Origin: Paenibacillus sp. FSL W8-0186 | GTDB taxonomy: Bacteria > Bacillota > Bacilli > Paenibacillales > Paenibacillaceae | DNA length: 64,000 nt | NCBI RefSeq assembly: GCF_037969765.1 | Contig: NZ_CP150207.1 | Coordinates: 5,153,501-5,217,500, forward strand | Reading direction: 5' to 3' | Part shown: in pieces, positions 1 through 64,000 of the stretch | How positions within the stretch are numbered: the stretch's first letter is position 1 | Layout: every line of letters begins with the position of its first letter | Position numbers and translations under genes: made by a program | Notes under the pieces: generated by a model | Database searches by the model: none | Seen by the model: only the letters and a program-made list of their open reading frames with translations | What the model was told of the DNA's origin: nothing

Positions 1-332
1 GTATCCCCAGGGTTGAGCGCAGCCAGATATACCGCAAGGTTCGCTTGCGCACCGGAGTGAGGCTGAACGTTGGCATGCTCTGCTCCAAACAATTCCTTGG
101 CGCGGTCACGGGCGATGTCCTCTACGATATCCACGTGTTCGCAGCCGCCATAATAGCGTTTGCCTGGATATCCTTCCGCGTATTTGTTCGTCAGCACGGA
201 ACCCATAGCTTCGATAACCGCTTCGCTGACAATGTTCTCGGAAGCAATCAGTTCGATGTTGTTCCGTTGGCGCTTAAGCTCCAGATTCATCGCTTCCAGT
301 ACTGCAGGGTCTTGTTTTTTCAATTGATCCAT
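1..332 (-). CDS. glyA: Serine hydroxymethyltransferase, partial
   Basis: This is the N-terminal ~110 residues of GlyA, the PLP enzyme that converts serine and tetrahydrofolate to glycine and 5,10-methylene-THF in the cytoplasm. The reverse-strand translation begins [18 protein letters not shown] and continues through [29 protein letters not shown] and [14 protein letters not shown], all conserved in the family. The ATG at 332-330 follows an AAGGAGGATTTTGG binding site. The 3' part lies outside the window. It sits downstream of ywlG on the same strand, as in Bacillus. Identification is very secure. Confidence 0.96.
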
Positions 333-388
333 TGTCCAAAATCCTCCTTATATTAAAAAATAATAAATTTGTGATGACACTCCAAACA

Positions 389-976
389 TCAGTCGCACAG
401 ATGCGAATCCTGCACCTCCGGCAGCTGATAGACCGCCCGTTCCCCGCCGATCAGTTTCGGCCGCGTCCAGGCTGCGGTCACCCTAGCCTCCCCGATATAC
501 CGCCTCGCTGGGCGATAAGGAACAGCTACGCGTTTTAGATGCATGCCGATCAGCGTCTCGCCGACATCCAGGCCGGCATGAGCCTGAACGCTTTCTGCCA
601 GGCAGGGCTGCTTCAGCTGGCGGTATGCCGCAGCTGCCATTGAACCGCCTGCCTTCGGCACAGGCACAGCCGCAACTTCAGTTAAACCCAGCCGCTCCAG
701 CACAGAACGCTCCATGACCAGTGCCCGGTTCAAATGCTCACAGCATTGAAAGGCTATCTCAAAGCCATGCTTGCTCTGCACTTCGGCAAATCCGGCATAC
801 AATTCAGCGGCTATATTCTCTGCGCCAGCCGTACCGATCCGTTGCCCTGCCACCTCGCTTGTACTAGCTCCGATGACGACCAGATGCCCGGATCCGAGGG
901 AAGCTGCGGAGACCAGTTCCTCCAACACCTCGGCCGCTTGCTCGCGAAGCGATTGCTCCGTTCGTTCTCTATCCAT
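389..976 (-). CDS. ywlG: YwlG/TIGR01440 family protein (DUF436)
   Basis: This 195-residue cytoplasmic protein matches the conserved but functionally unassigned YwlG family; the region VIGASTSEVAGQRIGTAG and the segment AFQCCEHLNRALV are characteristic. An in-frame GTG exists at 988, but the GAAGGGTGG site is spaced correctly for the ATG at 976, so I use that. It lies between ywlE and glyA as in Bacillus subtilis, though rpiB (ywlF), which normally sits between ywlE and ywlG there, is not present. A weak -10 and a perfect palindrome lie directly upstream, suggesting its own transcription start. The molecular function is unknown. Confidence 0.9.
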   Translation of the reverse strand: MDRERTEQSLREQAAEVLEELVSAASLGSGHLVVIGASTSEVAGQRIGTAGAENIAAELYAGFAEVQSKHGFEIAFQCCEHLNRALVMERSVLERLGLTEVAAVPVPKAGGSMAAAAYRQLKQPCLAESVQAHAGLDVGETLIGMHLKRVAVPYRPARRYIGEARVTAAWTRPKLIGGERAVYQLPEVQDSHLCD

Positions 977-994
977 TATCGTATCCACCCTTCA

Positions 995-1017
995 TAGACA
1001 AGCTTGTCTATATTATA
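995..1017 (-). promoter_or_regulatory. Putative ywlG promoter -10 with 16-bp perfect palindrome
   Basis: TATAAT is read on the minus strand at 1017-1012, immediately followed by the perfect palindrome TAGACAAGCTTGTCTA at 995-1010, which would cover the transcription start. No good -35 is visible. The arrangement resembles a repressor operator but no regulator is assigned. Confidence 0.4.
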
Positions 1018-1073
1018 CCTAATAATTACGAGGGATAGTGACGGCGGCGGTGAAGCGAATTGTCTGAAATGAC

Positions 1074-1112
1074 GAAAAAGAGCATGACGCAGCAGATGCG
1101 TCGTGCTCTTTG
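1074..1112 (-). terminator. Intrinsic terminator after ywlE
   Basis: On the minus strand a 15-bp stem (AAAGAGCACGACGCA / TGCGTCATGCTCTTT, one G-U pair) is followed by a short T-run. It ends the ywlE transcript and separates it from ywlG-glyA. Confidence 0.8.
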
Positions 1113-1250
1113 CCCAGGCGACCGGCCGTATATTCCGATGCTCCATTGTGGTTTGATCCACTATCGTCGCCAGTTACATCGGATCCATTTCCATTCCACT
1201 TAAGAATAAAACATGCGAGTCACAATTGCAACCCGCTTTTTGCCTTTTCA

Positions 1251-1835
1251 TTAACGTAATCGCTCTTTCTCGAGCTTCGCAATGAGCTTCTCCAAGGCGG
1301 CACTGATTTCCTGGGCCGTAAGGTTATAATCCTCACGGCTGCCTCCGAATGGATCAGAAATGTCGTACCGCGGCATCCGCTGCAGCAGCTCGCGAATCCG
1401 CTGTTCCTTAGCCTCTTCCAAAGCTTGGCCCAGCGCGCGGCTCAGTTCAAGATCAGCGATCAACTGGCTAAGCTCGGCCTGCTCAGCCAGAACAACCTCA
1501 TCATCCTCGACATATTCCTTCAACATATAAATTTTATCCGCCTTCTCTGGGAAAGCGGCTATCGCCTGCTGCTTATGCCCCCCAGTCAGCGTAAGTATAA
1601 GATCGGCCCACTCGATCAATTCGGCATGAAGCGGGGTTGATGTGATCTGGTCATGGATTCCCTGATCCTTCAGCACGCCTTCGGCATGCCGGGAGATCGG
1701 CAGCCCCGCCACCGCGGCCACGCCCGCCGAAGCAACCTCCGCATCGATTCCCCGCTCCCGCGCCAGCTTGCGGAATATTCCTTCCGCAATCGGACTGCGG
1801 CAAGTGTTGCCGGTGCATACAAACAATATTCGCAA
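1251..1835 (-). CDS. ywlE: Protein arginine phosphatase (low-MW phosphatase fold)
   Basis: This 194-residue protein has the low-molecular-weight phosphatase loop CTGNTCRSP with C7 and R13, and the general-acid region DPFGG (D161). T11 in the loop is the residue that, in Bacillus YwlE, favours phospho-arginine over phospho-tyrosine, so removal of McsB-type arginine phosphorylation is the likely role. It is about 40 residues longer than the ~150-residue family norm because of an acidic, helical insertion around residues 110-152. The start is TTG at 1835, supported by GGAGGTGA seven bases upstream. It is downstream of mntP and ends before a strong terminator. Confidence 0.88.
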   Translation of the reverse strand: MRILFVCTGNTCRSPIAEGIFRKLARERGIDAEVASAGVAAVAGLPISRHAEGVLKDQGIHDQITSTPLHAELIEWADLILTLTGGHKQQAIAAFPEKADKIYMLKEYVEDDEVVLAEQAELSQLIADLELSRALGQALEEAKEQRIRELLQRMPRYDISDPFGGSREDYNLTAQEISAALEKLIAKLEKERLR

Positions 1836-1884
1836 GCCTGTTCACCTCCAGCTAATATCTAGTTGTATCTTATGTGACATTGTA

Positions 1885-2445
1885 TCAAAAGATGAAAATT
1901 AGTCCAAACGCAAGCAAAATGGCGCCGCCGGCAGCCTCCCCATATTCACCCAGCCGGCTCCCTACACCCCGGCCGAGCAGCAGACCCATGATCGACATGA
2001 TCCCGCCAAACACAGCAAAAGCAATGATCGTCAGCAGTAGGTCGCTATGGAACATGCCCAGGGATACACCTACAGAAAAGGAGTCCACGCTCACGCTTAG
2101 CGAAAACAGCAATACTCCAAAAAATGAACGGTAATTCACGATCCGCTCATTGCCGCCAAAAAATGAGTTCCATATCATATGCCCCCCTAGGAGCACAAGC
2201 AAGCTGCCGGATACATACTTGGACAGCCCTCCCAGCAGCTCCCCCGCATATTGTCCGGCAACGATGCCCAGCAGCGGCATCACAAAATGGAACAAAGCAA
2301 CCAGCAAGCTGATCCGGAATATTTCCATGCTCCTTACGCCGCGCATACCTATACCAATTCCTAGGGAAAAGGCGTCCATTCCCAAAGCTGCGGCCATTAA
2401 AGCTATCGTTAACAATTCACCCAGCCGCTCGTATACTACAGACAT
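1885..2445 (-). CDS. mntP: Manganese efflux pump MntP
   Basis: This is a 186-residue membrane protein with about six transmembrane helices and the internal repeat typical of MntP (DUF204 twice). The two repeat signatures GMDAFSLGIGIG and SVDSFSVGVSLG carry the conserved acidic residues thought to bind Mn2+. The likely job is Mn2+ export across the cytoplasmic membrane. An upstream in-frame ATG/GTG region extends the frame to 2487, but the ATG at 2445 behind GGGAGTGTGG fits the family N-terminus. It is the ywlD position of the Bacillus locus. No yybP-ykoY riboswitch can fit in the ~100-bp upstream gap. Confidence 0.88.
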   Translation of the reverse strand: MSVVYERLGELLTIALMAAALGMDAFSLGIGIGMRGVRSMEIFRISLLVALFHFVMPLLGIVAGQYAGELLGGLSKYVSGSLLVLLGGHMIWNSFFGGNERIVNYRSFFGVLLFSLSVSVDSFSVGVSLGMFHSDLLLTIIAFAVFGGIMSIMGLLLGRGVGSRLGEYGEAAGGAILLAFGLIFIF

Positions 2446-2547
2446 AACGCCACACTCCCATGTCCGAGGATGGTTTTGTACAACCATATGCGAGCATGGG
2501 ATGGTTCATGACAAGCTTTTGGGCGTTGCCCTGCAGCCTATCCCCGG

Positions 2548-3402
2548 CTACTCACCGAATAAATCTAGCTGGGAAGGCGGCAGCTCCGCCGGCTCCATCC
2601 CGAGAATTTTCATCATCTCCCGGGCGTTTGAAGCCGCATCTCCGCCGGAGTTATTATTAAAAATCATGCAGATTTCCTTCGCCCCCCGCGACTCCAGCAC
2701 GCGAAGCTTATCCCGCCATTCCGTCAATTCCTCTCGATTATAGCGGTACAAATAACGGATCTCCCTCCAATTGGGCGCACCGCTTTGCGTCCAGCCGGCG
2801 GCATTCCTGCCGTGGAGCCGGACAATCGTCAGCCGCTCGTCCGTTGGTTCAAGCACTGTAGGCACCGAGCCCAGGCCCACTTGAGGCTCGTCGCAGACGA
2901 TATGAATCCAGCCTTCCTCACGCATAAAGTCCAGCGTCCGCTCGCGCATCCCCTCGGCAAACCAGCTCTGGTGCCTGAACTCCAACGCTAGCGGCAGCCG
3001 CCCCATCCATTTCCTGACCGCCCGCAGCTGCCGGACATGATCGGGATTACAGTCGAACCAAGGCGGGAACTGGAACATCACCGCACGAAGACGTCCAGAT
3101 TCAACGACCGGCGCGATCGAGTCCAGATAAGCCTGGAACATGGCTCCCGGCCCCTCGAACGGGACCTTTCCCCGGGCATGTCCGGTCATGCCTTGATAGG
3201 CCTTGAGTATAAAAGTAAACGAAGGCGGCGTCATTTCCAGCCAGCGGGAGTACGTATCCCTGCCCAAAACGGCGTAAAACGAGCTGTCAACTTCCACAAT
3301 GGGAAAATGACGGGCGTACCATCCCAGCTTCTGCTTGGACGGTGTGCCGGGCGGATACAGATCGTCATGATCCCCCCACCCGGTAAGCCCAATAGATATC
3401 AT
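2548..3402 (-). CDS. DUF72 family protein (YunF/YecE-like)
   Basis: This 284-residue soluble protein belongs to the DUF72 TIM-barrel-like family: the N-terminal IGLTGWGDHDDLYPPGT, VEVDSSFYAV, the central FQFPPWF and late EICMIFNNNSGGDAASNA are its hallmarks. No enzymatic activity is firmly established for the family. The ATG at 3402 is preceded by GGCGGTGA. It lies between ywlC and mntP on the same strand with short gaps, so it is probably cotranscribed with them; Bacillus subtilis does not have it at this locus. Confidence 0.85.
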   Translation of the reverse strand: MISIGLTGWGDHDDLYPPGTPSKQKLGWYARHFPIVEVDSSFYAVLGRDTYSRWLEMTPPSFTFILKAYQGMTGHARGKVPFEGPGAMFQAYLDSIAPVVESGRLRAVMFQFPPWFDCNPDHVRQLRAVRKWMGRLPLALEFRHQSWFAEGMRERTLDFMREEGWIHIVCDEPQVGLGSVPTVLEPTDERLTIVRLHGRNAAGWTQSGAPNWREIRYLYRYNREELTEWRDKLRVLESRGAKEICMIFNNNSGGDAASNAREMMKILGMEPAELPPSQLDLFGE

Positions 3403-3431
3403 ACGGCTTCACCGCCTTTCGCCAGTATTCC

Positions 3432-4646
3432 TTATACATCTATGACGTCATGTCCCGCCGCTTTAAGCAGGCGGTTCATGACGGCGGCGCCGAGGCCGTC
3501 CTCGGGACAGGCCTCGGCCAGCATGTACGTGACGCCGCGCTCGTCGAAGCGGCGGAGCGCCGCGTAGAGACGGTGCGCAGCCGTCTCCAGCGCATGGATG
3601 CTGCCGAGCGAGAGCACGCAGTCGGCGCGGAAGTAAGGGAGGTGCTCTTCGAACGCGAGCACGCCCGTCACTTCCCCGCGCCGCGCGGCCGCCTCGAGCT
3701 CGGCGGCAATCCGGGCCGCCACGGCTTCGGCGGCGGCCCCGCGCACGATGCGCAGCGTTCCGCGCGGCGCATAGTGCGTGTACTTCATTCCCGGCGACTT
3801 CGGTGCCGGGATGTCCTGAGCCCCGCCCGCCTCCCGCAGGGCGGGGTCCAGGGTCACGCCGCCCGGGGCGACGCGGGCGAGCTGCTCGGCCGTGATCCCG
3901 CCAGGGCGGAGCACGGTGACCGTGCCGTCAGCGCCGGCCTCCACCACCGTCGACTCCACGCCCACCCCCGTGGGCCCGCCGTCGACGATGCCGTCGATCA
4001 CGCCTGCCAGATCCTCGCCCACATGCTGTGCCAGCGTGGGGCTCGGCCGCCCCGACCGGTTGGCGCTGGGCGCCGCCACCGGGCACCCCGCTGCGGCAAT
4101 CAGCCGCAGCGCTACGTCGTGGGCCGGCATCCGCACGGCCACGGTGGGCAGTCCCGCCGTTACCCGCGGCGAGACGGCGCCGGGGGCCGCTGGCAGCACC
4201 AGCGTCAGCGGCCCCGGCCAATAAGCCTCCATGAGCGCGCGCGCCGTCTCGTTCACCTCGGCGACGAGACCGTCCAGCTGCTTCATGTCGGCGATATGCA
4301 CGATCAGCGGGTTGTCGGAAGGCCGCCCTTTGGCGGCAAAAATCGACTCCACCGCTGCCGTGCTCCGGGCGTTCGCGCCGAGGCCGTACACCGTCTCGGT
4401 CGGAAAGGCCACTGTTCCTCCGGCCGCCAGCACCGCCGCAGCTGCCGCGATTGCCTTATCGCCGCCCGTTCCTGTGACATCCCACCAGCGCGTCCGCTCT
4501 CCACCAGTTGCATTCGCACCCTGCTGCCGAATCCCTGGCTCCAGCTCCCGTTCCCCAGGCCACTTGTCACGCTTAGCACCTTCGCCTCGCAGCTCCATTA
4601 TTCCGCTTTCCTTTATCGGTTCCTTGACCTGATCCTTATCGTCCAT
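3432..4646 (-). CDS. ywlC: L-threonylcarbamoyladenylate synthase (Sua5/YwlC type)
   Basis: This enzyme makes threonylcarbamoyl-AMP from threonine, bicarbonate and ATP, the first step of tRNA t6A37 synthesis. The YrdC domain is seen at residues 81-114 (FPTETVYGLG and KGRPSDNPL), followed by a linker containing SPGMKYTHYAP and a C-terminal Sua5 domain. At 404 residues it is longer than YwlC (~346) owing to a ~55-residue charged N-terminal extension with little family likeness. A second ATG at 4598 has a good AAAGGA site, so the true start may be residue 17. The coding DNA from about 3480 to 4480 is visibly more GC-rich than its neighbours. Confidence 0.92.
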   Translation of the reverse strand: MDDKDQVKEPIKESGIMELRGEGAKRDKWPGERELEPGIRQQGANATGGERTRWWDVTGTGGDKAIAAAAAVLAAGGTVAFPTETVYGLGANARSTAAVESIFAAKGRPSDNPLIVHIADMKQLDGLVAEVNETARALMEAYWPGPLTLVLPAAPGAVSPRVTAGLPTVAVRMPAHDVALRLIAAAGCPVAAPSANRSGRPSPTLAQHVGEDLAGVIDGIVDGGPTGVGVESTVVEAGADGTVTVLRPGGITAEQLARVAPGGVTLDPALREAGGAQDIPAPKSPGMKYTHYAPRGTLRIVRGAAAEAVAARIAAELEAAARRGEVTGVLAFEEHLPYFRADCVLSLGSIHALETAAHRLYAALRRFDERGVTYMLAEACPEDGLGAAVMNRLLKAAGHDVIDV

Positions 4647-4795
4647 GGCATATCCACTCTAACTTTCATCTATAGTTGTAATTATTATAACCTAACCCGC
4701 GCAGCGCAAAAAGCTTGTCCGCCCCCATAACCCTGTCCGCACGGTTATACGCTTGGCATGACAAGCCTTCTCCTCTTTTCAACATTTTCAATCGC

Positions 4796-5536
4796 TTATT
4801 TAAACAAGCCCATAATCCAATCCCACAGTCCCGAAAGCATATCCCACAGGAAAAAACGAACCTCCGCCTTCTCCTGCTGCACCGGCACATGCGTCTGCCC
4901 TGCTTCGTCCACGTCGCCCGAACCTGGCGCGTTAGCTAGATCAGCAGCGCCTGCCGCAGCTGCGCCCCCCGATGCCGGGGCTGCATTTTGAAGGGCAGCC
5001 TCGACCTCGTTCCCGCTCTTCGCCAGCGCCTCCCCGCTGCCAGCGTCGATGAAGCAAAGCGGCGGAAACAGCACGCACCACCAATTTTTGCCCTCGCCTT
5101 TCCCCAATGTCACGCGCAGCGCTTCATAATCCCCTGCCGGGTAAACGGCTCCGCCGTACATTTTCGTCGGAAAGGGGACAACCCCCAGCTCCACTTTGTA
5201 AGCATAGGTTTTGCCGCTTTTTTCAAGCGTCCGCTTTACTGTATCTTCTACTAAATCCAGGTTGCTCTGTATGACTCGCCGAGCCTCCGCTAGGCTGACG
5301 GGAGCTTCCAGCTGCTGAACCCATCCATTCATCTGCTCAACGATCGCATCGCGAACCTGCCGCTTGACCGCCTGATCACCCGGCCGATCCGAATTAGCAA
5401 GGATCCTCAGCCGGATTGATTCCTCCGGTATGGAGCTGCCGAGAGCGGCGGCATCGTTTTTTTGTCCTTCCCAAGACATGAACAAAATCATTAAGCTGCA
5501 AAAAATAAGTGCCATACTGCGGAACTGCCGTCTCAT
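4796..5536 (-). CDS. spoIIR: Stage II sporulation protein R
   Basis: SpoIIR is secreted from the forespore and triggers SpoIIGA to process pro-sigma-E in the mother cell. The 246-residue product has an N-terminal hydrophobic signal (residues 7-24) and the conserved core IPEESIRLRILANSD, FPTKMYGGAVYPAGDYEALRV and GKNWWCVLFPPLCF. A Gly/Ala-rich linker (about residues 185-220) precedes a C-terminal aromatic patch. The start at 5536 follows a GGGGGAAG site. A sigma-F-like promoter sits 37 bp upstream. Its place upstream of ywlC is as in Bacillus. Identification is secure. Confidence 0.93.
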   Translation of the reverse strand: MRRQFRSMALIFCSLMILFMSWEGQKNDAAALGSSIPEESIRLRILANSDRPGDQAVKRQVRDAIVEQMNGWVQQLEAPVSLAEARRVIQSNLDLVEDTVKRTLEKSGKTYAYKVELGVVPFPTKMYGGAVYPAGDYEALRVTLGKGEGKNWWCVLFPPLCFIDAGSGEALAKSGNEVEAALQNAAPASGGAAAAGAADLANAPGSGDVDEAGQTHVPVQQEKAEVRFFLWDMLSGLWDWIMGLFK

Positions 5537-5572
5537 TGCCGCTTCCCCCTCTACGAAACTACTGATGTCTAT

Positions 5573-5601
5573 CAGTATGTCCGTTTAAGAGAAACGTAAA
5601 C
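5573..5601 (-). promoter_or_regulatory. Sigma-F-like promoter of spoIIR
   Basis: On the minus strand GTTTA (-35) is followed after 14 bases by GGACATACTG, which fits the sigma-F -10 pattern GGnnAnAnTR at every fixed position. spoIIR is a known sigma-F target in Bacillus. The -35 differs from GYATA by one base and the spacer is one base short. Confidence 0.5.
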
Positions 5602-5656
5602 CTATCCATCTGCTAGATTTAAGCTCTAATTCTACCAATCTATGGCCGGCGGCTAA

Positions 5657-6841
5657 TTACTGCGGCCTGATCGAAGCGTACCGCGAAGTGGTCAAGGGGT
5701 GATCCTCCTCCGCCTCCTTGCCGTGAATCATAATGCTCATCGCTACCCCAATGCTGGCCATATTAATCATCAATGACGTCCCCCCGTAACTGATAAAGGG
5801 CAAAGTAATTCCCGTAAGCGGCATCAGGCCGATGAACATCCCGATGTTCTCGAAAATCTGGTACAGCAGCATCGCCACGATGCCGACGATCAGCAGCGGC
5901 CCGGAACGGTCCCGGCAATCCAGCGATATCAGAATCAGCCTATGAATCAGGACAAAATACAGCAGCAGCAATACCGAGCAGCCAATAAAGCCGAATTCCT
6001 CGGCTATGACGACAAAGATCGAATCGGAATACGTGAGCGGCACCAGATCAGCCTGAACGTTGGCGCCCTGCATGAAGCCTTCGCCCGTCATTCCGCCGGT
6101 GGCGATAGCCAGCTTGGCGTTTTTCGTATGATAGATCGCCTTGTCCGTGGCCATTTCCGGCATTAGCCAAGGGTCAATCCGTTCGATCCAGTGCTCCCGT
6201 CCGATATTTTCGAAGAAAGCATATACCTGCTCATAATATATTTTGTAAGCACTGATCCCACCCAGAACGGATCCGCCAAAAATCGCCAAGGCAATCAATG
6301 CATGCGTGTACTTGATATTTCCAATCCAGAGCATCCCCGCCAAAATCACGAGATAACTCAGCGCATTCCCCAAGTCGTTCTGAGCCATCACCGCTACAAA
6401 GGGGATGAAGGTTAACAAGCATACCGGCACGACATCCCGCCAGAACAATAGTCCGGATTTCCGCTTGCGAACAAGCAGGAATCCTAGAAAAATAACGAGG
6501 ATCAGCTTAAAAAACTCCGCCGGCTGAAAGCTGATTCCGCCCGGCAGCGTCATCCATCCCGTCGCGTTATGATATGTGTTCCCGATGAACATGACCACGA
6601 CGAGCAGACATAGTCCAAACAAATAAATATATATCGCATTTTTGATCAGCAGGCGGAAATCAAGCAAGGACACCAGAAAAAACACGGCAAAACCCAAAAT
6701 GTAATATTTCAGCATTTGCAGGTGATACCCGCTGTACTTCGTGCCCGAGGTTGCGCTGTAAAGGACCGCGATACTGATCCCCATGAGGATAAGCAAAATA
6801 AATACGATCGTGAAGTCAATTTTTTTAAGCTTGTTAAGCAT
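5657..6841 (-). CDS. FtsW/RodA/SpoVE family peptidoglycan glycosyltransferase
   Basis: This is a 394-residue polytopic membrane protein of the SEDS family, which polymerises lipid II into glycan strands with a partner class B PBP. It shows ten or so transmembrane helices, the loop FQPAEFFKL, the segment QNDLGNAL with the conserved catalytic Asp, and the C-terminal GITLPFISYGGTSL. RodA, FtsW and SpoVE cannot be separated from sequence alone; I lean to RodA-like from the N-terminus KIDFTIVFILLILMGISIAVLYSAT. A longer frame begins at 6886, but the AGGAGGAAGG site directs the ATG at 6841. It lies between prmC and spoIIR; no PBP gene is adjacent. Confidence 0.9.
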   Translation of the reverse strand: MLNKLKKIDFTIVFILLILMGISIAVLYSATSGTKYSGYHLQMLKYYILGFAVFFLVSLLDFRLLIKNAIYIYLFGLCLLVVVMFIGNTYHNATGWMTLPGGISFQPAEFFKLILVIFLGFLLVRKRKSGLLFWRDVVPVCLLTFIPFVAVMAQNDLGNALSYLVILAGMLWIGNIKYTHALIALAIFGGSVLGGISAYKIYYEQVYAFFENIGREHWIERIDPWLMPEMATDKAIYHTKNAKLAIATGGMTGEGFMQGANVQADLVPLTYSDSIFVVIAEEFGFIGCSVLLLLYFVLIHRLILISLDCRDRSGPLLIVGIVAMLLYQIFENIGMFIGLMPLTGITLPFISYGGTSLMINMASIGVAMSIMIHGKEAEEDHPLTTSRYASIRPQ

Positions 6842-7214
6842 TTGCCTTCCTCCTGCTCCAAACGATGAATGTGCAAAAACCGCCACTACATTTATTGTAA
6901 GTAAAAGTCAGGTTAAAGTCTATCTGGCAGCCCCAGAAAAGATTCCCCCGAAGACTGACGCCTTGCCTGCCGACAGCCCCGCTGAGAATAGGCCCAGCCT
7001 TTAATTCGCCACAAAAAAATTCCCCGGACGATGCGCCGGTGTTAACCTGCCGCTCTCGTCCAGGGAAGCTGTTGCTGCGATACTCGCTATTGAAAGGACA
7101 CGCGGTGCGGTCACGATGCTAGCCGTTGTCAGGGCTAATCGTTAACATTCCCAGCATCGGCCTTACCGTTCAGCGAGCGAGCCGCCAATTCTACTGCCGC
7201 ATAGTCACTCTAAA
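6842..7214. other. Intergenic region between prmC and the rodA-like gene
   Basis: These ~370 bp contain the prmC terminator (7013-7067) and the leader of the rodA-like gene. No ORF with a ribosome site was found. No convincing sigma-A promoter was recognised upstream of the rodA-like gene, although one must lie between the terminator and 6841 unless there is read-through. Confidence 0.6.
7013..7067 (-). terminator. Intrinsic terminator after prfA-prmC
   Basis: On the minus strand arms TTCCCTGGACGA and TCGTCCGGGGAA pair (one G-U or mismatch), enclosing an inner GC-rich hairpin, and are followed directly by seven Ts. Confidence 0.82.
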
Positions 7215-8108
7215 TCAGCGAACCGCGACACCCAGCACATGCCGGTCAATTCCGACCAAATCCGGAACGGTCACAATGTCCTGCCAATGCCCGGCTGCCC
7301 GCAGCATCTCGGCTACATCGGCGGCCTGCCCCAGGCCCAGCTCGAAGCCGATCAATCGAGGCGGCTGCGGAAGCAGCGCGAGCTGCGCCATCATCTCGCG
7401 GTATGGCGCCAGGCCGTCCGGGCCTCCGTCGAGTGCAGTGCGCGGCTCATAGTCGCGCACCTCCGGCTGGAGGCCCGCGATCACATCCGCCGGAATGTAC
7501 GGCGGATTGGACACCACGATGTCCAGCGCCTCGCCCGCAAACGGTTCAAGCAGGTTCCCCTGCTTGAACGCCACGTCCAGGCCGAGCCGCCGGACATTGC
7601 CCTGCGCCACCGCCAGCGCGTCCGGCGAGATATCGCTCGCCGCCACGCGCCAATTCGGGCGCAGGTGCTTCAAGGCAGCGGCAATCGCGCCGCTGCCGGT
7701 GCCGATGTCGGCGGCATACAGCGCGCCGCCGGCCGGCAGGCGATCGGCCTGCTGCACGATCGCCTCCACGAGCAGCTCCGTCTCCGGGCGGGGAATCAGC
7801 ACAGCCGGCGTGACTTGAAAGGTCAGGCCGTAGAATTCCTGCTCCCCGATAATGTACTGCGCTGGCTCGCCCGCCGCTTTGCGGCGGATCACTTCCTCCC
7901 ACGCTTCCTTCTTCTCGCCCGGGAACGGATCGCGCAGCGCCGCCAAATAAGCGGCGCCCTCCAGGCCGAGCACATGCCGGATCAGCAGCTCGGCGTTGGA
8001 GTCCGGCTCCTGCACGCCCGCCGCCGCTAAAAAAGAAGAAGCCTCTCTGCGGGCTTCCGAAATATTGTGCTTGTCAGATAGGGTATAGCTCACGCCGTCT
8101 CTGTTCAA
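7215..8108 (-). CDS. prmC: Peptide chain release factor N5-glutamine methyltransferase
   Basis: PrmC methylates the GGQ glutamine of release factors using S-adenosylmethionine. The 297-residue product has the N-terminal helical domain, GEPAQYIIGEQEFYG (residues 80-94), the SAM loop ADIGTGSGAI (133-142) and the catalytic NPPY (201-204). The start is TTG at 8108, with AAAGGAG eight bases upstream; no ATG is as well placed. It follows prfA, its substrate gene, by only four bases, so the two are an operon ended by the terminator at 7013-7067. Confidence 0.95.
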   Translation of the reverse strand: MNRDGVSYTLSDKHNISEARREASSFLAAAGVQEPDSNAELLIRHVLGLEGAAYLAALRDPFPGEKKEAWEEVIRRKAAGEPAQYIIGEQEFYGLTFQVTPAVLIPRPETELLVEAIVQQADRLPAGGALYAADIGTGSGAIAAALKHLRPNWRVAASDISPDALAVAQGNVRRLGLDVAFKQGNLLEPFAGEALDIVVSNPPYIPADVIAGLQPEVRDYEPRTALDGGPDGLAPYREMMAQLALLPQPPRLIGFELGLGQAADVAEMLRAAGHWQDIVTVPDLVGIDRHVLGVAVR

Positions 8109-8112
8109 AGCG

Positions 8113-9180
8113 TTATTCTCCTTTATCCATCATTTCAGCTTGCTCCGCCAGGGTCAGCGCGGATACGAACTCTTCGATATCCCCGTTCATCACCTGATCC
8201 AGCTTATGAACCGTCAGGCCAATCCGATGGTCGGTTACCCGGCTCTGCGGGAAGTTATACGTACGGATCCGCTCACTGCGGTCACCTGTACCCACTTTGC
8301 TCTTCCGCTCGCCGGCGTATTTCGCCTCTTCCTCTTGGCGCATCATATCAGAAATCCGGGCCCGAAGCACCTGCAGCGCCTTCTCCTTATTGGAGTTCTG
8401 CGATTTGCCGTCCTGACACGTCGCCACAATCCCCGTCGGGATATGCGTGACCCGTACGGCCGACTTCGTGGTGTTAACGGACTGGCCGCCTGCACCGCTG
8501 GAGCAGAACGTATCGACGCGGATGTCCTTGTCGAGAATTTCGACGTCCACTTCCTCGGCTTCCGGCATAACCGCTACCGTCGAGGTGGAAGTATGAATCC
8601 GTCCGCCGGACTCCGTCGCCGGGATACGCTGTACGCGATGCGCACCGCTCTCGTATTTCATTTTGCTGTAAGCGCCGCGGCCGTTAATCATGAAAATAAT
8701 TTCCTTGAAGCCGCCGAGATCGCTCTCGTTGACGTCCATGACATCCACTTTCCAGCCTTGGTTGTCAGCAAAGCGCGTATACATGCGGTACAAATCAGCC
8801 GCAAACAAAGCCGCTTCGTCCCCGCCAGCCGCACCGCGGATTTCCACGATAACGTTCTTGTCATCGTTCGGGTCTTTAGGCAAAAGGAGAATACGAATCT
8901 GCTCCTCCAGCTCCTGCTGGCGGGCGGACAGCTCCTCAATTTCCATCTTGACCATTTCGCGCATTTCATCGTCCAGCTTCTCGGCCTGCATAGCTTTCGC
9001 CGCCTCGAGCTCTTCGATGACTTTCTTATATTCGGTATAAGCCTCGTAAGCAGGCTGCAAGTCCGATTGTTCCTTGGAATAATCCCTTAGTTTCTTCGTG
9101 TCATTCGCTACATCCGGATCGCAGAGCAATTCGCTCAGTTTCTCATAACGATCAGCTAGGGATTGAAGTCGATCTAACAA
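8113..9180 (-). CDS. prfA: Peptide chain release factor 1
   Basis: RF1 terminates translation at UAA and UAG. The 355-residue product carries the PxT-type anticodon motif IPATES (187-189 are P-A-T) and the GGQ motif in [10 protein letters not shown] (231-233). Length and the coiled N-terminal domain are normal for the family. The start is TTG at 9180, six bases after AGAGGTGG. It heads the prfA-prmC pair. An extended -10 promoter element is seen about 85 bp upstream. Confidence 0.97.
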
Positions 9181-9263
9181 GGGAAGCCACCTCTCTTTAC
9201 ATGGAAGTTTCCTGAAAATAGCCGTCCCTCAACGTTCAGCACATTAAGAGCAAACGACTGTTT

Positions 9264-9272
9264 ATTATACCA
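9264..9272 (-). promoter_or_regulatory. Extended -10 promoter upstream of prfA
   Basis: The minus strand reads TGGTATAAT, an extended -10 element (TGn plus perfect TATAAT). The -35 region is poor, as is common for extended -10 promoters. Confidence 0.5.
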
Positions 9273-9463
9273 TAACTTCCGGCTTCTGAATAGGCCTCCC
9301 GGTCGGCCTCCGTTTCCCAGCACCGACATTTTCCTTACACAACCAATCCAGCCCCTGCTTTGGCTGCACATTCGCTGTATTCACTGCATTTTCCAAAATC
9401 CCTCAGCCGAACACTTCGCTGATTTCAAATTAACCCCGCCGCAACCGTCCGCGCATAATGTAC

Positions 9464-10267
9464 TCACGGCAGCAGTCCCACCATTTGCAGCCCGCGAGCG
9501 ATTCCATGACGATCTACATCCGCCGTCACATACTTTGCAGCTTGCTTGACGCAGTCTGGCGCATTCCCCATCGCAATGCCGTGCCCCACGTACTGCAGCA
9601 TCTCCAGATCGTTCAGGTTGTCGCCGAACGCGTAGGCTTCCTCCGGGTCGAAGCCCAGTCTGTGAATGAGCTGGGCAATGCCGCTCGCTTTCGAGCCTCC
9701 GCCCGGGAGGACGTCCAGCGAGAAGGGATGCCAGCGCACAAAGCTGAGCCCTGCAAACCTTTCCCGGTACTGCTGATCCCCCGGCTCCTCGCAGAATAGC
9801 ATCGTCTGATAAATGGAACGCCCTAGGAAGTATTCGGGATCATACGGAGGATGAGCATATTCCAGCGATGTTATGCATTCTTCGACATAGGGATGGTGCG
9901 TCATGCTGCTGCGCATGGAATCTGCATTTAAGTAAACCAGCGGATGTCCGTTTGCCGCGGCGAACCGGGACAATTCGTCCAGGTCTTCCTTCCGGAACGG
10001 GTTCGTATAAATGCGCTCCCCCTTCATTACGACGTACTGGCCGTTAAACCCGATGTAGGAATCGATTCCCAGCTCTTCAGCTACCCGCTGCAGCATAAAC
10101 GGAGAGCGGCCCGTCGCCAGCGCAACCTCGTGGCCAAGACCTTGCAGGGCCTGAATGGCTTCCTTCGCTGAATCGGGCAGCCGCTTGCGATGGTCCAGCA
10201 ACGTGCCGTCAATATCGAAAAACACAATGGCTCGGCGGCCTGTCACTGGTGCATTCAGGACCGGCAT
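9464..10267 (-). CDS. Cof-type HAD-IIB phosphatase
   Basis: This 267-residue cytoplasmic protein is a Cof-subfamily HAD hydrolase: motif I FFDIDGTLLD (catalytic D18 and D20), motif II around LATGRSPF, and motif IV AYAFGDNLNDLEML. Family members dephosphorylate sugar phosphates, FMN or other small phosphate esters; the substrate here is unknown. The frame extends to a GTG at 10279, but GGTGG is better spaced for the ATG at 10267. It is the last gene of the ABC cassette, starting right at the end of the ATPase gene, which implies translational coupling and a linked function. Confidence 0.88.
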   Translation of the reverse strand: MPVLNAPVTGRRAIVFFDIDGTLLDHRKRLPDSAKEAIQALQGLGHEVALATGRSPFMLQRVAEELGIDSYIGFNGQYVVMKGERIYTNPFRKEDLDELSRFAAANGHPLVYLNADSMRSSMTHHPYVEECITSLEYAHPPYDPEYFLGRSIYQTMLFCEEPGDQQYRERFAGLSFVRWHPFSLDVLPGGGSKASGIAQLIHRLGFDPEEAYAFGDNLNDLEMLQYVGHGIAMGNAPDCVKQAAKYVTADVDRHGIARGLQMVGLLP

Positions 10268-10272
10268 GTTTC

Positions 10273-11397
10273 TCACCACCCTGATGTAGCCTGAAGCGGA
10301 GCTGCGTCCGGCGTTGAACTTGAGCCTGCGCTAGAGGAAGCACCCAAGGAAGTTTTCGATGCTACCCCGGGAATATGCAGCGTAACCTGGTCATGGAGCT
10401 TGAAAGCGGCAGGAGAGATCACTTCCCATTGCTGGCCTGCTGCGCGGACGTCATAATTGAACTCTTTCCCTTGAAACTGGACATTCACGATTTCCCCGTA
10501 CAGCCCACCGGTGTGAGCCGGCTCAAGCCGGAATTGATCAGGCCTCACCGGGTATAGTCCCTGTGATTTGAAGCAGTCCGCAACGGCGTCCCCAGGCCAA
10601 AACGTCGAAGGGTCGGCGCCGAGCGGCATAAAGCGGTTGCCGCTCCAGCTTCCCTGTATTAAATTTGCCTTGGACACGAAACGGGCCACAAATTCGGTTT
10701 GCGGACGCAAATAAATTTCCTGCGGCGTGCCGACCTGCTCGATTTGGCCGTCCTTCATGACGACGATCCGGTCAGCCATGGACAAAGCCTCTCCCTGGTC
10801 ATGCGTCACATAAACGATCGCAGAGCCCGTCTCGCGATGCACGGACTGGATTTCCCGGCGCATATCCATCCGCAGCATCGCATCCAGACTGCTCAGCGGT
10901 TCGTCCATCAGCAGCAGCGCCGGCTGAGGTGCGATCGCCCGGGCAATCGCGACCCGCTGCTTCTGACCGCCGGACAGCTCATGAGGCATCCGCTTGGCGA
11001 GATGCGCGAGACCCACAAGCTGGAGCACCTCGTTAATCCGCTCGTCCTCCCGCTCGCGAATCGCCCGAGGCGTCTCCTTATGCGTCCGAATCGGAAACCG
11101 GACATGCTCATAAATATTCATATGCGGCCAGAGGGCAAAGTTCTGGAACACCATGCCGATTCGTCTTTTTTCCGGGGGAAGACTGGATCGGGAGGAAGCT
11201 ACGACACTGCCGCCTATGGCAATCTCCCCGGAGGTCGGTTGTTCAAAGCCCGCTAGCATGCGCAGCAGAGTGGTTTTGCCACAACCCGAGGGACCTAGAA
11301 TCGCTACGAATTCACCGTCCGCAATGTTTAAGTTGATGGATTGCAAAGCCTGAAAACTCCCGAATGTCTTACTCACCTGTTTCAATTGAATAGTCAT
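10273..11397 (-). CDS. ABC transporter ATPase (Fe3+/polyamine/phospho-sugar type)
   Basis: This 374-residue ATPase has Walker A GPSGCGKTT (residues 35-43), signature LSGGQKQR, Walker B LLLMDEPLSSLD and a C-terminal TOBE-like regulatory domain, as in the PotA/FbpC/AfuC group. It energises the fused permease encoded directly upstream, with which it overlaps by 29 bp. The ATG at 11397 follows AAAGGGGTG; the longer frame to 11457 lacks a ribosome site. Substrate must be judged from the binding protein and the neighbouring phosphatases. Confidence 0.92.
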   Translation of the reverse strand: MTIQLKQVSKTFGSFQALQSINLNIADGEFVAILGPSGCGKTTLLRMLAGFEQPTSGEIAIGGSVVASSRSSLPPEKRRIGMVFQNFALWPHMNIYEHVRFPIRTHKETPRAIREREDERINEVLQLVGLAHLAKRMPHELSGGQKQRVAIARAIAPQPALLLMDEPLSSLDAMLRMDMRREIQSVHRETGSAIVYVTHDQGEALSMADRIVVMKDGQIEQVGTPQEIYLRPQTEFVARFVSKANLIQGSWSGNRFMPLGADPSTFWPGDAVADCFKSQGLYPVRPDQFRLEPAHTGGLYGEIVNVQFQGKEFNYDVRAAGQQWEVISPAAFKLHDQVTLHIPGVASKTSLGASSSAGSSSTPDAAPLQATSGW

Positions 11398-13147
11398 GAT
11401 GCACCCCTTTTCGGAAAGTAAATTTCTGAAGAAGTCCCAGCAATCCCGTGCCCGCAAAAATCAGGAATACGATGAGGCTGGACAAGGCCGTGGAATAAAG
11501 GGTGTTTCCGGCCTGTTCAAATCCGAAAATCGCTACTCCGATCGTCTGGGAACCCGAAGAGTAGAGCAGTGCCGAAACCGTTAATTCGGTCAGCGCCGTC
11601 AGAAAGACGAGCAGCGCTCCGCTAAGCAGCCCTGGCAGCAGCAACGGCAGCAGGATTTTTCGCCAGCGCCGCCAGGCTCCGGCCCCAGAAATGCGCGCAG
11701 CTTCTTCCATGGAGGCGTCGACCTGCGCAAACGCGGTCACCCCTGCCCGAATTTGCAGAATGAGGAACCGGCAGACATAGGCGATAAATAAAATCGTTGT
11801 TGTTCCGTAGATGCCCGGATTCCAGCCCGGGATTGGCTCCATCCATACAAGAATCATGGACAAGGCAAAGACAATGCCTGGCAGCGTATAAGGGACAGAG
11901 ATCGCCAGCTCCGCCAGACGATTGATTTTCGAGGGTCTGCGCACCCGGAAATAAGCAAACAAGGTACCGATGATCAGGCAGACAATCAGGGTTGTCATGG
12001 AGAGCATCAGGCTGTTCAGAATCGACTTCCAGGTGGACGGATTGTCCAGCAGAATGTAGCGGTAATTATCCAGGGTCAAATTGCTGATGCCTTTGCCTCC
12101 ATAGGATTTTTTAAGCGAAAGGGTAATCATCGAAAACAACGGAATGATCGTGATGAACATAAGACCGCCCCATAACACCGGATTGACCCAATAGCGGTGC
12201 TTGCCGAGCGAATAGCGCGGCTCCTCGTCGGCGCGCAGGGATTCCGCCTGTTTGCTTTTGCGGACGGACAGCCACTGCAGCAGCGTGCCCACGACTGCGA
12301 TCAAGCCGAGGATGACGGACAAGGAAGCCCCCCGCCCAAAAGCGGACGGCCCAAAACCTATAATCTCCTCATAAATCAGTGTGCTTAATACGCTAATGTT
12401 GACCGGTGTCCCTAGAAAAGCGGGAATTCCGAAGTTATCCAAGGAGGCGAGGAAGACGAGCAGCCCGCCTGCCGTAACGCCCGGCAATGCCAGAGGCATG
12501 GTGATCCGGGCAAAGGTCTTCCATCTCCCGGCGCCGCCCGTGCTCGCGGCCCATTCCAAATCCCGGGGGATTTTTCTCAGCACGTTGACCGTAAATAAAT
12601 ACACGAGCGGAAAATGATGAATACCCATGACAAATATAATGCCGCCTACGCTATACATGCTCAAAGGCTTGGCCCCCGGACTGAACCACTGCAGCAGAAC
12701 AGCCATCCACCCCTGCGGGCTCATAAAAGACGACCAAGATAATGTCAGAACATAGGAGGGCAGCACGAAGCAAAGCAGCATCAGGAGATGCAGCCATTTT
12801 TTATGTGATAAGTCGGTGTAGGCCATCAGCCATGCCGCAGTCATGCCCAGGATGACAGACAGCAAGGTTGAACCGGTGACGATCACAAAGGTATGCCTCA
12901 TCGTTCTCCAGAAACGTTCTTGCTGCAGCAGCTCCGCATAATAATTAAGGGAGAAGCCCTGCTCTCCCTGTATACTAAGCAGCACAAGCTTAACGATCGG
13001 CAAAACAAAGAAGAAGAATGTCGCGATAATTCCCGCAGCAGCGGCCATGTTTCGGCTCGATGAGGCAGCGCCGGGAAGAGAAAAGGGGAAGCCCCTCTTC
13101 TCCCTGCCTGCCCTCAGCTCTGCGCCGGGAGTATTGATTTCCGTCAT
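11369..13147 (-). CDS. ABC transporter permease, two fused permease domains
   Basis: This 592-residue inner-membrane protein holds two BPD_transp_1 domains in tandem, about twelve helices in all, the FbpB/AfuB layout. Each half has its ATPase-docking EAA loop: EWAASTGGAGRWKTFARITM in the first and EEAARISGAGAWRRWRKILL in the second. The N-terminal ~30 residues are charged and cytoplasmic. The ATG at 13147 suits the AAAGGTGG site better than the one at 13156, which directly abuts it. It is flanked by its binding protein and its ATPase. Confidence 0.92.
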   Translation of the reverse strand: MTEINTPGAELRAGREKRGFPFSLPGAASSSRNMAAAAGIIATFFFFVLPIVKLVLLSIQGEQGFSLNYYAELLQQERFWRTMRHTFVIVTGSTLLSVILGMTAAWLMAYTDLSHKKWLHLLMLLCFVLPSYVLTLSWSSFMSPQGWMAVLLQWFSPGAKPLSMYSVGGIIFVMGIHHFPLVYLFTVNVLRKIPRDLEWAASTGGAGRWKTFARITMPLALPGVTAGGLLVFLASLDNFGIPAFLGTPVNISVLSTLIYEEIIGFGPSAFGRGASLSVILGLIAVVGTLLQWLSVRKSKQAESLRADEEPRYSLGKHRYWVNPVLWGGLMFITIIPLFSMITLSLKKSYGGKGISNLTLDNYRYILLDNPSTWKSILNSLMLSMTTLIVCLIIGTLFAYFRVRRPSKINRLAELAISVPYTLPGIVFALSMILVWMEPIPGWNPGIYGTTTILFIAYVCRFLILQIRAGVTAFAQVDASMEEAARISGAGAWRRWRKILLPLLLPGLLSGALLVFLTALTELTVSALLYSSGSQTIGVAIFGFEQAGNTLYSTALSSLIVFLIFAGTGLLGLLQKFTFRKGVHHDYSIETGE

Positions 13148-13167
13148 AAGCTGCATGCCACCTTTTA

Positions 13168-14268
13168 TTAGTTACCGAATAGTTCCGTAAATTTCTTCTT
13201 ATCGGCTTCACGCTCCTGGGTCAGCGTGTTCAGATCACCGGAGAGAATCTTAATATCAGCGATTCCCTTTAAGCCTTCCGGCGGTGCGACACCTTCGCGA
13301 ATCGGTGTGTATCCAATCTCCACAGACAGCTTCTGGCCTTCCTCAGACAGGACGAAATCGACAAAAGCTTGCGCTGCTTCCTGATTATCCGTGCCCTTCA
13401 TGATTGCAATCGGCTCCGTAATGATCGGGACCCCTTCAGACGGATAGCTCAAATCGATCGGGGAGCCCTTCGCTTTCTCGCGGACGACCATATAGTCAAC
13501 GACCATGCCGTAGGATTTCTCCCCGCTGGCAACCGCTTTTAATACGGCTCCATTTCCTTTAATGACCGAGATGTTGTTGTCTTTCAGCACCTGGAGGTAA
13601 TCCCAGCCAAAACCTTCCGTCCGTGAAAATACGCCGATGTTATAGGCAGCAGCACCGGAATAGAGCGGGCTCGGCATAATCGCGGCATCCTTGCTGTCCG
13701 CGGAGGCGAGTGCCTGCCAGGATGTCGGCAAAGCAGGCACCTTATCGGTATTGGCTGCTAGAATTGTGGCGATGACTTTCGTTCCGGTATACATGCCGTC
13801 TGGGTCTACGAGCTCATCAGCGATATGCTCCGCCTCCGGCGACTTGTAGGACAACAGCAAATCTTCCTGCTTCAATCCTTCAAACGTAACGGCATCCGCT
13901 AGCAGCAGGACATCAGCCTGCACGCTGCCCGCCTGCTTCTCCGCCTGGATTTTGGCGGTAACTTCCTCCGTTCCTGAACGGAAGGTCTCCACTTTGACGT
14001 CAGGATATTTCTTGTTGAACGCTTGAACCAGCTGTGCGGCATCCTCTTCCGGCTGGGAGGTATAGAATGTGAGCTGTCCCGCGATCCCGGCAGGCGCTGC
14101 TCCTTCAGACTGAGACTGCTCTGATCCTGCTGCAGGGGTGCCTGCGTTCCCATTAGCAGCCGGTTTGGCCGGCGAACCGCAGGCGCTGAATATCATCATA
14201 GCTGCCGCCATGACGGCGATGACCGAAGTCTTTTTAAATGTAAACAATCTCTCTTGGTTTATGTACAT
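13168..14268 (-). CDS. Extracellular solute-binding lipoprotein (AfuA/FbpA-like)
   Basis: This 366-residue protein is the ligand-binding component of the importer. It has a signal peptide ending in the lipobox IFSAC (lipidated C30), then a Ser/Ala/Gly-rich linker and a periplasmic-binding fold of the iron/2-aminoethylphosphonate/hexose-phosphate cluster, e.g. LTFYTSQPEEDAAQLVQAFNKKYP. The tyrosine pair used by ferric-binding proteins near the hinge is absent; the equivalent segment reads GMVVDYMVVREKAKGSP, which argues against iron. The start at 14268 follows GGGGAGAAA. Ligand is inferred to be a phosphorylated small molecule, not shown. Confidence 0.85.
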   Translation of the reverse strand: MYINQERLFTFKKTSVIAVMAAAMMIFSACGSPAKPAANGNAGTPAAGSEQSQSEGAAPAGIAGQLTFYTSQPEEDAAQLVQAFNKKYPDVKVETFRSGTEEVTAKIQAEKQAGSVQADVLLLADAVTFEGLKQEDLLLSYKSPEAEHIADELVDPDGMYTGTKVIATILAANTDKVPALPTSWQALASADSKDAAIMPSPLYSGAAAYNIGVFSRTEGFGWDYLQVLKDNNISVIKGNGAVLKAVASGEKSYGMVVDYMVVREKAKGSPIDLSYPSEGVPIITEPIAIMKGTDNQEAAQAFVDFVLSEEGQKLSVEIGYTPIREGVAPPEGLKGIADIKILSGDLNTLTQEREADKKKFTELFGN

Positions 14269-14288
14269 CGTAGGTTTCTCCCCTTATC

Positions 14289-15233
14289 CTAAAGTAGAAA
14301 ATTGTGAATGACTCTCGCTACTCCGTCTTCCTCGTTGCTGCTTGTGACTTCCTTCGCCAGCCGCTGGATATGCGGCTCTGCATTCCCCATGGCTATGCCG
14401 AGCCCGGCCCAGGCCAGCATGTCGGCATCATTGTCGTAATCGCCAACTGCTGCTACCTCTGAGGGGGCGATATGAAGCTCGCGGCAAAGCGACTCTAGTG
14501 CCGAGCGCTTGCTTACCCCGTAAGCATTCACATCGAAGCGATGCCGGCCGGTCCGGGTCAGTGTCAATGCTGGCGCAGCCTGCGGTTTCGAGCTAACCTC
14601 AGGGCCACCCCCCAACTGCCCCATCCATTTCTGGATCAGTTCCGGTGACGGGCCGATAATCGTCGCTTTATAAATCGGCGGGGCCGGTAAGAAAGAACCG
14701 GACACCAACCGCTGCAAATCACCGACCGCCACCACTTCGATCATGCCCAGCTGCTCTGCGTAATTTTGTTCATTCAGCTCCTTGCCCGGGGAAATAACGA
14801 CGTTCGCCAGCGGCCAGCGGGCATTCGTCTCGTTTAGCTCGCGAACATAGAGCTTGTTATAGCCGTACAGCTGAATGTATGCGCCATGCTCGTTCGCAAA
14901 CCGGAGCAGCTCCCGGACATGCTCTGGCGGCAGCGGAGCCCCTGCTTTCAGTTCACCGGTCGCTTCATCCAAGATCACGGCCCCATTCAGCGCGATTAAA
15001 GGCGCGTTCATTTCCGCCGCCCTGGCATGCAGCCAGACTGAAGCCGGAAAGCGGCCGGAGGCGATGGTAACTCGTCCTCCTCTTCGCATATATACTCTGA
15101 TCGCCTCATGGACGTCCGGCGTTATAATCTTGTCAGAATTAAGCAGCGTGCCGTCCATATCCAGCGCCAGCAGCTGATACTCTCCCTGCACCCGGGCTAT
15201 TCCCGGGTCTTGCCTGCCCGATGTCATCTGCAA
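14289..15233 (-). CDS. Cof-type HAD-IIB phosphatase
   Basis: This second Cof-family phosphatase has 314 residues, motif I LLALDMDGTLLNS (D25, D27), ITIASGRF-like motif II (VTIASGRFP) and motif IV VAAVGDYDNDADML. It is not a close copy of the one at the far end of the cassette, so the two probably differ in substrate. The start appears to be TTG at 15233, seven bases after AGGAGGAGGA; an ATG six bases later is also possible. It is 20 bp upstream of the binding-protein gene and so lies in the same transcription unit. Confidence 0.87.
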   Translation of the reverse strand: MQMTSGRQDPGIARVQGEYQLLALDMDGTLLNSDKIITPDVHEAIRVYMRRGGRVTIASGRFPASVWLHARAAEMNAPLIALNGAVILDEATGELKAGAPLPPEHVRELLRFANEHGAYIQLYGYNKLYVRELNETNARWPLANVVISPGKELNEQNYAEQLGMIEVVAVGDLQRLVSGSFLPAPPIYKATIIGPSPELIQKWMGQLGGGPEVSSKPQAAPALTLTRTGRHRFDVNAYGVSKRSALESLCRELHIAPSEVAAVGDYDNDADMLAWAGLGIAMGNAEPHIQRLAKEVTSSNEEDGVARVIHNFLL

Positions 15234-15307
15234 TGTTTGATCCTCCTCCTTTATTTGATGATTTGGCTTGTGTGCCGGGCTTTTGTACCGTTATTGTTGT
15301 ATTGCCC

Positions 15308-16042
15308 CTAAATGCTATATAGGACCGAGGTGTCCGGAAGCTCAACAGGTCCGCTGAAGATCTCGCTGGCCGATTGGCGCATGTACTCCAAGTCGCCGTC
15401 CCCCGGCAAATGGACCAGCACGAGCCGCTTGACGTCCGCCTGGTCGGCGATCATTCCCGCCTGGCTTGCGTTCATATGGCCTGCCCCGGTCGTATGTACG
15501 CTTCCTTCACAAATCGTTGCCTCGCAGAGAAAAATATCCGCTCCCCTCGCGAGCTCCACCAAGGCATCGCAGTAGGATGTATCGCCGGAGTATACCAGCA
15601 CCTTGTCCCGATAAGTCACCTTTACCGCATAGCATGGAACGGTATGAGACACGGATACAAACTCGATATCCGCCCCGGCAAGCCGGATTACACGGCTCGG
15701 ATCGATCCGCCGAATCTCTGTATGGTCTCCATGCAGCGTATTTAAAATATTGGCAGGCTCGTCCGGTGCGTACAGAAGCAGCTTCTTCTTCATTCTGCCG
15801 TTGCGGATCGCGTTTACCGCCGCATACTGCAGAATGCCGATATCCGCCATATGATCGTAATGAAGGTGGGACAGGATAACCCCGTCCAGCCTGTCTACGC
15901 TCGTATACTGCGCCAGGCGGCTCATTACCCCGCTTCCGCAGTCCAGCAGAATCTGGCCTTCTCCCGTGTCGATCAAATACCCTGCCGTTGCCCCGCCAGC
16001 CGAAGGATAACCTCCCCAATAGCCTAAAATTTTGATATCCAT
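15308..16042 (-). CDS. MBL-fold metallohydrolase (YhfI-like)
   Basis: This 244-residue protein is a metallo-beta-lactamase-fold hydrolase with the zinc motif HLHYDH (residues 59-64), a downstream SHTVPCYAV histidine, the YSGDTSYCD aspartate and a final LVHLPG. The N-terminus ILGYWGGYPSAGGATAGYLI resembles B. subtilis YhfI and the RNase Z/PhnP branch. A phosphodiesterase activity would suit the cassette, but this is inference. The ATG at 16042 is favoured by GAGGTGA over the GTG at 16051. It is the first gene of the minus-strand cassette, divergent from the SorC-type regulator. Confidence 0.85.
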   Translation of the reverse strand: MDIKILGYWGGYPSAGGATAGYLIDTGEGQILLDCGSGVMSRLAQYTSVDRLDGVILSHLHYDHMADIGILQYAAVNAIRNGRMKKKLLLYAPDEPANILNTLHGDHTEIRRIDPSRVIRLAGADIEFVSVSHTVPCYAVKVTYRDKVLVYSGDTSYCDALVELARGADIFLCEATICEGSVHTTGAGHMNASQAGMIADQADVKRLVLVHLPGDGDLEYMRQSASEIFSGPVELPDTSVLYSI

Positions 16043-16107
16043 TGCATCCACTCACCTCAAGCTCTTCTTATGCGGAAATCACCTATGTGTGTTATTTTTG
16101 TTTCAAC

Positions 16108-16142
16108 TTTTACATTTGTTCCGACACAATACAATTGTAAAA
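16108..16142. promoter_or_regulatory. Long inverted repeat, candidate SorC-type operator
   Basis: Arms TTTTACATTTGT (16108-16119) and ACAATTGTAAAA (16131-16142) match as inverted repeats at 11 of 12 positions with an 11-bp spacer. It lies between the divergent MBL-fold gene and the SorC-like regulator. SorC-family proteins are tetramers that bind long operators of this kind; binding here is inferred. Confidence 0.55.
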
Positions 16143-16295
16143 CGGCATTGTTTTTGTTACGTTAAAACTACATCATCCGAATGTTAAATTTGCCGCAGCC
16201 GATTCCGCCCCGCCTTTTTGCGCTAAATAATCGTGTATACTATGTGGTGTCCTGTATTTGAGAAAGATTTTTCAAAGATAAAGGTGGCTTTGCAC

Positions 16296-17234
16296 GTGAA
16301 CGACAACATCAAATTGATGACGAAAATTTGTAAACTCTACTATTATGAATCCTGGACCCAGGAGAAAATCGCCGAGAAATTCGGCATATCACGCCCGATC
16401 ATCTCCAAGATGATTCAGAAGGCACGGGAGATCGGCGTCGTGGAAATTATCGTGCATGATGACCCTCAGCAGACGACCGAGCTGGAAAAGGAGCTGGAAA
16501 TGGCTTACCAGCTGCAGCAAGTGCTCGTTGTACCTACGAGGGATTTGAACAAGGAGCTCGTTACCAGCGCGGTAGGCAAAGCCGCTGCCCAATTCGTGCA
16601 GAAGCTGATCAAGAACGGGGACCGGATCGGGGTGTCATGGGGAAATTCGTTATACCATATGGTCAGAGAGTTCCCCCTCGATAAGAAGGACGACGTCAAA
16701 ATCATTCCGCTAATCGGGGGAACAGGCAACGAACGGACCGAGGTACATTCAAACCAAATCGCCTACGAGTTGTCCAAGAGGCTTGGCGGGAAATGCGAAT
16801 CGCTGTACGCACCATCGATTGTCGAGACAGAAGAACTGCACGAACAGATCGTCAGGCTGCCGAATATAGCGTCCGTCCTCCAAGAGGGAGCACAAATCGA
16901 CTTGGCAATCGTGGGGATCGGTAACCCCTACTCCATGTCCACCATGGAACGGTACGGCTATTTAAATGAAGCGGTGCTAAGCGAGTTGAAAGACCTGAAT
17001 ACCGTAGCCGACATCAACTCAAGATTCATTAACCGGAGCGGGGATATTGTCGATCATCCGATCAACAACAGGGTCATCGGCATCGGATTGGAGCAATTGA
17101 AGCGGGTCGATAACGTGGTGGGCCTAGCCTTCGGACTGCACAAGATCGAGAGCATCAAGGCCGCTTTAACGGGCGGCTATATCAAGATGCTTGTCACGGA
17201 TGAGGCCACTGCTTACAAGATCATCGGGGATTAG
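16296..17234 (+). CDS. SorC/DeoR-type sugar-binding transcriptional regulator
   Basis: This 312-residue regulator has an N-terminal helix-turn-helix (about residues 21-41, TQEKIAEKFGISRPIISKMIQ) and a SorC-type effector domain (VVPTRDLN, IGVSWGNSLYHMV, PLIGGTG, VGIGNPY), a fold that binds phosphorylated sugars. The reading frame is open from 16233, but GTG at 16296 has AAGGTGG eight bases upstream, and the domain starts there. It is divergent from the phosphatase/ABC cassette, which it most likely controls from the shared intergenic inverted repeat. Effector identity is unknown. Confidence 0.9.
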   Translation: MNDNIKLMTKICKLYYYESWTQEKIAEKFGISRPIISKMIQKAREIGVVEIIVHDDPQQTTELEKELEMAYQLQQVLVVPTRDLNKELVTSAVGKAAAQFVQKLIKNGDRIGVSWGNSLYHMVREFPLDKKDDVKIIPLIGGTGNERTEVHSNQIAYELSKRLGGKCESLYAPSIVETEELHEQIVRLPNIASVLQEGAQIDLAIVGIGNPYSMSTMERYGYLNEAVLSELKDLNTVADINSRFINRSGDIVDHPINNRVIGIGLEQLKRVDNVVGLAFGLHKIESIKAALTGGYIKMLVTDEATAYKIIGD

Positions 17235-17270
17235 GCGGATCTATTAACATATTTGGTTAAACTTTTCGCT

Positions 17271-17451
17271 AACGGACATGAGATCCGCTATTGCTCGTTT
17301 ATTGGGCGAATTTTACGGCTAACGGACTTTGGTTCCTCTATTCGGTGCAAATCATCGTGTTTCCCCTAGAAACTTGTACAATAAAGGCTGCTGGGTCCGT
17401 TAGCTTTAATTTTTCCGGGATTTTGGCAAAATAGCGGATCTAGAGTCCGGC
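17271..17451. repeat. Palindromic intergenic element, copy 1
   Basis: Four related 22-bp boxes are present: two forward (17271-17292, starting AACGGACATGAGATCCGC, and 17321-17342) and two inverted (17380-17401 and 17430-17451). Box starts are offset by 0, 50, 109 and 159 bp. A second element at 29812 has exactly the same offsets and an identical first box. It sits between the 3' ends of convergent genes. No ORF is present. The arrangement predicts a large RNA or DNA hairpin. Confidence 0.85.
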
Positions 17452-17462
17452 AGGACCGTTAG

Positions 17463-17606
17463 GGGCCGCTAGAGTCCGCTAGGGCCGCTAGAGTCCGCTA
17501 GGGCCGCTAGAGTCCGCTAGGGCCGCTAGAGTCCGCTAGGGCCGGTAGGGCCGGTAGAGCCGTTTGGATCGTTAGGGGCCGCTAGAGTCCGTTACCGGCT
17601 TACATG
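17463..17606. repeat. 19-bp tandem repeat array
   Basis: The unit GGGCCGCTAGAGTCCGCTA occurs four times without change at 17463-17538, then decays into partial units to about 17606. It adjoins the last box of the palindromic element and shares the TAGAGTCCG core with it, so it probably arose by slippage from that box. No coding potential is seen. Confidence 0.92.
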
Positions 17607-17673
17607 ACTGAAGCCCTGGTATGACGGCACTTTACACGAATCAACCTCAAGCCACACCGTGCCAAATAACGCA

Positions 17674-17703
17674 AGAAAGCTTGCCGATCCCGGCAAGCTT
17701 TCT
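17674..17703. terminator. Hairpin terminator between convergent genes
   Basis: A 13-bp perfect stem (AGAAAGCTTGCCG with its complement) around a 4-base loop lies just beyond the ychF stop. Neither side has a long T-run, but the plus side is T-rich; it could serve ychF and the SorC gene. Confidence 0.6.
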
Positions 17704-17728
17704 CTTTATATTATTCAGTTACCCGCAT

Positions 17729-18829
17729 CTACACATTGAAACGGAAGTGCATAATGTCTCCGTCCTGTACGACGTACTCCTTGCCTTCCAGGCGCAGCTG
17801 TCCACGCTCCTTGACCGCGCTCATCGAGCCGGCAGCCACCAGATCATCATAGGACACAACCTCGGCACGAATGAATCCGCGCTCGAAATCGGTGTGGATG
17901 ACTCCAGCTGCACCCGGCGCTTTCGTTCCTTTGCGGATCGTCCAGGCACGCACCTCCTGAACCCCTGCCGTAAAGTAAGTGTACAATCCGAGCAGGCGGT
18001 AAGCGGCTTGAATGAGGCGATCCAGTCCCGACGCCTCCAGGCCCAGCTCCTCCAGGAACATCGCTTTGTCCTCGCCCTCCAGCTCGGCGATTTCCGCTTC
18101 GACCTTGGCGCTAATCGGCACAACTTCAGCGTTCTCCGCTGCGGCGAATTCCTTCACCTGCTGCACGAACGGGTTGTTGTCCGCATCAGTAACTCCATCC
18201 TCGCTCACATTCGCTGCATACAGCACTGGTTTCAGTGTCAGCAGATGCAGGTCGCGGACGATCAGCTTCTCGTCATCGGACAGCTCTACACTGCGGGCAG
18301 GCATGTCGTTGTACAGCGCTTCTTTCACGCGCTCCAGCACTTCGACTTCCTGTGCGTACTGCTTGTTGCCGCCTTTCATGTTCTTGCGGGAACGTTCGAT
18401 CCGCTTCTCCACGCTATCCAGGTCGGCCAGAATGAGCTCGAGGTTAATCGTCTGAATGTCGCTGATCGGATTGATTTTTCCGTCCACGTGGGTAATATTC
18501 TCGTCCTCAAAGCAGCGCACAACATGCACGATCGCATCAACCTCGCGGATGTGGGCCAAGAACTTGTTGCCGAGTCCCTCGCCTTTGCTCGCGCCGCGCA
18601 CCAGACCTGCGATATCGACGAATTCAAAAGCAGTCGGCACCGTACGGTTCGGCACGACCAGCTCGGTTAATTTATCTAGACGCTCGTCCGGTACTTCGAC
18701 CACACCGACGTTAGGATCAATCGTACAGAACGGATAGTTCGCGGATTCTGCGCCTGCTTGCGTTATTGCATTAAACAGCGTAGATTTTCCGACGTTCGGC
18801 AAACCTACGATCCCTGCTTTTAAAGCCAT
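17729..18829 (-). CDS. ychF: Redox-regulated ATPase YchF (Obg family)
   Basis: YchF is a universally conserved P-loop NTPase that binds ATP and ribosomes and takes part in stress and redox responses. The 366-residue product has G1 GLPNVGKST (9-17), the family segment [14 protein letters not shown], the switch [20 protein letters not shown] and a C-terminal TGS domain ending [13 protein letters not shown]. The ATG at 18829 follows GAGGAG. A good sigma-A promoter is upstream, so it is likely monocistronic. Confidence 0.96.
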
Positions 18830-18883
18830 ATGAATGACAACTCCTCATTATAGTAATTGCTCAGCTTCTTGTCTTCTTCAATC

Positions 18884-18912
18884 ATAGTACATATACCCCG
18901 GCCATATTTCAA
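18884..18912 (-). promoter_or_regulatory. Sigma-A promoter of ychF
   Basis: Minus strand: TTGAAA at 18912-18907, 17-bp spacer, TACTAT at 18889-18884, about 55 bp before the ychF start. Confidence 0.65.
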
Positions 18913-18952
18913 GGACAACCGTATGGAATATCCTGCTTTGCACAACGTTGTC

Positions 18953-19780
18953 CTAGAACGGATACCAGAAACCGGGGAACACCTGCAGCTTCAAAAATAT
19001 CGCCAGCCCGAGCAGCAGCGCGCACAGCACAACCGCCAGTTTATCTGCGAGCGACATGACCGTGCCCATATACCAGGTGCGGCTCCGCCCTGTGCCGAAC
19101 CCTCGCAGATCCATCGCATCCGAGACGGATTCAATATGCTGGAGCGACGATTGCAGCAGCGGAACGACGACCAGCGAGAGGTTTTTCAGCCGTCTCCGCA
19201 AATTCCCGTCCTCCCGCGAGATGCCCAACCCGCGCATTTGCATCGCATTCAGAATCGTCCGGAACTCCTGCGTCAAATCAGGAATATAGCGAAAGGCAAT
19301 GCTCACCGCATACGCCATTTTGTACGGTACGCCCAGCTTGTTGAGACTGGCGGCAAACCGGCTCGGATGCGTCGTAAATATGAAGAGCAGCGTAATCGGC
19401 AGTAAAGTCATGTATTTCAGCGATAAAGTCAGCACATAGAAAAGCGTTTCCTGGTTAATCGTGTTATAGCCGATAGGGATTCGCGGCGTATGACTGCCCG
19501 TCAGCGTTGTTCCGAAACGGGGCGTAAGCAGCAGTATAAAGGCACTGTTCAGCACCGTAAACACCGTCAATATCCAGAAAAGGAACGACATTCGCTTCAG
19601 CGGAATCCCCGTCGTCAGCAGCATGGCTATGCCTGCCGTCAGCATGACGGCAAATATGCGCAGATCCAGAAACAGAAACGTAACGACCGTCCAGCTCAGC
19701 AGCAAAATCAGCTTCACCGCTCCATCCATCCGGTGAAACAACGAATCCCCTTCAATGTACAAGCTGCCTGTTCTACTCAT
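18953..19780 (-). CDS. ecfT: ECF transporter T component
   Basis: This 275-residue membrane protein (about five or six helices) is the EcfT/CbiQ subunit that couples the ATPases to the substrate-capture S component. The coupling-helix signature is seen in SVSDAMDLRGFGTGRSRTWY, and an Ala/Arg-rich YIPDLTQEFRTILNAMQMRG segment precedes it. Its start overlaps the ATPase stop by 8 bp, showing an operon order S, A-A, T. Substrate is set by the S component. Confidence 0.9.
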   Translation of the reverse strand: MSRTGSLYIEGDSLFHRMDGAVKLILLLSWTVVTFLFLDLRIFAVMLTAGIAMLLTTGIPLKRMSFLFWILTVFTVLNSAFILLLTPRFGTTLTGSHTPRIPIGYNTINQETLFYVLTLSLKYMTLLPITLLFIFTTHPSRFAASLNKLGVPYKMAYAVSIAFRYIPDLTQEFRTILNAMQMRGLGISREDGNLRRRLKNLSLVVVPLLQSSLQHIESVSDAMDLRGFGTGRSRTWYMGTVMSLADKLAVVLCALLLGLAIFLKLQVFPGFWYPF

Positions 19781-21518
19781 CTAAGAGCTGCACCCCCTTG
19801 TTCATGGCAAGATAAGCCTCGACAAGACGGGACGGCGAGGATAATCCGCATAATCTGGCGAACCGGGACAAGCTGTCCTCCCGCAGCCGCGCCCTGTCCG
19901 TCACCTCAGCGTCAGACAGCACCTCCGCGACCTTGCCCGCAGCAATGACCTCGCCACCTGCCAGAACGACCGCGCGGTCGGCATATTCCAAAGCCAGATG
20001 CATGTCATGCGTAATGAACAAAAACGCCGTTCCCCTGGCCGCCAATCGTTCTATAAAGCCCATAAATTCGGTGTAGTGCCGGTAATCCTGGCCTGCCGTT
20101 GGCTCGTCCAGAATAATCAGCGCGGGATCGAGTACGAGTACGGACGCGATGCAGAGCCGTTTTTTCTGCCCAAAACTCAGCGCCGACACAGGCCAGTTGC
20201 GGTATGGATATAGCCCGCACACGCGCAGCGCCTCATCGATCCGCCGTTCCCGCTCCTCTGCAGCGACGCCGCGGGCGGCCAGGCCCAGACCCACCTCATC
20301 CCGGATCATATGCTGGGTAATCATTTGATGCGGATTTTGCAGGACGTAGCCGATCTGCTCGCCCCTGCGGCGTATGGACCAGCCTTCGATGTCCTCGCCC
20401 CGCCATAATACCGCTCCCGAGCTCGGCTTCATGAGCCCGGTGATCAGCCCGGACAGCGTCGATTTGCCCGCCCCGTTATTGCCCAGCAAAGCTACTGTTT
20501 CCCCTTCGTTGACATAAAAGGATACGTCCCGGATAACCTCCCGGCCCTGCGAATAGGCAAAGGATACATGCCGTACTTCAAGCAGAGGCTCGGAATGGAT
20601 TCTGTCCTGATTAGATCGCATCCTGACAGGGACAGAGCTGATCCACTGCTCCAGGCCGTCACGAAGCGCCGCAAGCTTGGCTGGATTGCCCTTGGCGGCC
20701 GCTGTCCCTTCAAGCTGAACCAAATGGCTCCATCGCTCCGCGGGCATGCCAGCATGGGCCAAAGCCTCCAAATAAAGCGGCTGGCGAAGGCCATTACGGG
20801 GAAGTACGCCGTCCGCCAATATCCTTTCCGGGACATCCGCAGCAACGATTTGCCCGCCATCCATGACGACGATCCGATCCACCGGCTGCTCCAGCACATC
20901 CTCGACCCGATGCTCAATGATCACCACTGTCTTGCCGCTGTGCCGATGGATATCATCAATCAATGCCATCGCCCGCATGCCGCTCACCGGATCAAGATTG
21001 GCGAGCGGTTCATCGAATAACAGAATGTCCGCCTGCGTTGTCAGCACGCCAGCCAGCGACACGCTTTGCTTCTGCCCGCCCGACAGGTCATGCGGCCCCT
21101 GCGCCTCGAAGGCCAGCATGCCGACCAGATCAAGCGAGGAGACCACCTTGGCTTTCATCTCGGACTGAGGTACGTTCTCATTCTCCATTTGAAAAGCAAC
21201 ATCTTCCCCAACCGTCTGCCCCACGAACTGGGCATCCGGATTTTGCAGAATCGTTCCGACCGCACGGCTGCGCTCGAATATCCCTAACGAAGCGGCAGGC
21301 TGCCCATTCAGCAGGAGCTCTCCTGAAATTTCACCCCGATAGGAAAAGGGAATTAGCCCATTGATGCAATGGGCTAATGTCGATTTGCCCGAGCCGCTTG
21401 GCCCGGCAATCCATATTTTCTCGCCATGATAAATGTCGAGATTGATATCAGTTAACGTCGGCTTGGACTGCTTTTTATAACGAAAGCTAAAATTTCGAAA
21501 GGAAATCACAGGCTGCAT
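19773..21518 (-). CDS. ECF transporter ATPase, two fused ABC domains
   Basis: This 581-residue protein joins two ABC ATPase domains, corresponding to EcfA1 and EcfA2 in one chain (YkoD-like layout). Walker A motifs are GPSGSGKST (39-47) and GNNGAGKST in the second half; signatures are LSGGQKQ and LSFGQKK; Walker B segments are ILLFDEPLANLD and LIILDEPTAGQD. It powers vitamin or precursor uptake with the adjacent T and S components. The ATG at 21518 has GGAG eleven bases upstream. Confidence 0.92.
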   Translation of the reverse strand: MQPVISFRNFSFRYKKQSKPTLTDINLDIYHGEKIWIAGPSGSGKSTLAHCINGLIPFSYRGEISGELLLNGQPAASLGIFERSRAVGTILQNPDAQFVGQTVGEDVAFQMENENVPQSEMKAKVVSSLDLVGMLAFEAQGPHDLSGGQKQSVSLAGVLTTQADILLFDEPLANLDPVSGMRAMALIDDIHRHSGKTVVIIEHRVEDVLEQPVDRIVVMDGGQIVAADVPERILADGVLPRNGLRQPLYLEALAHAGMPAERWSHLVQLEGTAAAKGNPAKLAALRDGLEQWISSVPVRMRSNQDRIHSEPLLEVRHVSFAYSQGREVIRDVSFYVNEGETVALLGNNGAGKSTLSGLITGLMKPSSGAVLWRGEDIEGWSIRRRGEQIGYVLQNPHQMITQHMIRDEVGLGLAARGVAAEERERRIDEALRVCGLYPYRNWPVSALSFGQKKRLCIASVLVLDPALIILDEPTAGQDYRHYTEFMGFIERLAARGTAFLFITHDMHLALEYADRAVVLAGGEVIAAGKVAEVLSDAEVTDRARLREDSLSRFARLCGLSSPSRLVEAYLAMNKGVQLLDE

Positions 21519-21532
21519 AACTACATAAGCTC

Positions 21533-22099
21533 CTAACTGTCTGCGTCTATAGTCAGGTTCGCGTCATTCCGGTTGCGCTTCGCATAAGCCCATACGGCCG
21601 GAACGCCGAGAATGAAGAAGACGGCTGTATTGGCAAGTCCGGCCGCAACTGCTTGGACGATAACCTTATCGCCAGGCTCGCCCATGACAAAAATATCGAA
21701 CAGATACGAGAAGGCCAGTGCCGTAAAAATACCTATAACGCCATACACAATAAACTGCACGATGTGCGTCTTCCTGATCTCCCCGTCCTGCGGATTGAAG
21801 CCTTTGGCCAGATAGATCAGACCCATAAAGGCTGCGGCAATTCCCGAGCCGAGAGCCCAGCCCCACCAGACGGTTCCATTGGTAATAAAATCGTTGATAA
21901 CATGTCCGAGAAAGCCGGCAATGAAGCCGACGACCGGACCGAACAGCGCCCCGAAAATCGCCAGGAGAGCGATCGAAGGCCGCAGCTGCGTATCTGTGCC
22001 GATCGGAATGCCGATCCAGCTCGTTGCCCCGTAGAGAGCAGCACCGATACCGATCGTAACGACCGTCCGGGTGCTCCACTTCCAAATGGATGGTTTCAT
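21533..22099 (-). CDS. ECF transporter S component (UPF0397-like)
   Basis: This 188-residue, roughly five- or six-helix protein is the substrate-capture subunit. It resembles the UPF0397 family: RTVVTIGIGAALYGATSWIGIPIGT, ALFGPVVGFIAGFLGHVINDFI and WWGWALGSGIAAAFMGLI. That family is often labelled riboflavin-type, but the substrate is not certain. The frame reaches 22120, but GGGGGA is spaced for the ATG at 22099. It is the first gene of a complete S-AA-T transporter operon. The 166-bp upstream gap holds no recognised FMN or thiamine riboswitch. Confidence 0.85.
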   Translation of the reverse strand: MKPSIWKWSTRTVVTIGIGAALYGATSWIGIPIGTDTQLRPSIALLAIFGALFGPVVGFIAGFLGHVINDFITNGTVWWGWALGSGIAAAFMGLIYLAKGFNPQDGEIRKTHIVQFIVYGVIGIFTALAFSYLFDIFVMGEPGDKVIVQAVAAGLANTAVFFILGVPAVWAYAKRNRNDANLTIDADS

Positions 22100-22265
22100 C
22101 CTAAAATTCCCCCTTAACATTGAACTGGCCAGGCGCTATTTGGCGTTCCAAGCAATCTCTTGGTGTCGTACCGGCAAAATAGCATCTGATTCAAATATAA
22201 GGGGGAACTTCTAGAAACGCAATATAATTCTCTGTAATTTCATCGGATTTATATGAAAAGATTGT

Positions 22266-23294
22266 CTATTCCCGGCGTACCAGCCGCGCCGTGCCCTTCA
22301 GCGCCGCGATATTGCCGGCGCCGATACCGAACATGGCGGTGCGCAGCTCCAGCTCGACACGCTCCAACTGAGCGTCGAGCGCCTGCGCCGAATGCACCGC
22401 CGGTTCCAGCAGCGCCCGGCCGAACCCGGCCAGATTTGCGCCAAGCGCCAGCGCCTTGGCGGCATCCACGCCGGTGTTCAGGCCCCCGCTGCCGATCAGG
22501 GCGGCTTGCGGTACAGACGCCCGCACTTCGCGGATGCATTCGGCGGTGGGAATGCCCCAATCCGCGAATGCTTCCGCCGCGAGGCGCCGCACAGGGTCGG
22601 CGCTGCGGAACTTCTCGACCTGGCTCCAGGACGTACCGCCGGCGCCAGCTACATCAATGAACGCGGCGCCAGCTTCATGAAGCCGCTTCGCAGTCGCGCC
22701 ATCGATCCCCCAGCCGACTTCCTTCACGCCGACCGGTATCGGCAGCTTTTTGCACAGCTCCTCAATTCGGGCCAGCACGCCGCGAAATGCCGTATTGCCT
22801 TCCGGCTGGAAGATTTCCTGCAGCCCGTTCAAATGCAGCACGAGCATGTCCGCTCCGGCGATTTCTACCGCACGCATGCATTCATCCGGGCCGAAGCCGT
22901 AATTCAACTGAACCGCGCCCAGGTTGGCAATAACCGGAATCGTTGGCGCTTTGGTTCGCACGGCAAACGTAGCCGCCAGTTCCTCGCGCTCGACCGCCGC
23001 ACGGACCGAACCTACGCCAAGAGCCCAGCCGCGATGCTCCGCGACCTCCGCCAGCCGCTCATTGATCACGCCAGCCAGTTCACTCCCCCCGGTCATCGAG
23101 CTGATCAGGAATGGCGTCCGGAGCGGGGCCCCCAGGAAGGAAGTTTTCAAGCTAATCTCATCGAAATTCAGCTCGGGAAGCGCATTATGGCGGAAGATAT
23201 ACTTCTGAAACCCCGTCAGCACACCCTCTGCACCGACTTGCTCCTCCAGGCATATGCGGATGTGTTCACTTTTCCGTCCAGACGTATTTCCCAT
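22266..23294 (-). CDS. fni: Type 2 isopentenyl-diphosphate delta-isomerase
   Basis: This FMN-dependent enzyme interconverts isopentenyl and dimethylallyl diphosphate in isoprenoid synthesis. The 342-residue product shows RKSEHIRICLEEQV near the N-terminus, FLISSMTGGSE, LHLNGLQEIFQPEGN, VGVKEVGWGI, and the glycine-rich FMN phosphate loop LIGSGGLNTGVDAAKAL. The ATG at 23294 is set by AAGGAGGAG; an upstream ATG at 23312 has no site. It is 56 bp after cls on the same strand and may be cotranscribed. Confidence 0.93.
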   Translation of the reverse strand: MGNTSGRKSEHIRICLEEQVGAEGVLTGFQKYIFRHNALPELNFDEISLKTSFLGAPLRTPFLISSMTGGSELAGVINERLAEVAEHRGWALGVGSVRAAVEREELAATFAVRTKAPTIPVIANLGAVQLNYGFGPDECMRAVEIAGADMLVLHLNGLQEIFQPEGNTAFRGVLARIEELCKKLPIPVGVKEVGWGIDGATAKRLHEAGAAFIDVAGAGGTSWSQVEKFRSADPVRRLAAEAFADWGIPTAECIREVRASVPQAALIGSGGLNTGVDAAKALALGANLAGFGRALLEPAVHSAQALDAQLERVELELRTAMFGIGAGNIAALKGTARLVRRE

Positions 23295-23350
23295 ACTGCT
23301 CCTCCTTGTCATTGTTGTCTCTGCATAGCTCTTGTATATTAAAATGCATC

Positions 23351-24859
23351 TTATAACAGCGGCGAGAACAGCCGGGCCGCCGATTCCATGAACCGCACGA
23401 ACAGCTTCTTCTCCATAAAAGCTTTGTACTCGATTTGCTTCGTAAACAATAAATCCCGCTCGAAATCTTTAACCATTTGCCCAATGCTGTCGGTTTGCAC
23501 AAGCAGGGCATTCACCTCAAAGTTCAAATGAAAGCTGCGCATGTCCATATTGGCTGTGCCTACAGTAGCAATTTCCCCATCGACAATCAGCAGCTTCGAA
23601 TGGAGAAAGCCTTTCTCATATTCGAAAATCTTCACTCCCGCCTCCAGCAGCTCGGGAAAATAAGAATGCGAGGCCAGGAACGGCAGCCATTTGTCCGGCT
23701 TGGCCGGAAATAGAATCCGTACGTCCAGGCCGGATAGACCGGCAATCTTGAGCGCCGTAAAAATATCATCATCCGGGATAAAATACGGCGTAGCCAGCCA
23801 TATCGATTTCTTGGCTGAAGACATCATCGAGAAGAAGATGTTCTTCAGAGTCCGGCTCTCATTATCGGGCCCGCTGGGCACGATTTGCACGGCGCCGACG
23901 CAGCCGGTCTCCAGCTCCGGAGACAGGTACTGCAGCGACATAATCTTTTCCCCGGTAACGTATTTCCAGTCCTGGAGAAAAATAATTTGCAGCGAGCGAA
24001 CCGCTTCCCCTTTGACGAGCATATGCGTGTCCCGCCAAAAGCCGTACGTCTTGTTGCGGCTCAAGTATTCGTCCCCCACATTCAAGCCGCCGATGAAGCC
24101 GGTCGTACCGTCGATGACAACAATCTTCCGGTGGTTGCGATAGTTGACCCGGCTGGACAGAGCCAGAAAGCGGACTTGTCCATATATACCAACCTTGACT
24201 CCGGCTTCTTCCAGCTCACGGATAAACGATTTCGGCAGGCCGATACTGCCCACCGCATCGAACATGAACCGAACCTCGACCCCGGCTTTTGCCTTCTCAA
24301 TCAGCGTCTTCTGAATTTCGCGCCCAATGTCGTCCGCCCGGTAAATATAATATTCCATATGTATATGATGCTCAGCCTTCTTCAGCTCCTTCAGGAGCGA
24401 AGAAAAGGTCTCCTCTCCGTTCGTCAGCACCTTCGTGCGGGTATACATGGAAAACGGCGTACGGGCCAGACGCTGGGACAGCTGAAGCAGCCGCTGCTCT
24501 TCCGGGGTAAACTGCGATAAATCGCGAGGCAGCATATAAGCATTATTATCGATGCGCTCGTAGTTTCTCCGATCCTCCTCCGCCTTCTTGTCGAAATTCC
24601 GGCGCTTGAAATAGTTCTGGCCAAACAGGAAATAAAATATGAGTCCGACAACCGGAAGCAGGCCAAGCACCAAAATCCAAGCCACGGTGCTCGATGGGTT
24701 GCGATTTTCCATGAATATCGCGAAGCCGATCGTCATGACCGTCAAGGTTTGAAAAATACTGACCAGAGTACCGCCGAACTTCCCGAAGACGCCAAATCCA
24801 AAATAATAAAACGCGAAAAGTATGGCGGCAATCAATAAAATTTGCAATCCACGTCTCAT
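23351..24859 (-). CDS. cls: Cardiolipin synthase
   Basis: This 502-residue phospholipase D superfamily enzyme makes cardiolipin from two phosphatidylglycerols at the membrane. Two N-terminal helices (about residues 5-60) are followed by a nuclease-like domain. The two HKD motifs are NHRKIVVIDGTTGFIGGLN and HSKLLIVDGEIATVGTANMD. Length is typical of ClsA-type enzymes. The ATG follows AAGGAG. Confidence 0.95.
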   Translation of the reverse strand: MRRGLQILLIAAILFAFYYFGFGVFGKFGGTLVSIFQTLTVMTIGFAIFMENRNPSSTVAWILVLGLLPVVGLIFYFLFGQNYFKRRNFDKKAEEDRRNYERIDNNAYMLPRDLSQFTPEEQRLLQLSQRLARTPFSMYTRTKVLTNGEETFSSLLKELKKAEHHIHMEYYIYRADDIGREIQKTLIEKAKAGVEVRFMFDAVGSIGLPKSFIRELEEAGVKVGIYGQVRFLALSSRVNYRNHRKIVVIDGTTGFIGGLNVGDEYLSRNKTYGFWRDTHMLVKGEAVRSLQIIFLQDWKYVTGEKIMSLQYLSPELETGCVGAVQIVPSGPDNESRTLKNIFFSMMSSAKKSIWLATPYFIPDDDIFTALKIAGLSGLDVRILFPAKPDKWLPFLASHSYFPELLEAGVKIFEYEKGFLHSKLLIVDGEIATVGTANMDMRSFHLNFEVNALLVQTDSIGQMVKDFERDLLFTKQIEYKAFMEKKLFVRFMESAARLFSPLL

Positions 24860-25023
24860 GGTTGTCTCCTTTTCACAGTATGCTGCAGTGATTCTATTTT
24901 ACATGATCCGCAACTTTCTTCCTAATACAATATTGAAGCCAGCTTCTATTATAGCGTAAACGAAAGAACATAGGCATGCCTTGTCCGGGAGCGCCCCATA
25001 CCCCATATGGAGGTCATAATAAC

Positions 25024-25081
25024 AAAAAGAGACGATTCGCCAAGCGGCTTGCATCAAGCAACCGCCCTGACGGATCGTCCC
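25024..25081 (-). terminator. Intrinsic terminator after the torD-like gene
   Basis: Minus strand: outer stem GGGACGAT/ATCGTCTC and inner stem GCGGTTGC/GCAAGCCGC, followed by TTTTT, starting 20 bp past the stop. Confidence 0.8.
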
Positions 25082-25100
25082 TATTGATAGCTCTCGTGTA

Positions 25101-25796
25101 TTAGCTTATGTGTGCTTTCCATTGACGAAGCTGCTCTAAATCATCGGCCAGGAACTCTCGCAGCAGCTCGGCCAGACCACTGTATAGCGGACTTTTCGTA
25201 GCCCGGATCAGCTCCTCCGCCAGCCGCGGGGCCCATTTCAGCAAATGAACTTCCAGGAAACGAATCTGGGTGTCTGCCATCTCCAGGCAACTGCGGCGCA
25301 TATGGCTCAAGTCGGCCTTGCTGCGCATTCTTTCCGCCAGCACCGCCATAAATTCCAGCTCCATGGCAATATGGTCGTCTCTCTCGCCGGTTAGTTTATT
25401 AAACACTACGCCGCTATCGGCGTACATGGACCGAATATGGGAAATGCAAGCAGCGGCATTGGCCCCATCCCTTTTTGCCCGGAAGGTTCCTTCGCACGGT
25501 ATCAGCATAGACTGATCTCCCAGGAAGAGCCGCCGATATTCCTCTGCCTCCTGATGGCAAGCGCTGCGAAAATGCCGTTCAGGAATGCTCTCCAAATAAC
25601 TTTTCAGCCTCTTGCCGCCTCTGCTGTTTGGAATTCGATGCGTCAGTTCTGCCCGCTGCCGCCACTGGGCAATCAAGGACATGCGCGGCGGACGGCTCAG
25701 AAAGTCCATCAGCAGCTCATATACCCAGCCACGGCGCTCCAACCAATCGTTTTGCTCCGGCGTTGCCTGAACAGGTTCTTTGAACAACATGGTCAT
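25101..25796 (-). CDS. TorD/DmsD-family molybdoenzyme chaperone
   Basis: This 231-residue, mostly helical cytoplasmic protein resembles TorD/DmsD/NarJ chaperones that fit the molybdenum cofactor and check folding before export. Recognisable parts are YRRLFLGDQSMLIPCEGTF and the helical DDHIAMELEFMAVLAERM. The frame is open to 25928, but AGGGAG nine bases ahead of the ATG at 25796 sets the start. Client is unknown; the molybdopterin oxidoreductase 9 kb away at 34854 is one candidate. The neighbouring mobA supports a molybdenum role. Confidence 0.8.
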   Translation of the reverse strand: MTMLFKEPVQATPEQNDWLERRGWVYELLMDFLSRPPRMSLIAQWRQRAELTHRIPNSRGGKRLKSYLESIPERHFRSACHQEAEEYRRLFLGDQSMLIPCEGTFRAKRDGANAAACISHIRSMYADSGVVFNKLTGERDDHIAMELEFMAVLAERMRSKADLSHMRRSCLEMADTQIRFLEVHLLKWAPRLAEELIRATKSPLYSGLAELLREFLADDLEQLRQWKAHIS

Positions 25797-25870
25797 ATTG
25801 GTCATCTCCCTGCGAAGAAATATAAGACAAGTATAGGCCCGTAGGTTAAGGTTTATGCCTGACATCGTTG

Positions 25871-25908
25871 GAAAAAAAGATGATTTCCTTCTTGACTCGG
25901 AAATCATC
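25871..25908 (-). terminator. Perfect hairpin with T-run between mobA and the torD-like gene
   Basis: Minus strand: GATGATTTCC and GGAAATCATC form a perfect 10-bp stem followed by seven Ts. It most simply ends the mobA transcript; since TATAAT also occurs upstream near 25967, it could alternatively act as a leader attenuator for the torD-like gene. Confidence 0.8.
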
Positions 25909-26010
25909 CAAGCAGCATATACCGACACATGATTAAGGGGGTCATGTATCGCTCACCTTCATTATATCCCATTAATGAAAACGCTTTATATGATATATTT
26001 TACATTTCGG

Positions 26011-26664
26011 TTAACAATTTCTCTGCCCCAAATTCTGCTGTTCGGCATATAACTGAGCGGTCTTGTAGTCCTCCGGCTGATTCATATTGAATACAGCCAG
26101 CTCTGCGGGCAGTCCGGAGGCCTGGCTCAGCTCCTCTCCGCTGATATATTTGGCCGGAAGGCCGGAAATCCAGTGATTTACCCGAAGAAGCCCCTCCCCC
26201 AGCGCCCGCTCTAGCTCAGGCAATACGCTGCGGCGATACATTGCCAGCAGCGGCTGCACCCGGTCGCCTGCATAGGGAATAACAGCCTCCACGGGCTCCC
26301 CATGTCCGCCCCGCCTCTGGTCCTCCAGCATCTGAGCCTGTTCGGCCATATAACGGAACAAAGCTGCATTTGCAAAGGGCATGTCACAGCTTACGACAAG
26401 ACACCACTTACGGGCTGATGCAGCAAGCCCGGCATGCAGCCCAGCCAGCGGCCCGCATCCGGAATAAATGTCTTGCCGCAGTGGCAGGCCTAATTCGGCA
26501 TAAAGGACGGATGGGCCGCAGGAGATAACGACCTCGTCAGTGGCCTTCTGCAGCTCACAGGCCAGCCGTTCAATGACTGGCTGGCCATCTATCGGCAGTA
26601 CCGCCTTATTCGTTCCCATGCGGCTCGACCTGCCGCCCGCTAAAATAATTCCAGTCCACTCCAT
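26011..26664 (-). CDS. mobA: Molybdenum cofactor guanylyltransferase
   Basis: MobA attaches GMP to molybdopterin to form the bis-MGD cofactor of DMSO-reductase-family enzymes. The 217-residue protein has the nucleotide-binding start IILAGGRSSRMGTNKAVLPIDG (residues 6-27) and the metal site VVSCDMPF. The ATG at 26664 follows AAGGAG. It is divergent from the MFS gene. The molybdopterin oxidoreductase in this window, a bis-MGD-type enzyme, gives it an obvious use. Confidence 0.92.
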   Translation of the reverse strand: MEWTGIILAGGRSSRMGTNKAVLPIDGQPVIERLACELQKATDEVVISCGPSVLYAELGLPLRQDIYSGCGPLAGLHAGLAASARKWCLVVSCDMPFANAALFRYMAEQAQMLEDQRRGGHGEPVEAVIPYAGDRVQPLLAMYRRSVLPELERALGEGLLRVNHWISGLPAKYISGEELSQASGLPAELAVFNMNQPEDYKTAQLYAEQQNLGQRNC

Positions 26665-26733
26665 CGGATTGTCTCCTTATGTTAAAGAAAGGTTATAATT
26701 AGTAATATTTCTGCCAATACGGAAAAAGATGGT

Positions 26734-26763
26734 TTGTAACCTTTTTCGTCCCTGTGTTACATT
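26734..26763 (+). promoter_or_regulatory. Putative promoter of the MFS gene
   Basis: TTGTAA at 26734-26739 and TACATT at 26758-26763 are separated by 18 bp, 35 bp upstream of the start. The -10 lies within an inverted repeat GTTAC-N9-GTAAC. Confidence 0.35.
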
Positions 26764-26797
26764 GAGAACGTAACCATTAATTATTAGTGAGCTATCG

Positions 26798-28042
26798 ATG
26801 TTAAATCGATTTGGACAGAAGGGAATGGCGCGTTTGCGGAATTATACTGAGAATCCGTCAGATTCTTTACTGCCCTTGGGGCTGCTTAATTTTTTCATCT
26901 ATGGGACTATGGTTATCTTTGCAGCCTTCTTCCAATTATATTTGCTGGACGTTGGCATGGACAAGCTGGAGATCGGCAGTCTGATGGCAATTGCCCCTCT
27001 GGTTTCCTTGATTGCCCATCCATTCTGGAGGTATTTGAGCGATCGCACCCAGAATATCCGCATCATCCTGCTGATTATGCTCACGGGCCTGCTTATAGCC
27101 GGTCATATGGTGTTCAAAGTGGACACTTATAATATGCTTTATTTTACGATGATTCTGCTGTATTTTTTTCAAAGCCCTTTGTTATCGCAGAGCAACAGTC
27201 TCATTCTCGGATATATCGAAGGGACGGATTTAAAATTTAATACTTACCGGCTGTGGGGCTCATTAGGCTGGACCTTGCTCGCTTTGGGCTCAGGGGCGGT
27301 CATCGATCAGGTTGGGCATAACGGCATTTCGCTGCTGTTCAGCGTGACCCTGATGCTGGCGATCGGCTCGTCGCTGCTGCTTCCCTCCATTCGCAAGACG
27401 ACTAACACGCCCTGGATAAGAACACATGAGATTACCCGGGTTCTGCAAAATAAATATTTTATCGCCTTCATTGTTTTCGGAGTCCTGGTCTCCATCCCTA
27501 ATGCCATTAATACGATATTCATGCCGATATTCATGAATGATCTGGGCAGCACCAGACTGGAGGTTGGCGGCGCGGTGTTCCTGTCCACCCTATTTGAAGC
27601 GGGCACATTCACGCTGCTTCACCGCTATCTTAAACGCAGAATCACCTATTTAATGGCTTGTATCACGATCGTGAGCATTCTTTTTGCGCTGCGGTGGCAG
27701 TTGATGTCTGTAGCTTCCACGCCGCTGCAGATCATTTTTATCCAGGTGCTGCATGCCGTGACGTTCGGCGGCTTCTTTTATGTGGGCACCCGGCTGACCG
27801 CCCTGCTGCTGCCCCGTCCTCTCCGTTCCTCCGGGCAAGCGGTTTATGCGTTTGCGCTGAGCGGACTAGCCTTTATACTCGCCGGCTTCCTCGGCGGATG
27901 GCTCTTCCAGAGCTTCGGAGCGGTGATTATGTACCGGTTTGGCGTTACGTTTACGATGTTTGGCGCAACAGGCTTTGCCGCGATGTGGTATCGCATCTAC
28001 AAGGCTGGGTATTCACCCATCCCCTTATCTGAAGAACCTTAA
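26798..28042 (+). CDS. MFS transporter (MFS_1-like)
   Basis: This 414-residue protein has about twelve transmembrane helices and the MFS loop HPFWRYLSDRTQNIR between helices 2 and 3. It fits the MFS_1-like group that includes nucleoside/sugar:H+ symporter relatives (FFIYGTMVIFAAFFQLYLL at the first helix). Substrate cannot be told. The start at 26798 has only a weak ribosome site; an ATG at 26825 is too close to AGAAGGGA to be better. A terminator follows directly, separating it from the LacI-type regulator downstream. Confidence 0.85.
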   Translation: MLNRFGQKGMARLRNYTENPSDSLLPLGLLNFFIYGTMVIFAAFFQLYLLDVGMDKLEIGSLMAIAPLVSLIAHPFWRYLSDRTQNIRIILLIMLTGLLIAGHMVFKVDTYNMLYFTMILLYFFQSPLLSQSNSLILGYIEGTDLKFNTYRLWGSLGWTLLALGSGAVIDQVGHNGISLLFSVTLMLAIGSSLLLPSIRKTTNTPWIRTHEITRVLQNKYFIAFIVFGVLVSIPNAINTIFMPIFMNDLGSTRLEVGGAVFLSTLFEAGTFTLLHRYLKRRITYLMACITIVSILFALRWQLMSVASTPLQIIFIQVLHAVTFGGFFYVGTRLTALLLPRPLRSSGQAVYAFALSGLAFILAGFLGGWLFQSFGAVIMYRFGVTFTMFGATGFAAMWYRIYKAGYSPIPLSEEP

Positions 28043-28055
28043 TGAACTGTCGTGT

Positions 28056-28090
28056 CCGGTGCTCGAGCAAGAGCATCGGGCTTTTCTTCC
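28056..28090 (+). terminator. Intrinsic terminator after the MFS gene
   Basis: CCGGTGCTC and GAGCATCGG form a 9-bp stem (one G-U), followed by GCTTTTCTT, 14 bp past the stop. Confidence 0.75.
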
Positions 28091-28110
28091 AGTAGAACGT
28101 TATAAAAAAA

Positions 28111-28181
28111 GGAAAACAACTCTCCGCCTCGTCACGCCCAGCTACAACTGGTTACGCCAAACAGCAAAAGCGTTGTTTTCC
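28111..28181. promoter_or_regulatory. Inverted repeat upstream of the LacI-type gene
   Basis: GGAAAACAAC (28111-28120) and GTTGTTTTCC (28172-28181) are perfect 10-bp inverted arms 51 bp apart, 89 bp before the LacI start. Two operator half-sites for looping or a long hairpin are possible; function unknown. Confidence 0.35.
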
Positions 28182-28269
28182 ATGGTACTTCTTTATTCTA
28201 AACTATGAAATGCATTTCAGATCAACGATAATCGCATTAAAAATTTTGGATGGAAGGAGAGACATACGG

Positions 28270-29247
28270 GTGCCAAACATTAAGCAGATCGCCGAGGCTG
28301 CCGGAGTTTCTGTCAGCACGGTTTCCCGGGTCCTGAACAATCACCCCTATGTCCGGGAGGATAAGCGCAAGGCCGTCGAAGAGGCCGTTGAACGTCTGCA
28401 ATATTCACGCAACATGAATGCCGTCCATCTGGTCAAAGGAGCGACGCAAACGATCGGCGTCATTCTGCCCCAAATCAATAATGCCTACTTCGGCAGAGTC
28501 GTCGAAGGGATCGGAGAGCAGGCGCTGCAGGTCAATTACCAGTTGATGCTGTGCCAGACAGGCTACCGTACCCATGAGGAACGGCGGGCGCTGCACATGC
28601 TGAGGGATAAGATCGTGGATGGACTCATCATCGTCTCGCGCTCGCTCTCCTTGAATCAAATCGAGAAATATGCCAAATACGGCCCCATTACACTGTGTGA
28701 AGAAGTGCGCGGCCGCTCCTTATCCTGCGTTTATTTCGATCATTATGCCTCTTTCCAAAAAGCAATCATCTACCTGTGGAATAAAGGCCACCGCCGAATC
28801 GGCTACACGGTGAACCGCAGGAATAGTGCCAGCAGTACCACCCGCAATAAGGCATACCTGGACACGCTGGCTTCCCTCGGAGGTGAGAGCCGTGAGAACT
28901 GGATCTTCGACAACTGCATGCATCTCGAGGATGGCGCCAGGCTGCTGACAAAAATCTTGGCCATGGACGACCCGCCGAGCGCTCTCCTGATCACCGGAGA
29001 TCAGGTAGCCGCCGGACTGATGATCGCCGCCCATAATCAAGGCGTGCGGGTTCCCGACGATCTTGCCTTCATCGGCCTCGATAACCAGCCGATCTCCAAG
29101 CTGCTCGGCATTACCACGATCGATAACCGGCTGAACGAGATCGGCGCAGAGGCCTTCGGCATCAGCTACAGGCAAATTACCAAACAGACCGACAGCACGA
29201 TCATCCAGGAGCTTGGCTTCAAAATCGTCGAACGGTCCAGCGTTTAG
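28270..29247 (+). CDS. LacI-family transcriptional regulator
   Basis: This 325-residue regulator has an N-terminal LacI helix-turn-helix (residues 3-24, IKQIAEAAGVSVSTVSRVLNN) and a periplasmic-binding-like effector domain (QTIGVILPQINNAYFGRVVEGI). The frame opens at 28210, but the GTG at 28270 has AAGGAG upstream and begins precisely at the HTH. No sugar operon adjoins it; the nearest candidate target is itself or the MFS gene upstream. Confidence 0.92.
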   Translation: MPNIKQIAEAAGVSVSTVSRVLNNHPYVREDKRKAVEEAVERLQYSRNMNAVHLVKGATQTIGVILPQINNAYFGRVVEGIGEQALQVNYQLMLCQTGYRTHEERRALHMLRDKIVDGLIIVSRSLSLNQIEKYAKYGPITLCEEVRGRSLSCVYFDHYASFQKAIIYLWNKGHRRIGYTVNRRNSASSTTRNKAYLDTLASLGGESRENWIFDNCMHLEDGARLLTKILAMDDPPSALLITGDQVAAGLMIAAHNQGVRVPDDLAFIGLDNQPISKLLGITTIDNRLNEIGAEAFGISYRQITKQTDSTIIQELGFKIVERSSV

Positions 29248-29317
29248 ATTAATTGGCAGTGTTGTTAGGAGCCTCTTGGTAAAGCGCCGTCACTTGATTA
29301 TGCTTGGCGGCATTACA

Positions 29318-29370
29318 AAACAAGCTGCCCCTCGAAGGATCATCTGCTGATGAATGGGGGCAGCTTGTTT
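29318..29370. terminator. Bidirectional terminator
   Basis: A perfect 14-bp stem (AAACAAGCTGCCCC and complement) lies between the convergent LacI-type and DUF378 genes, with T-rich tails on both strands. Confidence 0.78.
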
Positions 29371-29423
29371 GCGTAAACAATAAATCCAGTCAACCTATTG
29401 TCCCGGACAGGTTCTGCTCCTGT

Positions 29424-29642
29424 TTAACGGGTAGCCCTGTTGTTATCCACGGCAGTGCTGCCAAAAAACTTGATGCAGTACAGAGCAGAAATGCCGACAA
29501 TCGCATAAATGATGCGGGCAGCTCCGCTGCCTTGCCCGCCGAAGATCGAGGCTACCAAATCATACTGGAACAACCCGACCAGCAGCCAGTTAATGCCGCC
29601 GATAATTAGCAGTGTAAGAGCAATCGTATCTAATGTTTTCAC
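29424..29642 (-). CDS. DUF378 small membrane protein
   Basis: This 72-residue protein belongs to the DUF378 family (YuzA-like): two transmembrane helices, with the signature ALTLLIIGGINWLLVGLFQYDLVASIFG and IYAIVGISALY. The role is unknown. The start is GTG at 29642, seven bases after AGGAGG. It stands alone between a bidirectional terminator and a long gene-free stretch. Confidence 0.9.
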   Translation of the reverse strand: MKTLDTIALTLLIIGGINWLLVGLFQYDLVASIFGGQGSGAARIIYAIVGISALYCIKFFGSTAVDNNRATR

Positions 29643-29811
29643 GTTAAATCCTCCTATTGGGAAATCAATTTAGATTATGTTTTGTTATGTTATACTATTT
29701 CCTAAAATTACGGCTTTTAAAAACACATTTTGAAAATATTCGCAGCTCTGATAAAAATATCACTTATAACGAGAACATCAAAACGGAAACTAGTGTATTC
29801 AGCAGATACGC

Positions 29812-29992
29812 AACGGACATGAGATCCGCTATTTCCTCATTTTTGCTATTTTCGACGGGCTAACGGACACAGAATCAGCTATTCCCCCGTAATTTACAAC
29901 ATTTCAGGGTCTTTGTACCGAATAACGGAACCAGGGTCCGTTGGCAGTCATTTTTGGGTATTTTTACATGAATAAAGGACAGAGGGTCCGTT
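29812..29992. repeat. Palindromic intergenic element, copy 2
   Basis: Boxes at 29812-29833 and 29862-29883 (forward) and 29921-29942 and 29971-29992 (inverted) repeat the structure of the element at 17271: offsets are again 0, 50, 109 and 159 bp. The first box is identical in both copies; the spacers between boxes are mostly different and AT-rich. Confidence 0.88.
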
Positions 29993-30484
29993 AAATTTTT
30001 ACAAAGTATGTGAGTAACCGTTACTTCTACTGTTCCCTTTAGTACTGCTTGCCAATGTTACTCCCGTGGTACTTGCCTGCTCCCGTGGATCTTTTTTCTG
30101 CCTCCTACGCTACTTACATTGCTACTACATTGCCACTGCATTGCTACTGTATTGCTACTTACATTGCTACTTACATTGCTATTACACTGCTGCTTACTTT
30201 GCCCCTACTTCGGCCTCATCTTGCATGCTGATATCACCACCCGCTCGCACCACTGAAGCTGTCATTGTCATTTTCATTGTCATTGCCTCTGTAACTGTCG
30301 CTGCCAACACATATTACCGCTGCCGCTGCCACGATCACCAACACTGCCCACCACTGCACCACCACTTTCACGACCATACTCTCCCCATGGTCTACAGCTT
30401 TCAGAAGCTCATTTCCCTCTCTTTCTTTAGCTATACTGCAGCCGCCATCGCATAACACATGGCAGCACACGGCCTCATTGAACG
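29993..30484. other. Gene-free, repeat-rich stretch
   Basis: From about 30110 to 30200 the sequence is a degenerate array of ACATTGCTACTT-like units; around 30261-30285 GTCATT units recur. A minus-strand frame (30234-30506) could encode about 45 residues with one hydrophobic segment from an ATG at 30377, but its ribosome site is too close and the rest is low complexity, so I do not call it a gene. Confidence 0.6.
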
Positions 30485-30524
30485 CAAAATCCCCCGCATT
30501 AAGCAAAGCTTAATACGGGGGATT
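30485..30524 (-). terminator. Intrinsic terminator after glnS
   Basis: Minus strand: AATCCCCCGTATTAAGC pairs with GCTTAATGCGGGGGATT (one mismatch) and is followed by TTTT, 30 bp beyond the glnS stop. Confidence 0.85.
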
Positions 30525-30553
30525 CATATGCAGAGATACGCAGCAAATCCTAG

Positions 30554-32260
30554 TTATTTTTTATCCGGCAGCTGGAAGGAACTCTTCAGAGATACGACCA
30601 GGTTAAAGACCGGACGGCCCGGTGCCGAATACTTGGAATCGACGTTGAAGTAGCCGTGGCGGAAAAACTGGAATTTATCCTGCGGCTTCACATCCTTCAA
30701 GCCCGGCTCCACAAAACCTTGAACGACCTTCAAGGAGTTCGGGTTGAGGTAGTCCATGAAGGTTTTCTCTTCACCGCCTTCCTCATCGTCGAGCTGAACC
30801 CCTTCCTCCACCTGAACATCCCGGATCAACGGCTCGTATAGCCTGAATTCGGCTGGTACCGCCTGCGATGCCTCGACCCAATGGATCGTACCCTTCACCT
30901 TTCGGCCGGTAAATCCGCTGCCGCTCTTCGTTTCCGGATCGTAAGTGCAGTGGATTTCCACTACATTGCCTTCTTCATCCTTGATCACATCATTGCATTT
31001 GATGAAATAAGCATGCTTCAAACGCACCTCATTGCCCGGGAACAAGCGGAAATACTTGCTTGGCGGGTTCTCCATAAAGTCCTCGCGCTCAATATAAATT
31101 TCCCGGGAGAACGGGATTTGGCGATGGCCCATTTCCGGGTTCTCGCTGTTGTTCTCAGCTTCGAGCAGCTCGGTTTGCCCTTCCGGGTAGTTCGTGATCA
31201 CGACTTTAAGCGGGTCAAGGACAGCCATCGTTCTTGGCGCCTTCAGCTTCAAATCTTCGCGGATGAAATGATCCAGCATCTTCAGGTCAATTTCCCCGTA
31301 GGCCTTGGATATGCCTGCTTCGAACACGAAAGCCTTGATCGCTTCCGGCGTTACACCGCGGCGGCGCAGGCCGGATATCGTCGGCATTCTCGGGTCGTCC
31401 CAGCCGTCCACGATGCCTTCGTCAACCAGCAGCTTCAGCTTCCGCTTGCTCGTTACCGTCTGGGTCAGATTCAAGCGCCCGAATTCATACTGGCGGGGAA
31501 CACTTGGCATTTCCGTCTCCTCGATGACCCAATCATAGAACGGACGCTGATCTTCAAATTCTGTCGTGCAGAGCGAGTGCGTGATGCCCTCGATCGCATC
31601 CTCCAGCGGATGGGCATAGGTATACATCGGATAGATGCACCACTTGTCTCCCGTGTTGTGATGAGAAGCATGGAGAATGCGGTAAATGACCGGATCCCGC
31701 AGATTAATGTTCGGCGAGGCCATGTCAATTTTGGCGCGCAGCACCTTCTCGCCGTCCTTGAATTCCCCGGCACGCATCCGGGCAAACAGATCAAGGTTCT
31801 CCTCGACGGAACGGTCGCGATACGGGCTATTCTGACCCGGCTCGGTCAGAGTTCCGCGGGTCGCGCGGATCTCGTCGGGGCTTTGATCGTCAACGTAGGC
31901 TTTGCCTTTCTTGATCAGCACGATCGCCCGCTCATACATCTCTTCGAAATAATCCGAGGCAAAATGCAGCTCTTCCCAATCGAAGCCAAGCCATTTCACG
32001 TCTTCCTTGATCGAGTTGACGTACTCCACGTCCTCCTTGACGGGGTTTGTATCGTCAAAGCGCAGATGGGTGCGGCCGCCGAATTCATCAGCGATCGTAA
32101 AGTTAATCCAGATCGCTTTGGCATGCCCGATATGCAAATAACCGTTTGGCTCCGGCGGAAAGCGCGTGACGATCTCCTTCACTTTGCCGCTCTTCAGATC
32201 CTCGGTAATAATGTTCTTAATAAAGTTAGGAGGTGTACTGTTGCTGCTGTTATGCTCCAC
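30554..32260 (-). CDS. glnS: Glutaminyl-tRNA synthetase
   Basis: GlnRS charges tRNA-Gln directly. The 568-residue product has the class I HIGH region [13 protein letters not shown] (34-46), the KMSKS-equivalent VTSKRKL (269-275), and GlnRS-specific [20 protein letters not shown] and a C-terminal double beta-barrel (anticodon) domain. The frame opens at 32353, but the GTG at 32260 has AAAGG nine bases upstream and matches the family start. Most Bacillota lack this enzyme and use GatCAB transamidation instead, so its presence is notable. It is monocistronic with a strong terminator. No T-box is seen in its leader. Confidence 0.95.
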
Positions 32261-32607
32261 GGATATCAACCTTTCCTTATATGATAAACCTCGTTCTGAT
32301 CCGATTTTTCTTCTTATAAATATACCGATAACTCTGCAATAGTTCAATGGCATAGGCGCTTTCGGCCAAGGAGCTGAAGACGCCCGGTCTGAAATTGCAG
32401 CCTGAAGACTCTTCGGTATGTTCGAGTAGGCGCAGCCCGGTGCTTTTGTTAAGATAGGGAAGTATAGACCTTCGAAGCTTCCGTATCCTTATATCACAAG
32501 GGAAACCCCGCTAATCGAGGTCAAGGCTTCCTGAAAAGTACGTCGAAAGACGTGTTTTCATCCAAATGAAGTCATCAATCAATCCATACGAAAGGACGTC
32601 ATTAAAT
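32261..32607. other. glnS leader and divergent intergenic region
   Basis: About 350 bp lie between the divergent glnS and DUF2164 starts. The T-box antiterminator TGGNACCGCG is absent. On the minus strand an uninterrupted frame of about 70 codons ends near 32280 but has no start codon with a ribosome site, so it is either chance or a gene remnant. A short hairpin ACGTC-GAAA-GACGT precedes the plus-strand gene. Confidence 0.5.
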
Positions 32608-32868
32608 ATGGCCATCACCCCATTGAAGCTGCCTAGAGAGCAGCGCGAACAAATGATATCGCTCATTCAGGAATATTTCGATGTGGAACGGGGCGAACAA
32701 ATCGGCGATTTGGGCGCAGACGGCATGCTGGATTTTTTTCTGAAGCAAATCGGCCCTTATGTATACAATCAGGCACTAAGCGACTCCCGCCAGCTTGTGA
32801 ATGAACGAATGGCATCACTGGAAGAAGATATCTATGCACTTGAACTGAGACCCGGACGAGTCAGATAA
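32608..32868 (+). CDS. DUF2164 family protein
   Basis: This 86-residue soluble protein matches the DUF2164 family: LPREQREQMISLIQEYFDVERGEQIGDLGADGMLDFFLKQIGP. No function is known. An earlier ATG at 32566 lacks a ribosome site; AAAGGA lies upstream of the ATG at 32608. It stands alone, divergent from glnS. Confidence 0.85.
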   Translation: MAITPLKLPREQREQMISLIQEYFDVERGEQIGDLGADGMLDFFLKQIGPYVYNQALSDSRQLVNERMASLEEDIYALELRPGRVR

Positions 32869-32933
32869 CCCAGGGACAAGCCTATCTAAACATCAGCTTC
32901 AACTGCCTCACATAGACCTCCGGCACGGGATGA

Positions 32934-33488
32934 CTATTTGCCATCACTTGCTGGAGGGATAACCGGGCACCACATTAAAATATCGTCCACATATTCCCCT
33001 TCAATGCAATATTCCGCAATCAGCCTGCCCTGCATCATAAACCCGCAGCTTTCATAAAAGGCAACAGCGCAAGGATTCGTGCTGAGCACGCGCAGAGAGA
33101 GCTTACGGATGCCCTCTTCCGCGGCAAGCTCCTTCATTGCCGCCATTAGACTGCTTCCAATTCCGAGCCGCCGGTAAGCCGGATGAATCGCCACATGAAT
33201 TTCATACACATGGCGATGGCATGGCATCGCCGTCGGTGCGGCAAAACCCAAATATCCGCACACCCGCTCACCGATTACAGCTACGAGCTGGCCGCCTGGC
33301 GGGCAGTTCCGCAAATATTGCTCCCGGGACGCCCATTTGATAGGAGAGGGGCTAGTCCGGCTTGTCCAGACCAACGCGTCAATCTCCATTAATTGAACTG
33401 CATCCCGCAGCTCCGATCGCCTGATCCAGATGCTGAACTTCCGAGGCACATCCGTTTCATCGCCATGCATGCCGCCATCCCTTTCCAT
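32934..33488 (-). CDS. GNAT-family N-acetyltransferase
   Basis: This 184-residue protein has the GNAT acetyl-CoA motif A, VAIHPAYRRLGIGSSLM, and the motif B region NPCAVAFYESCGFMMQGRL, resembling RimI-like enzymes. The acceptor is unknown. ATG at 33488 follows AGGA closely; the ATG at 33470 is an alternative with a better-spaced AAAGGG. The MFS gene immediately upstream on the same strand may be cotranscribed. Confidence 0.87.
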   Translation of the reverse strand: MERDGGMHGDETDVPRKFSIWIRRSELRDAVQLMEIDALVWTSRTSPSPIKWASREQYLRNCPPGGQLVAVIGERVCGYLGFAAPTAMPCHRHVYEIHVAIHPAYRRLGIGSSLMAAMKELAAEEGIRKLSLRVLSTNPCAVAFYESCGFMMQGRLIAEYCIEGEYVDDILMWCPVIPPASDGK

Positions 33489-33545
33489 CGTTCCTAATAA
33501 TGATGTACTACCATTATACCACTATAGGGAATTTGCTATAAAATC

Positions 33546-34766
33546 TCATACCGTACGCTCCAGGGCAGCATTTGCCCGGTTCATCCGGGAATGGGCGAAG
33601 AAGAAGCTGATGGATAACACCGCGGTCCCGGCAGCCAGCCAAGCGACCGGCGGAAGACCGCCGCCATCATACATCGATCCCATAATATACGGGCCGATCA
33701 CTCTTCCTGCAGCTCCCAGACCGCCTACAAGCCCGATATAGAACGGCGCCTCCTTGCCGCACCGCTCGGCTATAAACGAAGGGATCGCGGGAGAAATCAG
33801 CATCTCTCCAAGCGTGGCCAGCACCATTGCCAGCACCATGCCCGGATAATTGTTCATGATGACAATGACGATGTAGGCCGACAAGTAGAACATCGCGCTA
33901 ATCGTCATCTGAGCATTCTCCGTACGGGCAAACATTCGCTTGATCGCCCCCGTCACCGGCTGGGCAACGAAGATCAATATGCCGTTCAACGTCCACAAAT
34001 AACCATAGGCAGTCTTGGACATCCCTTCGGAAATAATATACGGGGACACCCCGGTGTTCCATATTGAGTTGCCGAACCAGAGAAACAGCGAGCCAAGCCC
34101 CATATAGAGATAAATTCGCGTATTTCCAAGAAGCAGCCCCATCCCCTTGCCTTCGGAGGGAGCTCCCTTCTTCAACTTCACCGCTGCTTCGCCGCCGATC
34201 CCGTCGATCCGTGACAAATAAGCGAAGAAGAACAACGCGAACCCGGCCGCGGTTACTCCATTCAGAATAAAGCTCAAATGATAGGAAAATTCGGCCAGAA
34301 ATCCGCTCAGCGCCGTACCGACGGCTACTCCAATATTGTTGGCCACATAAATGACATTAAACAGCTCTCCGCGCCGGTCGGCAAACCGAAAGCCGACAAA
34401 CGCCTGGATTGCCGGAAGCGACACGGCATTGCAGAAGCCGATGAAGCCCATCATCGCCACAAAAAACAGCCAGTAGCTGCTAATAAAAGGCAATGTAAAC
34501 AATCCGAGCGCATTTAGAATCAGGGAGCCGACGATCAATCTTTTAACGCCGATTCTGTGATACAGCCCGCCTCCAAGGAGCTGTCCGGCGATGCCGCCGA
34601 CGGATTGGATCAGAATGACGAAGCCGGCGTCCGCCATGCTGCGGCCCAGCTCATCAAACACATACATCGACACGAGCGGCCACATGAGCGACCCGCCTGC
34701 GGAATTGACAAGACTGGCGACTAGAAAACCTTTCACTTCTTTAGGATACTGCTCCAAAAATTTCAA
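33546..34766 (-). CDS. MFS transporter (drug/sugar efflux type)
   Basis: This 406-residue protein has about twelve helices and an MFS loop after helix 2 (GGGLYHRIGVKRLIVGS). The opening helix (GFLVASLVNSAGGSLMWPLVSMYVF) and general pattern fit multidrug-efflux-like MFS proteins. The start is TTG at 34766 behind GGTGGG, which is a modest site. Substrate is unknown. Confidence 0.82.
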   Translation of the reverse strand: MKFLEQYPKEVKGFLVASLVNSAGGSLMWPLVSMYVFDELGRSMADAGFVILIQSVGGIAGQLLGGGLYHRIGVKRLIVGSLILNALGLFTLPFISSYWLFFVAMMGFIGFCNAVSLPAIQAFVGFRFADRRGELFNVIYVANNIGVAVGTALSGFLAEFSYHLSFILNGVTAAGFALFFFAYLSRIDGIGGEAAVKLKKGAPSEGKGMGLLLGNTRIYLYMGLGSLFLWFGNSIWNTGVSPYIISEGMSKTAYGYLWTLNGILIFVAQPVTGAIKRMFARTENAQMTISAMFYLSAYIVIVIMNNYPGMVLAMVLATLGEMLISPAIPSFIAERCGKEAPFYIGLVGGLGAAGRVIGPYIMGSMYDGGGLPPVAWLAAGTAVLSISFFFAHSRMNRANAALERTV

Positions 34767-34792
34767 CGTTATCGCCCACCATCTGCATGAAG

Positions 34793-34819
34793 AGGAAAAA
34801 GCCCTTACGGGCTTTTCCT
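34793..34819 (-). terminator. Hairpin terminator after the molybdopterin oxidoreductase gene
   Basis: Minus strand: AGGAAAAGCCC-GTAA-GGGCTTTTTCCT, with the T-run forming part of the stem, 35 bp past the stop. Confidence 0.75.
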
Positions 34820-34853
34820 ATACACAAAAATAATTATCTAGTATCGCGTAATC

Positions 34854-36941
34854 TTATCGATTCGGCAAGCACTTCCGTTGACGCTTTACCTCAACAACAG
34901 TCGAGAAGAAAGTCGCCCCATTCCCCATATCGGCAAGGCGTTCAGGGGTAAGTGCATTCGCACGCTGGCGCTTGCCATCCTGCTCCCACCACAGACCCTG
35001 GCTGACAACGGTGCCTGGCAGCATTTTATCCGTTATCGCCGCCGTTACTTCGAACTGCCCGCGATCGTTCCACACGAGAACCGCGTCTCCGTCAGATATT
35101 CCCCGCGCCATCGCGTCCTCCGGATGAATTTGCAGCGTCGGCTCCTTCTCCAGCGCTGCCAGCTTCTCCACATTCGCGAAGGTGGAGTTGAGAAAGCTGT
35201 GGTTCGGCGGCGAAATGAACATGAGCGGATAGCGGGAGCCTGTGCCTGGCCGCCGTTCGCCGTCATAGCCTTCCACGAGCGGAACATAAGTGGGCAACGG
35301 CGGAAGTCCGGCCTCGGCCATGCGCTGCGAATACAGTTCAATTTTGCCGGAAGGGGTTGGCGGCGCTGTGAAATAACGGCTCTGATATTCCATATTCAGC
35401 TTCAGGAAGCGGTGCTCCTTCAATCCATCCAGCGTAATATGCTCGATATGCGGATTTGCCGGGTGATCCAGCGCCTGGCGAATCATATCCTCTTCCGTAT
35501 CCTGAAATGCCTCCTCCGTGAACCTCATTGCCTGCGCAAGCAGCTTGAATACCTCCATATTGCTCTTGCTCTCGCCCTGCGGGGGAATGACCGGCTCCTG
35601 AAGCTGGATGTAGTGATGCCAGTAGGACCGGTATACGTCCGTATTCTCGAAGGTTGATGTTGCCGGCAGGATAATATCCGCATATTTGGCCGTATCCGTC
35701 ATGAACAGATCATGTACGACCGTGAACAAATCCTCGCGCAGCAAGCCTCGCTCCACCTTGTCTGTATCCGGGGCTACCACAGCCGGGTTCGCGCAGTAGA
35801 CGAACATTCCCCGGATCGGCGGATCCAGGGACAGCAGCGCCTCGCCGAGCTGATTCATGCTGACGATCCGGGCATCGGGATTCGCCCGGAGGTCGGAACG
35901 CTCCAACGCCGCTCCATTGAATTTGGAATAATCACCGTTCGCTTTAATGGCGCCGCCTCCCTCGACGAGCCACTGCCCCGTCAGCGCTGGAAGGCAGACG
36001 ATCGTCCGGATGTTCATGCCGCCATTGTCGTGATGCTGCAGTCCGTTGCCGATTTGTATGAACGCCGGAGATGTTTCCCCGTACATCTTGGCTAGCTTGA
36101 CGATATCACCCGCCGGAACCCCGGTAATGGCTGCCACCTTGTCCGGCGTATACTGCTTCACATGCTCGCGCAGCTCTTGATGGCCAATAGTATACTTCTC
36201 GAGGAACTCCTCGTTCACCAGGCCGCGGTCGAACAGGACATGCATCAAGCCGAGCGCCAGAGCCGCATCCGTTCCCGGATGGAGCGGAATGAACCAATCC
36301 GCCCGGTCGCCGGTCCGATTCCGATGCACATCGATAACGACGAGCTTCGCCCCTTGCTTGCGCGCCTTTTCCATAATGGACCATGCGTGCATATTCGTGC
36401 TGATCGTGTTCTGTCCCCATACAATGAACAGCTTGGCCTTGGCGGTCTCCTCCGGACTCTTCCCCCCCATGAATCCCATCGTATACTTCCAGCCTACGTT
36501 GCCGGCAGCATTGCAAATCCCTTGATCCAGCCGGGTCGAGCCAATCCTGTGAAAGAAACGGCGATCCATGCCATCCACGCTCAGCGCTCCCATATTGCCG
36601 TAGAAGCTGTAAGGCATAATGCTCTCCGAGCCGTAATCGCGAATCAATTCCGTAAATCGCCCGGCAATTTCGCCAATGGCTTCGTCCCAAGTCATCCGCT
36701 CGAATTTTCCTTCGCCCTTGGCTCCCGTCCGCCGCAGCGGGTAGAGAATACGTTCCGGATGATATATACGCTCCGTCATGTTGCGGACTTTATTGCAGAT
36801 GGCGCCTTTCGTGACCGGATGCGCGGGATTCCCCGTCACCTTTACGATTTTTCCGTCTTCTTTATGCAGTAACAGGCCGCAGGTATCCGGACAATCCAAT
36901 GGACACACAGCCGGAAACACTCCGTTCTCCTCTCGGACCAT
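34854..36941 (-). CDS. Molybdopterin-dependent oxidoreductase with [4Fe-4S] cluster
   Basis: This 695-residue enzyme belongs to the DMSO reductase/formate dehydrogenase family. The N-terminal cluster ligands are C13, C17, C21 and C49 (CPLDCPDTC ... GAICNKV). A central cofactor domain includes FIVWGQNTISTNMHAW and HPGTDAALALGL, and a C-terminal MGD-binding domain includes PPNHSFLNSTFANVEKL. C143 in DQGICNAAGN lies where a protein ligand of molybdenum is expected, by analogy only. No twin-arginine signal is present, so it is cytoplasmic, like YyaE-type enzymes. ATG at 36941 follows GGGGATG. The downstream position to focA suggests a formate link. Substrate is unproven. Confidence 0.9.
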   Translation of the reverse strand: MVREENGVFPAVCPLDCPDTCGLLLHKEDGKIVKVTGNPAHPVTKGAICNKVRNMTERIYHPERILYPLRRTGAKGEGKFERMTWDEAIGEIAGRFTELIRDYGSESIMPYSFYGNMGALSVDGMDRRFFHRIGSTRLDQGICNAAGNVGWKYTMGFMGGKSPEETAKAKLFIVWGQNTISTNMHAWSIMEKARKQGAKLVVIDVHRNRTGDRADWFIPLHPGTDAALALGLMHVLFDRGLVNEEFLEKYTIGHQELREHVKQYTPDKVAAITGVPAGDIVKLAKMYGETSPAFIQIGNGLQHHDNGGMNIRTIVCLPALTGQWLVEGGGAIKANGDYSKFNGAALERSDLRANPDARIVSMNQLGEALLSLDPPIRGMFVYCANPAVVAPDTDKVERGLLREDLFTVVHDLFMTDTAKYADIILPATSTFENTDVYRSYWHHYIQLQEPVIPPQGESKSNMEVFKLLAQAMRFTEEAFQDTEEDMIRQALDHPANPHIEHITLDGLKEHRFLKLNMEYQSRYFTAPPTPSGKIELYSQRMAEAGLPPLPTYVPLVEGYDGERRPGTGSRYPLMFISPPNHSFLNSTFANVEKLAALEKEPTLQIHPEDAMARGISDGDAVLVWNDRGQFEVTAAITDKMLPGTVVSQGLWWEQDGKRQRANALTPERLADMGNGATFFSTVVEVKRQRKCLPNR

Positions 36942-37045
36942 GTAAACACATCCCCTATTCTCATGTCTTCCTTTTGTAATCATCTTAGAAAAAAGACGGG
37001 GCCCTGTCTACTGGAACCTGAAATCAACCGGCCTGGCGACATGCC

Positions 37046-37084
37046 TAAAAAAATCAGCCTGTTGCATGATCAACAGACTGATTC
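37046..37084 (-). terminator. Intrinsic terminator after focA
   Basis: Minus strand: AATCAGTCTGTTG-ATCATG-CAACAGGCTGATT with one mismatch, followed by a run of seven Ts. Confidence 0.88.
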
Positions 37085-37102
37085 GCTTCATAAGCTGTTA
37101 AA

Positions 37103-37930
37103 TTATGCGTGCTTGCTTACGGGAATGGATGCAAGCTCGGGCTGCTGCACAGCTTCTGTTTTTCTATCCTTTAAATAAGCCGTCCAATATGCACCCGCGA
37201 CAAACAAAGCGCCGCCGGTTAAATTGCCTAGCCAGACAGGCACAAAATTTCGGACATAATCTCCCCAAGAGAAATAACCCTCAAATATCGCTGCGGGGAT
37301 TAGGAACATGTTGGCGACAACGTGCTGAAAGCCGATGGCGACAAAGGCCATCGTCGGGAACCAGATGCCGAGGATTTTGCCGCTCATATTATCGGCGCCG
37401 TAGGACAGCCACACGGCAAGCGCAACAAGCCAGTTGCAGCCGATCCCGGATACGAAGGCCTGCAGAAAGCTGTCATCCAGCTTATGTCCGGCCATCGCGA
37501 TCAATTTATCAAGATAAGGACCGCTGGCCGTCAGTCCGACGACATGCCCGAAGAAATAAGCTACAAAGACGGCGCCGAGAAAGTTGGCGACCGTAATGAG
37601 CAGGATATTCTTCAGCATTTCCAGCGTCGTAATGCGCCCCGCCATCCGTGCGAGCGGCACGGCCATCATGTTGCCTGTCAACAGCTCACCGCCAGCAAGC
37701 AGCACGAGAATTAGGCCGATCGGGAAAACGGCTGCACCGATGAAATTGACGATGCTTCCCCATTCCTGCGGCGCATTGCTGATTACCCGTATATCGAGCA
37801 GAAATCCAAGCGCGATAAACGCTCCGCCGAGAAATCCTAATATCATCACAGTCAGCAGGGGATTACGCGCCTTCTGGACTCCCGTATCCACGGTTATTTC
37901 CGCGATTTGCGGCGGTTTGTAATAAGCCAT
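37103..37930 (-). CDS. focA: Formate/nitrite transporter (FocA/NirC family)
   Basis: This 275-residue protein has six predicted helices and the FNT signatures GGELLTGNMMAVPLARMAG and GIGCNWLVALAVWLSYGADNMSGK. It carries formate or nitrite across the membrane as a pentamer; which ion is not decidable here. The frame extends to 38017, but the AGGAG site places the start at 37930. An FNR-type box and TACAAT -10 upstream argue for anaerobic control. It precedes the molybdopterin oxidoreductase but a strong terminator separates them. Confidence 0.9.
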   Translation of the reverse strand: MAYYKPPQIAEITVDTGVQKARNPLLTVMILGFLGGAFIALGFLLDIRVISNAPQEWGSIVNFIGAAVFPIGLILVLLAGGELLTGNMMAVPLARMAGRITTLEMLKNILLITVANFLGAVFVAYFFGHVVGLTASGPYLDKLIAMAGHKLDDSFLQAFVSGIGCNWLVALAVWLSYGADNMSGKILGIWFPTMAFVAIGFQHVVANMFLIPAAIFEGYFSWGDYVRNFVPVWLGNLTGGALFVAGAYWTAYLKDRKTEAVQQPELASIPVSKHA

Positions 37931-37981
37931 GGTTATCATCTCCTCTTGAACTGAGCCATAATCTATCTCTACTGTATCCTC

Positions 37982-38025
37982 ATTGTATCGTGCCTTGGCG
38001 CGCCGGCAATGTAACATTAGTCACG
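37982..38025 (-). promoter_or_regulatory. focA promoter with FNR-type box
   Basis: The box CGTGACTAATGTTACA (minus strand, 38025-38010) matches TGTGA-N6-TCACA at 8 of 10 positions. Its centre is about 42 bp upstream of the start predicted from TACAAT (37987-37982), the class II activator position. Confidence 0.55.
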
Positions 38026-38034
38026 TTGGTTATG

Positions 38035-38076
38035 AAAGAAGCCACCGCACAGGAGAACGTCTCCCCGGCAGTGGCT
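38035..38076 (-). terminator. Intrinsic terminator after nox
   Basis: Minus strand: AGCCACTGC pairs with GCGGTGGCT around an inner GGGGAGA/TTCTCCT stem, followed by TCTTT. Confidence 0.75.
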
Positions 38077-38111
38077 GTATTCTTGACAAGATAACTGAGT
38101 GGACCCAGCGA

Positions 38112-39473
38112 TTACACGTGAACGATTTCCTGTGCCGGCACTTCAGGGAGCACCTGCAATCCAGCGCTGTTCAAGAAATTCCATGGCTTGTTAAAATGCG
38201 GCTGGAAGAAGAAATCGACGAATGCGAGCTCTTCCATTTTCATATCGTTCTGAATGCAGACCGAAATGGTATTGATCGCTTGCGTCAAATCCACCTTCGA
38301 CATGATTTGTGCGCCGAGAATGCGGTTTGTTCCTTGCTCGTATACGAGCTTCAGTGTAACCTTCTCATGGGTCGGCATGAATTCCGGACGGTAGCTGTCA
38401 GTCACCAGTACCGAGTCTGCTTCAAGCCCGGCTTCCCTGGCTGCCGACTCCGTCAGACCGGTTGCCGCAATGTTATTCTCGTAAATTTTAATGCCCGAGG
38501 TTCCCTGGGTTCCTAGGTATTTCACTGTCGGGGTCAACAAATTGCGCGCCGCTAATGTTCCCATACGCACGGCGTTCGTGGCAAGTGGAATATAGGCATG
38601 GCTTTTAAGCGGATTATAATATACCGCGCAGCTATCGCCTGCCGCAAACACATCATTTTTGCTCGTTCGCATGTATTCGTCCACGATAATTGCCCCGTTG
38701 TCCAGCATATCGACTTGGCCTTTCAGCAGCTCTGTATTCGGTTTGAAGCCGATGCAGAGAATAACGACGTCTGCAGCATACCGGCCATGATCGGTGATTA
38801 CAGCATTCACTCGACCTTCCTCGCCTTCAAAACGTACGACCTTCTCGCCTAGCGCCAGAGCAATCCCGCGTTCACGCAGGGTATCCTCAATAACGTCCGT
38901 GTATTCCGCATCAAGATATTTACTCAGAATTCGCTCTTCCGCGTCGATCAGCGTCACGTTTTTACCGTTCATTTGGAAGGCTTCGACCAGTTCAATGCCA
39001 ATGTAACCTGCACCGACGACGACAATATTTTGCGCTTCCTTTCCTTTCTCGATAATCATGTTGGAATGATTGAAGTTTTTGGACAGAATAATGTTATCCA
39101 GCTCGATCCCTGGGAATCGGGGTACGACAGGCCAGGAACCCGTAGTTACAATCAGTTTATCGAAATGATCCGCAAACTCCTCCCCAGTCTGCAAATTCCG
39201 TGCCGTAAGCTGCTTCCGGTCTGTGTCCACAGCGGTCACTTCGTGGAGCATTTTTGTTTTTACGCCAAGCTCTGCAAGCTGCTCGGGCGAAGAATAGAAT
39301 AATCCCTGAGGATCCTTCACCACGCCGCCGACATATAAAGCTATACCGCACGACAGAAAGGAAATATTGTCATTGCGCTCATATACGGTAATCTCTGCCT
39401 CTGGATATAATTTTGCGGTATTTACAATGGCTGCCGTCCCGGCATGCGTACATCCAATAACTGCTACTCTCAT
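38112..39473 (-). CDS. nox: NADH oxidase, FAD-dependent (Nox/CoA-disulfide reductase family)
   Basis: This 453-residue flavoprotein has an N-terminal FAD-binding fold (VAVIGCTHAGTAA), redox-active C42 in SFLSCGIALY, an NADH-binding fold (NIVVVGAGYIGIELVEAF), FAD motif FAAGDSCAV, and a dimerisation domain. The single Cys42 fits water-forming NADH oxidases and CoA-disulfide reductases. It could reoxidise NADH and remove oxygen at low oxygen tension. The frame is open to 39548, but AGGAGG puts the ATG at 39473. Three FNR-type boxes lie upstream. Confidence 0.88.
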   Translation of the reverse strand: MRVAVIGCTHAGTAAIVNTAKLYPEAEITVYERNDNISFLSCGIALYVGGVVKDPQGLFYSSPEQLAELGVKTKMLHEVTAVDTDRKQLTARNLQTGEEFADHFDKLIVTTGSWPVVPRFPGIELDNIILSKNFNHSNMIIEKGKEAQNIVVVGAGYIGIELVEAFQMNGKNVTLIDAEERILSKYLDAEYTDVIEDTLRERGIALALGEKVVRFEGEEGRVNAVITDHGRYAADVVILCIGFKPNTELLKGQVDMLDNGAIIVDEYMRTSKNDVFAAGDSCAVYYNPLKSHAYIPLATNAVRMGTLAARNLLTPTVKYLGTQGTSGIKIYENNIAATGLTESAAREAGLEADSVLVTDSYRPEFMPTHEKVTLKLVYEQGTNRILGAQIMSKVDLTQAINTISVCIQNDMKMEELAFVDFFFQPHFNKPWNFLNSAGLQVLPEVPAQEIVHV

Positions 39474-39504
39474 GATTTCTTCCTCCTTATGATGGCCCGA
39501 TGTT

Positions 39505-39615
39505 ATATAATGTTCAAAAATCGGGGTGTTTATTGTGAAATATATCACTTGGTAAGATAAGATATTGTGAAATCATTCACCTTGTGACTCTTATTATAGT
39601 GTGATCTTTTTCACA
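39505..39615. promoter_or_regulatory. Cluster of three FNR-type boxes between nox and a divergent gene
   Basis: TGTGAAATATATCACT (39534-39549), TGTGAAATCATTCACC (39566-39581) and the perfect TGTGATCTTTTTCACA (39600-39615) match TGTGA-N6-TCACA. For nox, a -10 TTATAT at 39510-39505 places the first box near -42. A second TATAAT (39598-39593, minus) abuts the third box. Confidence 0.75.
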
Positions 39616-39711
39616 ATGCAAGGGGTTATGAACATTTTTTTAAGGGTAATGATAAATATCCCTGTTAACTGGGGGTATTGCCAATATCATCTAGATACCG
39701 GAGGGCTGCCC

Positions 39712-40344
39712 ATGTATACCGTCTTTGTAGCGGGAGCGCACGGAAGAACAGGTCGTCACATCGTTAAAGCGCTTCTCAGAGAAAATTATGAAGTCAGGGG
39801 TCTGGTTCGCAATGAATCACAGCAGGATAACTTACAGGAATGGGGGGCCAAGCCGTACATCGGGGATTTGAGAACTGTGTTCTCGGAAGGGATTGATGGG
39901 GCGGACGCCGTCATTTGCGCGGTCGGCGCGGGAGATAAGGAAGACCCTGAGGAAATTGACCATCTCGGAACCGTTCGATTGATCGAGCAGTCCGCCATGC
40001 TGGGTGTTAAACGCTTCATTCTAATCAGCTCGATGGGGACACTTGAGCCGGAACGTATGCCGAAAATTTTGAAGCCATATTTATTAGCCAAACGCCGGGC
40101 CGAAAAAGTATTGGAAGAAAGCACGTTATGCCATACCATTATACGTCCAGGAGGTCTGACCGATGATTTGCCTATAGGCAAAGTATCGATCCGCGACGGG
40201 TTCACCTATTCGGGATTTATCTCGCGAAACGATGTGGCCGAGGCGGCGGTTCTTGCCTTAAAGCTGCCTGAGACGGAGCATGCCGCCTTTAATTTAATTG
40301 CAGGGGAGACCCCGCTAGTCCAAGCTTTACAGTCGCTAAAGTAA
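39712..40344 (+). CDS. NAD(P)-binding Rossmann-fold protein (NmrA/SDR-like)
   Basis: This 210-residue atypical short-chain dehydrogenase-like protein opens with VFVAGAHGRTGRHIV (GxxGxxG at 8-14) and continues with AVICAVGAGDKEDPEEIDHLGTVRLIEQ, resembling the YhfK/YwnB NAD(P)H-binding group. The reaction is unknown. GGAGGG six bases upstream sets the ATG at 39712. It is divergent from nox and shares the FNR-box region. Confidence 0.88.
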   Translation: MYTVFVAGAHGRTGRHIVKALLRENYEVRGLVRNESQQDNLQEWGAKPYIGDLRTVFSEGIDGADAVICAVGAGDKEDPEEIDHLGTVRLIEQSAMLGVKRFILISSMGTLEPERMPKILKPYLLAKRRAEKVLEESTLCHTIIRPGGLTDDLPIGKVSIRDGFTYSGFISRNDVAEAAVLALKLPETEHAAFNLIAGETPLVQALQSLK

Positions 40345-40361
40345 TCGCTAATCCCTCACAA

Positions 40362-40393
40362 AAGCCGCCCTAGCCAGGGCGGCTTATTTTTTG
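40362..40393 (+). terminator. Intrinsic terminator between convergent genes
   Basis: AAGCCGCCCT-AGCC-AGGGCGGCTT followed by ATTTTTT; the right arm overlaps the stop codon of the opposing FhuF-like gene. Confidence 0.88.
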
Positions 40394-41196
40394 CTGGATT
40401 CCATTTGCTTCTGCATCAGTTGGCTCCGCTTCTCTTCCCTCTGCTGCTTGGTCAGCTTAGGGCAAGTGTAACAATAGCCTAAATCAGTCTTCGTACGGTA
40501 AGCCAGACAGCAGGTGGGCTTCAAGGGCATCATCTCGCCAGGCGTATAAGGATTATCTACCATGATTTCCTTGAGCGCAAACGGATTGCGCTTGACACCA
40601 AACCACTCCGCGGACATTTCCTTGACAGATTCATGGTCCGCCCATAGCCGTTCGCGCTGCTCCGCAGTGTCCAGCCTATTCGCTAATTGCTTGATATAAT
40701 AAACAATCCCGAGAGGCAGTTGTCCCCAGAGCTGCGTAACCGGCAGCTTGGACACGCCGGCTACCGTTTCCATCACCGGCCGCAAGGTTTCCTGGTAGAA
40801 GCTGCCCAGCCGCTGCTCCTGCCAGACGCTAGCTTCGCCTTCCGGCGATGCTGACTCCGTATGGTCTCGCAGCACGAAGAAGATCGTCGGAAATTGCTGA
40901 ACCCGAACGATCTGCAGTGTCAAATTATCCAACCGAAAATTTAACTGCGAGCTCGTCAATGACGCCATATAATGCAGCGCTGTACAAAGGACCCGCCAGC
41001 TTGCCGCAAAATACGTCGCCGCAACCTGAATATCAAGCCCTTTAATCTCGGATTGGTACAGGGTCAAAAACTGCTCGATCTGCTGCCGATCCAGGAGCTC
41101 TTGTCCCTCAACCGTATAAATGGCCTGCTCTCTGAAGCTGCGTACCACGTGACAATGCTGTTCTAAGAATTGATAATCGATAGCCAACCGCTGCAT
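40384..41196 (-). CDS. FhuF-like ferric siderophore reductase
   Basis: This 270-residue protein has the C-terminal FhuF-type [2Fe-2S] motif: C229 C230, C242 and C245 (CC-x11-C-x2-C). FhuF proteins reduce cytoplasmic ferric siderophore complexes to release Fe2+. The rest of the chain is weakly conserved, as usual for the family. It follows the siderophore ATPase gene at 46 bp, so the pair is one iron-regulated operon under the Fur box at 42193. Confidence 0.82.
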   Translation of the reverse strand: MQRLAIDYQFLEQHCHVVRSFREQAIYTVEGQELLDRQQIEQFLTLYQSEIKGLDIQVAATYFAASWRVLCTALHYMASLTSSQLNFRLDNLTLQIVRVQQFPTIFFVLRDHTESASPEGEASVWQEQRLGSFYQETLRPVMETVAGVSKLPVTQLWGQLPLGIVYYIKQLANRLDTAEQRERLWADHESVKEMSAEWFGVKRNPFALKEIMVDNPYTPGEMMPLKPTCCLAYRTKTDLGYCYTCPKLTKQQREEKRSQLMQKQMESSKK

Positions 41197-41242
41197 ATGA
41201 TCCTCCTGCTTCTCTCTCTAAGCCTCTTGAATGCCCCGTTAC

Positions 41243-42103
41243 TTAACGAAGTGCTGCCACCTTGTCGCTGGCACCTGTAAGCACACTGTTCTTCGGAAGC
41301 TGTCCCTTGCTCTCTGCTACGCGATACAGCTCATACGGAAGGCACAGCGGTACTCCGCTCCGCGGATCCGTCACAATATCCGCCTCAATGCCGAATACTT
41401 CACGCAGGACGGAAGAGGTGACCACTTCGGCCGGCGCTCCCTCGGCGATGGCTTGCCCCTTCTTAATGGCAATCATATGGTGAGCATACCTTGCGGCATG
41501 GTTCAAGTCATGCACGACCATAACGATGGTGCGGCTGGATTCCGCGTTCAACTGCTCCAGCAGCTGCAGCACCTCCAGCTGGTGCGCCATATCCAGGAAG
41601 GTCGTCGGCTCATCCAGAAATAGAATATCCGTCTCCTGTGCCAGCGCCATGGCGATCCAGGCCCGCTGCCGCTGTCCTCCGGACAACTGCTCAAGCGCCC
41701 GGTCTGCAAACTCGTTCATGCCCGTAGCATCAATCGCCCAATCGACGATTTTCCGGTCCTCAGACTTCAGACTTCCGAACCCCTTCTGATGCGGAAAGCG
41801 GCCGTAAGATACAAGCTCATAGACCGTAAGCCCGTCGGGGGCCGTCGGATTCTGGGGCAGAATGGCCAGCTGCTTGGCCACTTCCCGGGTCGACTGCTTA
41901 TGAATGGATTTCCCGTTCAACAGCACCGTTCCGGATTTAGGCTGCAGGATGCGGGCCATCGTTTTCAGTACTGTCGATTTCCCCGAACCGTTCGCCCCGA
42001 CAAGGGCGGTTATTTTCCCTTTAGGAATGCTGATATTCAAGTCTTCTACAATGAGACGGTCTCCATAAGCGATATTTAAATGGGATGTATTCAATCCGAT
42101 CAT
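41243..42103 (-). CDS. Siderophore ABC transporter ATPase (FecE/YusV type)
   Basis: This 286-residue ATPase has Walker [10 protein letters not shown] (36-44), Q-loop [21 protein letters not shown], signature [17 protein letters not shown] and Walker [13 protein letters not shown], the FecCD-associated group. No permease or binding protein is nearby, so like B. subtilis YusV it may serve several siderophore permeases. Two adjacent ATGs exist; the second (42103) is better spaced from AAAGGGAG. A perfect Fur palindrome lies 90 bp upstream. Confidence 0.9.
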
Positions 42104-42192
42104 CATGATCTCCCTTTCCGCAATACGACATATTGATTATATGTGAACACAACGCGTCCATTATCTAACAAAAGATCCTCTGTTCTAAAGAT

Positions 42193-42211
42193 ACTGATAA
42201 TCATTATCAGT
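42193..42211. promoter_or_regulatory. Fur box
   Basis: ACTGATAATCATTATCAGT is a perfect 9-1-9 palindrome containing the core TGATAATCATTATCA of Fur boxes, upstream of the siderophore ATPase-FhuF operon. Confidence 0.88.
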
Positions 42212-42219
42212 TGTCAATA

Positions 42220-42252
42220 GAAAAAGGTGATTTCCATAAGGAAACCACCTTC
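42220..42252 (-). terminator. Intrinsic terminator after the DUF3243 gene
   Basis: Minus strand: AAGGTGGTTTCC-TTAT-GGAAATCACCTT followed by TTT. Confidence 0.8.
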
Positions 42253-42270
42253 ACTTAAACTCATTTCATC

Positions 42271-42615
42271 TTACTGTGTTGTTCTAACAAGCCTGACCAG
42301 AATATGGGCCAAAGCATGGCGATGCTCCTGCTCCCCGGCTTTCCACAGCTCTTGCAGCAGCTTCTCTTCCCGATTGCGCGGCTCCTCGTTAGCGGCCAGG
42401 TAATCGCCGATCTTCTCCGCCGCCTTCGCCATCATCTCTTCGCTAAGCCCTATGCTCTGAGCTACCTCGATCCGCCCTCCCAAATAACGTTTAAAGGCAT
42501 CGAAACTCTCGAGGATATCTTCCTTCCGTTCCCCATCCATACGCCTAAGCGCATCATCCACTTTATTCAGCGCCATCTCGCCTTCTTTGTTGACTACATG
42601 ATTATGCTCGGACAT
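42271..42615 (-). CDS. DUF3243 family protein (YmfJ-like)
   Basis: This 114-residue soluble protein has the DUF3243 core FDAFKRYLGGRIEVAQSIGLSEEMM...KIGDYLAANEEPRNREEKLLQELWKAG; Bacillus YmfJ is about 85 residues, so there is a ~28-residue N-terminal extension here. Function unknown. AAGGAGG precedes the ATG at 42615. It is a single-gene unit with its own terminator. Confidence 0.85.
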   Translation of the reverse strand: MSEHNHVVNKEGEMALNKVDDALRRMDGERKEDILESFDAFKRYLGGRIEVAQSIGLSEEMMAKAAEKIGDYLAANEEPRNREEKLLQELWKAGEQEHRHALAHILVRLVRTTQ

Positions 42616-42701
42616 GTCCCTACGCCTCCTTAAAGTTTAGTTGGAGTTCGTAACTACATAACCCGGCTGGCAGCGAGATGAATCATTCCGACTGGCAAAA
42701 G

Positions 42702-43559
42702 CTATGGAGTTCCGGATACCGGAACAGCATCATAATATTCTTCCAAGGTAATGTCCCGTTCAAAAATATCCGCGGCGATTTCCTTGCCGACATAGCGTAG
42801 ATGCCAAGGCTCATACTTATAGCCTGTAATGGCCTCTTTCCCTTCAGGATAACGGATGATAAAGCCGTATTCCGCGGAATGCTGGGCAAGCCACTCGGCC
42901 TCCTTCGTTCCTCCAAAGCAATCCTCCGCAGCGCACTTCCCGTCGCTCCCCGAGACGTCGATCGCAAGCCCGGTCTCATGCTCGCTATGCCCTGGAACCG
43001 CGCTGTATGTCTTGGCCTTCTCTTCTCCGTCTCTTGCTACATAACGATTGAACAAAGACGTTTGCGTACTGTGAGACCGGTAGGCTGATACGCCAGCCAA
43101 ATAAATGCCGTCCCGCTCGGCTCCGGCGAACATTTCCTCCAGCGCCTTGGCAGCTTCGCTGCGCATCATCCGCTTCTCAATCTTCTCCTTGAACGTAAAC
43201 CGTACATCCGGATAGACCAAATCGGACGGCTCATAATCTTCAGGCAAAGCCAGCTCTTTATTAACAAGCACAGCAATGCTGTGAGGATCGGCGGCAGCCG
43301 CCTTGTCGACCGCTGAGGAGCCTTCCTGCGGATTGTTAGCCGCTGGCGCCTGCTCCGAGTCGGAAGCGGCTCCCTGACCAGAGCTTTCTCCAGCAGCATT
43401 GCCCTGCCCTTCGTTCCCATTTGACGGGTTAGCACCCGGTTGGGACACTGCGGCCGAATTATCCAGCTGCGGTGGCGTATCCTCCTTACCGCAAGCCGTT
43501 ATGGCGATTGCAGCCAGTATGCAAATCAACAAGATCGATAAGATCCTTCTGTCTTTCAC
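42702..43559 (-). CDS. VanY-type D-alanyl-D-alanine carboxypeptidase lipoprotein
   Basis: This 285-residue envelope protein has a lipobox (ITAC, C23), a Ser/Gly/Ala/Asn-rich linker (about 30-90) and an M15B peptidase domain. Zinc ligands are recognisable in SEHETGLAIDV (H194, D201) and EPWH (H253, with E250 as catalytic acid). It trims the terminal D-Ala of peptidoglycan stem peptides outside the membrane. The start is GTG at 43559 behind GGGGGAGAGGG. No van resistance genes adjoin, so a housekeeping wall role is likely. Confidence 0.9.
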   Translation of the reverse strand: MKDRRILSILLICILAAIAITACGKEDTPPQLDNSAAVSQPGANPSNGNEGQGNAAGESSGQGAASDSEQAPAANNPQEGSSAVDKAAAADPHSIAVLVNKELALPEDYEPSDLVYPDVRFTFKEKIEKRMMRSEAAKALEEMFAGAERDGIYLAGVSAYRSHSTQTSLFNRYVARDGEEKAKTYSAVPGHSEHETGLAIDVSGSDGKCAAEDCFGGTKEAEWLAQHSAEYGFIIRYPEGKEAITGYKYEPWHLRYVGKEIAADIFERDITLEEYYDAVPVSGTP

Positions 43560-43667
43560 TTTGCCCTCTCCCCCTAACCTCTTCCCCTCAAGGACGAGGC
43601 ATTATTTCTATGTTTAAAACGTATTTTAGCCACACTTTGTTGCGTTTCAATATCAAGCCGACTGTAT

Positions 43668-45068
43668 TTACCGCCCCCGGCGCCCTCCCCGTTCCGATCT
43701 GCCGCGCCGGCCGCCGCTGTCGCTGCGGGAGGCGTGTCCGCTTCTCGTATTAGATGGCTTAGCGCCCCTAGCCTGGGTGGACCGGGTGGATTGACGTTCA
43801 CGGCTGCCCTTCCCGCTGCCTTGGCCGCGGCGCCCTTCGTCTGCTCTTCCGCCTGCCGGCTTCCTGCCTTCAGGCCGTCTTCCTTTTCCGGCGGAATCCT
43901 TGGATTCCCGTTTGCCTGCCGTATCCCGGCTCACAGAAGCTGCTGTTTCGCTCTTCTCCTGACGGCGCCGTTCCAGCTTCATCCCTATGCCCCGTTCAAT
44001 ATGGCGCAGTGCATCGATATCTCGCGGAGAAGCAAAGGTTATCGCCACCCCTTTCCCGCCAGCCCGGCCCGTACGGCCGATCCGGTGGATGTAGCTGTCC
44101 ACATCCTGCGGAATATCATAATTAAACACATGGGTTACGCCTTCAACATCGATGCCTCTGGCCGCTACATCGGTAGCAACGAGCAGCTCCAGTTTCGCAT
44201 CGCGGAATGCGCGCATCACCTGCTCCCGTTTGGATTGGGATAAATCCCCGTGCAGCTCGTCGGAGGCAAACCCGGCCTCCTGCAAAGCTTCGTTCAGCTT
44301 GCTCGCACGCCGCTTCGTCCGGCAGAAGATGACCGCCAGATAAGGGCGATGGGTGCGGATGAGCTCGATCAAAGCCCCCTGCTTGCCACGGTCCGTGCAT
44401 TCCACGAGAATTTGGCGGATACTGTCCAGCGTGACACGGGAGGTCTCTGCGATGCGGATATCCCGCGGCCGGTCCATGTATGACCGGGCAAGCCGCTTGA
44501 CATTGTCCGGCATCGTCGCGGAAAACAGCATGGTCTGGCGGTTTTTCGGAACCATATGAATAATCGCCTCTACTTCGGCCAGGAAGCCCATATGCAGCAT
44601 CTGGTCCGCTTCATCGAGCACGAGCATGCGTACAGCACCCAGCGTCAGCGAACCGCGGCGCAAATGATCCAGCAATCGGCCCGGTGTACCGATGACCAGT
44701 TGGGTGCCATTGTGCAATTTGCGAAGCTGCCGCTCCACATCTTGTCCTCCATACGCAGCGAGAATCGATATCCCCTCGCGGGCAGCAGCCAGCTTGCGCG
44801 CCTCCGCCGTAATTTGAATGGCCAATTCCCGGGTTGGCGTGATGATCAGCGCCTGCGGGTCAGGGCGATCCGCCTTCAGCTTGTCCATGATCGGCAGCAG
44901 GAATGCCAGCGTCTTTCCTGTTCCCGTCTGGGCCTGGACAATCGCGTCCTCCCCTGCCTGCAGGACAGGAATAGCCTCCTCCTGTACTGGTGTCGGAGTG
45001 CTGATGCCATGATGTTGTAGCGTTCGAATAAGCTCAGGCGAAATGCCCCATTGATCGAAAGTCGTCAA
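43668..45068 (-). CDS. DEAD-box RNA helicase
   Basis: This 466-residue helicase has the Q-motif GISTPTPVQEEAIP, Walker A AQTGTGKT (46-53), PTRELA, TPGRLLDHL, DEAD in VLDEADQML, SAT, and motif VI HRIGRTGRAG. A basic, Arg/Gly/Ser-rich disordered tail of about 90 residues follows, suited to RNA or ribosome binding. It may act in ribosome assembly or mRNA turnover. The start is TTG at 45068 after GAGGTGG. Which of the several Bacillus paralogues it matches is unclear. Confidence 0.94.
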   Translation of the reverse strand: MTTFDQWGISPELIRTLQHHGISTPTPVQEEAIPVLQAGEDAIVQAQTGTGKTLAFLLPIMDKLKADRPDPQALIITPTRELAIQITAEARKLAAAREGISILAAYGGQDVERQLRKLHNGTQLVIGTPGRLLDHLRRGSLTLGAVRMLVLDEADQMLHMGFLAEVEAIIHMVPKNRQTMLFSATMPDNVKRLARSYMDRPRDIRIAETSRVTLDSIRQILVECTDRGKQGALIELIRTHRPYLAVIFCRTKRRASKLNEALQEAGFASDELHGDLSQSKREQVMRAFRDAKLELLVATDVAARGIDVEGVTHVFNYDIPQDVDSYIHRIGRTGRAGGKGVAITFASPRDIDALRHIERGIGMKLERRRQEKSETAASVSRDTAGKRESKDSAGKGRRPEGRKPAGGRADEGRRGQGSGKGSRERQSTRSTQARGAKPSNTRSGHASRSDSGGRRGRSERGGRRGR

Positions 45069-45122
45069 ATATATCCACCTCGTTGTTTAGTATCCTGCGT
45101 TGTTTCAGGTTTTCCCTGCTTT

Positions 45123-45164
45123 AAAAAAGGCCGAACCCGCATCCAATCAGCGTTCCGGCCTTTT
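45123..45164 (-). terminator. Intrinsic terminator after the ThuA-like gene
   Basis: Minus strand: AAAAGGCCGGAACGC pairs with the segment GGGTTCGGCCTTTT and is followed by TT; located 60 bp past the stop. Confidence 0.75.
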
Positions 45165-45223
45165 GTAGAAGGTTGTTTTGGTTCCGTGATTCAACGCGGT
45201 ATAAAGCCGCGCTTCAAATCCGC

Positions 45224-45862
45224 TTAGCCCGGCGACCTTGCCGCCCACTTCGCTGCCTGCAGCACGAGCTTGCGATACTCTGGATGCTGGAACACAGCCT
45301 GATCGCGTCCTGGAAGAAGATAGACTACACGGCCAAGCCCATAGCTATGCGCCCAAGCCGCCGGGTGCCATTCTCCATCCATCTCGAATTCCAGCAAAAT
45401 CGTCGTTTCGCAAAACGGATCAAACTCAAACCGGTATGGCTCGTCCTCGATTTCAAAGGGCGAAATGTCAAGCATGATGTCATGATCCGGCGCTGTCACG
45501 CGCATCTGCAATTTCTGCAAGGAAGGATGCGATACGTTGCGGGCGCCAATGAGCTGGGCAATCTCGTATTTCTTTTGCAAAACAATGCCGTTATGAAGAA
45601 CTAACAGTCCGCGCCCGCCGCTAATGCAGGACAGAAGACCTGAGGTCTGCTTGGAGGACAGCTTCTCCCTCCAACTGTCGTGATAGGAAATGCAGAGGTC
45701 GAACGACTGCAAATTGCTTTCCTCAAGCATATGGTTGTTCTCTGTACATTGTACTGAAAAGCTGTCATTCAAAATATGGGTTATTTCCCGATCAACCCCT
45801 TGCAGGGGATAAAATTTAGGATGAGTATAATCACCAATCAGCAGCGCTCTTTTCTTGTTCAT
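45224..45862 (-). CDS. ThuA-domain protein
   Basis: This 212-residue protein matches the ThuA family, a glutamine-amidotransferase-like fold first tied to trehalose use and seen in sugar metabolism: RALLIGDYTHPKFYPLQG, DLCISYHDSWRE, GGRGLLVLHNG and GRVVYLLPGRDQAVFQHPEYRKLVLQAAKWA. The catalytic role is not established. GGAGGAG precedes the ATG. It is likely cotranscribed with the hemD-like gene upstream (48 bp gap). Confidence 0.85.
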   Translation of the reverse strand: MNKKRALLIGDYTHPKFYPLQGVDREITHILNDSFSVQCTENNHMLEESNLQSFDLCISYHDSWREKLSSKQTSGLLSCISGGRGLLVLHNGIVLQKKYEIAQLIGARNVSHPSLQKLQMRVTAPDHDIMLDISPFEIEDEPYRFEFDPFCETTILLEFEMDGEWHPAAWAHSYGLGRVVYLLPGRDQAVFQHPEYRKLVLQAAKWAARSPG

Positions 45863-45910
45863 GAATTGCTCCTCCTGTCCGTAAAGTCCCCATCCCCGGC
45901 AGGGCAGGGC

Positions 45911-46771
45911 TTATTTGCCAGCCAGCAGGGGATCGCTTTCGCCGGCGAAATAACGCGCTAGTTCAACAATCATGCTCCCCATTCGTTCTTCCTTCGGAGC
46001 GACTACGCGAGGAATTCCCGCTTCATACAGTCCCTGAGCGGTTACTTTACCTACGGCAACGGCGATTACCGGCCCGCGCAGCGCAGAGATCAGCTCGTCG
46101 AAGCGGCCTTGCTTCTCCGCATATTCCAGCAGAAACCTTACCTGCGGACTGCTTGTAAAGGATACGGCATCAACTTTCCCCTCCACAATATCCAGCAATA
46201 GGCGGTTTAAGTCCTCCTCCGGGGGCGCAATATGACGATAAGGCAATATTTCCGTGCAGACCGCCCCCTGCTGCTCAAGCCATTCCACCAGCTTTGGCGC
46301 ACGGTCGCCGTATAACTGCAGCAATACCGTAGCACCCTTCAATTCATATGCGGCCAGCTCGCGGATCAGTCCATCCGTGCTGCCGTCATCGTCGCGGACA
46401 TGAGGCGTCAACTGGCGCTTCTTCAAAACATTCACCGTCTTATACCCCCGCGCGGCGATGCGCGAATTAGAGAGATTGGCCAGCAACACCTCCAGCAGCC
46501 CCATCTCCTCGGCCATCTCGAACAGAGCATTAAGCCCAATTCCCGTGGTAAAAATAGACCAGTCCGGAGGTTGGCTCACCCACGTCCGTATCCCCTGCCG
46601 CAGCTTCTCGTCTTCCAAAAACACAGTCCCCTGTGCTGGCCGGTAGAGCGGAATTCCGCCCATATTCTCGATCAGCTTGCCCAGCTCCTCGGCACGGCGA
46701 GGCCCGGTCAGCGCAATTCGCTTGCCTTCTAATCTTCTAGCCACTTCTCTACCCCCGTATTCAGCTATCAT
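45911..46771 (-). CDS. hemD: Uroporphyrinogen-III synthase (HemD) domain protein
   Basis: This 286-residue protein shows the two-lobed HemD fold: RIALTGPRRAEELGKLIENMGG at the start, then VDAVSFTSSPQVRFLLEYA and VIAVAVGKVTAQGLYEAGI. HemD closes hydroxymethylbilane to uroporphyrinogen III for haem, sirohaem and B12. No other hem genes adjoin, so it may be a second copy serving sirohaem or a regulatory relative, as stand-alone HemD-like proteins elsewhere are. The start at 46771 is the track ATG with only a modest ribosome site. Confidence 0.82.
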   Translation of the reverse strand: MIAEYGGREVARRLEGKRIALTGPRRAEELGKLIENMGGIPLYRPAQGTVFLEDEKLRQGIRTWVSQPPDWSIFTTGIGLNALFEMAEEMGLLEVLLANLSNSRIAARGYKTVNVLKKRQLTPHVRDDDGSTDGLIRELAAYELKGATVLLQLYGDRAPKLVEWLEQQGAVCTEILPYRHIAPPEEDLNRLLLDIVEGKVDAVSFTSSPQVRFLLEYAEKQGRFDELISALRGPVIAVAVGKVTAQGLYEAGIPRVVAPKEERMGSMIVELARYFAGESDPLLAGK

Positions 46772-46926
46772 TGCCAGCAGCTTCGTTTAACATAAGCTTA
46801 AACGACACAGGGGGTTAAGTAAATCGTTCTATTGCATCTTTCTCGTTAGAATGAATTCCGGCTGTTGCATTTATGCATCCAACTTTAGAATCAGGAACAT
46901 CTAGAAAAAATCCCGCTTTAAACTCG

Positions 46927-46970
46927 AAAATGCCGCCCCGCCATCGTTTAACCGACGGCGAGACGGCATT
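46927..46970 (-). terminator. Intrinsic terminator after the chemoreceptor-like gene
   Basis: Minus strand: AATGCCGTCTCGCCGTCG pairs with CGATGGCGGGGCGGCATT (G-U pairs included), then TTT. Confidence 0.78.
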
Positions 46971-46997
46971 CCATTGTCTTAGCAGGCCTAATTCCAT

Positions 46998-48239
46998 TTA
47001 GGATTTTCGCAATCTGAACTTACCCGACATCTCTTCCAGCTGCCCCGCAATCGAGGACAACTGGGTCGTAGAAGACGCGATTTCCTGAATCGAAGCGAGC
47101 TGCTCCTCGGCGGCTGCGGAAATCGCCCCGACATTGTCCGCACCTTCTTCCGTAATGTTGCGGATTTCGGAGATAATCTGCGACACTTTCCCGGCCCCCT
47201 GCGTTAATTCCCGGGCCGAGCCGGACACCTCTTCGATTTTGGCTGCTGCTCCGCGTACGGCTCTGCGGATGCGCGAGAAGCTGCGGCCGGATATATCGAC
47301 GGCAACAATGCCTTCCTCTACGCCCTTCTTCGCATTCTCCATCGATTCCAGCGCCCGCTGTACTTCCGTTTGAACACCGTCAATAAGCTCCTCAATCTGA
47401 TGGGCGTAGCTCTCAGAGCCTTCGGCAAGCTTCCGGACTTCCGATGCGACAACGGCAAACCCGCGCCCTTCCTCCCCGGCTCTTGCTGCTTCAATCGATG
47501 CGTTCAAGGCAAGCAGATTGGTCTGCTGGGCGATTCCTGTAATGACACCGACAATCCCGCCGATATTCTCGGTATGCTCGTTCAAGGTTTGAATGACCCC
47601 GCCGAGCTCATCGACCGTTTGATGAATATACTCGATTTTTTCAACGACGCTGAGAACAGACGTATTTCCTTCTTCAGCCACGGCTGTAGTCTGCTCCATC
47701 GTCTCGCTGACCTCTTGAATATGGCCCGATATCGCCGCGGCTTGCCGTGAAATATCCTCGACACCTTCTACCCCGCGAATCATATTATGCGTTTGGCGTT
47801 CACTGCCAGAAGCCACTTCCTGTATAGCCTGAGTTACATGCTCGATCGCTCGGGTCGTCTGGTCTGCGCTTGCCGACAGCTGGTTCGCCGATAAGCTGAC
47901 CTGATTGGACGCTTGCTGCATCTCCGTCAGCATAACATTCCATTGATCGACCGCTTCCTGCAGCCGCTTGGCCACTATGCCGATCTCATCATTACGCTCG
48001 GCTCCGCTGACCCGCTCCGACAAATCGCCTCCGCTAATTTTCTGAATAGATGCACTTAAGCGTTGAAGCGGGCCTGTTATGCTTCGAATCAATAACGCAG
48101 ACACCAACAAAGCAAACACAACAGACACTACAGCCACGATCCATTTCATGGACTCATCCAGCAGCAGCAGTAACACCACAGGAACGGCGGCAATCAATAG
48201 ACTAGCCATAAATAATGAAAACGTTACGCGCCTTTTCAT
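46998..48239 (-). CDS. Methyl-accepting chemotaxis-like protein without sensor domain
   Basis: This 413-residue protein has two N-terminal helices (about residues 5-27 and 32-52) separated by only a few residues (DESMKW), then a HAMP domain ([26 protein letters not shown]) and a long coiled-coil signalling domain with the conserved hairpin tip [47 protein letters not shown]. With no extracytoplasmic ligand domain, it may sense membrane state or act through partners. ATG at 48239 follows AAAGGA. Confidence 0.92.
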
Positions 48240-48371
48240 TCAATTCAGTTCCTTTCCTTCATAGATTTGAACCTAACTTTTGACCCTAACCTGTTTTGCT
48301 TGTATATGTAATATTTATATTGTTATATTCGACATAAATCGCATATTTTCCTTTTTCGACAACGACGCATA

Positions 48372-48400
48372 AAACCGCTCGGCCGATAAGCGAGCGGTTT
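48372..48400 (-). terminator. Intrinsic terminator after the OmpR-type regulator
   Basis: Minus strand: AAACCGCTCG pairs with CGAGCGGTTT around a 9-base loop, followed by TTATG; 46 bp past the stop. Confidence 0.75.
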
Positions 48401-48446
48401 GCATAATTTTAATAGTATGAGCACTATTCGTTTGTAGTCGGCTCCT

Positions 48447-49262
48447 TTAATCCGCCAAACGGTATCCGACCCCTCGGACAGTCGCGATATAAGTCGGATT
48501 CGCGGCCCTGTCGCCGAGCTTCTTGCGCAGGCTCTTGATGTGCACGTCCACTACGTTGCTCCCGCCCATAAAGGAGGTCTCCCATACGTCAGCAAGCAGC
48601 TCTTCCCGGGACAGGACGCTCCCTTCATGATCCAGCAATTTAATCAGCAGCTCGTATTCCGTCTTGGTCAGCTCGATAGCTATGCCGGACCGGTACACCT
48701 GCATCTTCTTGCGGTCGATCCAAAGATCTTTATAAGTTGACGTTCCCCCGGCTGGTAAAGCACCGGAAGCTGGACGATGATTGCTTGTGCGGATAATCCG
48801 CTGAACATGGTACAGTATCTCATGCGGCGAGGAAGGCCAGACGAGGAGCTCGAGGTGCATTAAGCTCGGGTCCATTTGCGATAGCATCGCCTCGTTCACC
48901 AGCAGCAGGGAAGGGACATCTTCGAGATCCTGCAGCATTCGCTTGGTAAGCATCGAAACCTCTTCACTGCCCCGATAAGCCGTCAAGTCAAAGATAACAA
49001 GATCGGCAGCCAGAGCATTGCGGAGGCCCTGCTCCAAATGATGAAATACAAGGACATCGAAGCAGCCTACCGACAGATCCCTTACAAGCTCATAAATTTC
49101 GCTGGGAAATGGGCTGACGAGGATGACGCGCTGCGTCACCGGACATGCTTGAGGATAATCATTACCGAACAGCTGCTCATTGTATCCAAGCCCTTGCTCT
49201 GGGCGCCTAAACGGAGTAACCGATCCGCTCTGTACTCTTTTCTTTACTTCTTCTGCCTGCAT
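48447..49262 (-). CDS. OmpR-type winged-helix regulator with degenerate receiver
   Basis: This 271-residue protein ends in a clear OmpR/PhoB DNA-binding domain (LTKTEYELLIKLLDHEGSVLSREELLADVWE ... VDVHIKSLRKKLGDRAANPTYIATVRGVGYRL). The N-terminal part has receiver-like alternation, and an Asp in VIFDLTAY may sit at the phosphorylation site, but the acidic pair needed for Mg2+ is missing, so phosphorylation is doubtful. No histidine kinase adjoins. The ATG at 49262 follows a G-rich site; its start overlaps the perR-like gene by 19 bp, implying coupled translation. Confidence 0.88.
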   Translation of the reverse strand: MQAEEVKKRVQSGSVTPFRRPEQGLGYNEQLFGNDYPQACPVTQRVILVSPFPSEIYELVRDLSVGCFDVLVFHHLEQGLRNALAADLVIFDLTAYRGSEEVSMLTKRMLQDLEDVPSLLLVNEAMLSQMDPSLMHLELLVWPSSPHEILYHVQRIIRTSNHRPASGALPAGGTSTYKDLWIDRKKMQVYRSGIAIELTKTEYELLIKLLDHEGSVLSREELLADVWETSFMGGSNVVDVHIKSLRKKLGDRAANPTYIATVRGVGYRLAD

Positions 49263-49633
49263 TCTGGGCACACCCCCCCAAATACAACATGGGCATGATG
49301 CACGTCATATCCGGTCTCCTTGGCTACATCAGCGCTCCAGTCCTCCGGAACCTTCGACATGACTTCATCCACTCTGCCGCACACCTCGCACAGAATATGC
49401 TGGTGATCATCCAGCTTGGCGTCATAACGGCTTGCGGCCTCGCCCAGCTTCAATTCACGGATCAGCTCTTTGTCGGTTAAGTATCTGAGCGAATTATATA
49501 CCGTGCCGTATGCAAAATTATAACCCTGTTCGACAAGACGGTTCATTACTTCCGCCGCAGTCGGGTGGTCATTCGCATTGCGGACGACATCGTAAACTGC
49601 TTTGCGCTGCGTCGTTAAATTTAGTGATTTCAT
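49244..49633 (-). CDS. perR: Fur-family regulator, PerR-like
   Basis: This 129-residue protein has the Fur-family winged helix and a structural zinc site C82, C85, C122, C125. Aligned without gaps to B. subtilis PerR (offset 14), the regulatory ligands H37, D85, H91 and H93 correspond to H23, D71, H77 and H79. Position 104 falls on E90, next to D89, which bears on peroxide sensing. The ATG at 49633 is chosen; MILY upstream is too near the ribosome site. A 13/15 Per box overlaps its own -10. Confidence 0.85.
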   Translation of the reverse strand: MKSLNLTTQRKAVYDVVRNANDHPTAAEVMNRLVEQGYNFAYGTVYNSLRYLTDKELIRELKLGEAASRYDAKLDDHQHILCEVCGRVDEVMSKVPEDWSADVAKETGYDVHHAHVVFGGVCPECRQKK

Positions 49634-49661
49634 ATATAGAATCATTCCTTATGATTTGTTT

Positions 49662-49698
49662 TTAGAATTAGTATAAGTCTTATTATACAATTCGTCAA
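49662..49698 (-). promoter_or_regulatory. perR promoter overlapped by a Per box
   Basis: Minus strand: TTGACG (49698-49693), 17-bp spacer, TATACT (49675-49670). TTATACTAATTCTAA (49676-49662) matches the Per box TTATAATnATTATAA at 13 of 15 positions and covers the -10, which suggests autorepression. Confidence 0.78.
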
Positions 49699-49810
49699 GC
49701 TGGTCTGTCCCTGCTCCGGCTCACCCCCCGGAAAAATTCAATTTCTGCATGGGAACAGCCGGTCCATTCACATAATAAGACTATAATTCTGACCAAAAGG
49801 ATGGATACCG

Positions 49811-50233
49811 ATGTTCGTGAAAAAATATGCGATTACCATTTTGTTTACCTTGTTATGCGCTGCATTTAGCATGTGGGTTGATATCCGAACCGGCTTTCCA
49901 TGGAACACCATTTTTATAAACACGAGCCATTCCTTCTTCACGGGTGCAGAAAAATGGGCTGCTAGTGCTATGCTCCTGCTTCTCGTTGTACCCGACATGT
50001 TCCGTGCTATGTATGCGAAAAAGAAAAATCCGGCCGGCAAGTCAACTTCCACCACCGCCAACCCCTCCGCCGCTTCCGGGGCCGCTTCGGGGAACTTCGT
50101 ATCCGGCTCCGGAACCGCCTTCAGTTCCGGTATGGGCAGTCCCAGCGGCACTAGTGCCGGCTCCGCCCATTATCCCGTCCCCGGCTCCTGTCCCGAATCC
50201 CCCGCCGGTTCCGGTTCCGGCTCCGGGTCTTGA
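49811..50233 (+). CDS. Small membrane protein with disordered tail
   Basis: This 140-residue protein is not recognised. It has two transmembrane helices (about 6-23 and 48-65), a basic stretch AKKKNPAGK, and a Ser/Gly/Ala/Pro-rich tail (about 74-140). AAAGGATGG nine bases before the ATG and a TATAAT at about 49780 support expression. The tail, from residue 78 on, is encoded antisense to the Gly-rich end of gerAB (192-bp overlap). The membrane part lies outside the overlap, so the gene may have lost its original stop. Confidence 0.6.
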   Translation: MFVKKYAITILFTLLCAAFSMWVDIRTGFPWNTIFINTSHSFFTGAEKWAASAMLLLLVVPDMFRAMYAKKKNPAGKSTSTTANPSAASGAASGNFVSGSGTAFSSGMGSPSGTSAGSAHYPVPGSCPESPAGSGSGSGS

Positions 50234-51319
50234 ACGGAAAATAAACTTGCGAATTACAGCTGCAATCAGAAGGATTAACGGGAGCACAATGAAAAATACC
50301 GGATCGACCAGATACAGCATTTTTCCCCCTTTCGTTAAATGCTCGCTATATGAACGGGTTTCAAAAGCCGTCAGCGCCAAAATGATGAGAGTAAGCGGGT
50401 AAATTAATTTCTGGTACGGGATATTGAAAATATTCGATATCCCTATGACCGCTGCAAAGAAGTAAATGCAAATTTTGAAGTAGATGCCAATAATAAACGC
50501 CATAACGACAAAGATATCTGGCCGCTGAATGAAGTCGGAGATCGAAGCCTTCCCGACCATAATCAACATGGGAAAATAAGATCGCTCGGCAAGATCAGCC
50601 CCCAGCACGGCTACTGTCGTCGCCACGGCTAAACTAAGTATAAGGCCGGTAAATAAAAGGGCTAAATAACCGGCTTTAACCCCCTTTTTGGGATGATTCA
50701 GGAACGGCAGCAGCATGTTGAACGCAATGACCTCTGCAAATGGGAACTGATAATTTGTTCTGGACACCGCTCGGAGCAGCGACCCTATGCCGCCGCCCAG
50801 CACAGGCAACAGCCGATTAATATCGACAATGTGCGCGAAAGCAATGAGAAGCAGGTTCAGCGCACCGATCATCATCATGACTGTCAATAGGATCAGAGCC
50901 GTTCGGGCGAGCACCTCCAGCCCTTTATGTATCGTATAAGCAACAGTAATCATCATGAGCATATTAACAATAAAAACGGGAGTTTCCCGCAGCGTCGTGG
51001 CAATGACCAGCAACCCGCCGTCCATTAAATCCCTCGAAGCCTTATACAAGAAAAATACCATATAGCTGATTCCAGCCAAGGTTCCCAGGTATTTACCAAG
51101 CAGCAGTTTATCATATTCCGTAGGCAGCATATTGGGGAACCACAGGTACAGCATCGAATAGCCGGCATACAGCAAAATTCCGATGACCATCCCGAGCAGA
51201 ACGGCCAGCCACTCGTCCTTGCCGGCTTCCATTCCCAAATTGACGACAAGTCCCGTACCCAGCTCAAACAAGACTATTAACGAAAATATTTGCAAAGGAG
51301 TGATTTTGATTTTCTCCAC
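50042..51319 (-). CDS. gerAB: Spore germination permease-like protein GerAB
   Basis: GerAB-family proteins form the membrane subunit that binds germinants in the spore inner membrane. The 425-residue product has about ten helices and typical ITPLQIFSLIVLFELGTGLVV, SRDLMDGGLLVIATTLRETPVF and LPLILLIAAVIRKF. Usual length is ~365; the last ~60 residues are an extra Gly/Ala/Thr/Ser-rich tail that overlaps the opposing gene. The start is GTG at 51319 after GGGAGG. It is the third gene of a gerAA-gerAC-gerAB operon, the gerK order. Confidence 0.92.
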   Translation of the reverse strand: MEKIKITPLQIFSLIVLFELGTGLVVNLGMEAGKDEWLAVLLGMVIGILLYAGYSMLYLWFPNMLPTEYDKLLLGKYLGTLAGISYMVFFLYKASRDLMDGGLLVIATTLRETPVFIVNMLMMITVAYTIHKGLEVLARTALILLTVMMMIGALNLLLIAFAHIVDINRLLPVLGGGIGSLLRAVSRTNYQFPFAEVIAFNMLLPFLNHPKKGVKAGYLALLFTGLILSLAVATTVAVLGADLAERSYFPMLIMVGKASISDFIQRPDIFVVMAFIIGIYFKICIYFFAAVIGISNIFNIPYQKLIYPLTLIILALTAFETRSYSEHLTKGGKMLYLVDPVFFIVLPLILLIAAVIRKFIFRSRPGAGTGTGGGFGTGAGDGIMGGAGTSAAGTAHTGTEGGSGAGYEVPRSGPGSGGGVGGGGS

Positions 51320-51333
51320 TTCGCTATGCCTCC

Positions 51334-52539
51334 CTAGCGTTGATGAAATTTATAGGAGCGGTCACGCAGCTGCGTATTGCGTATGACGGAATCCACATTA
51401 TATTCAACTTTAATCTGCGGAAACAGATCTTCCCATTGACCCTCAATCTTTTTCCAAACCGCAGGACTTTGACGCTCGATAACTCCTCCAAAACCAAAAA
51501 TATCGCTCTTTGCCAATTGTGCTTTTTGGACAACGGCCTGCAAGTCACGAACAATCTCCTCATTCGCTTTTGCTTCAATCATGTGGAGCACCTCAGGCTG
51601 TTTCAAATCAATGGGGGTGTTTACGTCCCTTACAGACAACTGCAATTTGACTCCGACCTGGATCACCGGGTGAAGCGGATCGTCCAGTTTGGCTTTCAAG
51701 TCGGTTTTGGAGCGAATGACGTCCATGCCCATGCTGCCTATTTCCTGATCGGGCTGCAGGACCAGCGAAGTTTTTTTCATTTTATTCTTCATCCAGACCA
51801 TGCCGCGGCTTTCGTTCGGGGATAACCAATCCACCAGCTTATCGCCTTTGAAAATAGCAGGGGCGCCGATCACGATTAGCGAGCTTCTAACGCTTTCCAA
51901 ATTGCTCTTCTTGCCCAGTCCACTTACGTCGCCAAACACCTCCAATCCATTGATGACAGGTCCCCCTCCAGGAATCAGCAAGTCACGCATGATATCATCT
52001 ATTGCCATAGGGTAATTTTCCCCTAGCTGGCTCGACGCAAACTCAACTTTTTCCGAAAGAGAATAGGCCATAATTTTGCCAATGGGCGTAAGCGAAGCAG
52101 TCACTTCTTCGGCGGTGAGATTTTCTTTGGCAATAACGACATCAGAGGACAACCGAATATCGGAGTCCCTGTCCAGGAAGTCCATAATTTCCGCGATGCC
52201 TTTCCGGGCAATACTCTCAGAGATGACAATGAGCCTGGTATGCGCTGTGGAAGTCAAGCGCGGCACTTGGCGGGAAGCGTTGCGGATCGCTTCGCTAATC
52301 GTGTGCCCCTTGCCATAGTAAACAGAAGTCGGAGTAGCTCCTCTGCCGGTTTTACCCGAGATTTCGTCGGCGATGATCACCTGGAAGGTTACCATAAGCA
52401 GCCCCTCCTCTCCCGGCGCATGATCGATGCCGATGCCGGAAACGACCGCCCTCCGGTTCAACTCAATAGCGTCCCAACAGCCGCTCGTCAGCACAATACA
52501 GCAGAAAGCCAAAGCGACGGCTATAGTCCTCTTTATCAT
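51334..52539 (-). CDS. gerAC: Ger(x)C family germination lipoprotein GerAC
   Basis: This 401-residue lipoprotein (signal peptide, lipobox LTSGC with C21) is the C subunit of a nutrient germinant receptor, attached to the outer face of the spore inner membrane. Family features are CWDAIELNRRAVVSGIGID, the RLIVISESIARKGIAEIMDFL region and the C-terminal DLQAVVQKAQLAKSDIFGFG. Length is normal and, unlike its A and B partners, it carries no low-complexity tail. It starts 80 bp after gerAA and ends 14 bp before gerAB. Confidence 0.94.
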   Translation of the reverse strand: MIKRTIAVALAFCCIVLTSGCWDAIELNRRAVVSGIGIDHAPGEEGLLMVTFQVIIADEISGKTGRGATPTSVYYGKGHTISEAIRNASRQVPRLTSTAHTRLIVISESIARKGIAEIMDFLDRDSDIRLSSDVVIAKENLTAEEVTASLTPIGKIMAYSLSEKVEFASSQLGENYPMAIDDIMRDLLIPGGGPVINGLEVFGDVSGLGKKSNLESVRSSLIVIGAPAIFKGDKLVDWLSPNESRGMVWMKNKMKKTSLVLQPDQEIGSMGMDVIRSKTDLKAKLDDPLHPVIQVGVKLQLSVRDVNTPIDLKQPEVLHMIEAKANEEIVRDLQAVVQKAQLAKSDIFGFGGVIERQSPAVWKKIEGQWEDLFPQIKVEYNVDSVIRNTQLRDRSYKFHQR

Positions 52540-52618
52540 GGATCGCTCCTCCTGCCAGAAACAAATTAGTCTAATGAGCGGCCTGCAAGTTCAGTTCATC
52601 ACATAGCCCGGCAACCCC

Positions 52619-55078
52619 TTATATCCCGTGATCCGAAGCCCCTTGTTGGTCCTGTTGGCCCTGTTGACCTTGATGGCCTTGCTGCCACTGCTGGCCTTGC
52701 TGCCACTGCTGGCCCTGCTGGCCCTGCTGGCCCTGTTGGCCCTGCTGGCCCTGCTGCCACTGCTGGCCTTGTTGGCCCTGTTGGCCCTGCTGCCACTGCT
52801 GGCCCTGTTGGCCCTGTTGACCTTGATGGCCTTGCTGCCACTGCTGGCCTTGCTGCCACTGCTGGCCTTGCTGCCACTGCTGGCCCTGCTGGCCCTGCTG
52901 GCCTTGCTGCCACTGCTGGCCCTGCTGGCCTTGCTGCCACTGCTGGCCCTGTTGGCCCTGCTGCCACTGCTGGCCCTGCTGGCCCTGTTGGCCCTGCTGG
53001 CCCTGCTGCCACTGCTGGCCTTGTTGGCCCTGTTGGTGGTTGAGTCCTATCGAGTTTTTATTCCGGCCCTCCCGAATGAGATGCTGCTCCCTGATCCTGT
53101 CTGGCGGAGTCCTTAAGATCCAAGCCGGCATACGGATGAACGTATCCTTCTGATCCTTCGGAACAAATGGTGTAATAGGAGCTAGATACGGAACTCCAAA
53201 AGATCGGAGACTGTTCATGTGGATGATCAGCATCACAATTCCCAGAGTAATGCCGTACAATCCGAACATGCCAGCCAAGACCATGAATACAAACCGGATC
53301 AGCCGTCCAGCAACAGCGATATTGTATGCAGTCGGCGCAAAACTGGAAATTCCCGTCAAGGCAACGACGATGACCATTCCCGGAGTAATCAGTCCCGCTT
53401 CAACCACGGCTGTTCCCAAAATAAGCGCACCCACAATCGATATCGTCTGCCCGACAGCTCTTGGCATGCGCAGCCCCGCTTCACGGAGCAGTTCAAAGGT
53501 AACCTCCATCAGCATCGCTTCGACAAATGCCGGGAAGGGTACTCCTTCCCGCTGGGCAAGCAGACTGACCAGCAGCAGTGAAGGAAGCATCTCATAATGA
53601 AATGTCGTCAGCGCGATGTATATAGCTGGTCCAAGAAGCAGTATGATGAAGCTGAGATAGCGAATCGAACGCATTATAATGCTGATATCGAAACGCTGGG
53701 AATAATCCTCCGGCGATTGAAAGAAATGGCCGAATACGGTTGGCAAAATTAAGACGAACGGGGTGCCATCAACAAGGATGATTACCCGGCCCTCCAATAA
53801 ATGTCCAGCCGCGGTGTCAGGCCTCTCTGTGTTAAATATGGTAGGGAACGGAGTAAAAGTCTTATCCTGAATAAATTCTTCGATATAACCGGATTCCAGT
53901 ACTCCGTTAAGCTGAACGTTCTCCAGACGCTGCCTGACTTCCTGAACAAGCTTCGGATCAGCCAGGCTCTGAATATACATCATAGCCACATTCGTATGAG
54001 AGACAGCGCCTATTTTCATGGTCTCCAGCCACAAATCCGCGTTTTTGATTCTGCGCCGAAGGAGGGAGATATTGGTTGCGATCGATTCAACAAAGCTGTC
54101 TTTCGGACCCCGGACGACTAGCTCCGTAGTAGATTCCGTAATGGATCTCCATTCTCCGCCACGGGTTCCGGCTATAATGGCTCTAGTGCTTCCCTCCAAA
54201 AATATAGCTGTATCCCCGGACAAAATATCAAACACCACATGGCTCCACTCAGAAACTATTTTTGATTCACCCAGGGACAGGAACTTGGTCTGCAATTGGT
54301 CCAGCATGGCTTCCGAATCCTTCGCTTCCAATTCCCCCAGACCGGATATGGTTTCCATAACAAAGGAATTGATAATCATTTGATCGCTTAATCCATTTAA
54401 GTAAATAACAGCGATAGAGGTCGGCTTTTCTCCCCCCAAACTCATTTTACGGACAACGATATCGGGGCTATCCCCGGTTTCTTTCTGGATGCGCTGTACG
54501 GTTTGCTGCAACTCCCCAGGAATTTCCCTATTATGGGTTCCGCCCTGTGGAATACTGCTCTGAAGAATAGGACTGCCTTGCGAATCAGCGCCTTCCTGGG
54601 AGCCGGTACTGCTCTGGGAGCCAGAAGTTCCTTGCGAGCCTGCACCTCCCTGTGCGGAATCTACCCGAGAGGTAGTTCCATTCGATGAACCGTAATCCCC
54701 CTGTGAATTTGCACCGGTCTGTGAGCTATTGCCATTTTGCAAGTTATCGCTGCTCTGTAACTCGGCTTGATTCTGCTTCCTACTGCCATTGCTCCGAGAT
54801 TCAGCATCACCATGCCGCACACTGCCGCTGCTTTCAGACCCAGCATCATTATGCGTGCTGCCGCTGCTTTGGATACCTGCATCATCCTGGTGTGTTCTAT
54901 CGCGGCTTTGAGGCTCCGCTTGATGCTGCTGAGAATTAGCATCCTTTCGGGAATCGGTCTCGTTTTTGTCTTGGCTTGTATCCCCGTCCGGTCTGCGATG
55001 ATGGTTGCCGTTCTTCCTCTGCTCTTGATTTCCTTGAATTTGGCGTCTGCTTCTACCGATAAATTGATTGCGTTTCAT
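52619..55078 (-). CDS. gerAA: Spore germination protein GerAA with low-complexity ends
   Basis: GerAA-family proteins form the core of germinant receptors. The usual ~490-residue core lies at about residues 190-680 (QRIQKETGDSPDIVVRKM, PDTAAGHLLEGRVIILVDGTPFVLILPT, AQREGVPFPAFVEAMLMEVTFELLREAGLRMP, then four or five helices). It is flanked by a ~185-residue Gln/Ser/Gly/Asp/Asn-rich N-terminus and a ~135-residue C-terminal tail of QQGQQGQQW-like repeats, giving 819 residues, far above normal. AGGAG precedes the ATG. It heads the operon. Frame is kept through the repeats because units are 9 bp. Confidence 0.92.
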   Translation of the reverse strand: MKRNQFIGRSRRQIQGNQEQRKNGNHHRRPDGDTSQDKNETDSRKDANSQQHQAEPQSRDRTHQDDAGIQSSGSTHNDAGSESSGSVRHGDAESRSNGSRKQNQAELQSSDNLQNGNSSQTGANSQGDYGSSNGTTSRVDSAQGGAGSQGTSGSQSSTGSQEGADSQGSPILQSSIPQGGTHNREIPGELQQTVQRIQKETGDSPDIVVRKMSLGGEKPTSIAVIYLNGLSDQMIINSFVMETISGLGELEAKDSEAMLDQLQTKFLSLGESKIVSEWSHVVFDILSGDTAIFLEGSTRAIIAGTRGGEWRSITESTTELVVRGPKDSFVESIATNISLLRRRIKNADLWLETMKIGAVSHTNVAMMYIQSLADPKLVQEVRQRLENVQLNGVLESGYIEEFIQDKTFTPFPTIFNTERPDTAAGHLLEGRVIILVDGTPFVLILPTVFGHFFQSPEDYSQRFDISIIMRSIRYLSFIILLLGPAIYIALTTFHYEMLPSLLLVSLLAQREGVPFPAFVEAMLMEVTFELLREAGLRMPRAVGQTISIVGALILGTAVVEAGLITPGMVIVVALTGISSFAPTAYNIAVAGRLIRFVFMVLAGMFGLYGITLGIVMLIIHMNSLRSFGVPYLAPITPFVPKDQKDTFIRMPAWILRTPPDRIREQHLIREGRNKNSIGLNHQQGQQGQQWQQGQQGQQGQQGQQWQQGQQGQQWQQGQQGQQWQQGQQGQQGQQWQQGQQWQQGQQWQQGHQGQQGQQGQQWQQGQQGQQGQQWQQGQQGQQGQQGQQGQQWQQGQQWQQGHQGQQGQQDQQGASDHGI
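52640..53035. repeat. 9-bp tandem repeats in the gerAA 3' end
   Basis: Nearly 400 bp consist of 9-bp units such as CAGGGCCAG, CAGGGCCAA and CAGTGGCAG (minus strand), grouped in higher-order blocks. In frame they give Gln-Gly-Gln and Gln-Trp-Gln. Copy number probably varies between strains without breaking the frame. Confidence 0.93.
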
Positions 55079-55108
55079 GATGGCAGCTCCTGTCGCTTAA
55101 CTTATCCC

Positions 55109-55138
55109 CATTATTTGCTAACAAACCCATTTTCATGC
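55109..55138 (-). promoter_or_regulatory. Possible forespore (sigma-F/G type) promoter of the ger operon
   Basis: Minus strand: GCATG at 55138-55134, 15-bp spacer, GCAAATAATG at 55118-55109, close to GGnnAnAnTR. ger operons are sigma-G dependent; the match is partial. Confidence 0.35.
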
Positions 55139-55253
55139 GGATTCATTACAAGTATCGCAGATGCAATCGGCAAAAGAACGAGACTAGCTATGCTTTAATT
55201 TGCCAACAACGTGGTAATAATGAAAAACGACTGCGATTATAAGGAGGTTGCCG

Positions 55254-56807
55254 ATGAATAACCAAACTTACGGTTCTGGAGAGCTCCCCCGATACCCCCA
55301 ATCCATGTGGCGGGATACGACCAACCTGCCCTCTTTTCCCCGGCTCCAAGAGGATATCGAGACCGACGTCGCCATTATCGGCGCTGGCATTACGGGCATT
55401 ACCACCGCCTATCTGCTATGTAAGGCAGGCTTTAAGGTAGCCGTTGTGGATGCGGCCGAAATTCTTGACGGAACGACCGGGTTCACAACGGCCAAAATCA
55501 CGGCCCAGCACGGACTGATTTACGACAAGCTGCGGAAGCATTTTGGAGATAAAGAGGCCAGACTCTACTATGAAGCAAATGAGGAAGCCCTCTCTTTCAT
55601 TCGATCCACAGTGGAGGAGCATCAAATCGACTGCCAATTGCAGCAGCAGGATGCCTATTTATACGCCGACTCCGAGGAGCAGGCAGAGCAGCTTCGCAAA
55701 GAATGGGAGGCTTATGAGCAGCTAGGGCTGCCGGGCGAATGGTGCGACACCTTGCCGATCCCCATCCAAGTCTATGGAGCCATACGGATGAAGAACCAGG
55801 CCCAATTCCACCCGCTGCATTACCTGCGTAACCTCGTTGAATACGTAGTTTCACATGGCGGAACCCTCTACGAAAATACGACCTTGGAGGATGCGGCTGA
55901 CCATACCCGGGACGGGCGGCGGCAGCTCACTACCGAGGGAGGTCATAAAATCACTTGCCAATATGCGATCTCTGCCTCGCACTTCCCGTTCTATGACGGA
56001 GGCGGGTTCTACTTCACTAGACTACATGCGGAACGTTCTTATGTAGTTGCTATAGAGCCGGAAATTCCGCTGGAACAGGGCATGTACATTAATTGCGGCG
56101 ACCCTAAGCGTTCCCTGAGATCAGCCCTGCTGAACGATGAGCAGGTTATTCTGGTCGGCGGAGAATCACACAAAACGGGTAAGGGCGAGTGCACTTTCAA
56201 GCACTATGAAGAACTGGAGAAATTCGGCGGCAAGCTGTTCGGAGCCAAACGCATCCCTTACCGATGGTCGACTCAAGATCTCGTCACAATAGACGAAATC
56301 CCTTACATCGGGGCTATTACTGCAAACGAGGACAAAGTTCTGGTAGCCACCGGATTTGCCAAATGGGGAATGACGAACGGAACCGCAGCCGCTCTGATGT
56401 TCCGCGATCTCATTATGGGCCACGGCAACAAGTATACGGATCTGTATACGCCTTCCCGCTTTAAGGTAAATCCGGGCATGAAGAACTTTACGGTACAGAA
56501 CGCTGATGTCGCCAAGGAATGGGTATCTGGCAAGGTAGAATTGATCCGCCGTAAAGCGGAAGATTTGAAAAATGACGAAGGCGGGGTTGTGCGGCATCTC
56601 GGCAAGCGGGCCGGCGGCTATAAGGACAAGGAAGGCCGACTTTACATCGTTGATACGACATGCACACATCTCGGCTGCGAGGTGGAATGGAACGAGGCCG
56701 AGCGCTCCTGGGACTGCCCATGCCACGGATCAAGGTTCAACTACGAAGGAAAAGTACTGGAAGGGCCGGCCACGGAAAGCTTGCCGCTGCTCAGTCAGGA
56801 GCCTTGA
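55254..56807 (+). CDS. FAD-dependent oxidoreductase with C-terminal Rieske domain (YhfW-like)
   Basis: This 517-residue protein has an N-terminal DAO-type FAD fold (DVAIIGAGITGITTAYLLCKAG), a middle domain ending VATGFAKWGMTNGTAAALMFRDLI, and a C-terminal Rieske domain whose [2Fe-2S] ligands are in CTHLGC and CPCHGS. B. subtilis YhfW has the same build; its substrate is unknown. A TTG at 55248 is in frame but AAGGAGG fits the ATG at 55254. It has its own terminator and is divergent from the ger operon. Confidence 0.9.
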   Translation: MNNQTYGSGELPRYPQSMWRDTTNLPSFPRLQEDIETDVAIIGAGITGITTAYLLCKAGFKVAVVDAAEILDGTTGFTTAKITAQHGLIYDKLRKHFGDKEARLYYEANEEALSFIRSTVEEHQIDCQLQQQDAYLYADSEEQAEQLRKEWEAYEQLGLPGEWCDTLPIPIQVYGAIRMKNQAQFHPLHYLRNLVEYVVSHGGTLYENTTLEDAADHTRDGRRQLTTEGGHKITCQYAISASHFPFYDGGGFYFTRLHAERSYVVAIEPEIPLEQGMYINCGDPKRSLRSALLNDEQVILVGGESHKTGKGECTFKHYEELEKFGGKLFGAKRIPYRWSTQDLVTIDEIPYIGAITANEDKVLVATGFAKWGMTNGTAAALMFRDLIMGHGNKYTDLYTPSRFKVNPGMKNFTVQNADVAKEWVSGKVELIRRKAEDLKNDEGGVVRHLGKRAGGYKDKEGRLYIVDTTCTHLGCEVEWNEAERSWDCPCHGSRFNYEGKVLEGPATESLPLLSQEP

Positions 56808-56849
56808 CGGCGGTGATGGCATACCGAAGAATAAAACCTGGATTGCACG

Positions 56850-56875
56850 AAGGCACCGGCTGGTGCCTTTCTTGC
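56850..56875 (+). terminator. Intrinsic terminator after the FAD/Rieske gene
   Basis: AAGGCACC-GGCT-GGTGCCTT followed by TCTT. Confidence 0.78.
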
Positions 56876-56885
56876 ATTTACTATA

Positions 56886-56914
56886 TTGCATTATTCAGTA
56901 CTGGATGATATCAT
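56886..56914 (+). promoter_or_regulatory. Promoter of the padR operon with -10 palindrome
   Basis: TTGCAT (56886-56891), 17 bp, TATCAT (56909-56914). The palindrome ATGATATCAT covers the -10 and could be the operator for autoregulation. Confidence 0.5.
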
Positions 56915-56968
56915 GTAGAAAACTGCTGATAAATACTGCTAAATATATGAAAAAAGAGGCGATGCCAC

Positions 56969-57295
56969 TTGGATATCAGTATCCAATTCAAAAAAGGCGC
57001 CTTGGAAATTTGCGTCCTCGTACTCATCCACGAAAAGGATCGCTATGGATATGAGCTGGCCCAATCTGTCTCGGAGCACATCGAAGTGGCGGAAGGCGCC
57101 CTATATCCTCTGCTGCGCAGGCTCGTGAACGAAGGCCATTGCACGACGTATTTACAGGAATCGAGCGAAGGGCCTCCCCGTAAATATTACAAACTGACCC
57201 CTCAAGGGGAAATACACATGAAGAAGCTGGTGATTGAATGGAAACGATTCGTCAGCAACGTATCCAATTTAATCGAGAGAGGGAACGATTTATGA
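56969..57295 (+). CDS. PadR-family transcriptional regulator
   Basis: This 108-residue winged-helix repressor has the PadR pattern: LEICVLVLIHEKDRYGYELAQSVSEHIEVAEGALYPLLRRLVNEG and PPRKYYKLTPQG. The start is TTG at 56969 with GAGGCG upstream. Its stop overlaps the next start as ATGA. PadR-DUF1700-DUF4097 operons are common in Bacillota and tied to envelope or antibiotic stress; the inducer is unknown. Confidence 0.92.
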   Translation: MDISIQFKKGALEICVLVLIHEKDRYGYELAQSVSEHIEVAEGALYPLLRRLVNEGHCTTYLQESSEGPPRKYYKLTPQGEIHMKKLVIEWKRFVSNVSNLIERGNDL

Positions 57296-57897
57296 CAAAG
57301 AGCGAATTCATCTCGCTGCTCAGTACTCATTTATCGGCGCTCCCGCCGGAGGAGCGCCATGAATTAATGGAGGACTATGAAGCTCATTTTGCTTTCGGCC
57401 TTCAGAATGGAAAGACCGAGGAAGAAATCGTCCGCGAACTGGGCGATCCGGTTGAACTGGCCCAGGAAGCCCTGGGCAACCGTTCGGCTCCACAGCACCC
57501 CTTATACTGGTTTGGAGAACCGCCACAGGGACAGACCGACGCAATTCCTACCGGAGATCGCGGCACCCGCTACCGGAAAGCTGCTCCAGCAGTTTATGCC
57601 GGGTTGTTCTTTCTTAACCTGGTCATGATGCCTTTGCTGGCATCTCTATGGGCAGCAGCCCTAGCCCTTGCACTGGGGGCCGTTGGCGGTATTGTGAGCC
57701 CTGCTGCCCTGCTGCTCGAATATGCATTTAACGGGGCTCTCTTGCCGGCAAAGGCTTTTGCCGCCCTAACCTTAGTCGGAATTGGTATCTTTCTCGCCAT
57801 CAGTACGCGGCATGCCTATTCCGGCATCCTAAAACTAAGCGCGTCTTATTGGGCATGGAACGTCCGAGTCGCCAAAGGAGTTAAGATTAATGAATAA
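57292..57897 (+). CDS. DUF1700/HAAS-domain membrane protein
   Basis: This 201-residue protein begins with a HAAS domain (MTKSEFISLLSTHLSALPPEERHELMEDYEAHFAFGLQNGKTEEEIVRELGDPVELA), then has about three or four helices (LFFLNLVMMPLLASLWAAALALALGAVGG and others). HAAS domains often bind PadR-type partners, so it may be the membrane-bound sensor of this operon. The ATG overlaps the padR stop by 4 bp; an upstream ATG inside padR is a shadow. Confidence 0.9.
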   Translation: MTKSEFISLLSTHLSALPPEERHELMEDYEAHFAFGLQNGKTEEEIVRELGDPVELAQEALGNRSAPQHPLYWFGEPPQGQTDAIPTGDRGTRYRKAAPAVYAGLFFLNLVMMPLLASLWAAALALALGAVGGIVSPAALLLEYAFNGALLPAKAFAALTLVGIGIFLAISTRHAYSGILKLSASYWAWNVRVAKGVKINE

Positions 57898-58843
57898 AAA
57901 AGGATGGAGCTTAATTGCGACCCTTTGCATCATCCTGGGCATCGGCGGGATGATCTATCAGGGCTTCGACTTCGAGAAAGAACAGCCTGCCTATACGCAG
58001 AAATGGACGTTTGGGGATGACGAACTGCAGTCGCTGTCCATCGACAGCGACTATAATGTCAATTTCGAATTTATCCACAGCCCAGATGGCACGAATTACG
58101 TGGAAGCTAGCGGGAATTTGCCCCAGAAATCAATTGATAAGCTGACAGGGACGAAAATCGCCGCTCAGTCCCTCGCCCTTCATTTTCAAGAGGAGTATGT
58201 CATTCGTTTCCTCAGCTTCAACTTTCGATCCTCCACCCAGCATGTGACGGTGGCCTTGGCCGATCCGGAGCGGTCGTTAAATCAAATCTCTGTCGATCTG
58301 CTGGCCAACAACGGCAATTTCAAGGCTTTACGCGCCAAAGAAATATCATTGGAGACGAAATCAGGCAACCTGACGGCCCAGAATTTAACCGCCGACCGCT
58401 TGAAGATCCAGAACTTCTCCGGCATAATCTCGCTGGATGAGATTGCGGCTGATACCGATATTAAGCTAACCTCTGGCAATGTGAGACTCAACAATATAAG
58501 AGGATCTTTAACTTCCGAAATGACCTCTGGGGATTTCTCAGCCCAAGATATGAAAGGCGATATTCAGGTTACAGCCACCTCGGGCAATATTAAAATCAGT
58601 GAATGGACGGGGAACGGAACCATTAAATCCACCTCCGGCAACATCACGATCAAGGAGCAGCGCTCAGACTCACTGGATATATCCATCCATTCTGGAAACG
58701 TAGCCCTTTCCGCTGACCCTGAGTTTCAAGGCATTTACGACCTTAGGGCCACTTCGGGCCGAATCGAAGCGCCCGATTCACCTAGCGTAACCGAAGACCT
58801 CATTAAGGTGCGCTCCACCTCAGGAAATATTACGATCAAATAA
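57890..58843 (+). CDS. DUF4097 beta-repeat protein
   Basis: This 317-residue protein has one N-terminal membrane helix (about 6-24) and an outer beta-solenoid-like DUF4097 region built of repeats of the type TSGNI/TSGNV (e.g. LTSGNVRLNNI, EMTSGDFSAQDM, ATSGNIKISEW, STSGNITIKE). Its role is unknown; in such operons it likely sits on the outside of the membrane. It overlaps the DUF1700 gene by 8 bp. The final repeat TSGNITIK ends the chain. Confidence 0.9.
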   Translation: MNKKGWSLIATLCIILGIGGMIYQGFDFEKEQPAYTQKWTFGDDELQSLSIDSDYNVNFEFIHSPDGTNYVEASGNLPQKSIDKLTGTKIAAQSLALHFQEEYVIRFLSFNFRSSTQHVTVALADPERSLNQISVDLLANNGNFKALRAKEISLETKSGNLTAQNLTADRLKIQNFSGIISLDEIAADTDIKLTSGNVRLNNIRGSLTSEMTSGDFSAQDMKGDIQVTATSGNIKISEWTGNGTIKSTSGNITIKEQRSDSLDISIHSGNVALSADPEFQGIYDLRATSGRIEAPDSPSVTEDLIKVRSTSGNITIK

Positions 58844-58864
58844 CTGTTCTAATCTATCCTATTC

Positions 58865-58901
58865 AAAAAATAGCCCCCGGCTCTAAAAGCCAGGGGCTAT
58901 T
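58865..58901. terminator. Terminator between convergent genes
   Basis: AATAGCCCC/GGGGCTATT stem with inner GGCT/AGCC; six Ts follow on the minus strand, so it mainly serves the small peptidase gene. Confidence 0.8.
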
Positions 58902-58931
58902 ATGACATATGACATACTGAAATGCGATTCG

Positions 58932-59381
58932 CTAGGCGATTTCGCCCGCGATGGCATCGCGGTATGACTTCAGCGAGTAATAAATGACCGTCTGCATAAT
59001 GCTCTTATCTTCCTCCGGAATCAGCGTCTTGGCATAGTCCCAGGCGTTCTCTTCGATACGAAGAGCAATTCTCCTGCGCTCCAGCTCGTTGTCGGTCGCA
59101 TCCAGAAGATCCGACAGCTCCTTCAGACTGGCATCCTCCGCATGCCCGAGTTCATGGGCGAACACGATACTCAGCACCTGCGGGAAAACATCCAGCGAAC
59201 CAAAGAGACTTAGGCATTGCTTCTTGATTTCCTCCAAATACATCGTGACGTTATGGTTGGCGATACTGTATTTGCCGCCAACGTTCCGACCACCGGGGAA
59301 GCGCGAACGAACGTCGAGGGTAACCGTGCTGCCGGACTGCTTCAGCAGCTGATCCATAATAAGTTGTGCTGTTCTTTTCAA
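58932..59381 (-). CDS. Small HExxH zinc peptidase-like protein
   Basis: This 149-residue protein carries the zinc-peptidase motif HELGH (76-80) in VLSIVFAHELGHAEDASL and a downstream ENAWDYAKTLIPEE that may supply the third ligand (E), as in the IrrE/ImmA-like or minimal gluzincin groups. No signal peptide is seen. GGGGAG five to six bases before the TTG at 59381 makes that the start rather than the GTG at 59414. Substrate is unknown; no XRE repressor partner is adjacent. Confidence 0.72.
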   Translation of the reverse strand: MKRTAQLIMDQLLKQSGSTVTLDVRSRFPGGRNVGGKYSIANHNVTMYLEEIKKQCLSLFGSLDVFPQVLSIVFAHELGHAEDASLKELSDLLDATDNELERRRIALRIEENAWDYAKTLIPEEDKSIMQTVIYYSLKSYRDAIAGEIA

Positions 59382-59516
59382 GTAGACTCCCCTTATTTCA
59401 TGTAAGATTGACACCTCGTAATCTGATTTTCCTCAACCAGCACGTTTTTGCCTTCCTCATTATAATGCAACGGATTTCAGAAATAAATAACAGAGCAACC
59501 ACATTTTTTACATGGC

Positions 59517-60185
59517 TTATTTGACGGCAAAACGATCGAGCCGTTTCTCCATATGCGACTGCAATGCCGAAAGAACCGTGCTGAACAGCAAATAGATCAA
59601 AGCGACCTCGCTATACACGAGGAGCGGCTCATAGGTCACAGATGTGATTTCCTGCGCCTTGCGGAACATTTCCGCATAGGTGACCGTAAAGGCCAGCGAG
59701 GTATCCTTCACTAGACTGATGAAGGAGTTGCCCAGCGGCGGAACCGATACGCGGGCCGCCTGAGGCAGTATCACGTAATATAGCGCCTGGATCCGGCTCA
59801 TCCCCAGTGAATAGGCGGCCTCCCATTGCCCCTTCTCTATCGACAATATCGCTGCGCGGACGATTTCCGATCCGTAGGCTCCGACGCTTAACGTGAAACC
59901 GATGACCGCCGCGGAAAAAGGCTTCAACGTAATGCCGACACTAGGCAAGCCGTAGAAAATAATAAACAGCTGCACGAGGAGCGGAGTTCCCCGTATAACC
60001 CATACGTAGAACTTCGCGGCTTGACGAATCAGCGTCCACTTGGACAGCCTCGCCAGGGCGGTCAATATGGCCACTAGCATGCCAAGGCCAAAGGTAATCA
60101 ACGTAAGGGGAATAGTAAAAGCAACCCCCGCTTTAAGCAGGGGCAGCAGCGAATCGATAAATATTTGTACAAGCCTATCGTTCAT
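59517..60185 (-). CDS. Polar amino-acid ABC transporter permease
   Basis: This 222-residue permease of the His/Glu/Gln/Arg/cystine family has about five helices (FTIPLTLITFGLGMLVAILTALARLS, GTPLLVQLFIIFYGLP) and the EAA loop EAAYSLGMSRIQALYYVILPQAARVSVPPLGN. AAAGGATG precedes the ATG. It follows its binding-protein gene by 54 bp. The ATPase gene usual at the end of such operons is missing here. Confidence 0.93.
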   Translation of the reverse strand: MNDRLVQIFIDSLLPLLKAGVAFTIPLTLITFGLGMLVAILTALARLSKWTLIRQAAKFYVWVIRGTPLLVQLFIIFYGLPSVGITLKPFSAAVIGFTLSVGAYGSEIVRAAILSIEKGQWEAAYSLGMSRIQALYYVILPQAARVSVPPLGNSFISLVKDTSLAFTVTYAEMFRKAQEITSVTYEPLLVYSEVALIYLLFSTVLSALQSHMEKRLDRFAVK

Positions 60186-60239
60186 ATCAAGACATCCTTT
60201 GCGGGCAGACCGGCGGAATCACCCTGTTCCGGATTCAGT

Positions 60240-61106
60240 TTATTTAGATACGTCTGCGCCAAAATATTTGTTGGAAATCTCCAGGTACGTGCCATCTTCC
60301 TTTATCGCTGCCAGCGCTTCATTGACGGCGGCTACAAGCTCGTCATTTCCTTTGTTGAACAGCGCTGCGCTTTCTGCAGCCTCCGGCAGCTCATCAACGA
60401 CTTTTAGCGGCACGTCCGGCTTTTGATTTTTCAAATCCAAGAAGGACAACCCGTCGTTCACCGTTGCATCGATCCGCTTCGAAAGCAGCAGGTCGATCGC
60501 CTGGTTAAAGCCTTCGGTTCCGACGATTTCCGCCCCGTTCTCCCTGGCGATATCCGTTAAATTGCTCGTCAGCGACTGCCCGGCTTTTTTCCCGTTAAGA
60601 TCAGCAAATTTCGCAATGTCGTTATTATCCTCGCGGACGATCAAAGCGGCACGGGATACGATGTAGGCATCCGAGAAGTCGTATTTCTCCTTGCGATCCT
60701 CGCGAATGGTGACCTGATTGAACACGGTATCGAACCGCTTCGCATCCAGTCCGGCGAAAATGCCGTCCCACGGCGTCTCGATGAACTCGGCCTCTACGCC
60801 AAGACGCTTGGCAACCTCCTGAGCCAGCTCTACGTCAAAACCTGTCAGCTTGCCGTCTTTATCATGGAACGTGAACGGCGCGTACGTTCCCTCCGTTCCG
60901 ATCCGGATTTTGCCGTTTGCCTTGATCGTTTCAAGCAGGTTCTTCTCCCCAGAGGCTGTCTCCGTCTGCGCTCCTGCGCCAACATTGCCTTTACCCGCAG
61001 AGTCATTTGCCGTATTGCCAGAGCCGTTATTCGTTCCACCGCCGCAAGCGGCTGCAAGCAGGACCGTCAATACTAGGGTTAGAACTGTTAAGCTGAGTTT
61101 CTTCAT
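60240..61106 (-). CDS. Polar amino-acid ABC transporter binding lipoprotein
   Basis: This 288-residue lipoprotein (lipobox LAAAC, C21) is a type II periplasmic-binding-fold protein of the amino-acid family: GKIRIGTEGTYAPFTFHDKDGKLTGFDVELAQEVAKRLG and FDTVFNQVTIREDRKEKYDFSDAYI. Cystine (TcyA-like) or another polar amino acid is plausible; the ligand cannot be read from sequence. A strong sigma-A promoter lies 65 bp upstream. Confidence 0.93.
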   Translation of the reverse strand: MKKLSLTVLTLVLTVLLAAACGGGTNNGSGNTANDSAGKGNVGAGAQTETASGEKNLLETIKANGKIRIGTEGTYAPFTFHDKDGKLTGFDVELAQEVAKRLGVEAEFIETPWDGIFAGLDAKRFDTVFNQVTIREDRKEKYDFSDAYIVSRAALIVREDNNDIAKFADLNGKKAGQSLTSNLTDIARENGAEIVGTEGFNQAIDLLLSKRIDATVNDGLSFLDLKNQKPDVPLKVVDELPEAAESAALFNKGNDELVAAVNEALAAIKEDGTYLEISNKYFGADVSK

Positions 61107-61170
61107 ATCTACCAGACCCCTATCTATAATTTAAATTTAATTCATATAATTCAACTCGGATTAATTGAAT

Positions 61171-61199
61171 ATATTACGCTTCAACCCCGATTTCGTCAA
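61171..61199 (-). promoter_or_regulatory. Sigma-A promoter of the amino-acid ABC operon
   Basis: Minus strand: TTGACG (61199-61194), 17-bp spacer, TAATAT (61176-61171). ATTCAA and TTGAAT inverted half-sites follow the -10. Confidence 0.75.
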
Positions 61200-61228
61200 T
61201 CCCTTTTTTTATATCAGCAAAAGGGCTG

Positions 61229-61257
61229 TTGAAAATAAATGCCAAAACGGATACAAT
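61229..61257 (+). promoter_or_regulatory. Sigma-A promoter of the leader ORF/ABC-F unit
   Basis: TTGAAA (61229-61234), exactly 17 bp, TACAAT (61252-61257), about 34 bp before the leader ORF start. Confidence 0.78.
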
Positions 61258-61290
61258 TTAAATAATTATATTTAGAAGGAGGTGGGTAGA

Positions 61291-61446
61291 GTGGATCGCA
61301 AGCTCGTATGGAATCGAATTAGCCAATTGCCTATGGCGTTATTTGGCATTTTTTATGGTGTGGCTGTCAACGGGATTAGTCTGTCCATTTTTAGCTATTC
61401 GATATCCAAATTACACTTGCGAAATGCCGCTCCTACCTTAACCTAA
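61291..61446 (+). CDS. 51-residue leader peptide/small hydrophobic protein
   Basis: This short gene starts with GTG, preceded by a very strong AAGGAGGTG site, and encodes MDRKLVWNRISQ followed by one hydrophobic segment (about residues 14-39) and a short polar end. I do not recognise a family. It has its own sigma-A promoter, and an intrinsic terminator begins 17 bp past the stop, before the ABC-F gene. It may be a leader peptide whose translation controls read-through, or an independent small membrane protein. Confidence 0.68.
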   Translation: MDRKLVWNRISQLPMALFGIFYGVAVNGISLSIFSYSISKLHLRNAAPTLT

Positions 61447-61463
61447 CGGAACGTTACGTGAAG

Positions 61464-61492
61464 AAGGCTGCAGAATTTCTGCAGCCTTTTTT
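61464..61492 (+). terminator. Intrinsic terminator/attenuator ahead of the ABC-F gene
   Basis: AAGGCTGCAG-AATTT-CTGCAGCCTT is a perfect 10-bp stem whose last Ts run on to give TTTTTT. No promoter is visible between it and the ABC-F start at 61552. Confidence 0.93.
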
Positions 61493-61551
61493 CGTCTCCA
61501 AGGTAGCTTTGCTTCGCTGGAAGCGGCATGAGCCAAAGGAGATTATAAAGA

Positions 61552-63555
61552 ATGATTATCCAATGTATAAATGTCCAAAAATATTACGGTGCCGAGCTGG
61601 TGCTCAGCGATGTTACCTTTGAAATCAAATCCGGCGAGAAGGTAGGCTTGATCGGCCGCAACGGAAGCGGCAAGACGACGCTGATGCGTCTTTTATCCGG
61701 CAGTGAAACGCCCGATCATGGCTCTATCGCCATCCGCAAGGACACTACGTTGGGCGTTCTCGCCCAGATTCCTGACTATGCCAGCCATATGACGGTATAC
61801 GATGTGCTGCAATCCGCCTTTGAGCCTTTGCTCGTGATCCATGCGCAAATGAGGCAGCTGGAAGCAGAAATGTCCGCGTTATCCTCGTCAGGCATGAACA
61901 CCTCTAACATGGACCGCCTGCTCCAGCAGTATGGAACCTTGCAGGAAGCCTTTGAGCGTAACGGCGGCTTTGAAATGGAGGCGTCCATCGAGCGGGTGAC
62001 TCATGGGCTCGGTATCTCTGCCAGTTCCTACAAGCAGGCCTTCAGCTCCTTATCCGGCGGAGAGAAGACGAAGATCGGTCTAGCCGTCATTTTGCTGCAG
62101 CAGCCGGATGTTCTTCTGCTTGACGAGCCGACCAATCATTTGGACCTGGCTGCCGTCCATTGGCTAGAGGAATTTCTGCATGCTTTTAAAGGTACCGTTA
62201 CCGTGATCTCCCATGACCGCTACTTTCTGGACAGGGTAGCCGATAAAATCATCGAAATCGAGGACGGTGAAGCATTTACCTACCCCTGCAGCTATAGCGA
62301 ATACAAAAATGAGAAAGAACGCAGGCTGCTCCAGCAATTTGCCAACTATCAAGAACAGCAGAAGAAAATTAAGAAAATGCAGGAGGCCATCAAGCAACTG
62401 ATTGAGTGGGGAAACCGTTCCAACCCGCCGAACGCGGGATTCCACCGCAGAGCAGCCTCCATGCAAAAGGCGCTGGACCGCATGGTCAAGCTGAAAAGGC
62501 CCGTGCTCGAACGAAAGCGCATCGACCTGCAGCTGTCGCAGTCTGACCGTTCCGGCAAAGATGTCATCGTCCTGCGGGAAGCAGGTAAAAGCCTCGGGGA
62601 ACGCACGCTGTACCGCGGTATAAATCATACGCTTCGCTACGGAGAGAACGCTGCCTTAATCGGCGGCAACGGTGCTGGAAAAACGACGCTCATGAAGTGC
62701 ATTCTAGGCATGGAACCCGTTCAGGAGGGGGAGATTCGGCTCGGCTCGCGGGTGGAAACCGGCTATCTTGCACAAGAATCGGCACCCAAGGACGACCCCT
62801 GCACGGTACTGGAGTATTTTCGGAATGGACTCGGCATGGAAGCCGGGGAAGCCCGTAATCAGCTTGCGCGCTTCCTTTTTTACGGAAGTGACGTTTTCAA
62901 GAAGGTTCATAGTCTGTCAGGCGGTGAATGGACGAGGCTGAGATTGGCTATGCTGATGTACCGCAAACCGAATTTGCTGCTCCTGGATGAACCGACCAAC
63001 CATCTGGACATCGACTCCCGGGAAGCCCTGGAGGACGCGCTCGAGGAATATCCCGGCTCTGTGCTCGTCATCTCCCATGACCGATATTTTATCAACAAAA
63101 TCGCAGACCAGATTTGGGAGCTTGCTGGAGGCAAAATGTTCATTACCGAAGGCGGCTATGCCGACTATCAGGCTGAGCTGAATAAGCGGAAGCCTGCGGC
63201 AAACGGACAGTCCGCGCAGGCATACGAATTCAGCGCGGCGAGAGATTCCGCTCTCCCCAAATTGCCCGCTTCGGAAGCTTCCCCTAACGGAAAAATGCGA
63301 AACAAAGCAGAGCAGATCTCGGGGCAAGAGCACGATCCTTCTGCCTCTTCCGCCGCTAACCCTGCCACGCTCCGCAAAATGGAACAGGAGATATCCTCCA
63401 TGGAGCAGAGGATTGCACAGATCGATGAGGCTATGCTTGATCCGGGCATCGGGAGCGACGCAGATAAGCTGAACGTTCTGCTGGAGGAGCGTGTTGAAAT
63501 TCAGCGGACTCTCGATCCGCTCATTGATAAATATATTTCCCTTTTAGAAAAGTGA
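61552..63555 (+). CDS. ABC-F family ATPase (ribosome-associated)
   Basis: This 667-residue protein has two ABC domains and no membrane helices. Walker A motifs are GRNGSGKTT (35-43) and GGNGAGKTT; signatures LSGGEKTKI and LSGGEWTRL; Walker B VLLLDEPTNHLD and LLLLDEPTNHLD. The interdomain linker (about 240-310, KKIKKMQEAIKQLIEWGNRSNPPN) reaches toward the peptidyl-transferase centre in ribosome-bound relatives, and a C-terminal coiled coil follows a disordered stretch. Functions range from translation rescue to antibiotic protection; YdiF-like housekeeping versus resistance cannot be settled. AAAGGAG precedes the ATG. Confidence 0.93.
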   Translation: MIIQCINVQKYYGAELVLSDVTFEIKSGEKVGLIGRNGSGKTTLMRLLSGSETPDHGSIAIRKDTTLGVLAQIPDYASHMTVYDVLQSAFEPLLVIHAQMRQLEAEMSALSSSGMNTSNMDRLLQQYGTLQEAFERNGGFEMEASIERVTHGLGISASSYKQAFSSLSGGEKTKIGLAVILLQQPDVLLLDEPTNHLDLAAVHWLEEFLHAFKGTVTVISHDRYFLDRVADKIIEIEDGEAFTYPCSYSEYKNEKERRLLQQFANYQEQQKKIKKMQEAIKQLIEWGNRSNPPNAGFHRRAASMQKALDRMVKLKRPVLERKRIDLQLSQSDRSGKDVIVLREAGKSLGERTLYRGINHTLRYGENAALIGGNGAGKTTLMKCILGMEPVQEGEIRLGSRVETGYLAQESAPKDDPCTVLEYFRNGLGMEAGEARNQLARFLFYGSDVFKKVHSLSGGEWTRLRLAMLMYRKPNLLLLDEPTNHLDIDSREALEDALEEYPGSVLVISHDRYFINKIADQIWELAGGKMFITEGGYADYQAELNKRKPAANGQSAQAYEFSAARDSALPKLPASEASPNGKMRNKAEQISGQEHDPSASSAANPATLRKMEQEISSMEQRIAQIDEAMLDPGIGSDADKLNVLLEERVEIQRTLDPLIDKYISLLEK

Positions 63556-63594
63556 TGGGGCTGTTATTTCAGCAAAATAAGGAGTGAATGTCCG

Positions 63595-64000
63595 ATGAAC
63601 CCGATATCCTTCCATCTTCAAATGGATGACCCTCGCCTGGCCGCCTTGTCTGAGGCCGATGACCGCATGGGGGCCTTGATCTCGTTGATCGGCGAGATCA
63701 AGACGGCGACGCAAGGCCCGCATTTCGCTGCCCTTGCCCGCTCGATCATCAGCCAGCAAATTTCCGTCAAGGCTGCGGCAACGATCCGGGGCAGGGTGCT
63801 GGAATTGGCTGGCGATCTCTCCCCGGACGCCTTATCGGCGGTAAATGACGAAGCCTTGCGGGGCGCGGGACTGTCCGCTTCCAAGGTGGCATATCTTCGC
63901 GACCTGTCCGGCAAAGTGCAATCGGGCGAAATCATACTGGAGCGCCTGCACGAAAAGAGCGACGATGCGGTCATTCAGGCGCTAACTTCAATTAAAGGCA
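63595..64000 (+). CDS. DNA-3-methyladenine glycosylase (AlkA-like), partial
   Basis: These 135 residues are the N-terminal part of a helix-hairpin-helix base-excision glycosylase that removes alkylated purines. The segment GPHFAALARSIISQQISVKAAATIRGRV is diagnostic (the QQIS motif), and GAGLSASKVAYLRDLSGKV follows. AAGGAG lies ten bases before the ATG at 63595; the ATG at 63588 is in another, quickly closed frame. The window end removes the catalytic Asp region. Confidence 0.88.
   Translation, partial: MNPISFHLQMDDPRLAALSEADDRMGALISLIGEIKTATQGPHFAALARSIISQQISVKAAATIRGRVLELAGDLSPDALSAVNDEALRGAGLSASKVAYLRDLSGKVQSGEIILERLHEKSDDAVIQALTSIKG

Follow-up and report, generated by a model that had tools for sequence, protein, structure and literature searches.

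It is usual to regard the attenuators of genes for resistance to ribosome-targeting drugs as independent inventions, with leaders and hairpins of their own. In the sections devoted to vmlR of Bacillus subtilis, a leader ORF, a pause hairpin and a terminator are described in that order (PMC9226507). According to the passages on tlrB (yxjB) of the same species, a NusG-dependent pause is needed so that translation of the leader starts before the start region is sequestered (PMC6851288). A further account places tlrB, vmlR and ribD among pause-controlled leaders and mentions a NusG-dependent pause reported for the ribD leader (PMC12288461).

Here we describe a locus of Paenibacillus sp. FSL W8-0186 (NZ_CP150207.1, one 5.66-Mb genome), contained in a stretch of 64,000 nucleotides referred to below as the window. 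We consider it probable that positions 61229-61552 constitute a ribosome-controlled transcription attenuator of an ABC-F gene with a built-in RNA-polymerase pause. Attenuators of this kind are already known, and what is new is an element that this one shares with other leaders. The parts of the locus are as follows.

61229-61257, + strand: sigma-A type promoter TTGAAA-17-TACAAT (promoter pattern scan)
61276-61282, + strand: Shine-Dalgarno sequence AAGGAGG of the leader ORF (sequence; conserved in the 28-leader alignment)
61285-61301, + strand: segment A, the leader start region, predicted to pair with segment B (RNAalifold, pair counts)
61291-61446, + strand: leader ORF of 51 codons, GTG start at 61291, stop TAA at 61444-61446 (NCBIfam RAxF-45; coding signature)
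61369-61392, + strand: shared nucleotide element AACGGGATTAGTCTGTCCATTTTT, candidate RNA-polymerase pause (cross-genome comparison)
61417-61444, + strand: segment B (TTGCGAAATGCCGCTCCTACCTTAACCT), predicted to pair with A or with the left arm of the terminator (alignment, pair counts)
61464-61492, + strand: intrinsic terminator, whose left arm, from 61464, is segment C (conservation, covariation)
61535-61541, + strand: Shine-Dalgarno sequence AAAGGAG of the ABC-F gene (by reading)
61552-63555, + strand: ABC-F ATPase gene, 667 aa (NF000355)

Everything that the initial annotation had listed is present, namely the promoter with its 17-bp spacer, the 51-codon ORF with its Shine-Dalgarno sequence, the terminator beginning 17 nt past the leader stop and the ABC-F gene with its ribosome site; the most conserved feature, the element at 61369-61392, was absent from that description. 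The remark that the ABC-F gene lacks a visible promoter of its own also holds, no + strand match between 61492 and 61552 being listed by the pattern scan. In 27 aligned leaders, -35/-10-like boxes were judged by eye to occupy the equivalent place. The core stem of the terminator is formed by 61466-61474 and 61478-61486, and A-U pairs extend it from 61464 into the T tract; this continuation of the stem into the T tract is, we think, why the pattern scan did not list the terminator at this locus. The region 61262-61500 folds with -82.3 kcal/mol against a mean of -58.8 for shuffled sequences (z -5.2; 0 of 200 shuffles as low). Upstream lies a divergent gene for a cystine-type binding protein, and downstream of the ABC-F gene an HhH-GPD base-excision gene starts. 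The ABC-F product scores 486.3 bits (cut-off 380) against NF000355, 'ribosomal protection-like ABC-F', in the NCBIfam profile scan, and among the best 25 of 198 NCBIfam matches no named resistance subfamily (Msr, Vga, Lsa, OptrA, Sal, CplR and others) reached its cut-off. A further ABC-F-like match in the same genome (L005) has one internal TAA. Elsewhere in the window, on the minus strand, we noted a ZTP riboswitch (RF01750, 58.7 bits, 1105-1187), the sole Rfam hit at gathering score, and an 819-aa ORF (52619-55078) that by reading resembles a GerA-type germination protein with a long QQGQQWQ repeat tail.

The 51-residue leader reaches 38.3 bits (cut-off 27) against NCBIfam NF041642, RAxF-45, and is by score a member of that family. 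The profile matched in 32 of 40 genomes of the genus (E <= 0.01), 116 of 295 genomes of the family and 111 of 398 genomes of the class (E <= 0.001), and in none of 14 control genomes at those thresholds. A subset of the listed matches, 131 loci (L009-L139), was fetched; L011, a weak match with E 0.63, was dropped, as was L013, whose leader duplicates another from a near-identical genome, leaving 129. In 121 of these an ABC-F gene lies within about 600 nt downstream. The initial annotation had named conservation of the small ORF without the ABC-F gene as an argument against an attenuator; among the 129 loci there are eight such exceptions, four of them Erm-type leaders (L010, L038, L094 and L103; Erm calls by reading), the others being a locus with no recognised gene (L037), a contig end (L089), an unrelated weak match (L104) and a decayed ABC-F gene, a remnant by reading, that keeps its leader and element intact (L020). 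It had also pointed to comparison of the leader ORF and terminator in related genomes, where both proved to be kept.

Within the leader ORF there is a coding signature, with a synonymous fraction of 0.43 in frame versus 0.19-0.23 in the other frames (leader L026, with a 3-nt insertion, was omitted from this count), and the upstream half (QLPMA...), which carries such a signature, may have a role as a peptide. The C-termini are read in different frames among relatives, ending in RNAAPTLT, NCEMPLLP or KCRSYL..., and the L017 leader stops before segment B, which there lies behind the stop codon. The nucleotides of segment B are nonetheless near-invariant even though relatives read the segment in different frames, and it would therefore act as RNA.

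Conservation in the leader is highest in a nucleotide element, roughly AACGGGANNVGTVTGYCCWTTTT, with about 15 near-invariant letters; it resembles a peptide motif, NGISLSxF, but is a nucleotide motif. Among the 128 profile-picked loci (the 129 RAxF-45 picks minus L104), Gly is encoded by GGG in 125, the fourth codon of the block is AGT, CGT or GGT (Ser, Arg, Gly) in 127, and the sixth is TCC, CCC or TCT in 127. Over a larger set of 252 distinct loci, some picked by the element itself and some by the leader profile and hence no random sample, automatic calling, which contains errors and found no leader start for 49 loci, placed the element in frame 0 in 151, in frame 2 in 7, in frame 1 in 5 and past the leader stop in 39. 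Behind ErmD-type leaders it is untranslated, and in the fexA leader annotated on plasmid pwo28-3 it is read as TTGSVCPF. Fixed codon choice, other frames and untranslated copies thus speak against conservation of RAxF-45 by way of the encoded protein, and the comparison shows the element and segment B to be constrained as nucleotides, beyond what codons alone would explain. A conserved stalling peptide at the element was considered as the sole explanation and rejected on the same codon-choice and frame data. The element's own hairpin in the RNAalifold consensus has three pairs and is invariant; covariation of its inner pairs was sought and none found, the one inner pair tested being paired in 50%. 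No description of the element or of RAxF-45 was found in open-licence papers, in a check that included the literal text of 13-letter pieces of the element and the name 'RAxF-45'; older subscription papers on ermK and fexA could mention it.

Searching 20-140 nt upstream of the element, we found a Shine-Dalgarno sequence with a start codon in 201 of the 252 loci, at a median distance of 81 nt (quartiles 79 and 84), and 196 of these 201 starts fall within 60-100 nt; at 492 control places inside genes such a combination occurred at 76, of which 24 were within 60-100 nt. On the downstream side, 209 of 252 loci have a terminator-like stem within 330 nt, versus 9 of 243 places inside genes.

In pattern form, ACGGGANNNGTNTGYCCNTTTT, the element has matches in 98 of the 398 Bacilli genomes and in 50 of the 145 genera, and the reversed pattern used as a control gave 0 among the matches listed for the 398 Bacilli genomes. 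Two of 288 other genomes of the phylum have it, in both cases behind an ErmD-like leader, once before an MFS exporter and once before an ABC-F gene. We classified 119 of 120 element matches (contig 7 of G443 was not fetched): 85 precede ABC-F genes, 5 Erm, 5 a G748 methylase (RlmA-like), 1 Cfr, 10 MFS exporters, FexA- and Mef-like ones included, 2 Mph/APH, 3 acetyltransferases, and 8 other or unrecognised genes. ABC-F genes were called by a Walker A plus SGGE pattern (78) or by reading (7, one of them a remnant), and the other classes were named by reading. When 10 representatives were scanned with profiles, Cfr and Erm passed their cut-offs; the Mef-, Mph-, FexA- and G748-methylase-like ones gave matches below the strict named-gene cut-offs, the FexA-like gene being cut at the locus end, and L216, L143 and L140 gave no profile match. 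At one locus (L159) the G748-methylase gene begins about 1 kb downstream of the element. A further scan yielded at least 80 loci, 44 of them before ABC-F genes by pattern; about 12 carry titles from outside Bacilli, and these we take as mostly chance matches.

The element is also found on plasmids. The fexA leader region that contains it matched 161 plasmid records, most from Enterococcus and Staphylococcus, and in 154 the match covers at least 80% of the region; a plasmid search with the Cfr-type leader region gave no match. On pwo28-3 itself (L374, 1641-2060) the element of the fexA leader stands in another frame and is followed by a terminator-like hairpin. The genome analysed here has a second copy, untranslated, in the leader region of an ErmD-like gene, past the leader VTHSIRLRFPTLNR (L010, 1290-1660, from contig positions 2786203-2789241); a Mef-like MFS gene adjoins it divergently. 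Other placements were seen as well: around position 1501 of L158 the element comes directly after an apparent FMN riboswitch (by eye), ahead of a ribD-like gene; in three loci of one genus of the family (L216, L217, L218) it precedes GNAT-type acetyltransferase genes; and a variant, TGTGGATAACGGGATTCGTATGCCCATTTT, occurs at L144, L171, L219 and L294 with no evident leader, the next gene in L144 and L294 resembling a nitrite/sulfite reductase. Overall, comparison across genomes shows the element at a near-fixed distance from leader starts and also before other ribosome-drug resistance genes.

Folding of the leader was studied in an alignment of 28 leaders (that of the window and 27 others of the genus) that omits the Erm leaders, L012 and leaders without a loose match to the element, such as L019. 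Unaided, RNAalifold returned the A:B helix, a mini-hairpin at the element and the terminator. The terminator is present in 28 of 28 leaders, and its extended stem has two-sided changes in 6 of 16 pairs, one pair being U-A in 15 sequences and A-U in 12. In the A:B helix, which joins 61285-61301 to 61417-61437, 90.3% of cells are paired over 7 pairs, 100% over 3 and 97.0% over 6; most pairs are invariant across the 28 leaders, and one of the 16 changes on both sides (U-A in 18 sequences, G-C in 5). Taking terminator and A:B together, 91.4% of cells are paired, versus 39-58% when the helices are slid, and 24 cells have two-sided changes versus 9.3 in shuffles. One measure speaks against A:B: the number of further pair types, 16, is no better than the shuffled 16.8 and is reached by 446 of 500 shuffles. 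The A:B helix is a candidate anti-antiterminator, which would also hide the leader start codon. For B:C, 95.5% and 97.6% of cells keep their pairs, which are nearly invariant and show no covariation, and which therefore prove nothing; B:C is a putative antiterminator. By comparison, leader, element, segment B, terminator and gene co-occur, and the terminator covaries.

We read the element as a pause because it is placed between A and B, and because the tlrB pause precedes the hiding hairpin. It fits the letters G-11 G-10 T-3 Y-1 G+1 in 127 of the 128 profile-picked loci, against 61 of 25600 background positions, a fit that was noticed after the fact; G-11 and T-3 are consensus-pause letters, and the register places the RNA 3' end at T61382. 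The sequence likewise carries G-10, Y-1 and G+1, the letters given for the consensus elemental pause (PMC12288461). Behind the element, the NusG motif TTNTTT is present in 92 of 252 loci and lacking in the other 160, as it is in the window, so that a reading based on NusG only is not supported. The NusG of this genome carries VRNTPGV, a stretch that in our reading includes N81 and T82, the residues reported to recognise pauses (PMC12288461). We infer that RNA polymerase pauses at the element, so that a ribosome can load on the leader while the 3' part of the switch has yet to be transcribed, and that stalled ribosomes are probably the signal.

In the model that we favour, RNA polymerase would first transcribe the ribosome site and start codon of the leader (segment A) and would be slowed about 80-90 nt later, at 61369-61392, before segment B exists, a slowing that would give the ribosome time to load. 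With no ribosome held, A would pair with B, B would be kept off the terminator, the terminator would form and the gene would be off. A ribosome held in the leader, by a drug or by other translation trouble, would keep A from B, and free B would pair with the left arm of the terminator as it emerges, allowing read-through into the ABC-F gene and turning it on. At equilibrium B:C should lose to the free stem of the terminator, with its roughly 15 pairs, and the model therefore needs kinetics.

The attenuator could work as proposed and the element could still be something other than a pause, namely a site recognised by its RNA or DNA sequence, whether by a factor or by RNA polymerase itself, such as an antitermination or coupling element. 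This would explain the long and exact consensus, since some 15 near-invariant letters exceed, in length and strictness, what an elemental pause or a T-rich NusG site would require, and it would sit well with the missing TTNTTT motif and with the fixed distance to the leader start. We nevertheless hold it unlikely: there is no candidate factor, Rfam has no family at the element (window, gathering score), and in the accounts of tlrB and vmlR a pause is shown at the equivalent place of the same kind of leader.

That a ribosome held at the very end of the leader masks the left arm of the terminator, as the initial annotation had proposed, with the element as incidental coding sequence, finds some encouragement in the stop codon lying 17 nt from the stem and in the coding signature; it is improbable, and stalling at the leader C-terminus was rejected, because the last codons lie in different frames among relatives, and in L017 beyond an earlier stop, while their nucleotides are almost unchanged, and because conservation of the element extends to copies that are read in other frames or lie outside ORFs. 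We give very little credence to the view that RAxF-45 is a genuine small protein that has a function in its own right, whose transcript is ended by the terminator and to which the ABC-F gene is merely a neighbour. NCBIfam does name a protein family, and synonymous changes are in excess in frame; yet the one decayed ABC-F locus among the eight lacking a recognised intact ABC-F gene has kept its leader, none of the eight is free-standing in another context save for the Erm-type leaders, the scan gives the ABC-F gene no promoter of its own, and the constraint on nucleotides is strict. The related suggestion of a separate small membrane protein was rejected: leader frames differ, and the ORF, the terminator and the ABC-F gene travel together, the linkage in 121 of 129 loci and the terminator in all 28 leaders disfavouring it. 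The same two counts lend good support to the ribosome-controlled attenuator that the initial annotation had suspected.

That a short signal of the leader switch also stands before unrelated resistance genes suggests that the switching-on of such genes is timed by a common signal. In its broadest form, for which we find belief and doubt in balance, AACGGGANNVGTVTGYCCWTTTT would be a reusable, sequence-specific module setting the timing of RNA polymerase relative to the leader ribosome, placed about 80 nt behind the leader start in Bacilli attenuators of otherwise unrelated genes for resistance to ribosome drugs (ABC-F, Erm, G748 methylase, Cfr, FexA- and Mef-like exporters, Mph) and moving with those genes on plasmids. 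If true, drug-inducible attenuators would for the first time have a cis element in common, and one that is partly filed in databases as a protein family. Such a signal would allow drug-inducible resistance genes, including those with unrecognised products, to be found by DNA pattern alone, would make the synchrony of RNA polymerase and leader ribosome testable across many genes, and would correct a database protein family.

Set beside the described systems, the locus has kin of several degrees. RAxF-45 (NF041642) is a named protein family, yet its best-conserved block is nucleotide-constrained. ErmD-type leaders (MTHSMRLRFPTLNQ-like) have the same element about 45 nt past the leader stop, followed by a terminator, as on the B. 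licheniformis plasmid pBL141-1, where it lies ahead of ErmD; they differ from the locus in having another leader peptide and an untranslated element. The drug class of ErmD is the macrolides, other than that of the window's system. With cplR of C. difficile the locus has in common an ABC-F gene, a short leader ORF, a terminator and a hidden ribosome site; the leader there is MR[I/M], and the passages on cplR do not mention an element of the window's type (PMC10201436). A vmlR-like, ribosome-mediated attenuator ahead of the ABC-F gene is well supported by the comparison of genomes: a leader ORF with a Shine-Dalgarno sequence lies between promoter and gene, an intrinsic terminator lies between leader ORF and gene, and a candidate anti-antiterminator involves the leader ORF, with thin covariation. 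The sections on vmlR share with the window the ABC-F gene, the leader ORF inside the anti-antiterminator, the terminator, the order of parts, a three-way pairing arrangement like A/B/C and a pause hairpin with a T-rich tract, to which the candidate pause may be likened; the vmlR leader ORF is the tripeptide MIN as against 51 codons here, pausing occurs there at TTATTT, downstream of a hairpin that contains GCUAUUU, and those sections do not mention the element described here (PMC9226507). For tlrB, the passages describe a drug-stalled leader ribosome, a terminator, a hidden ribosome site and a NusG-dependent pause, to all of which the locus may be likened; the tlrB leader has 9 codons (MIIQFIRYR), and the tip of its terminator hairpin serves as the pause hairpin (PMC6851288). 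From the toeprint at U74 and the pauses at U129-U131 given there (PMC6851288), the leader start and the pause of tlrB are by our calculation about 91-94 nt apart, a distance close to the geometry of the locus.
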